Source of the DNA: Candidatus Sulfopaludibacter sp. SbA3
GTDB lineage: Bacteria > Acidobacteriota > Terriglobia > Bryobacterales > Bryobacteraceae
Direction of reading: 5' to 3'
Length of the DNA stretch: 48,912 nt
NCBI GenBank assembly: GCA_945893365.1
Contig: CAMDED010000045.1
Location: forward strand, 1-48,912
Below, piece after piece: positions 1 to 48,912 of the stretch (positions are counted from its first letter, which is position 1; each line of letters starts with the position of its first letter). The notes below the pieces were generated by a model that ran no database searches, had not been told where the DNA came from, and worked only from the letters and a program-made list of their open reading frames with translations. The position numbers and the translations under genes are program-made.

Positions 1-531
1 CGGGAGCTCGGGCGACGGTGAAGGCGGGACGGAAGGATAGCTGTTGCGGCGCTCGAAGTATTGCTGATAGGCGAGCCAGAAGCGAAGAAGAGATTCGGCC
101 TCTTCGAATGCGCGAGCTTGATCGGTATGGGGGTTGGCTCCATCCAGGAGGGGGTCGAACCGGGCGGGGATAATGACGGCGAGGAGGGTGGTGGGTTGGT
201 CGAGTGCCGCGTTCAGGATGGCCTGCCACGAAGCAAAACTGGAATCGTGAGCGGCGTGGAGGGGCCGGAGCTCGTCGAGGGCGATGCGGAAGGCGCCGGC
301 CAGAGCGAGTTGGAGGTGATGGTTCTTGGAGGCGCGTATCTCTTTCTCGGACCGCTCTTCGATAGCGTTGGCACGGTTGGTGAGGTAGGAGCTATAGACC
401 GTGAAAAGAGCCGCACCGAGAGCGGTGCCGAGGTGGGGATCGCCCGTCAGCTTGGTGCCGACGTAGCTGGCGACTGCGGCGGCGGTGAGGTGGCCGAGGG
501 TGCTGAATGAGAGCTTGGGCTCGACGGACAT
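1..531 (-). CDS. Unknown protein, partial (3' end off window)
   Basis: An open frame runs on the minus strand from an ATG at 531 to the left edge, giving 177 codons without a stop, so the C-terminus lies outside the window. The visible protein begins MSVEPKLSFSTLGHL. It has a small-residue, glycine/alanine-rich stretch at about residues 15-50 (AAAVASYVGTKLTGDP, then LGTALGAALFTVYSSYL) that could form one or two membrane-associated helices. A charged helical region (NRANAIEERSEKEIRASK) follows, and then a region rich in Leu, Ala and aromatic residues. I recognise no family. The gene is divergent from the heptosyltransferase operon, with 62 bp between the two starts. Open frames on the opposite strand are less convincing because this frame has natural amino-acid composition and starts at a sensible promoter-bearing gap. 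Confidence 0.6.
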   Translation of the reverse strand, partial: MSVEPKLSFSTLGHLTAAAVASYVGTKLTGDPHLGTALGAALFTVYSSYLTNRANAIEERSEKEIRASKNHHLQLALAGAFRIALDELRPLHAAHDSSFASWQAILNAALDQPTTLLAVIIPARFDPLLDGANPHTDQARAFEEAESLLRFWLAYQQYFERRNSYPSVPPSPSPELP

Positions 532-593
532 GCGTACGAGAATATAGCACTAAATCGCGCCCCACGCTTGCCAGCTACAATAGGACCTGCCGC

Positions 594-1628
594 GTGACCA
601 AAATCCTCATCCGCGCCACCAACTGGCTGGGCGACGCCGTCATGTCGTTGCCCGCTCTTCGCGTGGTGCGCGACCGCTTTCCCGCCTCCGAAATCACCGT
701 CCTCGCCCGTCCCTCGGTGGCGGATCTCTACGCCCGCGAATCCTTCGTCGATCGCGTCATCCCCTACACCGCCGCCAGCGGATTCCACGACCTCGCCGGG
801 AAACGCCGCGCCGCCGCCCGCCTCCGGGCTGAGCGCTTCGACTGCGCCATCCTCTTTCAAAACGCCTTCGAAGCCGCCGCTCTCGTCTGGCTCGCCCGTA
901 TCCCGCGGCGCATCGGCTACGCGCGCGACGGCCGCGGCTGGCTACTCACCGACCCCATACCCGTCCCCAAACACGGCGAAATTCCCCGCCACCAGCGCTT
1001 TTATTACCTGGAACTCCTCCGCCGGGCCGGCCTCGGTCCCGAGCTCCCGGAAAATCCGCCGGTCCGCCTTACGAATCTGAATCCGCGCCGCGAATCGCTC
1101 ATAGGCGTCAGTCCGGGCGCGGCCTACGGGACCGCGAAACGCTGGCTTCCCGAGCGCTTCGCCGAAGTCGCGGTCAACCTCGCACGCCAGCACGCCGCGC
1201 CGGTAGCCCTGTTCGGCTCCTCCTCGGAACGGGCCCTTTGCGAGCAGGTCGCCGCCGCCGTTCGCGCCGCCGATGTCGCGGTCCATAACTACGCCGGCGA
1301 AACGTCTCTCCGCGACTTCATGGACCTCGCCGCCCAATGCCGCATCTTTCTCACCAACGACTCGGGAGCCATGCACGTCGCCTCCGCGCTCGGCGTCCCG
1401 ACTCTCACCATCTTCGGCGCAACCGACGACATCTCGACCGGCCCCACCGGCGGCTTCGCGCGCGTCCTGCGGCGGCACGTCGAGTGCAGCCCTTGCCTTC
1501 TCCGGGAATGCCCCATCGACCATCGCTGCATGACCGCCGTCACCGTCGATATCGCCACCAACGCCGCGCTGTTATTGTGGAAGGAGTCGGAACCGGACGC
1601 GCCGTGGATACCAGAGCCAAAATCGTAG
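594..1628 (+). CDS. waaF: ADP-heptose:LPS heptosyltransferase II
   Basis: This GT-B glycosyltransferase (344 aa, glycosyltransferase family 9) transfers L-glycero-D-manno-heptose from ADP-heptose to the inner core of lipopolysaccharide at the cytoplasmic face of the inner membrane. The N-terminal signature RATNWLGDAVMSLPAL at residues 7-22 is that of WaaF. The donor-binding segment NDSGAMHVASALG lies near residue 254 and is followed by FGATD. A four-cysteine cluster (CSPCLLRECPIDHRCM) near residue 297 matches the C-terminus of many WaaF proteins. I chose the GTG at 594 because the family N-terminus (TKILIRATNW) begins there; an upstream in-frame ATG at 507 would add 29 unrelated residues. A TACAAT box lies about 12 nt upstream, followed by AGGA. 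It heads a run of overlapping genes with the degenerate nucleotidyltransferase and a second heptosyltransferase. Confidence 0.9.
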   Translation: MTKILIRATNWLGDAVMSLPALRVVRDRFPASEITVLARPSVADLYARESFVDRVIPYTAASGFHDLAGKRRAAARLRAERFDCAILFQNAFEAAALVWLARIPRRIGYARDGRGWLLTDPIPVPKHGEIPRHQRFYYLELLRRAGLGPELPENPPVRLTNLNPRRESLIGVSPGAAYGTAKRWLPERFAEVAVNLARQHAAPVALFGSSSERALCEQVAAAVRAADVAVHNYAGETSLRDFMDLAAQCRIFLTNDSGAMHVASALGVPTLTIFGATDDISTGPTGGFARVLRRHVECSPCLLRECPIDHRCMTAVTVDIATNAALLLWKESEPDAPWIPEPKS

Positions 1629-1966
1629 ACGCCGCCCGCGCCGCCGAGTTGCGGGCCGCTCATCCGGAGATGCGCGTCGTCACCGGGTACTTCGATGTTC
1701 TTGTCGCTTCCCAGGTTCGAACGCTGCAGCGGCTGCCTTCCGAGGGTGAAAGGCTATTGATGGCGGTCGTGGTCAGTCCGGCCGCGCCAATTCTCAACGC
1801 CCGCGCTCGCGCCGAGTTGGCGGCGAGCCTCGCCGTGATAGACTACGTGTTGCTCGTCGAAGCCGCAGGGCCGGATTGGCTAAAGACCGCCATCTCCCTC
1901 GAAGCCGAGCATGAAGCCGACCGCCAGGATCTGATCGCCCATGTCCACCGGAGACAGACAGGATAG
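1604..1966 (+). CDS. Degenerate RfaE2-like nucleotidyltransferase
   Basis: The 120-aa product aligns by eye along its length with the ADP-heptose synthase (RfaE domain 2/HldE C-terminal) cytidylyltransferase-like fold. VVTGYFDVL at residues 25-33 corresponds to the family's 'vfTNGcFDlLH', and RTLQRL, GERLLMAVV and AVIDYVLLVEA match the later strands. The catalytic HxGH motif that should sit at residues 34-37 reads VASQ, so both histidines and the glycine are gone, and no nucleotidyl transfer is expected. The gene overlaps the end of waaF by 25 bp and the start of the next heptosyltransferase by 26 bp, so it is translated as part of that operon. GTG 1604 is chosen; GTG 1577 in the same frame is the alternative. 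That the reading frame is intact argues for a retained non-catalytic role, perhaps a partner or scaffold; this is inference. Confidence 0.7.
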   Translation: MDTRAKIVDAARAAELRAAHPEMRVVTGYFDVLVASQVRTLQRLPSEGERLLMAVVVSPAAPILNARARAELAASLAVIDYVLLVEAAGPDWLKTAISLEAEHEADRQDLIAHVHRRQTG

Positions 1967-2882
1967 CGTTCTCGCCGTCCGGCTCGGCGCGATGGGCGAC
2001 ATTATCCACGCCCTGCCGGCAGTTTCCGCTTTCGGCAGCGTAACCTGGGTGGTCGAGCCGCGTTGGCTCCCCCTCCTCGAAGGCAACCCGTCGGTCGGCC
2101 GAATCGTCGAGCTCGACCGCCACACCCTGTCTGGAATCCGTCATGCCTGGCGGGAAATTCGCCGGGAACGGTTCCGGCTTGCCGTCGATTTCCAAGGTCT
2201 CATCAAGTCCGCTGTTGTCTGCGCAGCCGCCCGCGCCCAAGTCGTGGCCGGATTTGCGCACCCCAGGGAATCTCTCGCCGCCCTATCCTACGACCTTAAA
2301 GTTTCGCCCGTGGCCGCGCACGTGGTGGACCGGAATCTGGAGCTGGCCCGCGCCGCGGGAGCCCCCGTCTCCCCGGTGGCCTTCCCGCTCCCGCCCGGCC
2401 GTCCCGAGGGCAAATTGCCTTCAGGCGACTTCGTCCTCGCCAGTCCCCTCGCCGGATGGGGCTCCAAGCAGTGGCCGCTCGAAAACTACGTCAAGCTTGC
2501 CGCCCGCCTGCCTCTCGTCGTGAACGGACCCCCAGGCGCGGAATCCGCCCTCGCGTCCATCACCGGGGCGCGCGTTCATATTTCCGGAATCCCCGGGCTC
2601 ATCGACGCCACCCGCCGCGCCGCTTTCGTCGTCGGCGTGGATAGCGGCCCCCTGCACCTCGCCGCCGCGCTCGGGAAGCCCGGCGTCGCCATCTTCGGCC
2701 CCACCGACCCGGCCCGGAACGGCCCCTACGGCGGCACTTTTCATGTTCTCCGTCATCCGGATGCGGTAACCTCTTATAAGCGCCGCCCGGCTCCCGATTC
2801 GAGCATGCGGGCCGTTTCGCCGGATTCCGTTTTCGATGCCATCGACCGATACAGCCAACAGCGGCCGCTACTGGTTTCCTAA
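1941..2882 (+). CDS. waaC: ADP-heptose:LPS heptosyltransferase I
   Basis: This 313-aa glycosyltransferase family 9 protein most resembles WaaC, which adds the first heptose to Kdo of the LPS inner core. AVRLGAMGDIIHALPA at residues 12-27 is the N-terminal WaaC-type signature, VDFQGLIKSA near residue 83 is the 'DxQGLxKSA' motif seen in WaaC, and GVDSGPLHLAAALG with FGPTDP forms the ADP-heptose site. The ATG at 1941 lies inside the end of the preceding gene (26-bp overlap), and its own 3' end overlaps the next gene by 47 bp, so translation is probably coupled. Together with waaF it gives both inner-core heptose transfers in one operon. The exact linkage specificity (WaaC versus another family-9 enzyme) cannot be settled by eye. 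Confidence 0.85.
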   Translation: MSTGDRQDSVLAVRLGAMGDIIHALPAVSAFGSVTWVVEPRWLPLLEGNPSVGRIVELDRHTLSGIRHAWREIRRERFRLAVDFQGLIKSAVVCAAARAQVVAGFAHPRESLAALSYDLKVSPVAAHVVDRNLELARAAGAPVSPVAFPLPPGRPEGKLPSGDFVLASPLAGWGSKQWPLENYVKLAARLPLVVNGPPGAESALASITGARVHISGIPGLIDATRRAAFVVGVDSGPLHLAAALGKPGVAIFGPTDPARNGPYGGTFHVLRHPDAVTSYKRRPAPDSSMRAVSPDSVFDAIDRYSQQRPLLVS

Positions 2883-3423
2883 ACCTTACGCCGACACTGT
2901 CGCGCGCCTCCGCGTTCCCAGCGGATTTCTGCTCGTCGCGGCTTTCGCCTGGTATGCGAACCCCACCGCGCTCACCGCCGCCTTAGGCCTGTCCGTATCC
3001 TTGGCGGGCATGTGGCTGCGCGCCTGGGCCGCTGGGCATCTTGCTAAAAATAAACAACTTGCGCAATCCGGACCCTATGCCTGGACGCGCAACCCACTCT
3101 ATCTGGGCACGCTGCTGGTCGCCTCCGGATTCGTCATCGCCGCCCGCCGCCCCGGTCTGGCATACCTGCTTGGCGCTGTTTTTGCGTTCGTCTACCTGCC
3201 AGTGATCGAACTCGAGGAGCAGCACTTGCGGAAGCTCTTTCCCGAATACGCCGCTTACGCCTCCCGCGTGCCGCGACTCGGCTTCGTCCGCCCCCAGTCC
3301 ATTCCGGATGGCCCCACAAGCCCGCGATTCAGCGTCAGTCTCTACCTCAAGAATCAGGAATATCAGGCACTTGCGGGATTCCTGGCGGGCGCACTTCTCA
3401 TCGTCTGGAGGGTACTTCTCTGA
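2836..3423 (+). CDS. Isoprenylcysteine carboxylmethyltransferase-family membrane protein
   Basis: The 195-aa product is a small polytopic membrane methyltransferase-like protein of the ICMT/PEMT superfamily. It has hydrophobic helices at about residues 30-60, 92-125 and 175-195. The SAM-binding core motif GPYAWTRNPLYLG sits at residues 79-91, and the C-terminal EEQHLRKLFPEYAAY motif near residue 138 matches the family's 'E...L...fG..Y..Y' region. Bacterial members methylate or otherwise modify lipids or small molecules, and the substrate is usually unknown. The start overlaps the waaC gene by 47 bp, and the stop overlaps the next gene's proposed start as CTGA. A role in envelope lipid modification fits the neighbours but is inference. 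Confidence 0.8.
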   Translation: MPSTDTANSGRYWFPKPYADTVARLRVPSGFLLVAAFAWYANPTALTAALGLSVSLAGMWLRAWAAGHLAKNKQLAQSGPYAWTRNPLYLGTLLVASGFVIAARRPGLAYLLGAVFAFVYLPVIELEEQHLRKLFPEYAAYASRVPRLGFVRPQSIPDGPTSPRFSVSLYLKNQEYQALAGFLAGALLIVWRVLL

Positions 3424-5576
3424 AGCGCTCCGCGCTCATTCTGCTCCTGCTCACCATCGGGTTTTACTGGAAACTAGTCCTAACCCGCCAGTACACTTGG
3501 TATGACCATCCCGACATGGTCTACATCGAAGTCCCGCGCCTCAATTTCCAGGCCCGCGAGATCCATGCCGGCCGGTTTCCGCTCTGGGACCCGCATATTT
3601 GGGCCGGACAGCCGTTAATCGGACAAACTCAGCCCGGTCCGCTATACCCTTTGAACCTGTTGCTCTACCTTCTGCCGTTGAGAGACGGCTACCTCCGGGC
3701 CGGTTATCTCAACGGCTATTATGTGCTGATCCACTTTCTGGCCGCCCTGTTCTGCTACTTGTTTGCAAGGGACCTGGGGCGTAGCCACGCAGCCGGCATC
3801 ATCGGCGGATGTGTCTTCGCTTTTGGCGGATTCGTCGGGTCGGTGGCGTGGCTCGACGTCTTAAACGGGGCAATCTGGACCCCGCTGATCTTCCTGTTCC
3901 TTTTTCGCGCGGTGCGGGGCCGCAGCCCGGAAAAGAGCGCGGTCTTGGGAGGATTTTTCCTGGGAGTTGCGTGGCTCGCCGGTCACCACGAAATCCCCAT
4001 GCTGGTTACCTATTTGGCTGGGGCGACCTGGCTTTTCCATGTCTGGCGGGATCGCGGGCTCATCCGCCTCGCGGGGCTGTTCTTTCTCGTGATGTTTCTC
4101 ATATCCGCCGTCCAAACCATTCCCACGTATGAGTTTGGACGGCTTTCGCACCGCTGGCTCGGTCTCGATTTCCCCATCGGGTGGAACGACACGATCCCCT
4201 ACGTCGCGCATCGCTTCTATTCCATGCGGCCGCAAGGCATCCTCGGCCTGTTTGTCCACGGATTCAACATGGGCGATTCGAGCCCCTTTCTTGGCATGAT
4301 CGCCATGGCTTTGGCGGCGCTCGGTATCGCGGCGGCATGGAGCCGCGGCGAAGTCCGCTGGCTCGCTCTCGTGGGAGCCGGCGCCACGGTCTACGCTCTT
4401 GGCGCGGCAACCCCTTTTCACGGAGTGCTTTACGTGATCGCGCCGCTTCTCGGAAAGGCCCGCATTCCCGTCCGCGCCATACACCTCACCGGTTTTGCCG
4501 CCGCCCTCCTCGCGGCGTACGGAGTGGACGCGATTCTTGAAGGTTCCGCCTGGGTGCGGCGGATCGCGATCACAGTCGGCGCCGTCGCAACCGCCATCAC
4601 GATGTCGGCAATCCTCTTCCGGAATGCCCCGGATGACGCTCTGCTCCTTTCGGCGATCCTGGCCGCCGTGCTCGCGCTCCTCGTGCTGAAGCGGGACGCC
4701 CTCACTCGCCGGGCGCTCGTCTGCTCCGTAACAGCGCTGCTGATCATCGAGCTAAGCGGAATGATCATTTTTCCGAACAGCTACGAGAAGGACAGGAATA
4801 CCTTCATCCGAAAGCTATACCAGGAACTTGATATTGTTGCGTTTATTCGATCTCAGAAGGGCCCGGTCCGGGTCGCGGTGAAGGACGCGGACATTCCCAT
4901 GAATTTCGGCGACTGGCACGGAATCGACATGCATCAAGGCTACATGGCGGGCGTCAGCGACAACGTCTACCGGCACGAATTGCACACGGAGCGGAGCCAA
5001 AAGCTGTTCGCCGTCACGCATTCGATCGGAAAAACGCCGGAGTTTCCCAATTGGACGGAAGCCTTTGCCGGCGCTTCCGGCCTCAAAGTGTGGCGGAATC
5101 CGGACCCCATGCCCCGCGCCTGGGCGGTTCACGAAGCAGTCGGCGTCAAGTCCGATTGGGACCTGCGAGTTCTGATTCAGGATCCGGGCTTCGACCTGTC
5201 TCGGAAAGCGATCCTCCTTGGCCCGGCACCGCCGTTGAAAACCTGCGGCGGAGCGGATGAGGTTCGGATCGATTCCATGACTCCCAATCGGGTCGGGATT
5301 GCCGTGAACCTGGCCTGCGAAGGCCTGGTCGTGCTGGCCGACGTGGATTATCCCGGCTGGGAGGCTGTGGTGGACGGAGTTCGGGCGCCGCTCATCGAGT
5401 CTTTCGGAGCTCTCCGGGGCGTTGTCACGCCGGGCGGAAAACACACCGTGGTGTTCCGATTCCGCCCCAAATCCGTCTATTTCGGGGCGTTCTTGACCCT
5501 TTTAGGGGTCATTCTGTGCGGTTATTTCTTGAAATACCAAAGCCAGAATCTTTCCTCGCCGGCTCCCACGCGGTAA
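3420..5576 (+). CDS. YfhO-like multi-pass membrane protein, probable CTG start
   Basis: A large integral membrane protein of about 718 aa with the organisation of YfhO/GT-C-like proteins: an N-terminal WDPHIWAGQPL-type motif (FPLWDPHIWAGQ near residue 60), many hydrophobic helices to about residue 430, then a soluble domain and a final transmembrane helix (FLTLLGVILCGYFLKY). YfhO-type proteins act in glycosylation of lipoteichoic acid or related polymers in Gram-positives; the role here is unknown. The first ATG in frame (3516) would remove an obvious first helix (ALILLLLTIGFYWKL). No ATG, GTG or TTG lies between the upstream gene's stop and 3516 in this frame. A CTG at 3420 overlaps the upstream TGA as CTGA and has GGAGGG seven bases before it, so I start there. 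The 3' end overlaps the convergent methyltransferase by 55 bp. Confidence 0.8.
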   Translation: MKRSALILLLLTIGFYWKLVLTRQYTWYDHPDMVYIEVPRLNFQAREIHAGRFPLWDPHIWAGQPLIGQTQPGPLYPLNLLLYLLPLRDGYLRAGYLNGYYVLIHFLAALFCYLFARDLGRSHAAGIIGGCVFAFGGFVGSVAWLDVLNGAIWTPLIFLFLFRAVRGRSPEKSAVLGGFFLGVAWLAGHHEIPMLVTYLAGATWLFHVWRDRGLIRLAGLFFLVMFLISAVQTIPTYEFGRLSHRWLGLDFPIGWNDTIPYVAHRFYSMRPQGILGLFVHGFNMGDSSPFLGMIAMALAALGIAAAWSRGEVRWLALVGAGATVYALGAATPFHGVLYVIAPLLGKARIPVRAIHLTGFAAALLAAYGVDAILEGSAWVRRIAITVGAVATAITMSAILFRNAPDDALLLSAILAAVLALLVLKRDALTRRALVCSVTALLIIELSGMIIFPNSYEKDRNTFIRKLYQELDIVAFIRSQKGPVRVAVKDADIPMNFGDWHGIDMHQGYMAGVSDNVYRHELHTERSQKLFAVTHSIGKTPEFPNWTEAFAGASGLKVWRNPDPMPRAWAVHEAVGVKSDWDLRVLIQDPGFDLSRKAILLGPAPPLKTCGGADEVRIDSMTPNRVGIAVNLACEGLVVLADVDYPGWEAVVDGVRAPLIESFGALRGVVTPGGKHTVVFRFRPKSVYFGAFLTLLGVILCGYFLKYQSQNLSSPAPTR

Positions 5577-6190
5577 CGCGCCTCAAAGCCGCATCTCTCC
5601 GCCATCGCGACCGCGTCGGGGTCCGAAAAAGGGAGCCCGTACCAGGTCCCTTCCTTATCCGCCGTCATGCCCAGAAAACCCTGTACCTCGAACTTGAATA
5701 GCCCACCCGGCCGCAACAGCCGATGGACTTCGCGAACGTAGGTTTCGATCACCTCGAGACTGCCTATGTGATGGAAAACACAGGTGGAAAATGCGAAGTC
5801 GAATTCCCGGGCGCCGAGCACCGCGAGGTCCGCGCCGTTGTTCCGATAAACCTGCGCGTTCGGGCGGCCCGAAAGTCCCTTTCGGGCCTGCGCCACCATT
5901 TCGCCGCTAACGTCCACGGCGTGGACTTCACCGAAGACTCCGGCCAGTGCGCGGGTCACTCTTCCGGCGCCGCATCCGATTTCGAGAACACTCATCGCTT
6001 CCGGGGCTTTCCCCTGACAAATGTTATACATATCGGTGAGGATCTCCTGCGCCACCGTCTGTTCCCCGGAGCTGTAGAACTCCTCTTCCGTCCAATCCTC
6101 GCGGCAGTTCGCGATATAATACTTGCCGTTCTCGCGGGCGCGGGCGTCCCATTCGACCCGCATGCGGTCAAGCAAATCGTCGAAGGCCAT
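5522..6190 (-). CDS. Class I SAM-dependent methyltransferase
   Basis: A 222-aa soluble methyltransferase. Motif I, VLEIGCGAGRVT at residues 68-79, binds S-adenosylmethionine. Motif II ends VHAVDVSGEMV, and FDFAFSTCVFHHI with LLRPGGLFKFEV gives the motif IV/VI region of the Methyltransf_11/25 kind. The substrate is not predictable. The last 55 bp overlap the convergent YfhO-like gene. The start ATG at 6190 has no Shine-Dalgarno sequence; a TAAGCT box lies exactly six bases upstream, suggesting a leaderless message. Confidence 0.82.
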   Translation of the reverse strand: MAFDDLLDRMRVEWDARARENGKYYIANCREDWTEEEFYSSGEQTVAQEILTDMYNICQGKAPEAMSVLEIGCGAGRVTRALAGVFGEVHAVDVSGEMVAQARKGLSGRPNAQVYRNNGADLAVLGAREFDFAFSTCVFHHIGSLEVIETYVREVHRLLRPGGLFKFEVQGFLGMTADKEGTWYGLPFSDPDAVAMAERCGFEARYRVGAGEERFWLWYFKK

Positions 6191-6196
6191 AGGTTG

Positions 6197-6202
6197 AGCT
6201 TA
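6197..6202 (-). promoter_or_regulatory. Candidate -10 box of leaderless methyltransferase gene
   Basis: Read on the minus strand this is TAAGCT, followed by six bases (CAACCT) and the ATG at 6190. No ribosome binding site is present. The same TANNNT-N6-ATG spacing recurs at 11469, 20630 and 20641. No clear -35 hexamer was found. Confidence 0.4.
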
Positions 6203-6327
6203 GCTCGAAAACGCCCGCACTGCACGAAAGCAGTCACAGTGGTGGTTTTCAGCCACTCGGTACACTGATACGGCATTCATTATCAATCACTTATGCGCGG
6301 CCACGAACTTGCTGCTTGACGGGTGCT

Positions 6328-8562
6328 ATGCGACACAGACTTCTGCTCCCTTCACTAACGGCGATGCTGATGTTGGCAGGCTCCGGTTTCGCTGAAGAAA
6401 TCGACGATCCGAATCGCGGAGTAGCCCGCATCAGCCTGATATTCGGCGATGTGGCCGTGAAGCGCGGCGATTCGGGCGAAACGATCGCCGCCGCCGTCAA
6501 CACACCTCTGGTGGCTTCCGACGGCGTCACCACGGGCGCCGATTCCAGGGCTGAGATCCAGTTGGATTATTCGCACATGGTCCGGCTCGGGCCGGACAGT
6601 GAGCTACGTCTGACGGAGCTTGCGGACCACCGATTTCTGATGCAGTTAGCGCGCGGAACGGCGCATTACCGGGTATTGCGGGATTCGAATTCGGAATCCG
6701 AAGTAAGCACACACGCGATCGCTGTAAGACCTTCGAAGAAAGGCGCCTACAGGATCGAAGTCCTTGGCGAGAACGAAGTAGAAGTCACGGTGCGCTCGGG
6801 AGAAGTCGAAGTCTTCACGCCGCGCGGTTCCGAGCGAGTGACATCCGGCAAGAAGATGCTGGTGCGCGCCGCGGGCGCCGACACCGAATTCCAGATCGCC
6901 AGGGCCGGCACGATGGACGATTTTGACCGATGGAGTGAGCGGCGCGACCGCGACCTGGAGCGTTCAGCGAGCTATCGCTACGTCCCCCAAGACGTCTACG
7001 GCGCGGATGAACTTGATTCCCATGGGCGCTGGGTGAACGTTGCGCCTTACGGCAACGTCTGGGCGCCAACCGTGACGTCTGAATGGGCGCCCTACCGGCA
7101 GGGACGCTGGACGTGGATGGACTACTACGGCTGGACTTGGGTCAGCTATGATCCTTGGGGCTGGGCGCCCTATCACTACGGGAGTTGGTTTCAGCAGCCC
7201 GGATATGGCTGGTGCTGGTATCCGGGTGGCCGGGGACGGCACTACTGGAGACCCGCGCTCGTCGGGTTCTTCGGTTGGGGCGGCCGTGGCGGCGGCCTGA
7301 GTATAGGGTTCGGTTTCGGCAACGTGGGATGGGTGCCGCTCGCGCCGTACGAACGATACTATCCGTGGTATGGAAGGCGGAATTATAGTGGTTATCGGAA
7401 CTCCGGTTATGTAGACAGAAGCGTAAACATAGTTAATAACGTTAACATCACAAACGTCTACCGGAACGCGCGGAATCACAATGCCGTGACCGGCGTGGAC
7501 GTAAACGGATTTACCAGAGGGCGGGCGGGGACCGGCTTCCGGAACCAGGATGACCTCCGTCAGGCCGGCCAAGTGCGAGGGCAGATTCCGGTCGCTCCGG
7601 GCAGGGAGAGCTTGAGGGTTTCCGATCGTGCAGTCCAGCAGGAGCGGATCGCGCGTAACTCCGATGGCGGCCGGTTTTTCAGCCGCCAGCAGGCGCGGCC
7701 CGTCGACCGGGTGCCGTTTTCGGAGCAGCAGCGAAGTTTCGAGCGGGTGGCTCGCACGGAAGGCGCGAGCCGCGCGGAACCGGATAGGAGCACGAACGGC
7801 GGGTCCGGCGGGCGCCGTGGGGCCGAGGCGGTGGGGACCGAGTCGCTGTCCAGGCAGGACGGAAGAGTGAACCGCGCCGAGTCGGCCGGTGGCAGCAGCG
7901 GGTCCGGCTGGCGCCGCGAGGGGGAGCCGGTAGGGGGCGCGCCGGCGTCCAGGCAGGACGGAAGGGTGAACCGCGCCGAGTCAGCCGGTAGCGGCGGGTC
8001 GGGTTGGCGAAGGTTTGGCGACCCGGTTTCCGGCGAGAATCGCGCACAGACTCCACAGGCCGAAAGCGGTTTTAGGCGATTCGGGGATCCCGGCTCACGA
8101 GTGCGGACAGATGCCGATCAAGGCCGTGTTTCGCGAAGCGAGAGTGTTGGCCGGGGGTACGACAATCGCAGGGCCGCCGAGGGCGTCTCCCGGACGGAAG
8201 GCCGCCGGGATACTGAAACCATCCGCGTGAACCCTCCCATTGTACGGGAGCGGGTTGAGCGGCCAAGCGTGGAGCAACGCCGGGTTGAACCCAGGGTCGA
8301 GCAGCCTCGAGTGGAGCGGCGGCAGGAAACTCCGCGCGCTGAGCGCTGGATGGGCGGAGCGTCTATTTCCCGCGGAGACGGTGGCGGGCGCGTGTCGCGC
8401 AGCGAGAGCGGCGGGAGTCGCGGCGGTGACGGTGGTGGGCGCGTGTCGCGCAGCGAGAGCGGCGGGAGTCGCGGCGGTGACGGTGGAGGCCGCGTGTCGC
8501 GTGGCGACGGCGGTGGCGGTGCGCGCAGCGACGGTGGAGGCCGCGGCGGCCGCAACCGGTAA
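6328..8562 (+). CDS. Secreted FecR-domain / DUF6600 protein with repeat-rich tail
   Basis: A 744-aa exported protein. The N-terminal signal peptide is MRHRLLLPSLTAMLML, with cleavage likely near GSGFAEE. A FecR-like domain spans roughly residues 30-190 (GVARISLIFGDVAVKRGDS through VRSGEVEVFTPRGSERV). A tryptophan/tyrosine-rich DUF6600-type block follows at about residues 220-340, with repeated 'WxPY..GxWxW...GWTWVSYDPWGW' spacing. The rest is Arg/Ser/Gly-rich low complexity, including a duplicated unit around SRQDGRVNRAESAG and a 17-residue tandem repeat near the C-terminus. A TTG at 6316 is an alternative start, but the ATG at 6328 gives the better signal peptide. FecR-type sensors usually sit next to a FecI sigma factor; none is adjacent, so a surface or structural role is as likely as signalling. 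Confidence 0.8.
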   Translation: MRHRLLLPSLTAMLMLAGSGFAEEIDDPNRGVARISLIFGDVAVKRGDSGETIAAAVNTPLVASDGVTTGADSRAEIQLDYSHMVRLGPDSELRLTELADHRFLMQLARGTAHYRVLRDSNSESEVSTHAIAVRPSKKGAYRIEVLGENEVEVTVRSGEVEVFTPRGSERVTSGKKMLVRAAGADTEFQIARAGTMDDFDRWSERRDRDLERSASYRYVPQDVYGADELDSHGRWVNVAPYGNVWAPTVTSEWAPYRQGRWTWMDYYGWTWVSYDPWGWAPYHYGSWFQQPGYGWCWYPGGRGRHYWRPALVGFFGWGGRGGGLSIGFGFGNVGWVPLAPYERYYPWYGRRNYSGYRNSGYVDRSVNIVNNVNITNVYRNARNHNAVTGVDVNGFTRGRAGTGFRNQDDLRQAGQVRGQIPVAPGRESLRVSDRAVQQERIARNSDGGRFFSRQQARPVDRVPFSEQQRSFERVARTEGASRAEPDRSTNGGSGGRRGAEAVGTESLSRQDGRVNRAESAGGSSGSGWRREGEPVGGAPASRQDGRVNRAESAGSGGSGWRRFGDPVSGENRAQTPQAESGFRRFGDPGSRVRTDADQGRVSRSESVGRGYDNRRAAEGVSRTEGRRDTETIRVNPPIVRERVERPSVEQRRVEPRVEQPRVERRQETPRAERWMGGASISRGDGGGRVSRSESGGSRGGDGGGRVSRSESGGSRGGDGGGRVSRGDGGGGARSDGGGRGGRNR
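8374..8505 (+). repeat. 51-bp tandem repeat, about 2.6 copies
   Basis: Within the FecR/DUF6600 gene the units at 8374-8424 and 8425-8475 are nearly identical at the DNA level, and a partial third follows. Each encodes 17 residues of the form GDGGGRVSRSESGGSRG. Near-identity at synonymous sites suggests recent slippage expansion. Confidence 0.85.
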
Positions 8563-8891
8563 CCCCACACAGATTTTTCCCTGGTCCGGCGCAGCCGTTC
8601 GTGAAGTGCAGAAAGAGCGTCCGCAAGGAACAGCGCGTCAAGGAAGTTCTCGAGAACCGGGGAGAATAGCCGGGGCTGGCGTGCGTATCTTATCGGCCAT
8701 GGAGCAGTTTCCAATCCGGCATGACCCCGAGGTCGGGGTGCTTGGTTCGGGCTGAAGCCGTCCTTTTCGTTGATTTCAGATTCTGATTTGGTGGCTCAGG
8801 CCCATCCCGGCGTGGAGCTCGGTCTAGGGCGCCCCGCGTCCCCGCACGGCCGGTTATAGTTCAAGCAGGATTCAAGTACGCCGTATAGAAC
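8563..8891. other. Intergenic stretch without a gene
   Basis: About 330 bp between the FecR-domain gene and the decayed gene relic. Frames here have shadow-like composition. A short GC-rich inverted repeat (ACCCCGA / TCGGGGT, near 8724-8739) is the only local structure I see. It lacks a T-run, so I do not call it a terminator. Confidence 0.5.
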
Positions 8892-9219
8892 GTGAAGCAG
8901 CAACCGACCAACCGAGGCATCGGTTATGAGGCGCTGGATTACGGTATCCTGTCGTGCACCGCGCCGAAGCGCGCGCAGGCTCTGTGTGACGGCTTGCCGG
9001 GGGAGAAGATCGATGGGCTACCGCGGAAATGGTTCCGCAAGTTGCCGCACCCATTTACGGAAAGATCGACCGGCCGGGTATCGGCGTCAGATCTCGATTC
9101 CGCAAGCCGAGTTCTCGCCGACCAAGGTCCTGGATCGTCCGGTCACCGGTCGGTCTTCTTCGAGGAAGCGATTCGGGAAAACCTGGACATCGGACGGCCG
9201 GGCTAAGCCGAGCGTCTAG
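8892..9219 (+). pseudogene. Frameshifted remnant of a transposon-associated-type protein
   Basis: Three reading-frame pieces in a row make sense as one protein: frame A from GTG 8892 (NRGIGYEALDYGIL, then LPRKWFRKLPHPFT), frame B after about 9060 (DRPAGYRRQISIPQAEF, then TKVLDRPVTGR), and frame A again from about 9153 (VFFEEAIRENLDIGRPG). A one-base gain followed by a one-base loss explains the switches. From memory it resembles the C-terminal half of a roughly 450-aa hypothetical protein family that occurs in many scattered copies in soil bacteria and behaves like a mobile gene. The start, the end and most of the protein are missing. The family assignment is tentative; the frame-switching pattern is directly visible. 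Confidence 0.45.
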
Positions 9220-9311
9220 GAATGGAGAGCGAGTGTTCTTTGTCGCTTCCTTATTGCGCGGAATTGCGGGAACGGCCCCGCAACTGAAGCGGAGCTACCT
9301 CGCGATGGCGG

Positions 9312-9656
9312 CTACCCGCCGATCGGCCGGTGACCATTCGGCCGCATGAACTCGTAGCGTTCAAGCGTTACGGCGACGGCGAACGCCTCTTCGTCTTCGG
9401 TTGCGGGGTCGATCCTCTCCAACCGCATGACTTTTCCCATGCAGCGCAGATTCACCTTCGCACCCGATTCAGTCGTCAGCGTCACCACGTACTCGATCGG
9501 TCCGCCGACCTCGACCTCCCGCCCAGCCACGAAGAGCACTCCGCTAGAGCTGATGTTACGCGTTTTTCCGGATTGGGGAAGGCGTTCGCCGCCGGCCCGC
9601 AGAACTTCAACGGGAAGCTGTATTTCGAACCGCTGGGCCTTGCGCTGCTCAGTCAC
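9312..9656 (-). CDS. PilZ-domain protein (c-di-GMP binding)
   Basis: A 114-aa single-domain PilZ protein. The RxxxR motif (RKAQR, residues 5-9) and the [D/N]xSxxG motif (NISSSG, residues 34-39) that bind cyclic di-GMP are both present, followed by beta-strand-rich sequence (GVLFVAGREVEVGGPIEY). I choose the GTG at 9656 because the domain begins right after it, although AAGAGG lies only one base upstream; the frame stays open upstream to 9746. It lies 57 bp downstream of the kinase-like gene on the same strand and may be cotranscribed with it and the REC-HATPase gene. It probably acts as a small adaptor that changes partner contacts on c-di-GMP binding. Confidence 0.82.
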   Translation of the reverse strand: MTEQRKAQRFEIQLPVEVLRAGGERLPQSGKTRNISSSGVLFVAGREVEVGGPIEYVVTLTTESGAKVNLRCMGKVMRLERIDPATEDEEAFAVAVTLERYEFMRPNGHRPIGG

Positions 9657-9712
9657 GCCTCTTAGTAATCTAGTCGCTTTGAAGAGCGAAAGCAAGGTCG
9701 AATTCCCGGCCG

Positions 9713-10534
9713 CTATCGCCCGCCTAATCGCGAGGGCAGGTCGCACAAGACCGCGGCCTCGCCCTTTGCAGCCACTTCAGCGTCAAAGCGCTTTACAATT
9801 GCGTCGCGCCGCGCCAGCAGGCCCTTGATCTCGTCCTTCGTCACATGAGGCCGCAGCGCTTCCGTCACTTGCGGCTCGTTCAGATCCCGCAGGGCTTTTA
9901 AGAACCTGCGGTCGATCTTCACCAGATCCTTCGGGTTCGGCAACGACCGCGTCAGCCGGAACGATCTCGTAAAGTCGATGATCCACAGATTCCAATTCTT
10001 ATCCGTCAGCACGTTGCCCACATTGGCGTCCACGTTCGCGGTCAGTTGCACAAGAACGCGGACGCAGTACATCTGATCGTTGAAGGCGCCGGTGTCGGGC
10101 GGCGTCATGTTCTTCTTCTTACGGTCCATTTCGTCGCCGATCACATCGTCCACCCACCATCCGACCGAGGACGTTTTTCCCGCGACCTTGCGTTCCACGT
10201 AGACGGGCACGAGGTTGAGATCCATCAGCTTGTCCAGGCGGTACGCGGCGATGTTGAACTTGAAGCTGTCCTTGAAGTTCAACTCCGTTCCCCTATCCCC
10301 CCTGAACTCGTTTCTCGCGATGTCGATGCTCTGAACGGAGGCGTCATGCCGAAGCTTTCCGTCAAACAGAGTCGCTCGCTGCGAATCGGTAATGCCCTTG
10401 GCCGCCGAACGCATTTTTTCGACCCTGCCGTCGCGCAAGAACGTTTCCATTTCCGCGCGGGTTAACTTGACGGGCTCCTGCCCGTAAACGCACACCGCAG
10501 CGAGTACCGCGGCGAGCCTAATGGTGAGTTTCAT
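9713..10534 (-). CDS. Exported atypical kinase-like protein
   Basis: A 273-aa protein with a signal peptide (MKLTIRLAAVLAAVCVYG, likely cut before QEPVKL). The body shows the layout of the atypical HipA/FAM20/PI3-4-kinase-like fold: AAYRLDKLMDLNLVP at residues 96-110, an acidic catalytic-loop-like VDANVGNVLTD at residues 168-178, and a metal-loop-like WIIDFTRSF at residues 184-192. In such kinases the D..xxGN motif and the following D bind metal and ATP. FKFNIAAYRLD, ahead of the central loop, is the segment that in relatives contacts phosphate. The start ATG overlaps the stop of the REC-HATPase gene as ATGA, so the two are coupled. The fold assignment rests on motif order alone; activity and substrate are unknown, and an exported kinase would need a phosphoryl donor outside the cytoplasm. 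Confidence 0.6.
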   Translation of the reverse strand: MKLTIRLAAVLAAVCVYGQEPVKLTRAEMETFLRDGRVEKMRSAAKGITDSQRATLFDGKLRHDASVQSIDIARNEFRGDRGTELNFKDSFKFNIAAYRLDKLMDLNLVPVYVERKVAGKTSSVGWWVDDVIGDEMDRKKKNMTPPDTGAFNDQMYCVRVLVQLTANVDANVGNVLTDKNWNLWIIDFTRSFRLTRSLPNPKDLVKIDRRFLKALRDLNEPQVTEALRPHVTKDEIKGLLARRDAIVKRFDAEVAAKGEAAVLCDLPSRLGGR

Positions 10535-11415
10535 GACAGGCCTGCCTCGGGCGAAGGTTGGGATTCCTTCAGGTACTTGATCAGGACAACCTCATTGCCC
10601 TTCTCGTTGTAAATCAACTCGTCAACCAGATTCCGAGCCATGAGGATGCCGAATCCGCCCGGGCGGATTCCACGTTCGGTGCGGATGGCAAGATGTCCCG
10701 CCGGAGAATCGGGATCGTTCGAAATGGCCGCGTGCAGAAGCTCGTCGAGTTTAAAGCCCGGTCCCGGATCCTCGACGTGATAAATAATGGACCGTGAGCT
10801 TCGCAAACAGGCGACGCGCAACTCTTTTCCGGGATCGCTATTCGCGCCGTGTTCAATCGAGTTCATGATCACCTCGTGCAGCGCCGTGGCCAAGTCCTCG
10901 CGCTCGCCCGGCGGGAGATCGATCGCCATCTCGCGCAGGAACTGGATCAGCCGCTCCGCCGTCTCCGGCCGGCAACAAATCCGGATGGCGATCCACTCGG
11001 GCCTGGCCGAGAGGACCTCGATTTCATCCAACCTGGCGTGAGAGGCAAGCGCCTGGCGGATGAACTGCTCCACAGCGGACTTCAAGTATGGCTTGCTGAA
11101 GTATCCGTAGGCCTGCTCGCGCAGACAATGAATGACGGTAGCGGGATCCGTTTCGCCCGCGACCACCAGCACTCTCAGTCCCGGCCGCATCTGGCGGATC
11201 CGATGGAGCAGGGCCACCCCCCCAGCGCCTAACCCGGTAATATCGAGCACAAGCAGATCGAAAGCGGAGGCTTCAATTCGTGCGAGACCGGCCGCCGTGC
11301 CGGATGCATGTTCCAGAGTCGAATTTCCGGTGCGTGGCATTCCCGCAATGAGCGTCTCCATCTCCGGGCCAGCGGCCATCAGGAGGATAGTCTTCTTTTC
11401 CGGCGAAGTGCTCAC
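10531..11415 (-). CDS. Response-regulator receiver / anti-sigma-type HATPase fusion
   Basis: A 294-aa two-domain protein. Residues 8-125 are a receiver domain with phospho-acceptor D58 (LLVLDITG) and conserved K108 (YFSKP). Residues 140-285 are a HATPase_c_2 domain of the RsbW/SpoIIAB type, with an N box (HEVIMNSIEHG), a G1 box (EDPGPGF) and GGFGILMARNLVDE. No histidine-phosphotransfer region or transmembrane segment is present, so it is not a classical sensor kinase. Such fusions are thought to regulate anti-anti-sigma partners or to phosphorylate STAS proteins in response to phosphorelay input. GTG 11415 is chosen because residues upstream of it do not belong to the receiver domain; a TAAGCT box lies eight bases before it. 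It is followed by the coupled kinase-like gene. Confidence 0.8.
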   Translation of the reverse strand: MSTSPEKKTILLMAAGPEMETLIAGMPRTGNSTLEHASGTAAGLARIEASAFDLLVLDITGLGAGGVALLHRIRQMRPGLRVLVVAGETDPATVIHCLREQAYGYFSKPYLKSAVEQFIRQALASHARLDEIEVLSARPEWIAIRICCRPETAERLIQFLREMAIDLPPGEREDLATALHEVIMNSIEHGANSDPGKELRVACLRSSRSIIYHVEDPGPGFKLDELLHAAISNDPDSPAGHLAIRTERGIRPGGFGILMARNLVDELIYNEKGNEVVLIKYLKESQPSPEAGLS

Positions 11416-11423
11416 TCGCGTGG

Positions 11424-11429
11424 AGCTTA
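11424..11429 (-). promoter_or_regulatory. Candidate -10 box upstream of REC-HATPase gene
   Basis: On the minus strand this reads TAAGCT, eight bases before the GTG at 11415, with no Shine-Dalgarno sequence between. It is one base-pair step looser than the N6 spacing at other genes here, so the call is weak. Confidence 0.3.
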
Positions 11430-11468
11430 GCACGGCATGGACACCGAACGCAAAGCCTGTACCCGCGC

Positions 11469-11474
11469 TAAAAT
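11469..11474 (+). promoter_or_regulatory. Candidate -10 box of the POTRA gene
   Basis: TAAAAT, then six bases (GGAGGT), then the ATG at 11481. GGAGGT looks like a ribosome binding site but abuts the ATG with no spacing, where it could not work normally. A leaderless message starting at or near the ATG is the simpler reading. Confidence 0.4.
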
Positions 11475-11480
11475 GGAGGT

Positions 11481-12761
11481 ATGGCGTGCTTTGCACTGCT
11501 GTTGCTCCTCGCCGCGGCTCCTCAGCGCTTTCCCGTTCAGACGCTCACCGTCGAAGGGGCGAAGTTGTACACTGCCGCGCAGATCCTGTCCGTGTCCGGC
11601 CTTAAGACCGGACAACTCGCGGGTAAAGACGAATTCGAAGCCGCCCGCGACAAGCTGGTCGCGACGGGCCGGTTCGAGGTGGTTGGATACAAGTTCGGCC
11701 CCGCGCCGAACTCCAACGGCTACGCGGCGTCGTTTCAGGTTGTCGAAGCGGAGCCGGTGTATCCCTTGACGTTCGTGGATTTAGGGGCCTCCGCCGCCGA
11801 GCTGCACGCCGCGCTGAAGCGCCGCGACGCCATGCATGGCCCTCGGATTCCAGCCACCGCCGAGGCGCTCAAGCGCTACACGCAGGCGCTCGAAGAAATT
11901 ACGAAGAAGAAAGTCGCCGCGAAGCTGACTCCGGAAGGAACGGAAGGTTTTCTAGTGGTTTTCAGACCGGCCAACGCCCCGCCGGTCGTGGCCGAGGTGC
12001 GCTTCCGCGGCAATCAGGTTCTGCCTTCCGAGACGCTGCTGAACACTTTCTCAAGTATCGCCTTTGGGCGGGAGTACACCGAAGCGGCTTTCCGGCAGCT
12101 GCTCGACAACTCCGTGCGGCCGCTCTATGATGCGCGCGGACGCGTTCGCGCGGCATTCACCAGGATCGATACGGAAAAATCGAAAACGGTCGAAGGGCTG
12201 CTTGTAACCGTCGAAATCGAGGAAGGCGCGAGCTATGAGCTTGGCCAGGTACGCATCGCCGGCGCGGAAGGATTCGACGAGAAGGAGCTGCTCAAGATCG
12301 GCGCGTTCAAATCCGGCGAAATGGCGAATTTCAACGAGATCGCCGAAGGGCTCGAGCGCGTTAAGAAACGGATCCGCCGCCAAGGCTTCGTCAGAACGGA
12401 AGTCGCCGTCACCAGAATTCCCGACGATGCGAAAAAAAGCGTGGATCTCATCGTCCAGGTAACCCAAGGGCCGCGTTTCGTCTTCGGCGCGCTCAAGCTC
12501 GAAGGGCTGGACATGCACGGCGAAGCCGCGGTGAAAAAGCTGTGGGCGCTCAAGCCGGAACAGCCGTTTAACGCCGACTACCCGGATTTCTTTCTCAACC
12601 GCATTCAGGAAGACAATCTGTTCGAAGGTTTGGGCAAGACGAAAACAAAGGTCGACATCGATGAAGCGGCGCGCCGGGTCGACGTTACTCTGATTTTTGG
12701 CGCAGCTTCCACAGAATCTGACGAAGCACGCCCAGGCAGACCCGGGCGTCGGCGGCCGTAA
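11481..12761 (+). CDS. POTRA-repeat protein without a beta-barrel
   Basis: A 426-aa exported protein with a short signal peptide (MACFALLLLLAAA). It contains POTRA-like repeats of the BamA/TamA/FtsQ kind: FPVQTLTVEGAKLYTAAQIL near residue 17, VVAEVRFRGNQVLPSETLL near residue 172, YELGQVRIAGAEGFDEKELL near residue 253, and FVFGALKLEGLDMHGE near residue 333. No C-terminal barrel follows; the protein stops about 20 residues after the last repeat with an Arg/Pro-rich tail. It could be a periplasmic scaffold that helps outer-membrane protein or lipid transport, or the detached POTRA half of an Omp85 system. The last 77 bp overlap the convergent trmJ gene, which explains the odd basic tail. Confidence 0.78.
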   Translation: MACFALLLLLAAAPQRFPVQTLTVEGAKLYTAAQILSVSGLKTGQLAGKDEFEAARDKLVATGRFEVVGYKFGPAPNSNGYAASFQVVEAEPVYPLTFVDLGASAAELHAALKRRDAMHGPRIPATAEALKRYTQALEEITKKKVAAKLTPEGTEGFLVVFRPANAPPVVAEVRFRGNQVLPSETLLNTFSSIAFGREYTEAAFRQLLDNSVRPLYDARGRVRAAFTRIDTEKSKTVEGLLVTVEIEEGASYELGQVRIAGAEGFDEKELLKIGAFKSGEMANFNEIAEGLERVKKRIRRQGFVRTEVAVTRIPDDAKKSVDLIVQVTQGPRFVFGALKLEGLDMHGEAAVKKLWALKPEQPFNADYPDFFLNRIQEDNLFEGLGKTKTKVDIDEAARRVDVTLIFGAASTESDEARPGRPGRRRP

Positions 12762-13407
12762 GCGCGAACCGCCGCACCATGCGCCGGGTCTTGTTCTCCG
12801 TGGAGGTCTCGACCGTAGGATTTGTGTAGCCCGCGATCCGCATGATTTCGAGAAGCCTCGCCGCGATCTGCTCGGTCTGCGCGGAGTCGGCCGGCGCGCG
12901 TCTTACCGGCATAGACGCCGCGGCGGCTTCCGGATCGCGCGCGAACTCGTAGAGGCAGACGGCCACGGCCTGGCCAAGATTCATCGAAAGTTCCCGGTCG
13001 ACCGTCGGAATCCGCACAAGCCAGTGGCAGTGGCTCATGTCGGCGACCGACAGACCAAACTTTTCCGATCCGAATAGCAGAGCTACCCTGCCTGCGTGCT
13101 TTGCCACCAATGGCGCACTCCGATCCAGCCTGAGCAAGGGATGGCGCATCTCGCGGTTACCGAGAGAGGTGGTGCCTATCACCAGATGGCTATCGGAAAC
13201 AGCTCCGGCTATGTCAGCGAACTCGCGCGCGGATTGCAGTACGGTTGACGCACCCACCGCGGAGCGGGCTTCGCGGAATGCGACATCGTAGGCATCCACC
13301 AGCCGCAGATCCTCGCATCCGAAATTTTTCATCGCGCGCGCCGCCGCGCCGATGTTCAAAGGATTCCTCGGGGAGACCAGTACGACGGAGAGGAAAGGAA
13401 GGCTCAC
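12685..13407 (-). CDS. trmJ: TrmJ-like tRNA (Cm32/Um32) 2'-O-methyltransferase
   Basis: A 240-aa SPOUT-class RNA methyltransferase of the TrmH family, group 1. N-terminal VSPRNPLNIGAAARAMKNFG (motif 1) carries the Asn-Ile-Gly-Ala-Ala-Arg signature. LLFGSEKFGLS (motif 2) and VRIPTVDRELSMNLGQAVAV (motif 3) form the trefoil-knot SAM site. TrmJ methylates the ribose of C32/U32 in tRNA anticodon loops. The C-terminal about 70 residues form the expected helical extension. GTG 13407 is the start, with an AGGA about 9-12 bases upstream. It overlaps the POTRA gene at the 3' end. Confidence 0.85.
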   Translation of the reverse strand: MSLPFLSVVLVSPRNPLNIGAAARAMKNFGCEDLRLVDAYDVAFREARSAVGASTVLQSAREFADIAGAVSDSHLVIGTTSLGNREMRHPLLRLDRSAPLVAKHAGRVALLFGSEKFGLSVADMSHCHWLVRIPTVDRELSMNLGQAVAVCLYEFARDPEAAAASMPVRRAPADSAQTEQIAARLLEIMRIAGYTNPTVETSTENKTRRMVRRFALTAADARVCLGVLRQILWKLRQKSE

Positions 13408-13448
13408 GGACGGGTGTCCTATCGTAACATTGTTTACATTCCGGGTTT

Positions 13449-13454
13449 TATAAT
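13449..13454 (+). promoter_or_regulatory. TATAAT -10 box, possible leaderless start
   Basis: A perfect TATAAT in a locally AT-rich patch lies seven bases before the GTG at 13462. A good -35 hexamer at 16-18 bp spacing was not found. If transcription starts 7 nt downstream of the box, the message of the secreted-protein gene begins at its start codon. Confidence 0.4.
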
Positions 13455-13461
13455 ACAGCTA

Positions 13462-14016
13462 GTGCAGAATCCATTGTATTTCGCATTTCTTGCGGCCCTC
13501 CTCAGTGTCAACCTGAAGGCGGCCGTCGTCCCGGAATTGACGCTCGAAGAGCTTGTTTCGGAGTCCCAGGTAATCGTTCACGGGCGCGTGCTGCGTTCGT
13601 GGACGGAATGGGACGCCGGACATCAAAACATCTGGACGCATCACGAAATAGAGGTGCTCGATCCTATCGGCGGAACCGTCCAGAAGACAGTTGTCGCGAG
13701 CGAGCCGGGGGGTACGGTGGACGGTCTCACGATGCAGATCTCGGGCGCAGTGCCTTACGCGCCAGGAGAGGAAATGGTGATCTTCCTCTACCGCACGCCT
13801 ATCGGATATTTGCGCGCCACCGGCTACGGTCAGGGCAAGTACACGATCCGCGGAGCACGGATACGCTCGAATCTGCGCGGCGTGGAGTTGGCGGCGCCGG
13901 CCGGCCAGGCCCGGTCCGGGACCTCGTTGCGCGGTCTTGACGGCGCGGATCCGGCGGTATTCAAGCGCAATGTGCGCTCCATCCTGGCGCGGCGGCGGGA
14001 GAGCGCCGTTAAATGA
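13462..14016 (+). CDS. Small secreted protein paired with metalloprotease
   Basis: A 184-aa exported protein of unknown function. With the GTG at 13462 it starts with a good signal peptide (QNPLYFAFLAALLSVNLKA). A GTG at 13414 would add 16 residues. The mature part reads VVPELTLEELVSESQVIVHGRV and then an OB-like or beta-rich domain with hints such as GGTVDGLTMQISGAVPYAPG and EEMVIFLYRTP. Proteins with this layout precede matrixin-type proteases in Acidobacteria, as far as I recall. Here the stop overlaps the next ATG as ATGA, so the two are translationally coupled. It may be a substrate, inhibitor or chaperone of the protease; that is inference. Confidence 0.7.
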   Translation: MQNPLYFAFLAALLSVNLKAAVVPELTLEELVSESQVIVHGRVLRSWTEWDAGHQNIWTHHEIEVLDPIGGTVQKTVVASEPGGTVDGLTMQISGAVPYAPGEEMVIFLYRTPIGYLRATGYGQGKYTIRGARIRSNLRGVELAAPAGQARSGTSLRGLDGADPAVFKRNVRSILARRRESAVK

Positions 14017-16070
14017 GAGGCCTGTGTCTGATTCTGCTCTCCCTTGCGCCGGCCCACGGCTATATGCGTTCGGCGACCTCGGCCGGGAATCCCTTGCGCC
14101 GCACGGATTCGGACAACATCCGCTTCCGGGTGAACCGGGGTGTTGTCCCAGGCGCGCCGGACACCGATGGGAATCCGATGATCACGGCCGATAGCGACCC
14201 GTTCGCGGCTCTCCAGGCGGCCCTCACAACCTGGAATGGCGTCGAATCGTCCAGCGCCAGGTTCGCCCCGCTCCAGTTCACCGACGCCGAATACAACTCG
14301 AACGACGGTCAGCCGGTGATCTCTTTCCTCGATACCGCGGAGGCGCGAAGCATTGTCGGGTCGGCCCTCGCGATAACCCGGGCGTTCTTTTTCACCGACG
14401 GGCGCATTACCGATTCCGATATCCTGTTCAACCCTCGCATTACCGGCCAAGGCGGACGGGCTCCGTTCTCCACAACGCTCGCGGACGGAACTTACGATCT
14501 GCAGTCCGTCGCCACGCATGAACTCGGTCACGCGCTCGGCGCCGGCCACTCGGGCATTATCGGCGCGGCGATGTTCGCTTCAACGCCCCCCGCCTCGTCG
14601 TTTCAGTCTCAGCTCTCAAGCGACGACGTCGCATTCGTTACGGATGCGTATCCGGCTCCCGCGGCCGCCTCAACGTTTGGGACTCTGGCGGGCACGGTGG
14701 AGATGACCGGCACCGGCCCTCTCGGCGGAGCGCTCATCGTGGCCGTCGATGCGGCTTCGGGCGTGACCGTCGGCGGGTTGTCGGCGCAGAACACAGGGAC
14801 GTTCTCGATCAGGGCGCCGCGGGGCCGCTACCAAGTCTACGCGGAGCCACTGGGCGGCGCGGTAACCCCGGCCAACGTCAACCTGAACTCGCAGCAGGCG
14901 AATACGGAATTCCAGACCACTTTTTTCGGAACACGGACCGCTCCGGCGCTCCTCGATGTAGCGGCGGGGGCCACCGCGCGCGCGGATATCGCCGTTACGA
15001 CCGGCGTTGCACCGATCGGAGTGCGGTCTCTAAGCGCCGGAGCGGCTGGGGGAACTGGAGACTCGTCTTTTTTATTCCTCCCGAGAACCGCGTTGCGCGC
15101 CGGGGAGGCGTCGGACCTGCTGATCGTTGGAACCGGTCTCGACGACACGATTGCCGAGAGTGACATCAGGTTCCTGGGGGGCGGCATCGCGCTTCGCCCT
15201 GGATCGCTCCGGATCGAACGACGCTTTACCTTGGGTGGATTGAATCCCCTGCGCCTCACGCTGGACATCATTTCGCGGACGGAAGCGGCAGTTTCGAGCA
15301 TCGTCATTTCGAAGGGCGTGTCGACGATGTCCTGGTCCGGGAGCCTCGTCGTAACTCCTGCGTCCAGCTTCCCCTCGGGGGGAGTCGGCAACGTCGCAAG
15401 CTATCAGACCGGTGGCGTGTCGGCGGGTGAGATCGTGGCGATTTTCGGGTCGAACATCGGCCCAACGAAAGCGGTTGAGAACGGAGGATACGACCCGTCG
15501 AGCGGCCGGCTTCCGGGCGCGCTCGCGGGCGTTCGCGTGACGTTCGACGGAATCCCCGCGCCGGCTTTCTTCGCTTCCGCGGGACAGCTCAACGTCCAGG
15601 TCCCCTACGAATTGGCGGGAAAGTCGACCACGCGGGCTTCGATCCGGTACCGCGATTTGACGACTGCCGTCACGCTTCCCGTGCTTGCGGCGAAGCCCGG
15701 AATTTTCTGCCCGGCTGGTAGTACCCGGGCCATTGTGGTGCATCTCGACGGGAGCTCCAACAGCGAATCGAATGCGGCCGCGAAGGGCGCTGTGATTCAG
15801 CTTTATGCAACCGGCTCCGGCGTCGTGGATCCGCCGGTCGCGACTGGCAGGGCTGCGTCGTCGACCACGCTTAGCCGCGCGAGCAACGTGACTCTGACCA
15901 TCGGCGGCGCGCCGGCCGAAGTCCAGTTCGACGGACCCGCGCCCGGTTTTACCGGCCTCACTCAAATAAACGCTATCGTCCCGGCAGGCGCGCCGTCGGG
16001 CCCAACTGTTCCGATCGTGTTCACCGTGCAGGGAGCGGCGAGCGTCATCGCAACAATGTCAATTCGCTGA
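14013..16070 (+). CDS. Secreted matrixin-like metalloprotease with TIGR03437 C-terminal domain
   Basis: A 685-aa exported protein with a signal peptide (MRGLCLILLSLAPAHG). Its metzincin zinc site is HELGHALGAGHS at residues 169-180, with three histidine ligands and a glutamate base. A small beta-sandwich (GTLAGTVEMTGTGPLGGALI onward, about residues 227-300) resembles a carboxypeptidase-regulatory-like domain. Residues about 440-685 form the Solibacter/Bryobacter-type C-terminal domain recognised by VASYQTGGVSAGEIVAIFGS, LNVQVPYELAG, and VIQLYATGSGVV followed by TQINAIVPAG. That domain is found on many exported proteins in this group and may anchor or sort them. It probably degrades proteins or peptides at or outside the cell surface. 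An IS1-like element sits about 30 bp after its stop. Confidence 0.87.
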   Translation: MRGLCLILLSLAPAHGYMRSATSAGNPLRRTDSDNIRFRVNRGVVPGAPDTDGNPMITADSDPFAALQAALTTWNGVESSSARFAPLQFTDAEYNSNDGQPVISFLDTAEARSIVGSALAITRAFFFTDGRITDSDILFNPRITGQGGRAPFSTTLADGTYDLQSVATHELGHALGAGHSGIIGAAMFASTPPASSFQSQLSSDDVAFVTDAYPAPAAASTFGTLAGTVEMTGTGPLGGALIVAVDAASGVTVGGLSAQNTGTFSIRAPRGRYQVYAEPLGGAVTPANVNLNSQQANTEFQTTFFGTRTAPALLDVAAGATARADIAVTTGVAPIGVRSLSAGAAGGTGDSSFLFLPRTALRAGEASDLLIVGTGLDDTIAESDIRFLGGGIALRPGSLRIERRFTLGGLNPLRLTLDIISRTEAAVSSIVISKGVSTMSWSGSLVVTPASSFPSGGVGNVASYQTGGVSAGEIVAIFGSNIGPTKAVENGGYDPSSGRLPGALAGVRVTFDGIPAPAFFASAGQLNVQVPYELAGKSTTRASIRYRDLTTAVTLPVLAAKPGIFCPAGSTRAIVVHLDGSSNSESNAAAKGAVIQLYATGSGVVDPPVATGRAASSTTLSRASNVTLTIGGAPAEVQFDGPAPGFTGLTQINAIVPAGAPSGPTVPIVFTVQGAASVIATMSIR

Positions 16071-16089
16071 CGTTCTGACGCTCCTGACG

Positions 16090-16097
16090 TCCTATCC
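16090..16097 (+). repeat. Left target-site duplication of the IS1-like element
   Basis: TCCTATCC directly abuts the left inverted repeat. The copy at the right end is TCCTATCG (18634-18641), matching at 7 of 8 positions. Eight- to nine-base duplications are typical of IS1-family insertion. Confidence 0.7.
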
Positions 16098-16117
16098 GGT
16101 AGCGGGTCAGTTTGAAA
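16098..16117 (+). repeat. Left terminal inverted repeat
   Basis: GGTAGCGGGTCAGTTTGAAA. Its reverse complement is found at 18614-18633 with one mismatch (position 6). Like other IS1-family ends it begins GGT. Confidence 0.85.
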
Positions 16118-16871
16118 CTGCTGGACGTGTGGACTTCGGCTCGACCTTCGACAAAAGTTCCACCATCTCATCGACGCTCCAAACGTGATCGGCAACACCG
16201 GCTATCATTGCGGGCGTCGTCTTGAGCGTCTGATGAACCCAACCAAAATTGTACCAAGTGAAGTAAATCGCCACCGAGGCAGCGTGGTTCTCAAGTTCTT
16301 GGAAAAGGCATTTGTCAGCCGCGTGAATCGGCGCATCGACATCCTCATTGAGAGATTCGCACTGCTCAACGTAAGACGTGGAAACGTGCTTCGCATCGGG
16401 ATTGCCGAGGACTTCACGCTTCTCGCATCCGATGCACGTTGCGGGGCTGTAGCGGGCGGCGTCGGGGCGATCCGCGCCGTAGATCTTATGAAGGACCGCG
16501 TAGTCGATATCGTCCGAAAAAGCGTCGATCACCGCATTCAGGTAAACCTTCAGGCCATCGGTCGTCAGCTGCACGCGATTCGCGAGACGACCTGCTAGGT
16601 CTTGCATGAACTCGGTAGCGCATCCGGCATCGCGCTCGCCGATCAGCCAGCACGGAATCAGTTTGGTATCGGCATTGATGGCCCTCCACGTCCAAACGCT
16701 TCCAGCAACCTGCTTTTCGGCGATCTCCTAGGTAACGTTCTTCTCCTTGGCGTGGACGAAAGGCCAAATCTCATCACACTGAATCCGCTTGCACGGCAGG
16801 TTGACCATCGCTTCGCTCATGAACCGCGTGCAAGCCGTGCCAAGCTCCACTACCAGGTCGGCGGGTTGCAT
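16107..16871 (-). pseudogene. IS1-family transposase, N-truncated and frameshifted
   Basis: Read on the minus strand from the ATG at 16871, the frame gives MVNLPCKRIQCDEIWPFV, a TAG stop at 16728-16730, then WTWRAINADTKLIPCWLIGE and LANRVQLTTDGLKVYLNAV in the same frame. The DDE-type core continues with VHKTYG-like and RYSPATCIGCEK segments. Around 16330-16370 the matching sequence (NLSMRMSMRRFTRLTNAFSK) moves into another frame and then returns (LENHAASVAIYFTWYNFG, then VWSVDEMVELL). So there is one amber stop and two compensating frameshifts. The N-terminal zinc-finger/HTH part normally found before 'ELG.AC' is absent. The gene cannot give a working transposase. Confidence 0.8.
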
Positions 16872-16934
16872 CTAAACGGTTTATACTGACCATCACGCTT
16901 GAACGGGCAAGAACAATCAAGCTGTTTTTTTGTT

Positions 16935-16943
16935 TGCTACAAT
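16935..16943 (+). promoter_or_regulatory. Extended -10 promoter of the SDH protease operon
   Basis: TGCTACAAT is an extended -10 (TG-N-TACAAT) in an AT-rich stretch with a T-run just upstream. It lies about 40 bp before the ATG at 16984. No -35 hexamer is evident, as usual for extended -10 promoters. Confidence 0.5.
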
Positions 16944-16983
16944 GTAAAAATAGTGATATCATTCACCACATTCGAGGTGCCAA

Positions 16984-17172
16984 ATGAAGAAAAGCAGCCC
17001 TCCCAAAAAGGGTGCACAGAAGGCCCAAAAGGCCCTAGAGGTGGACTACCTAAAACTTTTCACCCCTCTCCCGCTACCGTATCAGGGTGTTTATACGGAC
17101 GAGGATAGCCTTGAACAACCATCCGCTTTAAAATACGTTCCGTCAACCACCACTCCGAACGTCGGTGCGTAA
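16984..17172 (+). CDS. Small basic protein coupled to SDH protease
   Basis: A 62-aa protein, MKKSSPPKKGAQKAQKAL at the N-terminus, so lysine-rich and probably disordered, followed by VDYLKLFTPLPLPYQG. The start has a good Shine-Dalgarno sequence (GAGGTG, five bases before ATG). The stop shares a base with the ATG of the SDH protease gene (TAATG), showing translational coupling. Codon use is AT-richer than the chromosome, like its partner. I recognise no family. Its conserved pairing should be tested, as a partner, leader or adaptor of the protease. Confidence 0.65.
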   Translation: MKKSSPPKKGAQKAQKALEVDYLKLFTPLPLPYQGVYTDEDSLEQPSALKYVPSTTTPNVGA

Positions 17173-18128
17173 TGCCAAATTGGCACGACGTATTTGTTGA
17201 GATCCAGACCTTACAGAACAGATCATTAGGCCAAGGATCTAATGCGTCTAATATAGTTCGACATAAATATTTGCACGATCTGCACAAGCATACCGGTAGA
17301 AATGTAATTGCATACTACTCTGGCTGGCTTTCCAAAGGAAGCATCTTCTTATCTGAGATCAACGATGAAGACAAGAACGGCTTCATGACGACGATTCATA
17401 ATATGGATAGGAGCTTAGGCTTAGATTTGATCTTGCATACTCCGGGTGGCGGGATAGCCGCTACGCAGTCGATTGTAAACTATCTTCAAAAGATGTTTGG
17501 CGAAAACATTCGCGCGATAGTCCCACAAATTGCGATGTCGGCAGGGACGATAATGGCCTGCTGCTGCAAAGAGATTTGGATGGGAAAACAATCTAATCTC
17601 GGGCCGATCGACCCGCAGCTAAGGGGAATACCAGCCCACGGGGTGGTCCAGGAGTTCAATCGCGCGTTGAAGGAAGTGAAACAGGACGCGAGCAGAATTG
17701 TGATATGGCAACAGATAATTGGCCAATATAAACCGACGTTTTTAGGTCAGTGTGAGAACGCTATAAAATGGTCGAATGCCTTTGTTGAGCAACAGCTTTC
17801 GGACGGAATGTTCAAAGACTTGTCGGATCGAAAGAGGAGAGCAAAAAGGGTGACAAAGGCACTCTCAAACTATCCGCGCAACAAAACCCATGATAGGCAT
17901 TTTGATTCGGATGATTGTAAAAACATTGGACTGGTCATAAAGCACTTAGAAACCGACAGTACCATGCAGGATTTGGTACTAACCGTACATCATTGCTATA
18001 TGAATTTATTGATGAACACCGCTGCTTACAAGATCATCGAGAACCACAACGGGATAGCTTTAGTTAAACACGCTACGCCCAATCCACAGGTTCCGACTCA
18101 GAAGCAGACGTCTGAGCAGCCCACCTAG
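17172..18128 (+). CDS. Serine dehydrogenase proteinase-family (ClpP/crotonase-fold) protein
   Basis: A 318-aa protein of the SDH proteinase family (Pfam SDH_sah type), related in fold to ClpP/SppA. The Gly-rich substrate-binding strand is DLILHTPGGGIAATQSIV (residues 85-102). The nucleophile serine is in IAMSAGTIMA (Ser123), and LGPIDPQLRGIP near residue 143 is the following oxyanion/active-site loop. No signal peptide or transmembrane helix is seen, so it is probably cytoplasmic. Members occur in mobile and defence-type regions, and their natural substrates are unclear. GC content is visibly lower than in neighbouring genes. It is coupled to the preceding 62-codon gene, and its 3' end overlaps the convergent KGG-type gene by 56 bp. 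Confidence 0.8.
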   Translation: MPNWHDVFVEIQTLQNRSLGQGSNASNIVRHKYLHDLHKHTGRNVIAYYSGWLSKGSIFLSEINDEDKNGFMTTIHNMDRSLGLDLILHTPGGGIAATQSIVNYLQKMFGENIRAIVPQIAMSAGTIMACCCKEIWMGKQSNLGPIDPQLRGIPAHGVVQEFNRALKEVKQDASRIVIWQQIIGQYKPTFLGQCENAIKWSNAFVEQQLSDGMFKDLSDRKRRAKRVTKALSNYPRNKTHDRHFDSDDCKNIGLVIKHLETDSTMQDLVLTVHHCYMNLLMNTAAYKIIENHNGIALVKHATPNPQVPTQKQTSEQPT

Positions 18129-18354
18129 CCGCCGCCAGCTTCGCGATGGCTTTTCTCTTGGCGGGAGAAAGCGCAGCCGCCCTTGCCGCGCCGCCCTTAG
18201 CGCCGTCGAGCTTCCCCAGCGCTACCGCAGCCGGGTTCTTACCTGCGTCCTTGTCTGGAAGTGGCGATCCGTCCCACTGTTCGCCGATGGCCCGTTCCAC
18301 CACGCGTTTGGCGACGGCTGTAAAATCATGGTCTTTGCTTGAGCGTGTAGGCAT
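18073..18354 (-). CDS. KGG-type small basic (histone H1-like) protein
   Basis: A 93-aa Lys/Ala-rich protein. Its core GKNPAAVALGKLDGAKGG followed by LSPAKRKAIAKLAAARW is a KGG/stress-repeat-like motif shared by many short proteins found near insertion sequences. The likely start is ATG 18354 (MPTRSSKDHDF); ATG 18372 is possible. It is presumably a nucleic-acid-binding passenger of the element. The 3' end overlaps the SDH protease gene. Confidence 0.7.
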   Translation of the reverse strand: MPTRSSKDHDFTAVAKRVVERAIGEQWDGSPLPDKDAGKNPAAVALGKLDGAKGGAARAAALSPAKRKAIAKLAAARWAAQTSASESEPVDWA

Positions 18355-18402
18355 GCTACGACTATGACGCATGCAGCCTTTTGTTGAGAGGAGCTCTCAT
18401 AT

Positions 18403-18609
18403 ATGGCGACTGGCAACTATCAGCCTCGCGGCTGTTACGACGTTGCACTCGACGACTATCGTGCGGCGACGGTGTTTTGCCCGGAACACGCACCCGATTG
18501 CCCGATATGCAACGGTTCGGGAGCCATCAAAGAATTCCATCCTGATGAGAGGACCAACCCAGGGCCTTGTTCTTTTTGTAACGGAACAGGAAAATTGTCT
18601 CACGGGTAG
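18403..18609 (+). CDS. Small protein with DnaJ-type CxxCxGxG zinc motifs
   Basis: A 68-aa protein with two cysteine pairs in DnaJ-like spacing: CPICNGSGAI and CSFCNGTGKL. An additional upstream Cys-Pro-Glu-His is present. Together these probably bind one zinc ion. A good ribosome binding site (GAGAGGAG) precedes the ATG. It is divergent from the KGG gene, and its stop lies five bases before the right inverted repeat, so it belongs to the element. Function is unknown; such mini zinc fingers are common passengers. Confidence 0.7.
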   Translation: MATGNYQPRGCYDVALDDYRAATVFCPEHAPDCPICNGSGAIKEFHPDERTNPGPCSFCNGTGKLSHG

Positions 18610-18613
18610 TATT

Positions 18614-18633
18614 TTTCAAACTGACCCACTACC
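18614..18633 (-). repeat. Right terminal inverted repeat
   Basis: On the minus strand it reads GGTAGTGGGTCAGTTTGAAA, matching the left end at 19 of 20 positions. The TAG formed by its first bases is the stop codon of the neighbouring hydrolase gene. Confidence 0.85.
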
Positions 18634-20623
18634 TCCTATCGGCTAAAAACCACTCCTCATCCGCATCTTCGAAAGTACGATAGTGGAATCCCGCTAGTCC
18701 GCCATTCACCTTGCCCATCCAGTTGGTGGGATCGGTCCAGGCTACCGGACGTGGTGAAATCGCCTTTAGGACGTCTTCCAGGTCCCAACGTAACGCGAAG
18801 CCCGGAATCAGCGCCGCATGCAAATCGCGATGCAGGGGCTGATCGAGCGCGGATCGCCAACTGTTGGGAGTCCGATCGAGCGACACCTTCGAAATTCGGG
18901 GATCGAGAGCCGCCGCGATCAGCGCCCAGACGCCCGACACGCCGCGAGCGCCCACGCGCACCGACGCCGCGTTGACGTCTCCGCGAGCCACAAGCAAGTC
19001 CACGCCTCGCATGATATCCGCGGCCCGCATCCCCGGCAGATTTCGTCCGATCATCCAGGCTTGCGTGTTCGTGATCCAGTCGCCCGAGAAGCGGTACGCC
19101 GCATTGACCGGCTCTTTCGAACCGCGCGGCGAAAGCGCCAGCGTGACGCTGCCTGCCGAGGCAAGCTTGACGGCGGTCGCTGCCTTCGCGCCAAGGAGTA
19201 GCACAGCCGGCTTTCGTCCGCGTCCCGGCGGAACATACAGCGTTCCTTCAATCTCAAGTCCGGGCTCCGTTTCGAAAGTGATCTGCTGCGTTCTGAAATC
19301 CACTCCAGCCGTCTCGGAACCAACCTTCACCACCGGCGGCCTCTGGTCGGCCGACGGCGCAATTCGCCGCAGTTCCGCCAGCATTTCTTCCTTCGCGCCA
19401 GTTTTCCTGCGCTTGGCGAACTCTTCCTTGATGACCGAGAAAATTTCCCGGCCTCCGACTTGTCCACCCTCCGCGGCGAACAGGCGAAAATCCGGTTCGA
19501 ACGCCACTTCCTCTTCCTTCCAAAGCTCTGCCTTCGAAACCTCTCCCTTTCGATCACCCTTGCCGTCTTTCAGCCAGCGAATCATCCATTCGTAGATGGC
19601 TTCCCTCACCTCGACCGGCGTTCCGTGCCCGCCGGGCCCGATTGCCCACTGGATTTTCTCGCGCGCCCCATAGAGCCCGTACCAATTCCGCGCCTCGTCG
19701 TAGAAATGCCGCGCGCCTTCGATAGGAAAGAAATCTCCCACTGTCGAGCCGATCAGCCATGGCTTCGGAGCGAACAGCTCGGCGTAGTCCGTCAGGTCGA
19801 GACCGGAAGAAAGAAAGCCGGGCCAGGTCTGTTCCGAATCGCCTACCGGCCCCGTGAACAACAGGCGGAAGGTGCTTATATAGCAGGCAGGCGCAGCCAC
19901 CTTGATTCGGGCATCGAGCGCTGAAATGTAGGTCGCGACGGTACCGCCGCCGGAGCACCCGGTGCATCCGATCTTATCGACTGCTACCTCCGGACGGCTT
20001 ACCAGATAGTCGAGCGCGCGCTTGGCGTCCCAAATGCGGTACCGGGCGAAATTCTCGCCCGCGAGTACGGACTGCCCGCCCGCCATCAGGTGCTGCTCGA
20101 CGCTACCGCCCACGATCGAAGCGCCGACCCGCCGGTCGTACGCCTGCTGGCGCTCGCCTTGGCCAAGCGGATCGTAGACCAGAACGACGAATCCCTTGAG
20201 CGCCAGATTCGCCGCCATGCGCTGCACGGCCGGTTTCCCGTTGTCCCAGTGGCCCAACGGAAAGAGAACGCCGGGATGCTTGCCGCCGTCCTTGGGAAGA
20301 TAGAGGTTGGCGGTCACGTAAAGTTGCGGCAGGCTCTCGAAAATCACTTTTTCGATTGCGAAGCCAGGCCTTTCCAGCCGCCCCGTGGTCTTCGCGTTCA
20401 GAGGACCGCTGTAATCCGGTAACCCGCCCAGCAGTTCAAGCAGCGTGGCGCGCACGACTTTCTTTCGCGCCTCCGCTTCTTCCACCGTCCGGATCTTCGC
20501 CACGGCCGCCTCGCGTGCGTCCAGTTGTTTCTGGGCGATCCGGTCCATCCATTGAACGAAACGATCCTGGCCGGCGAGCGGCGCCATGCCAACCAGAGCG
20601 ATCGAGAGGAGAAGTGTTCGCAT
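18629..20623 (-). CDS. Exported alpha/beta hydrolase (acetyl xylan esterase-like)
   Basis: A 664-aa secreted protein with signal peptide MRTLLLSIALVGMAPLAG. The first half is an alpha/beta hydrolase of the acetyl-xylan-esterase/cephalosporin-deacetylase type: LYVTANLYLPKD, GVLFPLGHWDNGK, VVLVYDPLGQGER, the nucleophile elbow GCSGGG with Ser224, and a late His in GPGGHGTP. A second hydrolase-like domain (about residues 440-640) has no obvious elbow and may be degenerate. It probably removes ester groups from polysaccharides in the periplasm or outside. The stop codon lies within the right inverted repeat of the IS1-like element, so the original 3' end may have been altered. The ATG has a TACAAT box six bases upstream and no Shine-Dalgarno. 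Confidence 0.8.
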   Translation of the reverse strand: MRTLLLSIALVGMAPLAGQDRFVQWMDRIAQKQLDAREAAVAKIRTVEEAEARKKVVRATLLELLGGLPDYSGPLNAKTTGRLERPGFAIEKVIFESLPQLYVTANLYLPKDGGKHPGVLFPLGHWDNGKPAVQRMAANLALKGFVVLVYDPLGQGERQQAYDRRVGASIVGGSVEQHLMAGGQSVLAGENFARYRIWDAKRALDYLVSRPEVAVDKIGCTGCSGGGTVATYISALDARIKVAAPACYISTFRLLFTGPVGDSEQTWPGFLSSGLDLTDYAELFAPKPWLIGSTVGDFFPIEGARHFYDEARNWYGLYGAREKIQWAIGPGGHGTPVEVREAIYEWMIRWLKDGKGDRKGEVSKAELWKEEEVAFEPDFRLFAAEGGQVGGREIFSVIKEEFAKRRKTGAKEEMLAELRRIAPSADQRPPVVKVGSETAGVDFRTQQITFETEPGLEIEGTLYVPPGRGRKPAVLLLGAKAATAVKLASAGSVTLALSPRGSKEPVNAAYRFSGDWITNTQAWMIGRNLPGMRAADIMRGVDLLVARGDVNAASVRVGARGVSGVWALIAAALDPRISKVSLDRTPNSWRSALDQPLHRDLHAALIPGFALRWDLEDVLKAISPRPVAWTDPTNWMGKVNGGLAGFHYRTFEDADEEWFLADRR
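18634..18641 (+). repeat. Right target-site duplication
   Basis: TCCTATCG abuts the right inverted repeat and matches the left flank (TCCTATCC, 16090-16097) at 7 of 8 positions. Confidence 0.7.
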
Positions 20624-20629
20624 TGGTCG

Positions 20630-20635
20630 ATTGTA
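20630..20635 (-). promoter_or_regulatory. Candidate -10 box of the hydrolase gene
   Basis: Minus-strand TACAAT, then six bases, then ATG at 20623. No ribosome binding site. It faces the opposite-strand TAGAAT box 5 bp away, so two divergent leaderless messages appear to start within 29 bp. Confidence 0.5.
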
Positions 20636-20640
20636 GCGGC

Positions 20641-20646
20641 TAGAAT
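20641..20646 (+). promoter_or_regulatory. Candidate -10 box of the TPR operon
   Basis: TAGAAT, then GAGACT, then ATG at 20653: TANNNT-N6-ATG. Its -35 region would lie inside the start of the divergent hydrolase gene. Confidence 0.5.
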
Positions 20647-20652
20647 GAGACT

Positions 20653-21870
20653 ATGGTGTTGGGCTCCACGTTGCTGTCGCTCCTCCTGCTTCAGAGCACC
20701 GATTTCCAGGCCGAAGGCTTGAAGGCGCTCGAAGCCCGGAAGTATGAAGACGCCGCGGGTTTCTTCGCCAAAGCGGCGGAAGCCGATCCCAAGGATTACG
20801 CTACGCACTTCCAGTTGGCGTTGTCTCTGAGCCTGCTCAACCGCGACCCGGAGGCGATCGCCGGGTATCGGAAGGTTCTCGAGCTCAAACCCGGCCTCTA
20901 CGAAGCGAGCCTCAATCTTGCGATTCTCCTGCTGCGGGGAAAAAATGCCGCGGAAGCAGTGCCCTACCTGAGCTCTGCAGTCGATACGAAGCCGAAGGAA
21001 TTCCGTCCCCGGTTCTATTTTGCCGAAGCGCTCTACGCCGCAGGCGACGCGGTTAAGGCCGAGGAGCACTACAAACTTGCGGCGGAGCTCGATCCCAATT
21101 CGGCGGGCGCGCAGCTGGGTCTCGGACGCGCGCAGGCCGCGCAGAAGCGCCTCGCGGAAGGCGCAGGGCATTTTGAGAAGGCGGCCGAACTCGATCCGTC
21201 GTATAAAGACGCTCTTCTCGAGCTGGCGTCTCTTCATGAAAAAAACGGCCAACCGGTCGACGCGATGGCGATTTACCGCCAGTTCCCAGACAACCCGGGC
21301 GCACAGGAGCGTCTGGGCGAATTGTTGATCGAATCGAAACAGGAGCGCGATGCGATTCCGGTGCTTGAAAATGCCGTGGCTCGAGATCCCACGCCCGCGA
21401 ATCGTCTGGCGCTCGCGACGGCCTACCGGCTCGATAAACAGGTGGACAAGGCGATTCCCCTTCTTGAAGCCACGATCGCCGCCGACCCCGCCAACTTCGA
21501 CGTCCGGATGATGCTTGGGCGCGTTTTGCGGGACGAGAAGAAGTACGCCGCGGCCGCGCAGCAATTCTACGGCGCGGCCCAAAAGAAGCCGGAATCGAAG
21601 GAGGCATGGAACGAGCTTGCCGGCATGCTGCTTCTAGTCGAAGACTATCAGCGCGCGCTCACCGCGCTCGATCGTGTGAAAGCGCTGGGCGGCGAGACTG
21701 CGGCCAACCATTATTTTCGCGCCATCACGCTCGACAAGTTGAAGCTCTATGAGCCGGCGCTAGAGAGTTACCAAAGCTTTCTCTCCGCAAGCCAGGGCCA
21801 GCGTCCGGACGAGGAGTTCAAGGCCAGGCAGCGGGTTCGGATCATACGAAAGGAGCTCAGCAAGCGATGA
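20653..21870 (+). CDS. Secreted TPR-repeat protein
   Basis: A 405-aa protein with a short hydrophobic leader (MVLGSTLLSLLLLQS) and about ten tetratricopeptide repeats. Clear repeat units include LKALEARKYEDAAGFFAKAA, LALSLSLLNRDPEAIAGYRK and LGLGRAQAAQKRLAEGAGHF, with 'P' or 'D' at the end of helices. TPR arrays mediate protein-protein contact; no catalytic domain is present. It heads an operon with two small secreted proteins and an ECF sigma/anti-sigma pair, through ATGA overlaps. It may be a periplasmic scaffold sensing envelope state, which is inference from context. Confidence 0.85.
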   Translation: MVLGSTLLSLLLLQSTDFQAEGLKALEARKYEDAAGFFAKAAEADPKDYATHFQLALSLSLLNRDPEAIAGYRKVLELKPGLYEASLNLAILLLRGKNAAEAVPYLSSAVDTKPKEFRPRFYFAEALYAAGDAVKAEEHYKLAAELDPNSAGAQLGLGRAQAAQKRLAEGAGHFEKAAELDPSYKDALLELASLHEKNGQPVDAMAIYRQFPDNPGAQERLGELLIESKQERDAIPVLENAVARDPTPANRLALATAYRLDKQVDKAIPLLEATIAADPANFDVRMMLGRVLRDEKKYAAAAQQFYGAAQKKPESKEAWNELAGMLLLVEDYQRALTALDRVKALGGETAANHYFRAITLDKLKLYEPALESYQSFLSASQGQRPDEEFKARQRVRIIRKELSKR

Positions 21871-22304
21871 AGGCCGCTTTATTGACGGCGTTCGCCCTGG
21901 CCGTTTCGATCGCGTCGCCTGTGCGCGCCGATCTTGCCGCCGCGAAAGCGGAGCCGAACCTCGAAAAGCGATCCCGCGCGGCGCTTGAGAACGCCAACCA
22001 TGCGTTGCGCCGTGCGAAGGAAGTCTACGCCACCGATACGGAGAAGGCGGCAGTCTTCATCGAGGAAGCGGCGGAGTCGGTTGAAGTCTCCGGGGCGGCG
22101 CTTCGCGCGACCGGCAAGAATCCGAGCCGCAATCCGAAGCATTTCAAGCATGCTGAAATCACGACGCGCGACCTCGCGCGGAAGCTTGAGCATTTCGCCC
22201 AGGATGTGGACGTAGCCGACCGGGAGATGGTCCTGCGGGCAAAGGCTCGGGTGCAGCACATTCAGGACGAGATGCTTCAAGGCATCATGGGAAAGAAGAA
22301 ATGA
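21867..22304 (+). CDS. Small secreted helical protein, unknown
   Basis: A 145-aa protein with signal peptide [21 protein letters not shown]. The mature part is mostly charged helix ([20 protein letters not shown], then [20 protein letters not shown]) and ends in GKKK. I recognise no family. It overlaps its upstream neighbour by ATGA and its downstream neighbour by ATGA, so all three are coupled. It is probably exported and may bind the TPR protein or the following coiled-coil-like protein. Confidence 0.75.
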
Positions 22305-22942
22305 GGTTCAAGCTACTTCCGTTCTTGCTCTTTGCAAGCCTTCCGGCTCTGGCGCAGCGCGACTTTCTTACGGCCGACGAAGCGGACCAGGTCCGCCTGG
22401 TTCAGGACCCGAGCGAGCGCCTCAAGCTCTATACGCACTTCGCAAAGCAGCGGATCGACATCGTCAAGAGCCTGCTGGCGAAGGAAAAGGCCGGCCGTTC
22501 GCTTCTGGTGCACGATTCGCTCGAAGACTACCAGAAGATTATCGACGCTATCGACACCGTGGCCGACGACGCGCTCAGGCGAAAGCTTGCCATCTCGGAG
22601 GGAATGACGGCCGTTGCCGCGGCGGAAAAGGAAATGCTCGAGTCGCTGAAGAAGATCGACGAGACCCGCCCGAAGGACATCGGCCGCTACGAGTTCGTTC
22701 TGAAGCAGGCGATCGAGACCACCGAAGACAGCCTGGAGCTTTCGTTGTCGGATATTGCGGCGCGTTCAGCGGAGGTTCAGACGAAACAGGAGAAGGACAA
22801 AAAGGCACTTGAGGAACTGATGCAGCCCAAGGACTTAGAGGAAAGAAGGGCGGCCGAAAAGAAGGCGGCCGCCGCGGAGAGCGGAAAGAAGAAGGCCCCC
22901 ACGCTGCGCCGGAAAGGAGAGGTGGTCAAGGACAAGCCGTGA
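22301..22942 (+). CDS. Secreted charged helical protein, unknown
   Basis: A 213-aa protein with signal peptide [18 protein letters not shown]. The mature chain is almost wholly helical and charged ([36 protein letters not shown]) with a Lys/Glu-rich C-terminal segment ([20 protein letters not shown]), consistent with a coiled coil. No family recognised. One base separates its stop from the sigma-factor ATG, indicating one operon with the ECF/anti-sigma pair. Confidence 0.75.
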
Positions 22943-22943
22943 C

Positions 22944-23618
22944 ATGGATGAATCCGAAAGCACGGGTCCGGCCGTATCCTCGGCGATGGCGCCTGCCGCA
23001 CCACCTTCCGCAAAGCCGGGTTCCTGCATTCCGATGCCTGCCCGGGGCGGCGTAGATTCGCGCTGGGTCGAATTGATTCACCGCATCGCGACGGGCCAAC
23101 AGGAAGCGCTCGGAGACCTCTACGACCAGACCAATCATCTGGTGTACAGCGTCGCCCTTCGGATACTGGGAAACACGGCCGACGCCGAGGAAGCCACGCT
23201 CGACGCGTATTCGCAAGTGTGGAGGACGGCGGCGTCCTACCAGATGAGCCGCGGCACCGCGATCGCCTGGCTGATGACGATTGCGCGCACGCGTTCGATG
23301 GATAAGCGCCGTTCCCGCGCGACCAGAAACAACCGCGAAGAACCGCTCGACCTCAAGACCTATGAATTCCCGTCGCCCGCCGGGGACCACTCCGTGTCGT
23401 TCGACATGGAGCGCAGGGTCCAGTCGGCTCTGTCGGAGCTTGCGCCCGAGCAGAGGCAGGCGATTGAGATGGCCTATTTTTCCGGATTCAGCCATTCGGA
23501 GCTGGCCTTGAAACTGGGGGAGCCGCTGGGAACGGTCAAGACACGCATTCGGCTGGGGATGATCAGGTTGAGGGCTCTGCTTGCGCCGCTCGAACCCGGG
23601 GAGAACTGGAGCAGATGA
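22944..23618 (+). CDS. ECF RNA polymerase sigma factor
   Basis: A 224-aa group 4 sigma factor. Region 2 is LYDQTNHLVYSVALRILGNT with DAEEATLDAYSQVWR, which binds the -10 element and core polymerase. Region 4 is LSELAPEQRQAIEMAYFSGF with ELALKLGEPLGTVKTRIRLG, a helix-turn-helix for the -35. The first about 45 residues are an unusual Pro/Ala/Ser-rich extension; later ATG codons at 22986 or 23034 could be the real start. The layout resembles the SigK/ECF-ChrR pairing. It is coupled by ATGA to the ChrR-like anti-sigma gene and follows three secreted-protein genes, which may report envelope or oxidative stress. Confidence 0.88.
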   Translation: MDESESTGPAVSSAMAPAAPPSAKPGSCIPMPARGGVDSRWVELIHRIATGQQEALGDLYDQTNHLVYSVALRILGNTADAEEATLDAYSQVWRTAASYQMSRGTAIAWLMTIARTRSMDKRRSRATRNNREEPLDLKTYEFPSPAGDHSVSFDMERRVQSALSELAPEQRQAIEMAYFSGFSHSELALKLGEPLGTVKTRIRLGMIRLRALLAPLEPGENWSR

Positions 23619-24220
23619 CGAAGCACGAGACGGCGACCGTCGAGATCGTTGAGCGCGTGAGTCTGTATGCGCTTGGTGCGCTCGACGAGGCCGAGGCGCG
23701 TGAGTTCAGCGAGCATTTGATCGCCGGTTGCGCGGCGTGCGCCGCCGAGGTGCGCGCCATGCAAGAGACGGCGGCGCTCATCCCGATGGGCCTCGACACC
23801 GCCCGGCCCGGCGCCGCGGTTCGCGAGAAGCTGTTCGAAAGGATCGGCAGCGCCGGTACGCCCCCTTTTAAGGTGGTCCGCGAAGGGGAAGGGGACTGGC
23901 ACGCCCTTCCGTTTCCCGGTGTTACGGTGAAGCGGCTCCATCACAACCGGGGCGGCGACATCACGATGCTGATTCGCATGGAACGCGGCGCGAAGTTCCC
24001 CGGCCACCCTCACAGGCACGGAGAGCATTGCTACGTGCTTGAGGGGGATATTCATTTCGGCGATCTGGTCATGGGGCCGGGCGATTATCAATGGGCGTCC
24101 GGCGAGACGGATCACGTCACGAGCTACACAGGGAACGGCTGTCTGCTGCTCATGATTGTGAGCGAAGCGAACGCGAAACTGGCAGCGCCGCGGCCGGCTT
24201 GGTCAAGCGAAAGCCGGTAA
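23615..24220 (+). CDS. ChrR-like anti-sigma factor with cupin domain
   Basis: A 201-aa protein with an N-terminal zinc-binding anti-sigma (ZAS-like) part: SEHLIAGCAACAAEV has the HxxxCxxC signature (residues about 29-36). The C-terminal half is a cupin with a likely metal site: PGHPHRHGEHCYVLEGD, where H, H, E and H line up with ChrR cupin ligands, then MGPGDYQWASGETDHVT. In ChrR of Rhodobacter the ZAS part holds the sigma factor and the cupin senses singlet oxygen or peroxides. The ATG overlaps the sigma gene (ATGA). The selenoprotein peroxiredoxin gene lies about 0.9 kb further on but is on a separate transcript. Confidence 0.85.
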   Translation: MTKHETATVEIVERVSLYALGALDEAEAREFSEHLIAGCAACAAEVRAMQETAALIPMGLDTARPGAAVREKLFERIGSAGTPPFKVVREGEGDWHALPFPGVTVKRLHHNRGGDITMLIRMERGAKFPGHPHRHGEHCYVLEGDIHFGDLVMGPGDYQWASGETDHVTSYTGNGCLLLMIVSEANAKLAAPRPAWSSESR

Positions 24221-24376
24221 GCACGTCCAGCCTGGAGACCCGCCTCTTGAACGGGCTGGCGGACCAACGGCGCCAAGCGCTGCCTGTGGGCTTGCCGCCG
24301 ACTAGAGGTGGGCATGAACGCAATAGCTGCTGGAGGAGGCCGTTCTCCGGCTTCACTGCCTCAACGACGAACTCCG

Positions 24377-24952
24377 CTAACCAAGGCGGAGCGTGTCAAG
24401 CTTCTCCTCTCCGGTACGCCAAAGCGCGGCGCCGGTCCAGCCGTAGTGGAAGCCGCTCCAGAGGGTTGCGGCCGCGGACAACCAGACGGACGGCATGGCG
24501 AGAGGCCCGGCGATTTCGGGCGCGGCGTTGGCCGCGAGAACAGTCACGACGCACACAATCTGGAGGAAGGTGCTCAGCTTTCCCCACACGCTCGGAGGGA
24601 ACTTCTTGCGACCGGAAAGCCGCCGGGCGGCCCCGGACGCGGCGAGAATCAGAATGTCGCGGCCGAAAACAATCCCCACGAACCACTTCGGCAGGCTGCC
24701 GGCAACGGCTAGGGTAAGGAAAACGACGCCGAGGAAGATCTTGTCCGCGATGGGGTCGAGATATGCGCCGGCCGCCGTCACTCCGCCGAAACGCCGGGCG
24801 ACCATGCCGTCGATGGAATCGGTGGCGGCCGCGGCGGCGAAGATAGCCGCCGCCAACACATGCTCGCCGCGAAGGATGGCGTGTGAAACGAATGGCGCCG
24901 CGATGACACGGACCATCGTGACAATGTTCGGAAGGTTGAGCCAGTCCCGCAT
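24377..24952 (-). CDS. CDP-alcohol phosphatidyltransferase (PgsA-like)
   Basis: A 191-aa polytopic membrane enzyme. The family signature DG..AR....G....D..D is present as [20 protein letters not shown] followed by DPIADK (residues about 45-72). This superfamily swaps CMP on CDP-diacylglycerol for an alcohol; PgsA makes phosphatidylglycerol phosphate. Around it are hydrophobic helices ([29 protein letters not shown]). The start ATG 24952 has GAGGGA a few bases upstream. Whether it makes PGP or cardiolipin cannot be told by eye. It is divergent from the selenoprotein gene. Confidence 0.82.
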
Positions 24953-25089
24953 GCTTCCCTCGATTCTACCCGACGGCGCAGGGCGGCTCTCCGGTTTTCC
25001 GAGCGGAAGCTCCGGCGGGTTCCGGTGGCCGGTTGCCGGGGCGCTGCCATCGGTCCCCGGCGGTGGTACCCTCGGACGCAGGAGACTCT

Positions 25090-25599
25090 ATGCGAAACAC
25101 CTCTCTGCTACTGTTGTTTACCGCGTTCGGCCTGCAAGCCGCGACGCACCTGAAGGTGGGCGACACCGCCCCCGATTTCACACTTCCCTCGACAGCCGGC
25201 AAGCCCGTGAAGCTTTCCGACTTCAAGGGCAAAAGGAACGTGGTCCTCGCGTTCTTCCCCGCCGCATTCACCGGTGGCTGAACCAAGGAAATGGCGGGAT
25301 ACCAGGCTGGTATCCAAAAATTTGCCGACACCGAAACCGAAGTGTTCGGAGTCAGCACCGATAACACCCCCTCGCAAAAGGTGTTCGCGGAGCAGTTGAA
25401 ATTGAGTTTCCCCATCCTCAGCGATTTCGTAAACCGGAAAGTATCCACCGACTACGGCGTGTTGATTGCCGACCGCGGCATCTCCAGCCGCACGACGTTC
25501 GTGATCGATAAAGAGGGCAAGATTACGTTCCTAGAAGAAGGCAGCTCGGCCGTCGATATCACGGGCGCCGCAACCGCCTGCAGCAGACTCAAGCATTAG
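25090..25599 (+). CDS. Selenocysteine peroxiredoxin (AhpC/TSA family) with in-frame TGA
   Basis: Two adjacent open frames in the same phase, split only by a TGA at 25279-25281, form one 169-residue peroxiredoxin. It has a signal peptide ([18 protein letters not shown]) and the fold start [18 protein letters not shown]. The peroxidatic motif PxxxTxxC reads PAAFTGG-U, with the TGA exactly at the Cys position (residue 64). After the TGA come [34 protein letters not shown] and a conserved Arg ([12 protein letters not shown]). The only downstream cysteine, C164 near the C-terminus, could be the resolving residue. A perfect 8-bp stem-loop follows the TGA at SECIS distance. AGGAGA precedes the ATG. 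It probably reduces peroxides in the periplasm. The alternatives are a sequencing error or a pseudogene, but position, SECIS-like hairpin and intact frame all favour Sec. Confidence 0.82.
25297..25315 (+). promoter_or_regulatory. Candidate bacterial SECIS hairpin
   Basis: Arms GGATACCA (25297-25304) and TGGTATCC (25308-25315) are perfectly complementary around a GGC loop; if the top A-U pair opens, the loop is AGGCU. The stem begins 15 nt after the UGA codon, in the window used by SelB for selenocysteine insertion, and the loop carries the guanines typical of bacterial SECIS. Confidence 0.7.
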
Positions 25600-25607
25600 A
25601 CCCGGGA

Positions 25608-25634
25608 GGGCGTCCGTTGGAACGGCGGACGCCC
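25608..25634 (+). terminator. Hairpin terminator after the selenoprotein gene
   Basis: Arms GGGCGTCCG and CGGACGCCC form a perfect 9-bp GC-rich stem with a 9-nt loop, starting nine bases after the stop. The tail (CTTCTC) is only weakly pyrimidine-rich, so it may be Rho-assisted. Confidence 0.55.
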
Positions 25635-25709
25635 CTTCTCGCACATCCGGCTTCTTCCTCAATAATTGGTGGTGATGCAACGCACGCCGGGAAGTGTCAG
25701 TATCGTCTT

Positions 25710-26612
25710 ATGCTACCGCGAAGAACTCTGCTGACCTTACCAGCATCCGCCGCCCTGGCCGTTCAAGCGCAAGCGCCGCCGGGAACGCCGAAGATGCACC
25801 TATGTATTCATCAGACCACCTCCGCCGCGGCGGGGTACAGGAAATCGCTCGAGGGGTATGCCAAGGCGGGCATCCGGTATGTGGAGGCGATCCCCGCGCA
25901 TGTCGACGAGTTCGTAAAACAGGAGGGCATGCCGGCTGCCCGAAGGCTCCTGGCAGACCTGGGAATCAAGGCTGCGTCGAGCGGGGGCGTGCGCGGCCTG
26001 GCGGAGCCGAATCCCAAGCGCGCGGAGGCGATCGAGCAACTGAAAGCGCGCGTGGCCATCTGCGCGGAACTCGGCGTCGACCGCATGGTGTGTCCGTGCG
26101 GCACGACCGAGAAGTACACGCTCGACGACTACAAACGGGGAGTTGAGAATCTGAGGGAAGCCGGAGACATCGCAAAGCCCCACGGCGTGGCCTTGATGCT
26201 CGAGTTCATGCGCGGGTCCACGTTCATCGGAACTCTGCCCACGGCGCTCGATATGACGCGCCGCGCCGCTCATCCATTCGTTAAGCCGATGTTCGATTTC
26301 TATCATTTCTGGGCCGGTCTCAGCCGCTTCGAGGACATCGAACTGATCCGCGAAGGCGAGATCCATCACGTCCATTTCCAGGATGTGCCCAATATTCCTC
26401 GCGAGATGCTAGACAACGGCACGCGGGACGTTCCGGGCGACGGCGTCTGCCCGCTCGAAAAAATCCTGCGGGCGCTCGACCGCAAAGGGTACCGGGGTCC
26501 GATTTCGGTCGAGTTGTTCTATCCCCAATTGCAGAAGGGCGATCCGTACGAGGTGGCCTCGCGGATACGCCGGCAGTCCGACCCGATTATGCGGCGCGCG
26601 GGTGTGGCTTGA
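25710..26612 (+). CDS. Exported sugar phosphate isomerase/epimerase-like TIM barrel
   Basis: A 300-aa AP-endonuclease-2/xylose-isomerase-like TIM-barrel protein. The N-terminus MLPRRTLLTLPASAALAV is a twin-arginine-type leader. Barrel strands with metal-ligand hints include VALMLEFMRGS, VKPMFDFYHFWAG, IHHVHFQDVP and GPISVELFY, containing the Glu, Asp, His and Glu residues expected for a divalent metal. ATG 25710 is preferred because an earlier start would add 31 unrelated residues ahead of the leader. Its stop overlaps the TTG of the next gene as TTGA. Such proteins are common in sugar and inositol use in Acidobacteria and Planctomycetes; the substrate is unknown. Confidence 0.8.
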   Translation: MLPRRTLLTLPASAALAVQAQAPPGTPKMHLCIHQTTSAAAGYRKSLEGYAKAGIRYVEAIPAHVDEFVKQEGMPAARRLLADLGIKAASSGGVRGLAEPNPKRAEAIEQLKARVAICAELGVDRMVCPCGTTEKYTLDDYKRGVENLREAGDIAKPHGVALMLEFMRGSTFIGTLPTALDMTRRAAHPFVKPMFDFYHFWAGLSRFEDIELIREGEIHHVHFQDVPNIPREMLDNGTRDVPGDGVCPLEKILRALDRKGYRGPISVELFYPQLQKGDPYEVASRIRRQSDPIMRRAGVA

Positions 26613-27331
26613 AGATACGGACCGAGAACCTTTCTCGCGTTTTCCATTCCGGCGGCGAGAAGCTCGTGGTCTTCAGCGGGCTCAACCTGGAGGTTGAATC
26701 GGGAGAGCGCGTGGCTCTGGTTGGCGAATCCGGGTCCGGCAAATCGACGCTGTTGCATCTTTTGGGTGGACTGGAGCGTCCAACAGGCGGGAGGATTTAT
26801 TTTGGAGAAAGAGAAATCTCCAGCCTTTCCGCTCCGGAGCTGGCGGATTTTCGCAATCGCACGATCGGGTTCGTCTGGCAGATTCACTACCTGCTGCCCG
26901 AGTTTACGGCTCTCGAAAACGCGATGATGCCGCTGTTGATTCGGGGCGCGGCGCGGAGCGAGGCGGAGTTTGCCGCCCGCGCGACGCTTGCTGAAGTTGG
27001 TCTCGCACGGCGCGCCGGGCATCGCTCGGGGGAACTCTCGGGCGGGGAGCGGCAACGGGTGGTGTTGGCCCGGGCGCTCGTGGCGAACCCCACGGTGCTG
27101 TTGCTCGACGAGCCGACCGGCAATCTGGACCATAAAACCGGAGAAGCGATTTTCAGTCTGCTCGGGGAATTGCACGATTCGCACGGGTTCACATCCGTCT
27201 TCGTGACGCACAGCCGCTCTCTTGCCGGCCGATGTGATCGTATACTAGTGATAGAGGATGGTGGTTTGTCCGCGGCGCCGGTCCGGACGCGGCCGGTTAG
27301 CCATCCCGACGTGGATAGCTTGGGGGCCTAA
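26609..27331 (+). CDS. LolD-like ABC transporter ATP-binding protein
   Basis: A 240-aa ATPase of the LolD/MacB type. Walker A is GESGSGKST (residues about 39-47), the Q-loop reads FVWQIHYLLPE, the signature is LSGGERQR, Walker B is VLLLDEPTG and the H-loop is VFVTHS. In the Lol system LolD powers release of lipoproteins from the inner membrane. No permease (LolC/E or MacB-like) gene is adjacent, so its partner is elsewhere. The start is TTG 26609, overlapping the preceding stop as TTGA. Its stop shares a base with the ATG of clpC (TAATG), so the two are coupled. Confidence 0.85.
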   Translation: MKIRTENLSRVFHSGGEKLVVFSGLNLEVESGERVALVGESGSGKSTLLHLLGGLERPTGGRIYFGEREISSLSAPELADFRNRTIGFVWQIHYLLPEFTALENAMMPLLIRGAARSEAEFAARATLAEVGLARRAGHRSGELSGGERQRVVLARALVANPTVLLLDEPTGNLDHKTGEAIFSLLGELHDSHGFTSVFVTHSRSLAGRCDRILVIEDGGLSAAPVRTRPVSHPDVDSLGA

Positions 27332-29826
27332 TGTTCGAACGTTATACGGAAAAGGCACGCCGGGTGATATTCTTCGCCCGGTACGAGGCGAGTCAGTTCG
27401 GCAGCCCGTACATTGAGACCGAGCACCTACTCCTGGGCTTGCTGCGCGAGGATAAGGCGTTGGCAAACCGTTTTCTTCGCTCGCACGCGGCCGTGGAATC
27501 CATTCGCAAGCAGATTGAAGGACAGACCACGATACGGGAGAAGGTCTCGACTTCGGTCGACCTGCCGCTCAGCCATGAGTGCAAGCGGGTACTTGCCTAT
27601 GGAGCGGAGGAAGCCGAGCGTCTGAGCCACAAGCACATCGGCACGGAGCATCTCCTGCTTGGCCTGTTGCGCGAGGAGAAGTGTCTCGCCGCGGAAATAT
27701 TGCACGAGCGCGGGTTGCGCCTCTCGACGATACGGGAGGAATTGCAGCGCGCCCAGCACGAAAAGGTTTCCGCAAACCGGCCGAAGGAGAGCTCGCTTCT
27801 TTCCGAATTCAGCCGCGACCTCACGCAGGCGGCCATGGACGGATCGCTCGACCCGCTGATCGGGCGCGACCATGAACTTGAACGCGTGGTTCAAATCCTG
27901 TGCCGCCGGACAAAGAACAACCCCGTGCTCATCGGAGAGCCGGGCGTGGGCAAGACCGCTATCGTGGAAGGCCTCGCGCAACGCATTTCCGACGGCGAAG
28001 TGCCCTCTTTCCTGGCCGACAAGCGAATCCTCGCGCTCGATCTTTCGCTGATTGTCGCCGGAACCAAGTATCGCGGCCAGTTTGAGGAGCGGCTCAAGAC
28101 CATCATGAAAGAGCTGATGGAAAATCAGAACGCCATCATCTTTATCGACGAGCTGCATACCCTCGTGGGCGCCGGGTCGGCCGAAGGATCGCTCGACGCC
28201 GCGAACATCCTCAAGCCGGCGCTTTCGCGCGGCGAGATCCAGTGCATCGGCGCGACCACTCCCGCCGAGTTCCGCAAGTCGATCGAGAAGGACCGCTCGC
28301 TCGAACGCCGGTTCCAGGCCGTGAAAGTGCCGCCGCCGAACGACGCCGACGCCATCAAGATCCTGTTCGGCATCAAAGACCGCTACGAAAAATTCCACGC
28401 CGTCGGATACACGGACGAATCGATCGAAGCCGCCGTCTACACCTCGAGCCGCTACATTCCCGACCGCTTCCTGCCGGACAAGGCGATCGACCTGATCGAC
28501 GAAGCGGGCGCCCGCGTCAAGCTGCGCCAGACCACGCTTCCGGCCGACCTTGCCGATATCCAGAAGCGCATCAAGTTCATCGTGCACCGGATGGAGAACG
28601 CGATCGCGAATCACGAATTTGAAAAGGCGCGTTTCTACTCGGACGAAGAACGCAAAGAGCGCGAGAACATGCGCCAGCTGCGCGAGAAGTACAACATGGA
28701 CGAATCGTCGACGGGCATCGTGACGAAGGACGATATCGAAGACGTGGTGGCGCGCTGGACGGGCGTTCCGATGACTGCCATCAAGGAGCAGGAAATCGCC
28801 AAGCTGTTGCGCATCGAGGAAGAGCTGCACAAACGCGTGATCAGCCAGGAGAAGGCCATTTCCGCGTTGGCGCGGTCGATTCGCCGTTCGCGCGCGGGCT
28901 TGAAGTCGAGCAGCCGTCCGGCGGGTTCGTTCCTGTTCCTGGGGCCGACGGGCGTGGGAAAGACGGAGGTCGCGCGCGCTCTCGCCGCGTTCCTTTTCGG
29001 CAGCGAGAAATCGCTGGTGCGGTTCGACATGTCCGAGTTCATGGAGAAGCATTCCGTCTCGAAGTTGATTGGATCGCCTCCGGGATACGTAGGCTACGAA
29101 GAAGGCGGCCAGTTGACGGAGCGCGTGAAGCGGGCTCCCTATTCAATCATCCTTCTCGACGAGATCGAGAAAGCGCACCCGGACGTCTACAACATTCTGC
29201 TGCAGGTCTTTGAAGACGGCCAGTTGACCGATGGGCTGGGCAACACGGTGGACTTCAAGAACACGATCATCATTATGACGTCCAACCTGGGCGCGCGATT
29301 CCTTGAAAAGCGCGGTAACCTGGGCTTTTCGGCGCCGCAGGTCGAGGGGATGCCCTCGAAGATCGAGGACCAGGTGCGGGCCGAAGTTAAACGCGCTTTC
29401 AATCCGGAATTCCTCAATCGCCTGGATGAAGTGATCCTGTTCACTTCGCTCACCGAAGAGGACCTGATGAAGATCATGGCTTTGCTGGTCGAGCAGATCA
29501 ACGGGAATCTGGTCTCGAAGCAGATCAGGTTGCGGCTCAACCAGGACGCGATGAAATACATTCTCGCGAAGACGTGCGGCGACCGCAGCTATGGCGCGCG
29601 GCCCTTGCGGCGGGCTCTGCAGAAGTACATCGAAGATCCGCTATCGGAAGCGTTGATTCAGGGTTTGCTGCCGCAACCGGGCGATCTCGAAGTGTACCTG
29701 GGCGACACCGGCATCTACTACCGGCCGGTACTGACTGAGCTCGCGCCGGTCACGGTCGGCGGCGGCACGGACAGCGTGAACGAGAACCCGCCGGCTCCCG
29801 GAACGCTCCTCTATACCTTCGCATAG
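27331..29826 (+). CDS. clpC: ClpC-type AAA+ unfoldase of the Clp protease
   Basis: An 831-aa HSP100 chaperone. Two Clp_N repeats span residues 1-145 ([35 protein letters not shown] twice). The first AAA module has Walker A GEPGVGKT near residue 201 and Walker [12 protein letters not shown] short coiled-coil middle domain with a UvrB/C-like motif ([19 protein letters not shown], near residue 430) marks ClpC rather than ClpB. The second AAA has Walker A GPTGVGKT near residue 537, then [16 protein letters not shown] and the C-terminal D2-small domain. It unfolds substrates for ClpP in the cytoplasm. No mcsAB-ctsR genes flank it; instead it follows the LolD-like ATPase with TAATG overlap. Confidence 0.93.
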
Positions 29827-30206
29827 GCGTACGCCGCGCCGGGCGGGGTGACGAGGCGGCGGCCGCATGGATAATGGGCCGCGCCGCCTGGTATGGGGCG
29901 TCGAGACGAGCCCCCACTTGGCTGCCCTCGACATCGCGCTTCGCCAACCGAACGGCTTGGCCGTTTGTTGCGCTTCTTCGGTGGAATGGGGTTCGAGCAA
30001 ACCTACTGGACACCCTGCTACAATCTTTGGAACCGGATGCGTGTTCGCGGTGTCCAAGATCGGGAAGGGCTAGGAAAGCTCGATGTTGCAGTAGACCCGG
30101 CGTTCCGTTATACTCCGCATTTGCCCGGTCGGGTAGGGAGATCGGGAAGTTCCTCGTGGAACAGACGGCACTCATCACGTCAAAAAGGGAATTTTGGAGG
30201 CGCACC
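29827..30206. other. Intergenic region with promoter and leader
   Basis: 380 bp between clpC and the secreted TPR-like gene. Frames here do not look coding. A good promoter lies at 30086-30114 and GGAGG precedes the TTG at 30207. No terminator with a T-run was found directly after clpC. Confidence 0.55.
30086..30114 (+). promoter_or_regulatory. Predicted sigma-70-like promoter
   Basis: TTGCAG (-35) and TATACT (-10) are separated by 17 bp. The spacing is ideal and the -10 matches consensus at 5 of 6 positions. It lies about 90 bp before the next start codon, giving a leader with a proper ribosome binding site, unlike the leaderless genes elsewhere in the window. Confidence 0.55.
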
Positions 30207-31487
30207 TTGTTGAATGGTATTTCGAAAAACATATTGGGACTGACGGTGGCTGGGATACTGGCCGCGTCCTGCGCGCTGAGCCAGGCGCCGAAGAAGCAGA
30301 TGAAGGATCAGGCGGAGTACGACCTGTTCACCGGCATCACGAAAGAGACCGACAACAACAAGAAGCTGTCGCTCCTCAACACCTGGAAGACCAAGTACGA
30401 GAATACGGATTATAAGCAGGAGCGCCTGCAACTGTACCTCACGACATATCAGGGGCTCGGGCAGCCGGCAAAGATGATCGAGACGGCGAAGGAAATGCTC
30501 GCGCTCGATCCGAAAGACATTCAGGGGCTTTATTGGATCACCTTCCTGACGCCTCAGATGAACAACGCCGCGGCCGACGCTCTCGATCTGGGCCAGAAGG
30601 CCGCCGAGGGGTTGCTCGGCGCGGAGAAGCCAGCCACGACGGATGACGCGGCGTGGAAAACCGCGAAGGCCGGCATGGATGTTTTAGCGCACAAGACGCT
30701 TGGGTGGATTCCCATGCAGCGCAAGGATCCCGTTGCGGCCGAGAAAGAGTTCGCGAAGGCCCTGGAACTCAATCCGAACCAGGGCGAGGTGAGCTACTGG
30801 CTGGGGACCGTGATTCTGCAGCAGAAAAAGACCGATCGATACGCGGAGGCGTTCTTCCACTTCGCGCGCGCCGCATCGGACGGTCCCGGGGGGCTGCCGA
30901 CGCCGCAAGGGCGAAAACAGATCGACGACTACTGGCTTAAGCTGTATACCAGCTTTCACGGCAAGGACGACGCCGGCGCCGCGGAGATCCGAACCATGGC
31001 AAAGGCCGGCGCTATGCCGCCGGCTGGTTTCAAGATCAAGAACATTCACGAAATTGCGGCGGAAAATGAAGAAAAGTTTAAGGCGTCGAATCCCCAGCTT
31101 GCCCTTTGGCTTGGTCTGAAGAAGGAACTGGTTGGCGAGAACAGCGCGTCCGTTTGGGAGTCCAACATGAAGGGCGCGGCGCTCCCGAAGTTGAAAGGCA
31201 CGGTCATTTCGCAAAAGCCCGCCGCCAACGCCAAGGAGCTCGTGATCGGAATCGAGAACGCCGCGCATCCAGAGGTGACGTTGAAGCTCGAAAAGCCGCT
31301 TCCGGGCAAGTTCGAAGAGAACACGGTAGTGGAATTCGAGGGTGTTCCCGCCGAATTCACGAAAGACCCGTTTATGGTCACGATGGAGGTCGAGGCGGAT
31401 AAGCTCAGCGGCTGGACAGGCAAGGCTGCGGCGCCGGCAAAGCGTCCCGCGAGCGCGGCCAAGAAGGCCGCGGCGAAGAAGAAATAA
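30207..31487 (+). CDS. Secreted TPR-like protein with basic tail
   Basis: A 426-aa exported protein. The leader is LLNGISKNILGLTVAGIL with a lipobox-like LAASC at its end, so it may be a lipoprotein. The body has TPR-like helical pairs (LNTWKTKYENTDYKQERLQL; EKEFAKALELNPNQGEVSYW), then a beta-rich C-terminal domain (GTVISQKPAANAKELVIGIE, then FEENTVVEFEGVPAEF). It ends in an unusual Ala/Lys tail (AKRPASAAKKAAAKKK). The start is TTG 30207 with GGAGG six bases upstream; TTG 30210 is also possible. Function unknown; similar secreted TPR proteins of this group are annotated only as hypothetical. Confidence 0.8.
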   Translation: MLNGISKNILGLTVAGILAASCALSQAPKKQMKDQAEYDLFTGITKETDNNKKLSLLNTWKTKYENTDYKQERLQLYLTTYQGLGQPAKMIETAKEMLALDPKDIQGLYWITFLTPQMNNAAADALDLGQKAAEGLLGAEKPATTDDAAWKTAKAGMDVLAHKTLGWIPMQRKDPVAAEKEFAKALELNPNQGEVSYWLGTVILQQKKTDRYAEAFFHFARAASDGPGGLPTPQGRKQIDDYWLKLYTSFHGKDDAGAAEIRTMAKAGAMPPAGFKIKNIHEIAAENEEKFKASNPQLALWLGLKKELVGENSASVWESNMKGAALPKLKGTVISQKPAANAKELVIGIENAAHPEVTLKLEKPLPGKFEENTVVEFEGVPAEFTKDPFMVTMEVEADKLSGWTGKAAAPAKRPASAAKKAAAKKK

Positions 31488-31524
31488 CCGAATCGCCGCG
31501 TTCATTGGGGCATCCGGGGCGCGG

Positions 31525-31567
31525 GGGACGCACGGGCGCGGGACGCACGGGCGCGGGACGCACGGAC
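31525..31567. repeat. 15-bp tandem repeat, about 2.9 copies
   Basis: The unit GGGACGCACGGGCGC repeats head to tail between the TPR-like gene and ctpA, with the third copy partial and diverging by one base. It is non-coding and lies 50-90 bp upstream of the ctpA start. Confidence 0.85.
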
Positions 31568-31595
31568 GATGAAACCCCGCGGCTCCCCGTGGCGT

Positions 31596-31601
31596 TATAA
31601 T
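31596..31601 (+). promoter_or_regulatory. TATAAT -10 box upstream of ctpA
   Basis: A perfect TATAAT 16 bp before the ATG at 31618, preceded by the GC-rich tandem repeat; no -35 hexamer at the usual spacing. ACAGGG between box and ATG is a weak ribosome binding site. Confidence 0.5.
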
Positions 31602-31617
31602 ACTGACAGGGTCCTTC

Positions 31618-33204
<1,587 letters not shown>

Positions 33205-33208
33205 CGAA

Positions 33209-34954
33209 TTGCAGGTCGCGCCTACGCCTCAGATCGCGGTACTCGACGCCGGCGGGCAGTACTGCCATCTGATTGCACGCAAGGTCCGCGAATTCGGCGT
33301 TTATGCGGCCGTGTACCCCAGTGAGACGCCCGCGCACGCGCTCAGCGGCGCGAAGGGCCTGATTATATCGGGCGGTCCCAGCAGCGTCTACGATGCCGGC
33401 AGCCCCACCGTCGATCCCGCGATCTTTTCGGCCCTCCACCCCGTGCTGGGTATTTGCTATGGATTGCATCTTGCCGCGCACCTGCTCGGCGGGACGGTTA
33501 CCAGGGGCGTCAAAGGCGAGTTTGGAATCGCGACGCTCGAGTTGGAGAATCCTTCGAATCCCCTATTCGACGGGCTCCCGCCAATGCAGCAAGTGTGGAT
33601 GAGCCATCGGGATCTGGTCACCGGCCTCCCCGAGGGCTTCCGGAATCTGGGGCGGACCGTTACTTGTCCGGTCGCGGCGGCGGGCGACGTGGCGCGCGGG
33701 CTCTACGGCGTCCAGTTTCATCCCGAAGTGGTCCACACGACGCACGGAAAGAGGCTGCTTTCGAATTTCCTGTTCAACGTTTGCGGCTGCGCGCAGGACT
33801 GGGACCCGGGCCGGCGCATTCCGATGGTGGAGGAGTCCATCCGTGAAACCGTGGGCAGCCGCAATGTATTTTTCTTCACGAGCGGCGGCGTGGATTCTAC
33901 CGTAGCCTACACCCTGTGCCGGCACGCGCTGGGCGCGGACCGGGTTCGCGGCGTCTACGTCGACACCGGTCTGATGCGGGAGGGCGAGTCGGAATTCGTG
34001 AAACGCGCCATGCCTACGGTGTCGATTGAATCCGCGCAAGACGAGTTTCTCCTGGCGCTCGAAGGCGTGTGCGATCCGGAGCGGAAGCGCCAGATCATCG
34101 GAGAGCAGTTCCTGAAGGTGCAGGAGCGCGTGGCGGAGCAATACGGCCTTCTCGACGGCCACTGGATTCTCGGCCAGGGAACTATCTATCCGGATACCAT
34201 CGAATCGGGTGGAACGGCGAAAGCCGCGCTCATCAAAACGCACCACAACCGCGTCGAGGGCGTCCAGCGGCTGCTCGAGCTCAACCTGATCGTCGAGCCT
34301 CTGAGTTCGTTCTACAAGGACGAAGTGCGCGAGATCGGGCGTGAACTGGGATTGCCCGCGGAACTATTGGACCGGCATCCTTTCCCTGGCCCCGGTCTCG
34401 CCATTCGCTGCCTGTGCTCGAGTGAATCGGGTCCGTGGCCGTCCACGCCCATAAATTCCGTAGGCGTTCAGGGCGATTCGCGCAGCTACGCGCCGGTTCA
34501 CATAGTCGATGAATTTCCAATCGCGGCGGCCGGACTCCACGCCACGGCCACCGAACTGATCAACGGAACGGATGGCGTCAATCGAGTTGCGGCCCTGGTT
34601 GCGAGCCGTTCACCGCTCAGTGAGATGCAGGTTTCGGCGAGTAGTTTGACCGCGGTGCGTCTCGCCCGGTTGCGTCGCGCGGACCACATTGTACGCTCCG
34701 CGTGCGATCGAACGGGGTTCGAAAAGCGGGTATGGCAGTTTCCCGTAATTCTGATTCCGCTCGGTACCGCGGATTTGCCCGATTCCATCGTGCTGCGCCC
34801 AGTCGATTCCGTCGACGGGATGACCGCGCAGTCGGTCTTGATGGAAGAACGGGAACTGCGCAAGTTAGCGGAAGAGCTCCTGGCGGTTGACGGCGTGGCA
34901 GCGGTATTATACGATCTGACTCACAAGCCGCCCGGCACGATTGAGTGGGAGTGA
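33209..34954 (+). CDS. guaA: GMP synthase (glutamine-hydrolysing), long form
   Basis: A 581-aa enzyme converting XMP to GMP with glutamine and ATP. The class I glutaminase part has AVLDAGGQYCHLIARKVREF, catalytic Cys in LGICYGLHLA and His-Glu in QFHPEVVHT. The ATP-pyrophosphatase part has the P-loop FTSGGVDSTVAY near residue 224. The dimerisation domain is unusual: after FPGPGLAIRCLC comes NSVGVQGDSRSYAPVHIV and about 60 further residues before RRADHIVRSAC, and the end is DLTHKPPGTIEWE. Standard bacterial GuaA (about 520 aa) has the SVGV-GD-R-Y motif after the helix, not before it. Start TTG 33209 is the first sensible codon after ctpA; upstream residues of the open frame belong to another frame of ctpA. 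Confidence 0.9.
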   Translation: MQVAPTPQIAVLDAGGQYCHLIARKVREFGVYAAVYPSETPAHALSGAKGLIISGGPSSVYDAGSPTVDPAIFSALHPVLGICYGLHLAAHLLGGTVTRGVKGEFGIATLELENPSNPLFDGLPPMQQVWMSHRDLVTGLPEGFRNLGRTVTCPVAAAGDVARGLYGVQFHPEVVHTTHGKRLLSNFLFNVCGCAQDWDPGRRIPMVEESIRETVGSRNVFFFTSGGVDSTVAYTLCRHALGADRVRGVYVDTGLMREGESEFVKRAMPTVSIESAQDEFLLALEGVCDPERKRQIIGEQFLKVQERVAEQYGLLDGHWILGQGTIYPDTIESGGTAKAALIKTHHNRVEGVQRLLELNLIVEPLSSFYKDEVREIGRELGLPAELLDRHPFPGPGLAIRCLCSSESGPWPSTPINSVGVQGDSRSYAPVHIVDEFPIAAAGLHATATELINGTDGVNRVAALVASRSPLSEMQVSASSLTAVRLARLRRADHIVRSACDRTGFEKRVWQFPVILIPLGTADLPDSIVLRPVDSVDGMTAQSVLMEERELRKLAEELLAVDGVAAVLYDLTHKPPGTIEWE

Positions 34955-34973
34955 CCCTCGGGAGTAGCCCTCA

Positions 34974-36146
34974 ATGCCCCCTTCGAGACGCGATTTCGTT
35001 TTCGCCGCCGCCGCACCGGCATTCGCGGCGCCCGCCGAAAAACTGACGATCACGTCGGTTCGCGCCTTTCCGGTCAACGTCGGCGGTCTGTTCCAGCGCG
35101 AGGCGCCGAAGTTCACCTCCGATTTCGATCCCGCCCGTTCGCGATGGTTCGGACCGTTCGCACAGCTTGCCGGCGCGATCGCCGTTGAGATCAAGACGAG
35201 CCGGGGCCTTACCGGTTATGGACTCGGCGGTGGCGGCGGCGCGGCAGCCTACATCATTGAGCATCACCTGGCGGGTCTCCTGGTTGGCGCGAATGCATCG
35301 CAGGTCGAGCTTCTCTGGGAACAACTCTACAACTCCACGCTCTTCTACGGCCGCAAAGGCCTCCCGATCATGGCCATGAGCGGCATCGACAACGCGCTTT
35401 GGGACATCCGGGGAAAACAGGCGGCACAACCGGTTCACGCGCTCCTGGGCGGCCCGACCAAGGACAAGGTGCTCGCCTATTACACAGGCTTCGAAGTCGA
35501 GAAGGCCCTCGAACTCGGCTTCCGCGCATTCAAATTGCCCATTCGCCACGGCCTTGCGCAGGGGCGCGAGGGGATGGACGCGATCGTCGATCAGATCCGG
35601 GACGCGCGAAAGAAGATCGGCCCCTCACTTGAGCTGATGATCGACTGCCTCTGCCAGTGGGATGTCCCTTACACGCTTGAAATGGCCGATCGCCTGCGCG
35701 AGTTTCGGCTGCACTTCATTGAAGAGCCGCTGTCGCCGGACAACGTCGAAGGTTATGCCAGGCTCTGCCGGGAAGTGAAAGGACCGTTGATCGCGCACGG
35801 CGAGCACGAGTATACGCGCTTCGGATTCGCCGATCTGCTTCGCAACCGCGCCATTCAAGTGCTTCAGCCCGATACGACGTGGTGCGGAGGCGTGACGGAG
35901 CTGCGCCGCATCGGCGCTTTGGCCGCGGCGGAGTCGCTCCGGATGATTCCCCACCGCGGTGGGAGCCCCTATGGGTTGGCCGTCATTTTGACGTCTCCCA
36001 ACTGTCCCATGGCCGAGAGCTTCGGCATTCTAGAGCGGATGAATCCGGTGATGGCGGCCATGACGTCGAGGTTCGAGAAAGGGTATTATTATCCTTCGGA
36101 CAAGCCCGGCTTTGGCGTCGATATCAACGAGCGCATGTTTCAATAG
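34974..36146 (+). CDS. Enolase-superfamily sugar acid dehydratase (rhamnonate dehydratase-like)
   Basis: A 390-aa member of the mandelate racemase/muconate lactonising group, closest by eye to L-rhamnonate dehydratase. The N-terminus MPPSRRDFVFAAAAPAFAA is a twin-arginine-type leader. Metal ligands are in LMIDCLCQWD, HFIEEPLSP and IAHGEHEYTRFGF, and the catalytic His lies in RMIPHRGGSPYG. The capping domain starts ITSVRAFPVNVGG. Such enzymes dehydrate aldonic acids to 2-keto-3-deoxy acids. The next gene encodes a DapA-family aldolase, which would cleave that product. The leader suggests export, unusual for this family. Confidence 0.82.
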   Translation: MPPSRRDFVFAAAAPAFAAPAEKLTITSVRAFPVNVGGLFQREAPKFTSDFDPARSRWFGPFAQLAGAIAVEIKTSRGLTGYGLGGGGGAAAYIIEHHLAGLLVGANASQVELLWEQLYNSTLFYGRKGLPIMAMSGIDNALWDIRGKQAAQPVHALLGGPTKDKVLAYYTGFEVEKALELGFRAFKLPIRHGLAQGREGMDAIVDQIRDARKKIGPSLELMIDCLCQWDVPYTLEMADRLREFRLHFIEEPLSPDNVEGYARLCREVKGPLIAHGEHEYTRFGFADLLRNRAIQVLQPDTTWCGGVTELRRIGALAAAESLRMIPHRGGSPYGLAVILTSPNCPMAESFGILERMNPVMAAMTSRFEKGYYYPSDKPGFGVDINERMFQ

Positions 36147-36186
36147 GCGCAGTTTCAATGCGTAAAGCCCGGCCCTGAGGTGAACC

Positions 36187-37119
36187 ATGGATCGACGGCG
36201 ATTCCTCTTTACATTGACAGCTTCCGCCCTGGCGCGGGCCGAGGAGACGAAGCGTCTGGCGGGAATATACCCGATCATGCAGACGCCGTTCAGCGAGTCG
36301 AATGCGCTCGATCTCGAAGCGCTCGCGAAACAAGTGAAGTTCCTCGACCGCTGCGGCGTGCATGGGATGGTCTGGCCGCAACTGGCGAGCGAGTGGTCCG
36401 AACTGTCGCGCGACGAGCGGATTACCGGCGCGGAAACCATCGTGGCCGCGGCGAAGGGTCTGAAGCCGAAGGTAATTCTCGGCGTTCAGGCTCCCGATGT
36501 GGACGGCGCAGTGCAGTACGCGCGCCATGCGGACAAGCTCGGCCCGGATGGGATCATTGCTTTGCCCCTCCCGGACCAGAAGAATCTCGATGCGCTCGCC
36601 GCCTATTACCGCGCCATCGCCAGAGTGTGCGCCCGTCCGCTTTTCGTTCAGGCGATCGGCAACATGTCCGTCGAGTTTATCCTCAAGCTTGCGCGCGAAA
36701 TTCCGTCCCTGCGTTTCGTGAAGGATGAAGCCGGCCACACACTCTCACGGATCTCCGCGTATCGAAAGATCGACAAGTCAATCTCGATCTTCACCGGCGG
36801 GCACGGACGCTCGATGCTCGACGAGATGGCGCGCGGGTCGGCTGGAACGATGCCCGCAGCCGGTTTCGCCGATCTTTACGTGCAGGTCTGGGACCTCTGG
36901 AAGGCAGGGAAACGGCCGCAGGCGATGGATGCGTTCGGCCGTGTTGGGTTGCTGATCACGCAGGTCCAGGCGTACGGATTGCCGTCGCTGAAGTATCTCC
37001 TACAGCAGCGCGGCGTGTTCACGAATACGCGCTGCCGCGGCAAGAATGCGGACGTGTTTGACGAGGAGGCTCGGCGCGCGATCATGGAGACGTACGCATT
37101 CGTCCGCGGCGCCAAATAG
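36187..37119 (+). CDS. Exported DapA-family aldolase/lyase
   Basis: A 310-aa TIM-barrel class I aldolase family protein. It starts with a twin-arginine-type leader (MDRRRFLFTLTASALARA). The barrel has GIYPIMQTPFSESNALDLEA, an active-site Lys in SLRFVKDEAGHT that should form the Schiff base, and GPDGIIALPLPDQ. The GTTGE motif of true dihydrodipicolinate synthase is absent (here PQLASEWSELS), and a separate dapA exists at 39827. So it is more likely a 2-keto-3-deoxy sugar acid aldolase paired with the upstream dehydratase (40 bp gap). Confidence 0.8.
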   Translation: MDRRRFLFTLTASALARAEETKRLAGIYPIMQTPFSESNALDLEALAKQVKFLDRCGVHGMVWPQLASEWSELSRDERITGAETIVAAAKGLKPKVILGVQAPDVDGAVQYARHADKLGPDGIIALPLPDQKNLDALAAYYRAIARVCARPLFVQAIGNMSVEFILKLAREIPSLRFVKDEAGHTLSRISAYRKIDKSISIFTGGHGRSMLDEMARGSAGTMPAAGFADLYVQVWDLWKAGKRPQAMDAFGRVGLLITQVQAYGLPSLKYLLQQRGVFTNTRCRGKNADVFDEEARRAIMETYAFVRGAK

Positions 37120-37157
37120 CTCTTTCCGTACTCGTTTCGCGCGGCATCCGGAACGTC

Positions 37158-37271
37158 AACGCCGTCAACAATGGTCTTGGCAACACGGCGGGCGCTGTCG
37201 GGGTTGTCTTCGCGGATGCAGATGTAGGTCAGGCCGGCGGCGGCGTTGGTCGTCCAGCGGATACGACTCAG
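37158..37271 (-). pseudogene. RelE/ParE-type toxin fragment
   Basis: On the minus strand the sequence SRIRWTTNAAAGLTYICIRE followed by DNPDSARRVAKTIVDGV matches the N-terminal half of RelE/ParE-family toxins. The start codon position holds CTG, overlapping the antitoxin stop as CTGA where intact modules have ATGA. Similarity ends after 'IVDGV', and the catalytic C-terminal strands are missing. It is a truncated remnant. Confidence 0.6.
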
Positions 37272-37491
37272 GAGCGGAATATCCGCTCGATGTTTTCGGC
37301 AACCTCGTCAGGCTCCAGTAAGTCGCCGCGGCGGGCGGATGCGCGGCCTTCCTCGACGCCCTCGACAAACCGGGCGTCATACTCCAACCTACGGTCCACA
37401 GCTTCCTCCACTACCTGCTCGGCATCCCTGCCGGTGCGGCTGGCGAACTGCCGCAAACGCGCCTCTTATCCGCTGAAAAGTGCACTTCCAT
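37268..37491 (-). pseudogene. Frameshifted RelB/ParD-like antitoxin gene
   Basis: From the ATG at 37491 the frame gives MEVHFSADK and then shifts; the continuing frame gives LRQFASRTGRDAEQVVEEAV, a run of charged residues and DLLEPDEVAENIERIFRS. One missing base near 37465 separates the two (SADK then EARLRQF expected). This is the usual antitoxin layout: DNA-binding N-terminus and toxin-binding acidic C-terminus. With the truncated toxin after it, this is a dead toxin-antitoxin module. Confidence 0.65.
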
Positions 37492-37625
37492 CGTTCTCAG
37501 CGTAGAGCTTCCACAGGCCCCTGTCAAACACGTAGTAACGTCTGCTCCAGCGCGGTAGGCGGCCCGGAGCAAATGCAGCAAAGCCTTCGCACGCGATTCC
37601 CCAGTTCGGATATCCTGGAAGGATC

Positions 37626-37646
37626 GCGGAAAACCGTATTTTCCGC
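37626..37646 (+). promoter_or_regulatory. Perfect inverted repeat in lysC leader
   Basis: Arms GCGGAAAA and TTTTCCGC around the loop CCGTA, 28 bp before the ATG of lysC. It could be an operator, an RNA hairpin controlling translation, or part of an attenuator. It does not match the core of the lysine riboswitch as I know it. Confidence 0.5.
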
Positions 37647-37674
37647 CAAAACACCCAAAGGGATTTGTGTACCG

Positions 37675-39048
37675 ATGATTGTGATGAAGTTCGGCGGCAC
37701 CTCCGTCGAGTCGGCGGAAGCCATCGAGCGGGTCGCGCGGATCGTCAAGGCGCGCGTGGATCGGAAGCCGGTTGTCGTCGTTTCGGCGATGGGGAAGACG
37801 ACGAACAAACTGCTCGCGATCGCCAACGCCGCGGTAGCGGGGGACCGCGAAGGATCGCTCCGCCAGATCCAGGAATTGCGCGACTATACGATGCTCGAAG
37901 CGCGGCTCGCGGTCCGTCCCGAAGATCATGCGGCGCTCGAAAGCACGCTCGAGGATCACTTTACCGAGCTTTCGGAGCTGGCGAAAGGTCTGGCGGTCAT
38001 GGGAGAGTTGACCCCGCGTTCGGTCGATGCGATATCGAGCTATGGCGAGCGGATGTCGAGCCACATCGTCGCGCTCGCGTTCCGCCGCTGCGGAATGGAA
38101 ACGGAACATCTCGACGCGCGCCGCGCGATCGTCACCGACAAGCGCCACACGCGGGCCTTGCCTCTGTTTGCGGAAACCTATGCGCGCCTGGCGGCGGCGG
38201 TTCCCGCAATGGCCCAGGACAAAGTTGTCGTGATGGGCGGATTCATTGCCTCGACGCTCGAAGGCGTTACCAGCACGCTCGGCCGGGGTGGGTCCGATTT
38301 AACGGCTTCGATCGTGGGCGCGGGCATCGGAGCGGAGGAGATTCAAATCTGGACGGACGTGGACGGCATGCTGACCGCCGATCCCACAATTCTTCGGGGC
38401 AAAGGTCATCGCGTCAAGACGATTTCCTTCGCCGAAGCCGCAGAGCTGGCGTATTTTGGCGCGAAGGTTCTGCACCCGGCGACCGTCCTGCCGGCGATCG
38501 AGAAGAACATTCCCGTGCTGATATTGAATTCGCGAAGGCCCGAGGTTCCAGGCACGCGGATTGTCGCGGACGCCGTGCCCTGCGCGAACGCGGTGAAGTC
38601 GATCGCCTGCAAGCGGAGAATTATTCTCGTCAATATTCACTCGACGCGGATGCTGATGGCGCACGGTTTTCTGAAGAGCATTTTCGAAGTCTTCGACAAG
38701 CACGAGACTTCCGTCGACATGGTAGCTACATCGGAAGTGAGTGTGTCGCTCACGATCGACGATCCCGCGCGGCTAGGTGACGTCTGCGAGGAGCTGCGGC
38801 ATTTTTCCGAAGTCTCGATCGAAGAGGCGCAAGCGATCGTATGTTTGGTGGGCGATAACATCCGCTTCACGCCGGGTGTGGCTTCGCGCGTCTTCAATGC
38901 GCTCAGCGCCGTGAACATCAGGATGATTTCGCAAGGCGCCTCGCTATTGAACCTTAGCGTGGTTGTGGCGGAGACCGATCTGGAAAGGGCCGTGGGAGCG
39001 CTGCACGACGAATTTTTCTCCGAACTCGACCCTGCAGTTTTCGACTAA
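37675..39048 (+). CDS. lysC: Aspartate kinase
   Basis: A 457-aa monofunctional aspartokinase, the first step to lysine, threonine and methionine. The N-terminal kinase signature is VMKFGGTSVESAEAIERVA, followed by VVVVSAMGKTTNKLL. SSYGERMSSHIVALAFR and MGGFIASTLEGVTSTLGRGG bind aspartate and ATP. Two ACT domains at the C-terminus (from about residue 310: VNIHSTRMLMAHGFLKSIFE and IVCLVGDNIRFTPGVASRVF) give feedback control by amino acids. The ATG at 37675 starts the domain; ATG 37684 is also possible. It opens the lysC-dapB-dapA-dapD group. Confidence 0.92.
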   Translation: MIVMKFGGTSVESAEAIERVARIVKARVDRKPVVVVSAMGKTTNKLLAIANAAVAGDREGSLRQIQELRDYTMLEARLAVRPEDHAALESTLEDHFTELSELAKGLAVMGELTPRSVDAISSYGERMSSHIVALAFRRCGMETEHLDARRAIVTDKRHTRALPLFAETYARLAAAVPAMAQDKVVVMGGFIASTLEGVTSTLGRGGSDLTASIVGAGIGAEEIQIWTDVDGMLTADPTILRGKGHRVKTISFAEAAELAYFGAKVLHPATVLPAIEKNIPVLILNSRRPEVPGTRIVADAVPCANAVKSIACKRRIILVNIHSTRMLMAHGFLKSIFEVFDKHETSVDMVATSEVSVSLTIDDPARLGDVCEELRHFSEVSIEEAQAIVCLVGDNIRFTPGVASRVFNALSAVNIRMISQGASLLNLSVVVAETDLERAVGALHDEFFSELDPAVFD

Positions 39049-39122
39049 CGACCGGCCGCCGATAAGAGCAGGTGAGCACAGATGAAACAAGACTTACATC
39101 CTAACGCCGGTTATTACTCATC

Positions 39123-39815
39123 ATGATGAATCTCGCGCTACTTGGCTACGGCAAAATGGGCAAGACGATCGAACAACTCGCGCCCGAATACGATTTCAAG
39201 GTTTCCTTAAAGCTAGACGAGTTCAACAACGCGAGCTTCGAGGGGATCACGGCGGAGAACTTTAGAGGAGTCGATGTCGCGATCGACTTCTCGATTCCGG
39301 GAGCCGTGGCCGAGAACGCGGAACGTGTTTCCGCCCTGGGAGTGCCGCTTGTGGTGGGCACGACAGGATGGCTCGACCAGGCCGATCGCGTGAAGGCTGC
39401 GATCGCTAAGAACAATACCGGGCTTGTGTGGAGTCCGAACTACTCGATAGGCGTCAACGCTTTTTTCCGGATCGTGGCCGAAGCCGCGCGGCTCCTGAAG
39501 GACGAGCCGTCTTACGGCTCCTGGGCTTGGGAGATTCACCACTCGACAAAGAAGGACGCGCCGTCCGGCACCCTGCTAAAATTGATCGAAGAAATGAAGC
39601 AGGCCGGATACGCGCGCACCATAGACGTAAATTCCAATCGCGCGGGCGCGCACCCCGGAACGCATGAAATCGGGTTCGATTCAGCGGCGGACACGATCAC
39701 CCTGCGGCACACCGCCCGCGGCCGCGAAGGCTTCGCGAGGGGCGCGCTCAAGGCGGCGCAGTGGGTGGCGGAGAAGACGGGTTTTCATGAATTCGCCGAT
39801 ATTTTATTCCGGTAG
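39123..39815 (+). CDS. dapB: 4-hydroxy-tetrahydrodipicolinate reductase
   Basis: A 230-aa DapB. The N-terminal Rossmann motif is LLGYGKMGKTIEQ, shorter than the GxxGxxG of many DapB but in the right place. VVGTTGW is the active-site neighbourhood and WEIHHSTKKDAPSGTLLKL is the substrate-binding signature with catalytic His/Lys. It reduces the DapA product with NAD(P)H. The 74-bp gap after lysC has no strong promoter, so it may be in the same operon. The start codon ATG at 39123 or 39126 has no ribosome binding site. Confidence 0.92.
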   Translation: MMNLALLGYGKMGKTIEQLAPEYDFKVSLKLDEFNNASFEGITAENFRGVDVAIDFSIPGAVAENAERVSALGVPLVVGTTGWLDQADRVKAAIAKNNTGLVWSPNYSIGVNAFFRIVAEAARLLKDEPSYGSWAWEIHHSTKKDAPSGTLLKLIEEMKQAGYARTIDVNSNRAGAHPGTHEIGFDSAADTITLRHTARGREGFARGALKAAQWVAEKTGFHEFADILFR

Positions 39816-39826
39816 GTAAGGGTCCT

Positions 39827-40729
39827 ATGTTCACAGGTTGCGGCACCGCGCTAGTCACTCCATTCCGTTCCGACCTCTCACTTGACGAGGCGGCGCTTCG
39901 CAAACTCGTCGAGAGGCAGGTTGGGGCGGGCATCGATTTTCTGGTTCCCTGCGGAACCACGGGCGAGAGCCCGACACTTTCGAAAGAAGAGCATCTGCGC
40001 GTGATTGAGATGACGGTCGATGCCGCGAAGGCAGGCGGACGAAAGGTTCCCGTGCTCGCGGGCGCGGGTGGCTATAACACCCGGGAAGTGATTGAACTCG
40101 CGCGCGAGGTTGAAGCGCTGGGCGCGGACGGCATCTTGTCGGTAACGCCTTACTACAACAAGCCTACCCAGGAAGGACTGTATCAGCACTACAAGGCGGT
40201 CGCGGCTGCGACAAAGCTGCCGATCGTAGTCTACAGCGTGCTTGGCCGCACCGGCGTGAACGTCGAGGTGGCGACACTCGAGCGGCTCGCGGCGCTGCCG
40301 AATATCGTGGGAGTAAAAGAGGCGTCGGGCAGCGTCACGCAGATCGGGCGCCTGATCAAGCAACTCCCCGAAAGCTTCCTGGTCCTCTCGGGCGACGATT
40401 CGATTACGCTGCCGGTCATGGCGCTGGGCGGACGCGGAATTATCTCCGTGGTTTCAAACGAGGCGCCCGCGATGATGACGAATCTTGCGCGGTTGTGCGC
40501 CGCGGGACGCTTCACGGAAGCGCGCAAAGTTCATGAGCAGCATCTCGATTTGATGGATGTGAACTTCATCGAATCGAATCCGGGTCCCGTAAAAGCGGCC
40601 ATGGCGCTGATGGGATTGCTCGAACTGAATTACCGCTTACCGATGGTCGCGCCGAAGCCTGAGAACATGGCAAGAATTGAAGCCGTTCTGCGAAATGTGA
40701 GCTTGATTCCGGCCGCGGCGGCTGCGTAG
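39827..40729 (+). CDS. dapA: 4-hydroxy-tetrahydrodipicolinate synthase
   Basis: A 300-aa class I aldolase of lysine/mDAP biosynthesis. FLVPCGTTGESPTLSKEEH contains the GTTGE motif, TPYYNKPTQEGLYQHY contains the catalytic Tyr, and IVGVKEASGSV has the Schiff-base Lys. It condenses pyruvate with aspartate semialdehyde. The gene is 11 bp downstream of dapB, in the same operon. Confidence 0.95.
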   Translation: MFTGCGTALVTPFRSDLSLDEAALRKLVERQVGAGIDFLVPCGTTGESPTLSKEEHLRVIEMTVDAAKAGGRKVPVLAGAGGYNTREVIELAREVEALGADGILSVTPYYNKPTQEGLYQHYKAVAAATKLPIVVYSVLGRTGVNVEVATLERLAALPNIVGVKEASGSVTQIGRLIKQLPESFLVLSGDDSITLPVMALGGRGIISVVSNEAPAMMTNLARLCAAGRFTEARKVHEQHLDLMDVNFIESNPGPVKAAMALMGLLELNYRLPMVAPKPENMARIEAVLRNVSLIPAAAAA

Positions 40730-40741
40730 ATCCCGCAAACA

Positions 40742-41578
40742 ATGCAAAACGACATCGAAGCTCTTTTTGAGAACAAGCCCCCGGCCTATACGGAGGAGCA
40801 TTTCCGCCTGTTTCAGAAATTCAAGGCGGCGCTCAACGCGGGGGAAGTCCGCGCGGCTGAACCCGATGCGGAGAGTGCGAGCGGGTGGCGCGTGAATGGC
40901 TGGGTCAAGAAGGGCATCCTGCTCGGCTTCCGCATGGGCGGCGTAGTTGATATGTCCGTGAATGTTTCGCGGCAGCCGTTTTTCGACAAGGCTACGTATC
41001 CCGTGAGGGCTTTCACCGCGGAGAGCGGCGTGCGCATCGTACCCGGCGGTTCGAGTGTCCGCGACGGCTGCTTCATCGGGCGGGGCGTGACTTGCATGCC
41101 CCCGATGTACATCAACGCAGGCGCGTACGTAGGCGACGGCACCATGGTGGACTCGCACGCCTTAGTGGGAAGCTGCGCGCAAATCGGCCGGAACTGTCAC
41201 ATCTCGGCGGCGTCGCAGATCGGCGGCGTACTCGAACCGGTGGGCGCGCTTCCGGTCATTGTGGAAGACGACGTACTGATCGGCGGCAACTGCGGCCTGT
41301 ACGAAGGTGTGGTGGTAAAGAAGCGCGCGGTACTCGGCACCGGCACGATTCTGAACGCTTCGACGCCCGTCTACGACCTGGTACGCGGCACGGTGTACAA
41401 AGCGACGGAATCGCAGCCGCTGGTTATCCCCGAAGAAGCGGTGGTGGTTGCGGGGTCGCGCGCGGTTTCGAGCGGCCCTGGCAAGGAGTGGGGCATCTCT
41501 CTCTACACGCCGGTAATCGTGAAATACCGCGATTCGAAGACGGACGCGCGAATTCAGCTCGAGGACCTGTTACGCTAG
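40742..41578 (+). CDS. dapD: Tetrahydrodipicolinate N-succinyltransferase
   Basis: A 278-aa left-handed beta-helix acyltransferase. Hexapeptide-like repeats run through the middle ([60 protein letters not shown]). [14 protein letters not shown] is typical of DapD. It transfers succinyl from succinyl-CoA to tetrahydrodipicolinate, defining the succinylase branch of meso-diaminopimelate synthesis. It follows dapA by 12 bp. The last four bases overlap the end of the convergent creatininase pseudogene. Confidence 0.93.
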
Positions 41579-42303
41579 TCTGCAACGCTAGAAAACGCGC
41601 GGCCCTTCTCCGTCGTTGCCAGGTTCGGATCGCACTCGACGCCGCTTTCGCTGATCCGGCTCCAGCGATTTACGAAATGCAGCGGCCCCGAGCCAAACAA
41701 ATCGTCATAGATACAGCCGTCGATCGACGAGGGCGCTTCCCGTCCGCCGATCTTTCCGGACTCGACCAGCTCGGGGCGGATGTGCATGTACTCCGCCGTC
41801 TCGAATTCGCACGCGTGCGCCATGCCGCCCGGAAAAACCGATTCGCGCAGGCGGTCGACCGCGGGCTTCGCAAGCCACCAGCGCGCCGCGGCCGCGCAAA
41901 ATGCCTCCGTGTTGCTTACGATCCGCCGCGCCACGAGATCAACATCTGGTTGCTGCCGTGTCCGTTGATCAGCACGATGCGGTCGAACCCCTGCCGCACG
42001 AAAGAGTGCGCCACGTCGTAGACAAAATCGATGAACACCGTTTCGCGGATCGTGATGGTTCCCGGAAAGCCCATGTTGTGTTCGTTAAAGCCGTAGTGGA
42101 TGAGGGGGGCGGTGAGAATCAGTCCGTCCGACCGCCTCGCCGCCTCCTCGGTCACATACTCGACGAGCACGTAATCCACATCGATCGGAAGGTGCGGACC
42201 GTGTTGCTCAATCGCCGCGACGCCGATCACGATCACCTGCGCCCTGCTCGGCGCGCGTCCGGACTTCGGGCCAGGTCAGCGTCCTGTAAAGATGCTTCGT
42301 CAT
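41575..42303 (-). pseudogene. Creatininase-family hydrolase gene with two frameshifts
   Basis: One creatininase-like protein is spread over three frames on the minus strand. The first starts at the ATG at 42303 (MTKHLYRTLTWPEVRTRAEQ), then shifts near 42238 to VIVIGVAAIEQHGPHLPIDV, VFIDFVYDVAHSFVRQGFDR and LINGHGSNQML. A second shift near 41953 leads to DLVARRIVSNTEAFCAA, MAHACEFETAEYMHIRPELV and the C-terminus at 41575. The metal-ligand motifs (EQHGPHLP-D, NGHGSN, EFETAEY) are all kept. Such enzymes hydrolyse creatinine or related amide rings. The ATG overlaps the preceding gene as ATGA. Because conserved motifs survive, either recent mutation or sequencing error in GC-rich runs is possible. 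Confidence 0.75.
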
Positions 42304-43676
42304 GCGGAAAGATCCTTTTCTACGTTGCCGATCGAGCGCAGGATGAAGCGCAGGCGCCGCTTCTCCGGGACATCGGCCAGAAGTTTCTCGAAACGGGCGC
42401 GGACCGGCTTCAGATCTGCTGCGTAAGCCGCCCGCTGGATCGCATTCAGACGTTTTGTGAGATAGACAGGCGGTCCCGGTTCGCTCGACAGGAGAGGCTC
42501 CATCGAAATGGTTCCGCAGAAATCCGGGACGTGCCGCAGGTAGGCATCTTCCGCCGCCAGGAACGCCTCACACAGCCCGTCGCGAACAGCGGTGTTCCTC
42601 ACGCGGTAAATTCGCTCGACGCTCGACTCCAGGTGCCTGCGCCAAGGCGTCGAAGGATCCGCCAGCGTCTTCGCCGCGACCCAGGTGGAAATCTCACATC
42701 CCGGATTCGCCAGGATGTGGTAGAACCACTCGCAGGCGCGACCGCCTTCGCCGTACAGCTCTTCCAGATGCTCGCCCACGCGGCGGATGGACGGCAGGAA
42801 CCAGCGGTCGCGCGCCCAATGCTGCGGCGGCTCGACCTGTGGTCCGCCGAGCGTGCCGAAGGCGCATTGGAGCGAGCCGATGATTTTCTTGCGGAGCGTG
42901 CGGTCGCGGCGGCGTGAAGAATCGCGCACGTCGATAAGATAGTCGATGTGCTTACTCAATTCGACGAGGTGCGGCAGGTTGGCCTCGTCCTCGAACCGCA
43001 TGCCCCAGCCGCTGACGGCCACAACCTTCTTCGGCCAGCGCGACCGGATGTAGTCCGCGCAGCGGATATTCAGTTGCGCGTGGTACTCGGTCTCGGTGAA
43101 GCGTTTGCATTTTTCGCAGGTGCAGCGGCCCTGGTCGGCGGACTGCATGCTTACGCCGTCGATGGGAAAGCGTTCGAACACGAAGTCGATCACCTTGCGC
43201 ATCCAGTCCCAGGATTCTTCTTCGCTTCCGCACATGGCGCTGCGGTTGCCCTTCATCAGGTGCGGCTTGTGCTTGAGGATCTCGTCGAAGCCCCAGGAGT
43301 AAATCCCCAGGCCGGACACGACGCGCACTCCCTCGGCGTGGGCGTCATCGATGAGCCGCTCGACCAGACGTCCGCGATCCGCCGGGACCGAGCTCTTGAT
43401 ATCCACCGGCCAGGCTCTCGAGACGTACAATCCCCAAACGCATAGGTCCTGAAGCCCCAATTCTTTCATCAGGCGGTAGGTCTGGCGGTAATCTTTCATC
43501 AATCCGCCGTCCAGTCGCATGGACGGCCATGGGGCGCGCGGATCGGGTTCGGTCGCGAGGTCGGTGATCCATCCGAGATAGCCGCGATAGCGGAAGCCCT
43601 CAGGGGACGCGGCTGGTGCGGCGGCGGCCGACAGTGCCACGCCCGTGGAGGCGGCAAGAAAATCGCGGCGGTTCAT
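42300..43676 (-). CDS. Exported TIM-barrel glycoside-hydrolase-like protein
   Basis: A 458-aa protein with a twin-arginine leader (MNRRDFLAASTGVALSAAAA). The fold is barrel-like: DLCVWGLYVSRAWPVDIKSS, GVRVVSGLGIYSWGFDE and FPIDGVSMQSADQGRC, and the following CTCEKCKRFTETEYH is the Cys-x-Cys-x-x-Cys region common to bacterial GH20-like/DUF4838-type proteins. A later KKVVAVSGWGMRFEDE may belong to the active site. I do not assign a substrate. The stop overlaps the creatininase ATG as ATGA, and the ATG overlaps the permease stop as ATGA, so the three form an operon for taking up and breaking down a nitrogen- or sugar-containing compound. Confidence 0.72.
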   Translation of the reverse strand: MNRRDFLAASTGVALSAAAAPAASPEGFRYRGYLGWITDLATEPDPRAPWPSMRLDGGLMKDYRQTYRLMKELGLQDLCVWGLYVSRAWPVDIKSSVPADRGRLVERLIDDAHAEGVRVVSGLGIYSWGFDEILKHKPHLMKGNRSAMCGSEEESWDWMRKVIDFVFERFPIDGVSMQSADQGRCTCEKCKRFTETEYHAQLNIRCADYIRSRWPKKVVAVSGWGMRFEDEANLPHLVELSKHIDYLIDVRDSSRRRDRTLRKKIIGSLQCAFGTLGGPQVEPPQHWARDRWFLPSIRRVGEHLEELYGEGGRACEWFYHILANPGCEISTWVAAKTLADPSTPWRRHLESSVERIYRVRNTAVRDGLCEAFLAAEDAYLRHVPDFCGTISMEPLLSSEPGPPVYLTKRLNAIQRAAYAADLKPVRARFEKLLADVPEKRRLRFILRSIGNVEKDLSA

Positions 43677-44980
43677 GCGGTCGGCTCCCTGCGCAGGAAG
43701 TAATAAGCTGGAATGCCGGAAGCCAGAATCAGACATCCGGCCAGGGACGAGCCGGGCCGTTCGAGAAGCGTGTTGCCGGTGAACCAGATTGAAAATGCGA
43801 GAAACAACAACGGAGTGACCGTATAACCCCACATCTTGTATGGACGCGGCAAATCGGGGCGCGTGCGGCGCAGCACCAGCACGGCCGACACGGTAGCGGC
43901 ATGGATCGCCCAGGAGATGAAGATCACGTATGAAGCGATTACTTCGTAAGACCCCGTGGAGGTGAGCGCGCAAGCCCACACTCCCTGGAGAACGATCGAC
44001 CGCGCCGGCGTCTCAAAGCGCGGATGAATCGCCGCGAACTGCCGGAAAAACAGGCCGTCGCGCGCCTGCGCAAAATACACGCGCGGAGCCGTGAGGATCG
44101 ATCCGTTGGCGCAACCGATCGACGAGAGAAGAATGATCCAGGTAACCAACGCCGCGCCCCCGGGACCCCAGACCCGCGAAGCCGTATCCGCGGCCACGCG
44201 GGTTGACGCGGCGATCTCGGGCAGCGTTAACACGCGCAGAAAAGCCCAGTTGGTCAGAAGATACACAATCATCACGCCGCTTACACCGAGGGCGAGCGCG
44301 AGCGGGAGATTTCGCTTCGGGGCTTTGACCTCCCCGGCGACGAACGCGACCACGTGCCAGCCTTCGAAAGCGACAAATGCGGCCAGGAGCGCCGAGCCGA
44401 GGGCGGGCAACGGCACGTGCGGCAATGTCTGGAGCGGAACGGGTGGAAGGCCGGAAAAGGCGCTCGATATCAGGACTCCGATTCCCGCAAGCTTGGCCGC
44501 CATGAACACGACTTGCACGCGGGCGCCTTGCCGTACGCCCAGATAATTGATCGCCGACAGCACCGCGATGAGAACCGCCGCCGCGGCAGGCACGGAGACC
44601 TTCGGGAACAGGTAGGCCAAATAGATGCCGAATCCGGTAGCGACCGCGGCAATCGCCCCCGATTGAATGATGAGCAAAAATGCCCAACCCGCCAAAAACG
44701 CCGGCAACCGCCCGTAGGCCTCGCGCAGGTAGACGTATTGCCCTCCCGACCGCGGAAACATGGCGCCAAGCTCCGCGTAGCCGAGCGCACCGCAGAAAGA
44801 CGCCACGCCCGCCAGCGCCCAGATCGCCAGAATGTGCGGTCCTGACGGAACGCTGCGGGCGATCAACGAGGGGACAAGGAAAATCCCCGCTCCGATCATG
44901 GTGCCGGCAACGATCGAAGTGGCGTCGAGCAGGCCCAGTTTCCGCGGTAGCTCGGCCTGCTCGGCGATGGATTGCGGCAC
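43673..44980 (-). CDS. APC-superfamily amino acid permease
   Basis: A 435-aa transporter with about 12 hydrophobic helices. The first helix carries the APC signature SIVAGTMIGAGIFLVPSLIA, and EGWHVVAFVAGEVKAPKRNL is the helix 6-7 region of LAT-type exchangers. SGGQYVYLREAYGRLPAFLA is the conserved loop after helix 2. It imports or exchanges amino acids across the inner membrane. The start GTG 44980 has no strong ribosome binding site. It is coupled by ATGA to the exported TIM-barrel gene. Confidence 0.87.
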   Translation of the reverse strand: MPQSIAEQAELPRKLGLLDATSIVAGTMIGAGIFLVPSLIARSVPSGPHILAIWALAGVASFCGALGYAELGAMFPRSGGQYVYLREAYGRLPAFLAGWAFLLIIQSGAIAAVATGFGIYLAYLFPKVSVPAAAAVLIAVLSAINYLGVRQGARVQVVFMAAKLAGIGVLISSAFSGLPPVPLQTLPHVPLPALGSALLAAFVAFEGWHVVAFVAGEVKAPKRNLPLALALGVSGVMIVYLLTNWAFLRVLTLPEIAASTRVAADTASRVWGPGGAALVTWIILLSSIGCANGSILTAPRVYFAQARDGLFFRQFAAIHPRFETPARSIVLQGVWACALTSTGSYEVIASYVIFISWAIHAATVSAVLVLRRTRPDLPRPYKMWGYTVTPLLFLAFSIWFTGNTLLERPGSSLAGCLILASGIPAYYFLRREPTA

Positions 44981-45010
44981 GGTACCGGCTAGTCTAGCAA
45001 ACCGCCTTCG

Positions 45011-48000
45011 CTAAAAGTACAGCTTCAACCCGAACTGCCCGATGCGGGGATCTCTGGCCGAGAAGATGCGGCCTCCCTGCGTAGTCAGCTCGATGTTGTT
45101 GTTCGGATTGTTGAACTGCGTGTGGTTCCAGAGGTTGAAGGCCTCCGCCCGGAACTGGAGCGAGACCCGGTCGGTGAACGCGAAGTTCTTGAAGATCGAG
45201 AAGTCCCAGTTGTTGGGGCCGGGTCCGCGAAGAATATTACGCCCGGCGTTGCCGGGAACGAACGGCTGGGGCACGCGGAAGTCGGCGATGTTAAAGCACT
45301 GTTCCGGCCGGCACTCGTCCACCTTCCCGGTGCCGATCACGTCGGCCCGCCGCGCGTAGGCGAAGCCAATGTTGTGCGGGTCGCTCGCGATGACCGGCGT
45401 GAAGGGAAAGCCACCCTGGAACGTCAGGATGCCGCCGATCTGCCAGCCGCCGAGGATGAATTCGCCGGCCTTCGGCAGGCTGGTCATGTGCATCCGTCCC
45501 TTGCCGAAAGGCAGTTCCCATCCGAAGCTGAAGACTAGCCGCTGACCGACATCGAGGCCCGACCGTCCACGCATGGTGCGCAGGTTGAACGGATCGTCCG
45601 CGCCTTCTCCGCCGCCCTGATCGTTGGTCGATCCGTCAATCGACTTGCTCCACGAGTAAGCGGTCAAGAAGCTCAGACCCTGCGAAAAGCGCCGCTCGAG
45701 TTTCGCTTCAAGGGCGTGGTAGTTGGAGTTATCGCGCGTGTCGTAGTAGGTGCCGGTGCCGAACTCCGGCCGCGGACGCCGCTGCTGGAAAGCCGCCGTC
45801 GTATTGGTAATCCGCGGGAGATTCGTCGGAAGGTATCGCTCGAGGTTACTTCCCTTATTACCCACATAGGCGACTTCGAGCGAGATATCTTTCGTCAGCT
45901 CACGCTGAATCGCCAGATTCCACTGCCACATGTTCGGCGTCTTCATCGACGGGTTGTAGCCGAACGTAAGAGGCGTGGTGAAATTCGCGTTGGAGCTGAA
46001 CGGCTCGAAGAAATTCCGCACGTCGAGCGTGGGCCGGGTGTTGACCACGGGCTGCTGCTTCGATTCATCGACGATGAAGGGGACGTTGATGATCGGCGTG
46101 CTCACCGCGTTGTTCCCGCTCGTGAGCAGATAGAACATGCCGCCTCCCGCCCGAACCACGGTTTTGTTGTCGGCGAACGGACGCCATGCGATGCCGACTC
46201 GCGGAGCGAAGTCGTTGTAGTCGTTGTAGAGCAGCTTGTTCGGCAGCCCCACGCTGGTCGCGAGGTCCACCAGATTCTGGAACCGCGGCAGCGCAAACTT
46301 GGCTACCTGCTGCGTCGTGGTATTGATCTGGCCGTTGAATGTCGACACGGCCCAGCGGCCGGTTTCGAAATTGAACCGCGCGGACTGGCCGAGCATGGCG
46401 GTCGGCTGAATGTTGAGCTCATATCGAAGCCCGACGTTGACGGTCAGGCTGCGCGACACTTTCCAATCGTCCTGCACGTAGAAGTGGTAGCGCGTCTCGT
46501 ACTGGCCGAACATGTTGCGCGGAAACGCGCGAGCTCCCGAAGTCGGATAGCCCGTAAGGAAGTCCGCAAACGCCTGGCCGCTGTAGTTGCCCGTAAACGA
46601 GAAGCTGCCACGGGAGTTCGCGGAGTTCGTCGAGGTCAGCCGGTAGTTGCGCAGATCGGCGCCGAACCGCAGGGAATGCGCGCCCTTGATCATCGAGACG
46701 TTGTCGATGATCTGGTACATGTTCGTCGGGTTGACCAGCGGCTGAAACGCGTTCCCGGCGACTCCCTGGAAGCCCGTGATCGAAAGCTGCGGAAAGCCTG
46801 GAAAGTTCAGACTGGTTTCCTCGAATCCGCGTATGCCGGACTGCAGCGTGTGATTGGTTCCAAGGCCCTGATTGAAGTTTCCGTTGTGCATGCGCGTATA
46901 GCCGAGGCGCAGCTCGTTGAGGACGGCCGGCGAGAAAATGTGCGTCTCGGTAAGGACCATATTCTGGGCGCGCTGGCGCTGATTGCTTCCGCCGTTCTGG
47001 GGATATGAGCCCGGATTGAAAGCTTCCAGATGGTTGACGCTGTAGCGGAACGCGAGCGAATCTTTTTCGCTGAAGATGTGATCGTAGCGGGCGTTGCCCT
47101 GGTTCTGGTCGTTGCGAAAGGGAGCCGCGTAGGAAAAGGTTCCGGTGGCGGTGTTCTGATCGGGAATGAACTGCAGGTAATACGCCGTGGCCGGGTTGAT
47201 GCGGATTTGCGGGATTACGTTTCCGGGAAACGGATCGCCGGTGAGCGGATCGCGGATCGGCGCAACCGCGCTGAAGTTCCCGGCGCGGAACGCCGCCGAC
47301 GGAACGATGGGGTTGAACGTCCGCCCCTGGCGGATACGCGTACCTTCGTAATTTAGAAAGAAAAAGCTCTTGTCCTTCCCGTTGAACTTGGGCAGGATGA
47401 CCGGTCCGCCAACCGCGAAACCAAACTGGTTCTGGCGGTACGGCGCCTTTTGCGCGATGAAGAAGTTCCGCGCGTCGAGCTTGTTGTTGCGCAGGAACTC
47501 GAACAGGGTCCCGTGAAGCTCGTTCGTACCCGACTTGATGGTGGCGTTCAGCACGGCGTTGCCGCGCCCATATTCGGCGGAGAACGAGTTGGCCTGCACC
47601 TTGAATTCGAGAATCGCGTCAACCGAGGGCCGCAGAATGACGCCATCGAAGAGCTGTTCGTTGATGCTGACCCCGTCAAGCAGAAACTCCGTCTTGCTCT
47701 GGCGTCCGCCGCTGACCGTGACCATAGTGCCGCCCACCGTGCCCGACGTTCCGATGATGGCGTTCGGCAGGAGGGTGGCCAACTGGACGAAATTCCGTCC
47801 GTTCAGCGGCAAGTCCACGATTTTCTTGTTTCCCACGACTTGCCCGATTGCGCCGCTTTCGGTGTTCACGATGGGCGCGAGCTCTTGGACGGTCACGCGC
47901 TCGGAGACGCTTCCGACCTTCAGCGCGATATCGAATCGGGCGCGCTGGTCGACTTGAAGCACGATGCCGGTCAGCTCCTGGGTTTGAAAACCATCTTTCG

Positions 48001-48238
48001 AGACGCTGACCGTGTACACGCCGCTGATCGGCAGCAGCGGCAGCTCATAATCGCCGGACTCCGTGGCGGCGGTCGAGCGTTCGAGGCCCGTCGAGGTGTT
48101 GCGGGCCGTCACCTTCGCGCCCGCCATCACCGCGCCCGTCGGGTCCGAAATCCGGCCTACGATCGTGGCCGTCGGCTGACCCCACACCACGGCCGCCGAA
48201 GCGGCCAGGAAGGTAAGAACCTGAATTGACTGTCTCAT
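45011..48238 (-). CDS. Oar-like TonB-dependent receptor
   Basis: A 1075-aa outer-membrane protein. It has a signal peptide (MRQSIQVLTFLAASAAVVWG), then a carboxypeptidase-regulatory-like domain (IVGRISDPTGAVMAGAKVTA, residues about 25-110), a plug domain (LPLNGRNFVQLATLLPNAII, TEFLLDGVSINEQLFDGVIL) and a long beta-barrel ending in aromatic Phe (IGQFGLKLYF), as outer-membrane proteins do. Such receptors are abundant in Acidobacteria and import large substrates or handle surface proteins. ATG 48238 has a good ribosome binding site (GGAGG) and starts the signal peptide, so the longer frame from 48343 is rejected. It is encoded 30 bp from the permease but likely on its own message. Confidence 0.9.
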   Translation of the reverse strand: MRQSIQVLTFLAASAAVVWGQPTATIVGRISDPTGAVMAGAKVTARNTSTGLERSTAATESGDYELPLLPISGVYTVSVSKDGFQTQELTGIVLQVDQRARFDIALKVGSVSERVTVQELAPIVNTESGAIGQVVGNKKIVDLPLNGRNFVQLATLLPNAIIGTSGTVGGTMVTVSGGRQSKTEFLLDGVSINEQLFDGVILRPSVDAILEFKVQANSFSAEYGRGNAVLNATIKSGTNELHGTLFEFLRNNKLDARNFFIAQKAPYRQNQFGFAVGGPVILPKFNGKDKSFFFLNYEGTRIRQGRTFNPIVPSAAFRAGNFSAVAPIRDPLTGDPFPGNVIPQIRINPATAYYLQFIPDQNTATGTFSYAAPFRNDQNQGNARYDHIFSEKDSLAFRYSVNHLEAFNPGSYPQNGGSNQRQRAQNMVLTETHIFSPAVLNELRLGYTRMHNGNFNQGLGTNHTLQSGIRGFEETSLNFPGFPQLSITGFQGVAGNAFQPLVNPTNMYQIIDNVSMIKGAHSLRFGADLRNYRLTSTNSANSRGSFSFTGNYSGQAFADFLTGYPTSGARAFPRNMFGQYETRYHFYVQDDWKVSRSLTVNVGLRYELNIQPTAMLGQSARFNFETGRWAVSTFNGQINTTTQQVAKFALPRFQNLVDLATSVGLPNKLLYNDYNDFAPRVGIAWRPFADNKTVVRAGGGMFYLLTSGNNAVSTPIINVPFIVDESKQQPVVNTRPTLDVRNFFEPFSSNANFTTPLTFGYNPSMKTPNMWQWNLAIQRELTKDISLEVAYVGNKGSNLERYLPTNLPRITNTTAAFQQRRPRPEFGTGTYYDTRDNSNYHALEAKLERRFSQGLSFLTAYSWSKSIDGSTNDQGGGEGADDPFNLRTMRGRSGLDVGQRLVFSFGWELPFGKGRMHMTSLPKAGEFILGGWQIGGILTFQGGFPFTPVIASDPHNIGFAYARRADVIGTGKVDECRPEQCFNIADFRVPQPFVPGNAGRNILRGPGPNNWDFSIFKNFAFTDRVSLQFRAEAFNLWNHTQFNNPNNNIELTTQGGRIFSARDPRIGQFGLKLYF

Positions 48239-48273
48239 CTGAAACCTCCAATTTGATATGACTGCACTCCGGC

Positions 48274-48287
48274 TTTCCGACCGGAAA
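48274..48287. promoter_or_regulatory. Perfect palindromic site upstream of TonB receptor
   Basis: TTTCCG-AC-CGGAAA is a symmetric 6-bp-arm repeat located 36-49 bp before the receptor ATG. It has the size of a small dimeric-repressor operator but no known protein is linked to it. Confidence 0.35.
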
Positions 48288-48520
48288 CCATCTACCATTC
48301 GGGACGGCGACAGGGGCGATCGAGCGAGAACACAAAACTCCAAACGTTATCCCGATTCTGAGAATTTCGACGCGGCGAAGTCAAGGAGCGTCCCGCGCAA
48401 GGGCCTCTGTCGTTCAGCGGGCTGTACGGGATTTATCCGCGCGCCGCGAGAGGAATTTCGTCCGGCGCGGTGGACAGGCTTCCTGCCGGGGCTCCGTAGA
48501 CTCTACAATCGAGAGAGGCG

Positions 48521-48912
48521 ATGCGGCGTCCGTTCTCACTCGCGGCGGTGGCGATCCTCGCGGCGGCGCGCGCGGAGACGGCGGAGCCGACTGCCGAGCC
48601 GCGCGTGTCAACCATCTATCCCTTCGCGGGACAGCGGAACTCTTCCTATCAGGCGATCATTCGCGGCGCAGGTCTCGAGGGCGCCCGCGCTGTGTTGTTT
48701 ACGGAACCGTCGATTCGCGCGAGCGTCGTGCGGGTGGAAGGCGTGAAGGTGGAATCGGAGCCCGCCGCTCTGCATGTGGACGTGAGCATCGGGTCGGGGA
48801 CCGTGCCCGGCGCGCACCGATTCCGCGTGATCACGCCGCGCGGCGTCTCGAATGAAGGAACGCTTCGAGTGGTGGACGACGCGGTGACCACGGAGGAGAG
48901 AGCGGGAAATCC
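48521..48912 (+). CDS. Secreted protein, partial (3' end off window)
   Basis: An open frame from ATG 48521 runs to the window edge (130 codons). It begins with a signal peptide (MRRPFSLAAVAILAAARA), then a beta-sandwich-like segment VSTIYPFAGQRNSSYQAIIR followed by GAGLEGARAVLFTEPSIRAS, resembling the IPT/TIG or pre-peptidase-type domains that start many secreted acidobacterial proteins. GAGAGAGG eight bases before the ATG is a good ribosome binding site, and TACAAT at 48504-48509 may be its -10. The full protein and its role cannot be told. Confidence 0.7.
   Translation, partial: MRRPFSLAAVAILAAARAETAEPTAEPRVSTIYPFAGQRNSSYQAIIRGAGLEGARAVLFTEPSIRASVVRVEGVKVESEPAALHVDVSIGSGTVPGAHRFRVITPRGVSNEGTLRVVDDAVTTEERAGN

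Follow-up and report, generated by a model that had tools for sequence, protein, structure and literature searches.

The TGA-containing gene at positions 25090..25599 (forward strand) of the window, by which we mean the whole 48,912-nucleotide stretch of Candidatus Sulfopaludibacter sp. SbA3 analysed here (contig CAMDED010000045.1, assembly GCA_945893365.1), very probably encodes a selenocysteine (Sec) peroxiredoxin of the AhpE-like branch of the AhpC/TSA superfamily. A selenocysteine peroxiredoxin had been proposed in an earlier note on this DNA, and the proposal is supported by the codons occupying the site in relatives, by a covarying hairpin, by the sel genes of the same genome and by selection acting past the TGA.

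The reading frame extends from an ATG at 25090 to a TAG stop (25597-25599) and, with TGA read as Sec, specifies 169 amino acids. A probable ribosome-binding site read from the sequence (AGGAG, 25080..25084) lies 5 nt ahead of the ATG; a simple scan of 24900-25800 for promoter- or terminator-like sites found none. The frame includes exactly one in-frame TGA (25279..25281, residue 64), which closes the active-site motif P57-A-A-F-T61-G-G-U64 (Pro57 at 25258..25260, Thr61 at 25270..25272). As the earlier note had recognised from the PxxxTxxC motif, this is exactly where peroxiredoxins carry the peroxidatic cysteine. The ordinary open reading frame list splits the gene into two pieces (25033-25281 and 25291-25599), a fate also anticipated in that note for standard callers. 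The read-through protein matches PF00578 (AhpC-TSA) with 129.3 bits against a cut-off of 26. TGA terminates 9 of 29 hand-picked long open reading frames in the window and is thus an ordinary stop here; on this ground a reassignment of TGA in this genome was rejected.

In relatives, the position of residue 64 is occupied by TGA or by a cysteine codon, not by random codons. Among the matches listed from a search of 201 whole genomes, most rows have exactly one TGA, and the same TGA is present in two congeneric genomes (92-93% identical). A first set of 131 loci (31 returned by searches and 100 fetched), in which 142 frames were read, has TGA at the site in 113 frames, TGC in 24, TGT in 4 and CGC in 1. 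Two of these TGC frames belong to other, PrxQ-like genes, and the CGC (Arg) codon was seen in a truncated fragment lying beside an intact TGA copy (L117). A scan of a species-genome collection yielded at least 586 confirmed relatives; in the best 80 of these loci (84 frames) the codon is TGA in 74 frames, TGC in 9 and TGT in 1, and 79 of the 80 record titles are acidobacterial. The exception, titled Bacillota bacterium (L221), holds an otherwise acidobacterial family sequence and is possibly a mislabelled metagenome bin. Merging both sets, which overlap in genomes, at an alignment score of at least 330 gave 216 frames, 185 of them distinct; frames scoring below 330, including the CGC fragment, were dropped before counting. 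The 185 distinct frames, nearly all acidobacterial, comprise 158 with TGA and 27 with TGC or TGT.

Of the 128 genomes chosen for holding a strong match, 105 have the TGA in the corresponding column. When 99 genomes were drawn evenly from the phylum, 10 of them gave a match of at least 150 bits; all ten have TGA there, they span 8 family codes, and one, the window genome, also has a Cys paralogue. Some match at 1e-30 was obtained in 52 of the same 99 genomes, many being weaker peroxiredoxins, some with TGA. The Sec-peroxiredoxin family is spread over Acidobacteriota, yet is far from universal in the phylum. In several genomes, G268, G223 and G257 among them, more distant AhpE-like peroxiredoxins also have a single in-frame TGA; they match only to about profile position 133 and suggest further Sec peroxiredoxin families in the phylum. 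Viral contigs gave 126 pattern matches, none of which was confirmed as a relative.

The TGA is followed, within the coding sequence, by an 8-bp hairpin with the loop GGC (25297..25315; stem 25297-25304/25308-25315) that begins 15 nt past it. The earlier note had taken this stem for a bacterial SECIS; it folds as described there and covaries in the TGA relatives. The loop, called G-rich in that note, starts with G both in the window and in 162 of 162 distinct TGA sequences; the stem on its own is moderately stable (-12.6 kcal/mol, z -2.52, equalled by 4 of 200 shuffles). By itself the window hairpin is moderately unusual against shuffles, and its status beyond chance rests on the relatives. Covariation was assessed in 67 TGA rows, picked for diversity from the 162 distinct ones, and in 27 distinct Cys rows, hairpin columns being numbered from the T of TGA as 1. 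In the TGA rows 95.2% of the cells of the five core pairs are formed. C-G stands at pair 24-32 in 47 rows and U-A in the other 20, so that no row breaks it; at pair 23-33, A-U is found in 60 rows and U-A in 4, the remaining 3 having no pair, and breaks number ten at pair 22-34 and three at pair 26-30. The alignment includes coupled replacements in which a tyrosine TAC and a glycine GGT give way to TAT and GAT, or to TTC and GGA. Since a silent change in one codon is paired with an amino-acid change in the other, these replacements are unexplained by protein selection alone.

In the 27 Cys rows, by comparison, 41.5% of cells are paired, a value that shuffles equal, and there is no covariation above shuffles. 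With RNAalifold, 4 pairs are predicted for the TGA rows and none for the Cys rows, and 4 or 5 of the 5 core pairs are found in 160 of the 162 distinct TGA sequences (the other two have only 3) versus 2 of the 27 Cys sequences. A Cys copy using TGC (L047) keeps the complete hairpin core and another Cys row (L043) keeps 4 of the 5 pairs, a sign, for L047 at least, that Sec gave way to Cys recently. In the L070 tandem, a TGA copy and a TGC copy of the same peroxiredoxin stand together and the hairpin is present in the TGA copy only.

The genome from which the window comes (7.88 Mb, 96.65% complete) has the machinery that the earlier note had named as worth looking for, each component scoring over its curated cut-off: selA (492 bits, cut-off 268), selB (381 bits, cut-off 242), selD (370 bits, cut-off 125) and, for selC, a tRNA-Sec (71 bits, cut-off 47) whose anticodon is TCA according to ARAGORN and which both ARAGORN and Rfam type as tRNA-Sec. 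Another hit above this cut-off is a tRNA-Ser for ARAGORN, and Rfam places it in the general tRNA family. Because the hairpin is conserved and the sel gene set is complete, SelB-dependent insertion of Sec can be inferred. Two further frames of this genome are likely selenoproteins: selD itself (L058, contig C81:892-1815), which carries its own TGA near the start of its reading frame, and a formate-dehydrogenase-like frame (L247, contig C56) with a TGA and a Tat-like N-terminus (RRTFLK), matched piecewise below the TIGR01591 cut-off. A formate dehydrogenase over that cut-off in the same genome has no TGA. Both TGAs are followed by 8-bp hairpins with A-U closing and a loop starting with G, and the window hairpin has the same plan. 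The genome also encodes a Cys form of the peroxiredoxin (L002, contig C77:10002-10457), which is 70% identical and without the hairpin.

Co-occurrence with the machinery extends to the relatives. Since background matches to the SelB profile occur in every one of the 201 genomes, counting was confined to matches over the cut-off; selB falls below it in about 29-30 of the 201, and sub-cut-off matches near 1e-55 occur both in TGA and in Cys genomes. Assigned by genome, the 134 frames scoring at least 330 divide as follows: TGA copies accompany selA and selB in 94 cases, one of them in 11 and neither in 3, and the corresponding values for Cys copies are 19, 1 and 6. Thus selA or selB is over the cut-off for 105 of 108 TGA copies versus 20 of 26 Cys copies (Fisher p 0.0017, uncorrected for relatedness). 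The three TGA genomes with neither gene over the cut-off are 73%, 80% and 85% complete. The machinery nearly always accompanies the TGA form, yet many genomes with the machinery hold the Cys form. Both genes are present alongside 19 of the 26 Cys frames, and the window genome itself also has a Cys form, so the machinery does not force the use of Sec.

Protein-level selection continues beyond the TGA: against the two congeneric genomes, dN/dS for this part of the gene is 0.072 and 0.077. The mature peroxiredoxin domain (residues 19-169, 25144..25596) was modelled by AlphaFold2 with a mean pLDDT of 96.9. Its structural neighbours by Z are headed by AhpE of Mycobacterium tuberculosis (Z 26.2, 1.4 Å over 150 residues, 37% identity), AhpE entries filling the first seven rows, followed by BcpB (25.3) and Sulfolobus Bcp4 (25.0). 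In the Foldseek E-value order Sulfolobus Bcp1 comes first and AhpE second, and in a sequence ranking among solved structures 2ywn comes first and AhpE second. The threonine of the PxxxTxxU motif is Thr (152) or Ser (6) in all 158 Sec forms and Thr in 27 of 27 Cys forms. The proline is kept in just 96 of the 158; Val stands in its place in 51 of these Sec frames versus 1 of 27 Cys frames, an excess that may be explained by relatedness. Arg134 (25489..25491) is invariant in 65 of 65 rows and corresponds to mature R116, the number of the arginine of AhpE mutated in entry 4xih.

The only other cysteine of the window protein besides the residue 64 site, Cys164 (25579..25581), is part of the last helix, which covers residues 140-150 of the mature model. 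The earlier note had singled out this lone C-terminal cysteine as a possible resolver, and its conservation is consistent with such a role: of the 185 distinct frames, 184 have a cysteine here, namely 157 of the 158 Sec frames and all 27 Cys frames. The one exception is an early-terminating Sec frame, the second of the L119 pair. In 181 of the 185 distinct frames this is the only cysteine after the active site, and none of the 185 has a cysteine within 7 residues after it.

Export was also part of the earlier proposal. Residues 1-18 (25090..25143), with a hydrophobic stretch of 12 residues behind Arg2, form a probable signal peptide whose cleavage point is inferred. According to a simple rule of our own, a hydrophobic stretch ahead of the domain is present in 209 of 216 frames; K or R precedes it in 195 of the 214 frames with a start codon, and a lipobox-like pattern was seen in 6 frames. 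The signal-like segment recurs consistently in the family and suggests export of the window peroxiredoxin, most likely into the periplasm, which on this sequence pattern we consider likely. Exported selenoproteins as such are not new, as formate dehydrogenases illustrate, and the formate-dehydrogenase-like frame of the window genome also has its Tat-like N-terminus. Neighbouring pairs of TGA peroxiredoxins occur in L109, L119, L131, L132, L139, L155, L160, L188, L195, L210 and L231, some of which are from the same genomes. Judged by eye, one copy is without a signal-like segment in L109, L131, L132/L210, L139, L195, L155 and L160, whereas in L119, L188 and L231 the segment is found in both. 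Motifs of the NTPGU or STPGU kind are frequent in the other copy of such pairs.

Sec is the commoner state among the relatives found, and Cys forms, mostly without the hairpin, appear at several places in the tree (FastTree, 191 family rows and 3 outgroup rows). On this outgroup tree 18 Sec/Cys changes are needed, versus 24-29 in 200 label shuffles; without the outgroup the number is 17. The state at the root is tied. Resolved to Sec, it implies 16 Sec-to-Cys changes inside the family; resolved to Cys, it implies 10 Sec-to-Cys changes inside the family and 7 Cys-to-Sec changes, one of them at the family base. Both the direction and the number of the changes are uncertain.

The gene neighbourhood was surveyed in 80 loci and the window, in flanks of up to 6 kb that were often ended by the contig, adjacent same-strand frames being excluded. 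No conserved neighbour gene was found in these flanks, the commonest shared family occurring in 6 of 81 loci, and with no conserved partner gene there is no pointer to the reductant. In the window, an ECF sigma factor gene followed by a gene for a zinc-finger/ChrR-cupin protein (22944-24220) ends about 0.9 kb upstream of the peroxiredoxin, with a CDP-alcohol phosphatidyltransferase gene on the other strand in between. This layout is that of sigma/anti-sigma pairs for singlet-oxygen and peroxide responses. The pair is absent from the 22 shared neighbour clusters listed.

One alternative to selenocysteine is a pseudogene or a sequencing error, in which only the part up to the TGA or the part from 25291 would be made. 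Formally the gene is indeed two open reading frames. However, one and the same TGA is shared by the two congeners and by 105 of the 128 genomes with strong matches, so that a sequencing error is untenable; together with a dN/dS of about 0.07 past the TGA and the covarying hairpin, this leads us to reject a pseudogene as well. We regard this alternative as scarcely credible. It is also very improbable, if somewhat less so, that a suppressor tRNA charged with Cys decodes the TGA or that some other standard amino acid is inserted there. Cysteine is the alternative residue at the site, and tRNA-Sec-like tRNAs charged with Cys or Ser exist in some bacteria, with allo-tRNAs reported in Acidobacteria as well (PMC7609411, accessible part). 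Against such a decoding stand the presence of selA and selD, the typing of the tRNA as tRNA-Sec by two methods, the use of TGC or TGT by Cys copies, which mostly lose the hairpin, and the normal use of TGA as a stop elsewhere in the window.

A more serious competitor accepts selenocysteine and disputes the Cys164 step only, so that its odds overlap those of the explanation we favour. The enzyme would then work with a single redox residue (1-Sec), as AhpE does with its cysteine: an external thiol would reduce the selenenic acid, and Cys164 would have a structural or intersubunit role. The M. tuberculosis AhpE, titled 1-Cys, ranks near the top of the solved structures in both sequence and fold comparisons, and the lack of a conserved partner gene for a thioredoxin-type reductant points the same way. 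The near-invariance of Cys164 and its position as the only cysteine after the active site in almost all frames are nevertheless what is expected of a resolver, and we consider the 1-Sec scheme rather unlikely. Cys164 is probably the resolving cysteine for oxidised Sec64.

The mechanism favoured here, that of a Sec enzyme with a resolving cysteine, can be outlined as follows. SelB and Sec-tRNA-Sec would read the TGA at residue 64 with the aid of the hairpin 15 nt downstream, and the N-terminal signal would direct the enzyme out of the cytoplasm, most likely into the periplasm. There Sec64, close to Thr61 and Arg134, would reduce peroxide and become a selenenic acid, as family chemistry suggests; Cys164 would then form a selenylsulfide with Sec64, and a thioredoxin-like reductant of the envelope could reset the enzyme.

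Several known systems resemble the window protein in part. PrxU (NF040737), which we take to be the NCBIfam name of the Eubacterium acidaminophilum enzyme, shares Sec at the peroxidatic TxxU position in an AhpC/TSA fold. The E. acidaminophilum enzyme is cytoplasmic. The window protein differs from PrxU in its score (66.1 bits against a cut-off of 270), in its signal-like N-terminus and in being nearer to AhpE and Bcp. The E. acidaminophilum Sec peroxiredoxin is cited as coming from a strict anaerobe in the reference list of PMC13188914. AhpE of M. tuberculosis (PDB 1xxu, 1xvw and 5id2) is among the closest folds and shares the arginine at mature position 116, but entries 1xxu and 1xvw are titled 1-Cys whereas the window protein has Sec, a conserved cysteine in the last helix and a signal-like segment. 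Bcp/PrxQ-type enzymes (Sulfolobus Bcp1 and Bcp4, M. tuberculosis BcpB) follow close behind AhpE, with Z from 25.3 to 24.8. PrxQ-type enzymes often carry their resolving cysteine within 7 residues after the active site, a feature that all 185 frames of the window family lack. In human PRDX5 the second cysteine lies about 100 residues after the peroxidatic residue. The window family likewise has its second cysteine about 100 residues on, in the last helix, as in Prx5-type atypical 2-Cys enzymes; however, AhpE and Bcp rank first and no Prx5-named row appears among the 50 fold matches listed, which does not speak against kinship.

Prx-SUH (NF045827) and other peroxiredoxin-like selenoproteins (UxxC, UxxS) also have Sec in a peroxiredoxin-like fold, but the window protein reaches only 44.1 and 42.9 bits against the Prx-SUH cut-off of 298, and the motif of Prx-SUH is given as CxxU in a table of PMC13188914. 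No model among the 18950 of NCBIfam reaches its cut-off on the window protein. As the open reading frame list in addition breaks the gene at the active site, it is probably mis-annotated in many genomes.

Acidobacteriota include members that respire oxygen. For the window genome alone, aerobic life is supported by gene content, namely three COX1-family genes over the cut-off, a family that also takes in nitric-oxide reductases. The earlier note had framed Sec-peroxiredoxins as known in a few anaerobes; this framing does not fit what is a recurrent acidobacterial family, found here in a genome with these three genes.

Sec peroxiredoxins are well established, with 91 proteins from 78 organisms in a 2016 survey (PMC5029168, accessible part), and are treated in a 2026 review (PMC13188914). 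That review, in its accessible text, describes selenoproteins as rarely retained by aerobic bacteria, and the string "Acidobacteri" is absent from its main text. The accessible part of a 2006 survey gives peroxiredoxin and HesB-like proteins as examples of Sec yielding to Cys as oxygen rises; for peroxiredoxins it counts 12 Sec forms, no Sec-to-Cys and 5 Cys-to-Sec events, and for Acidobacteria 4 selenoproteins in 3 families (PMC1794560). Three selenoproteins were found by deep-Sep in Occallatibacter riparius (PMC12013277, accessible part). The exported Sec peroxiredoxin family may be among these acidobacterial selenoproteins listed earlier. In the accessible parts of the open-licence literature searched, neither an exported AhpE-like Sec peroxiredoxin nor its spread across Acidobacteriota was found described. 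What is new is most likely the exported subfamily and this spread, Sec-peroxiredoxins as such being already known.

Aerobic bacteria are thought to use selenium enzymes rarely, yet a gene hidden by its TGA recurs in many Acidobacteriota. We propose, tentatively and at somewhat less than even confidence, that the exported Sec peroxiredoxin could be one principal reason why this large phylum, which lives mainly in soil and has members that respire oxygen, keeps selenocysteine. It would form a peroxide shield of the envelope, built on an AhpE scaffold with a resolving cysteine in the last helix; some lineages would hold tandem exported and cytoplasmic Sec copies, and Sec would have reverted to Cys repeatedly, in contrast to the one-way picture published for peroxiredoxins. 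The reason for retaining a selenol in an enzyme beyond the cytoplasm thereby becomes open to test.
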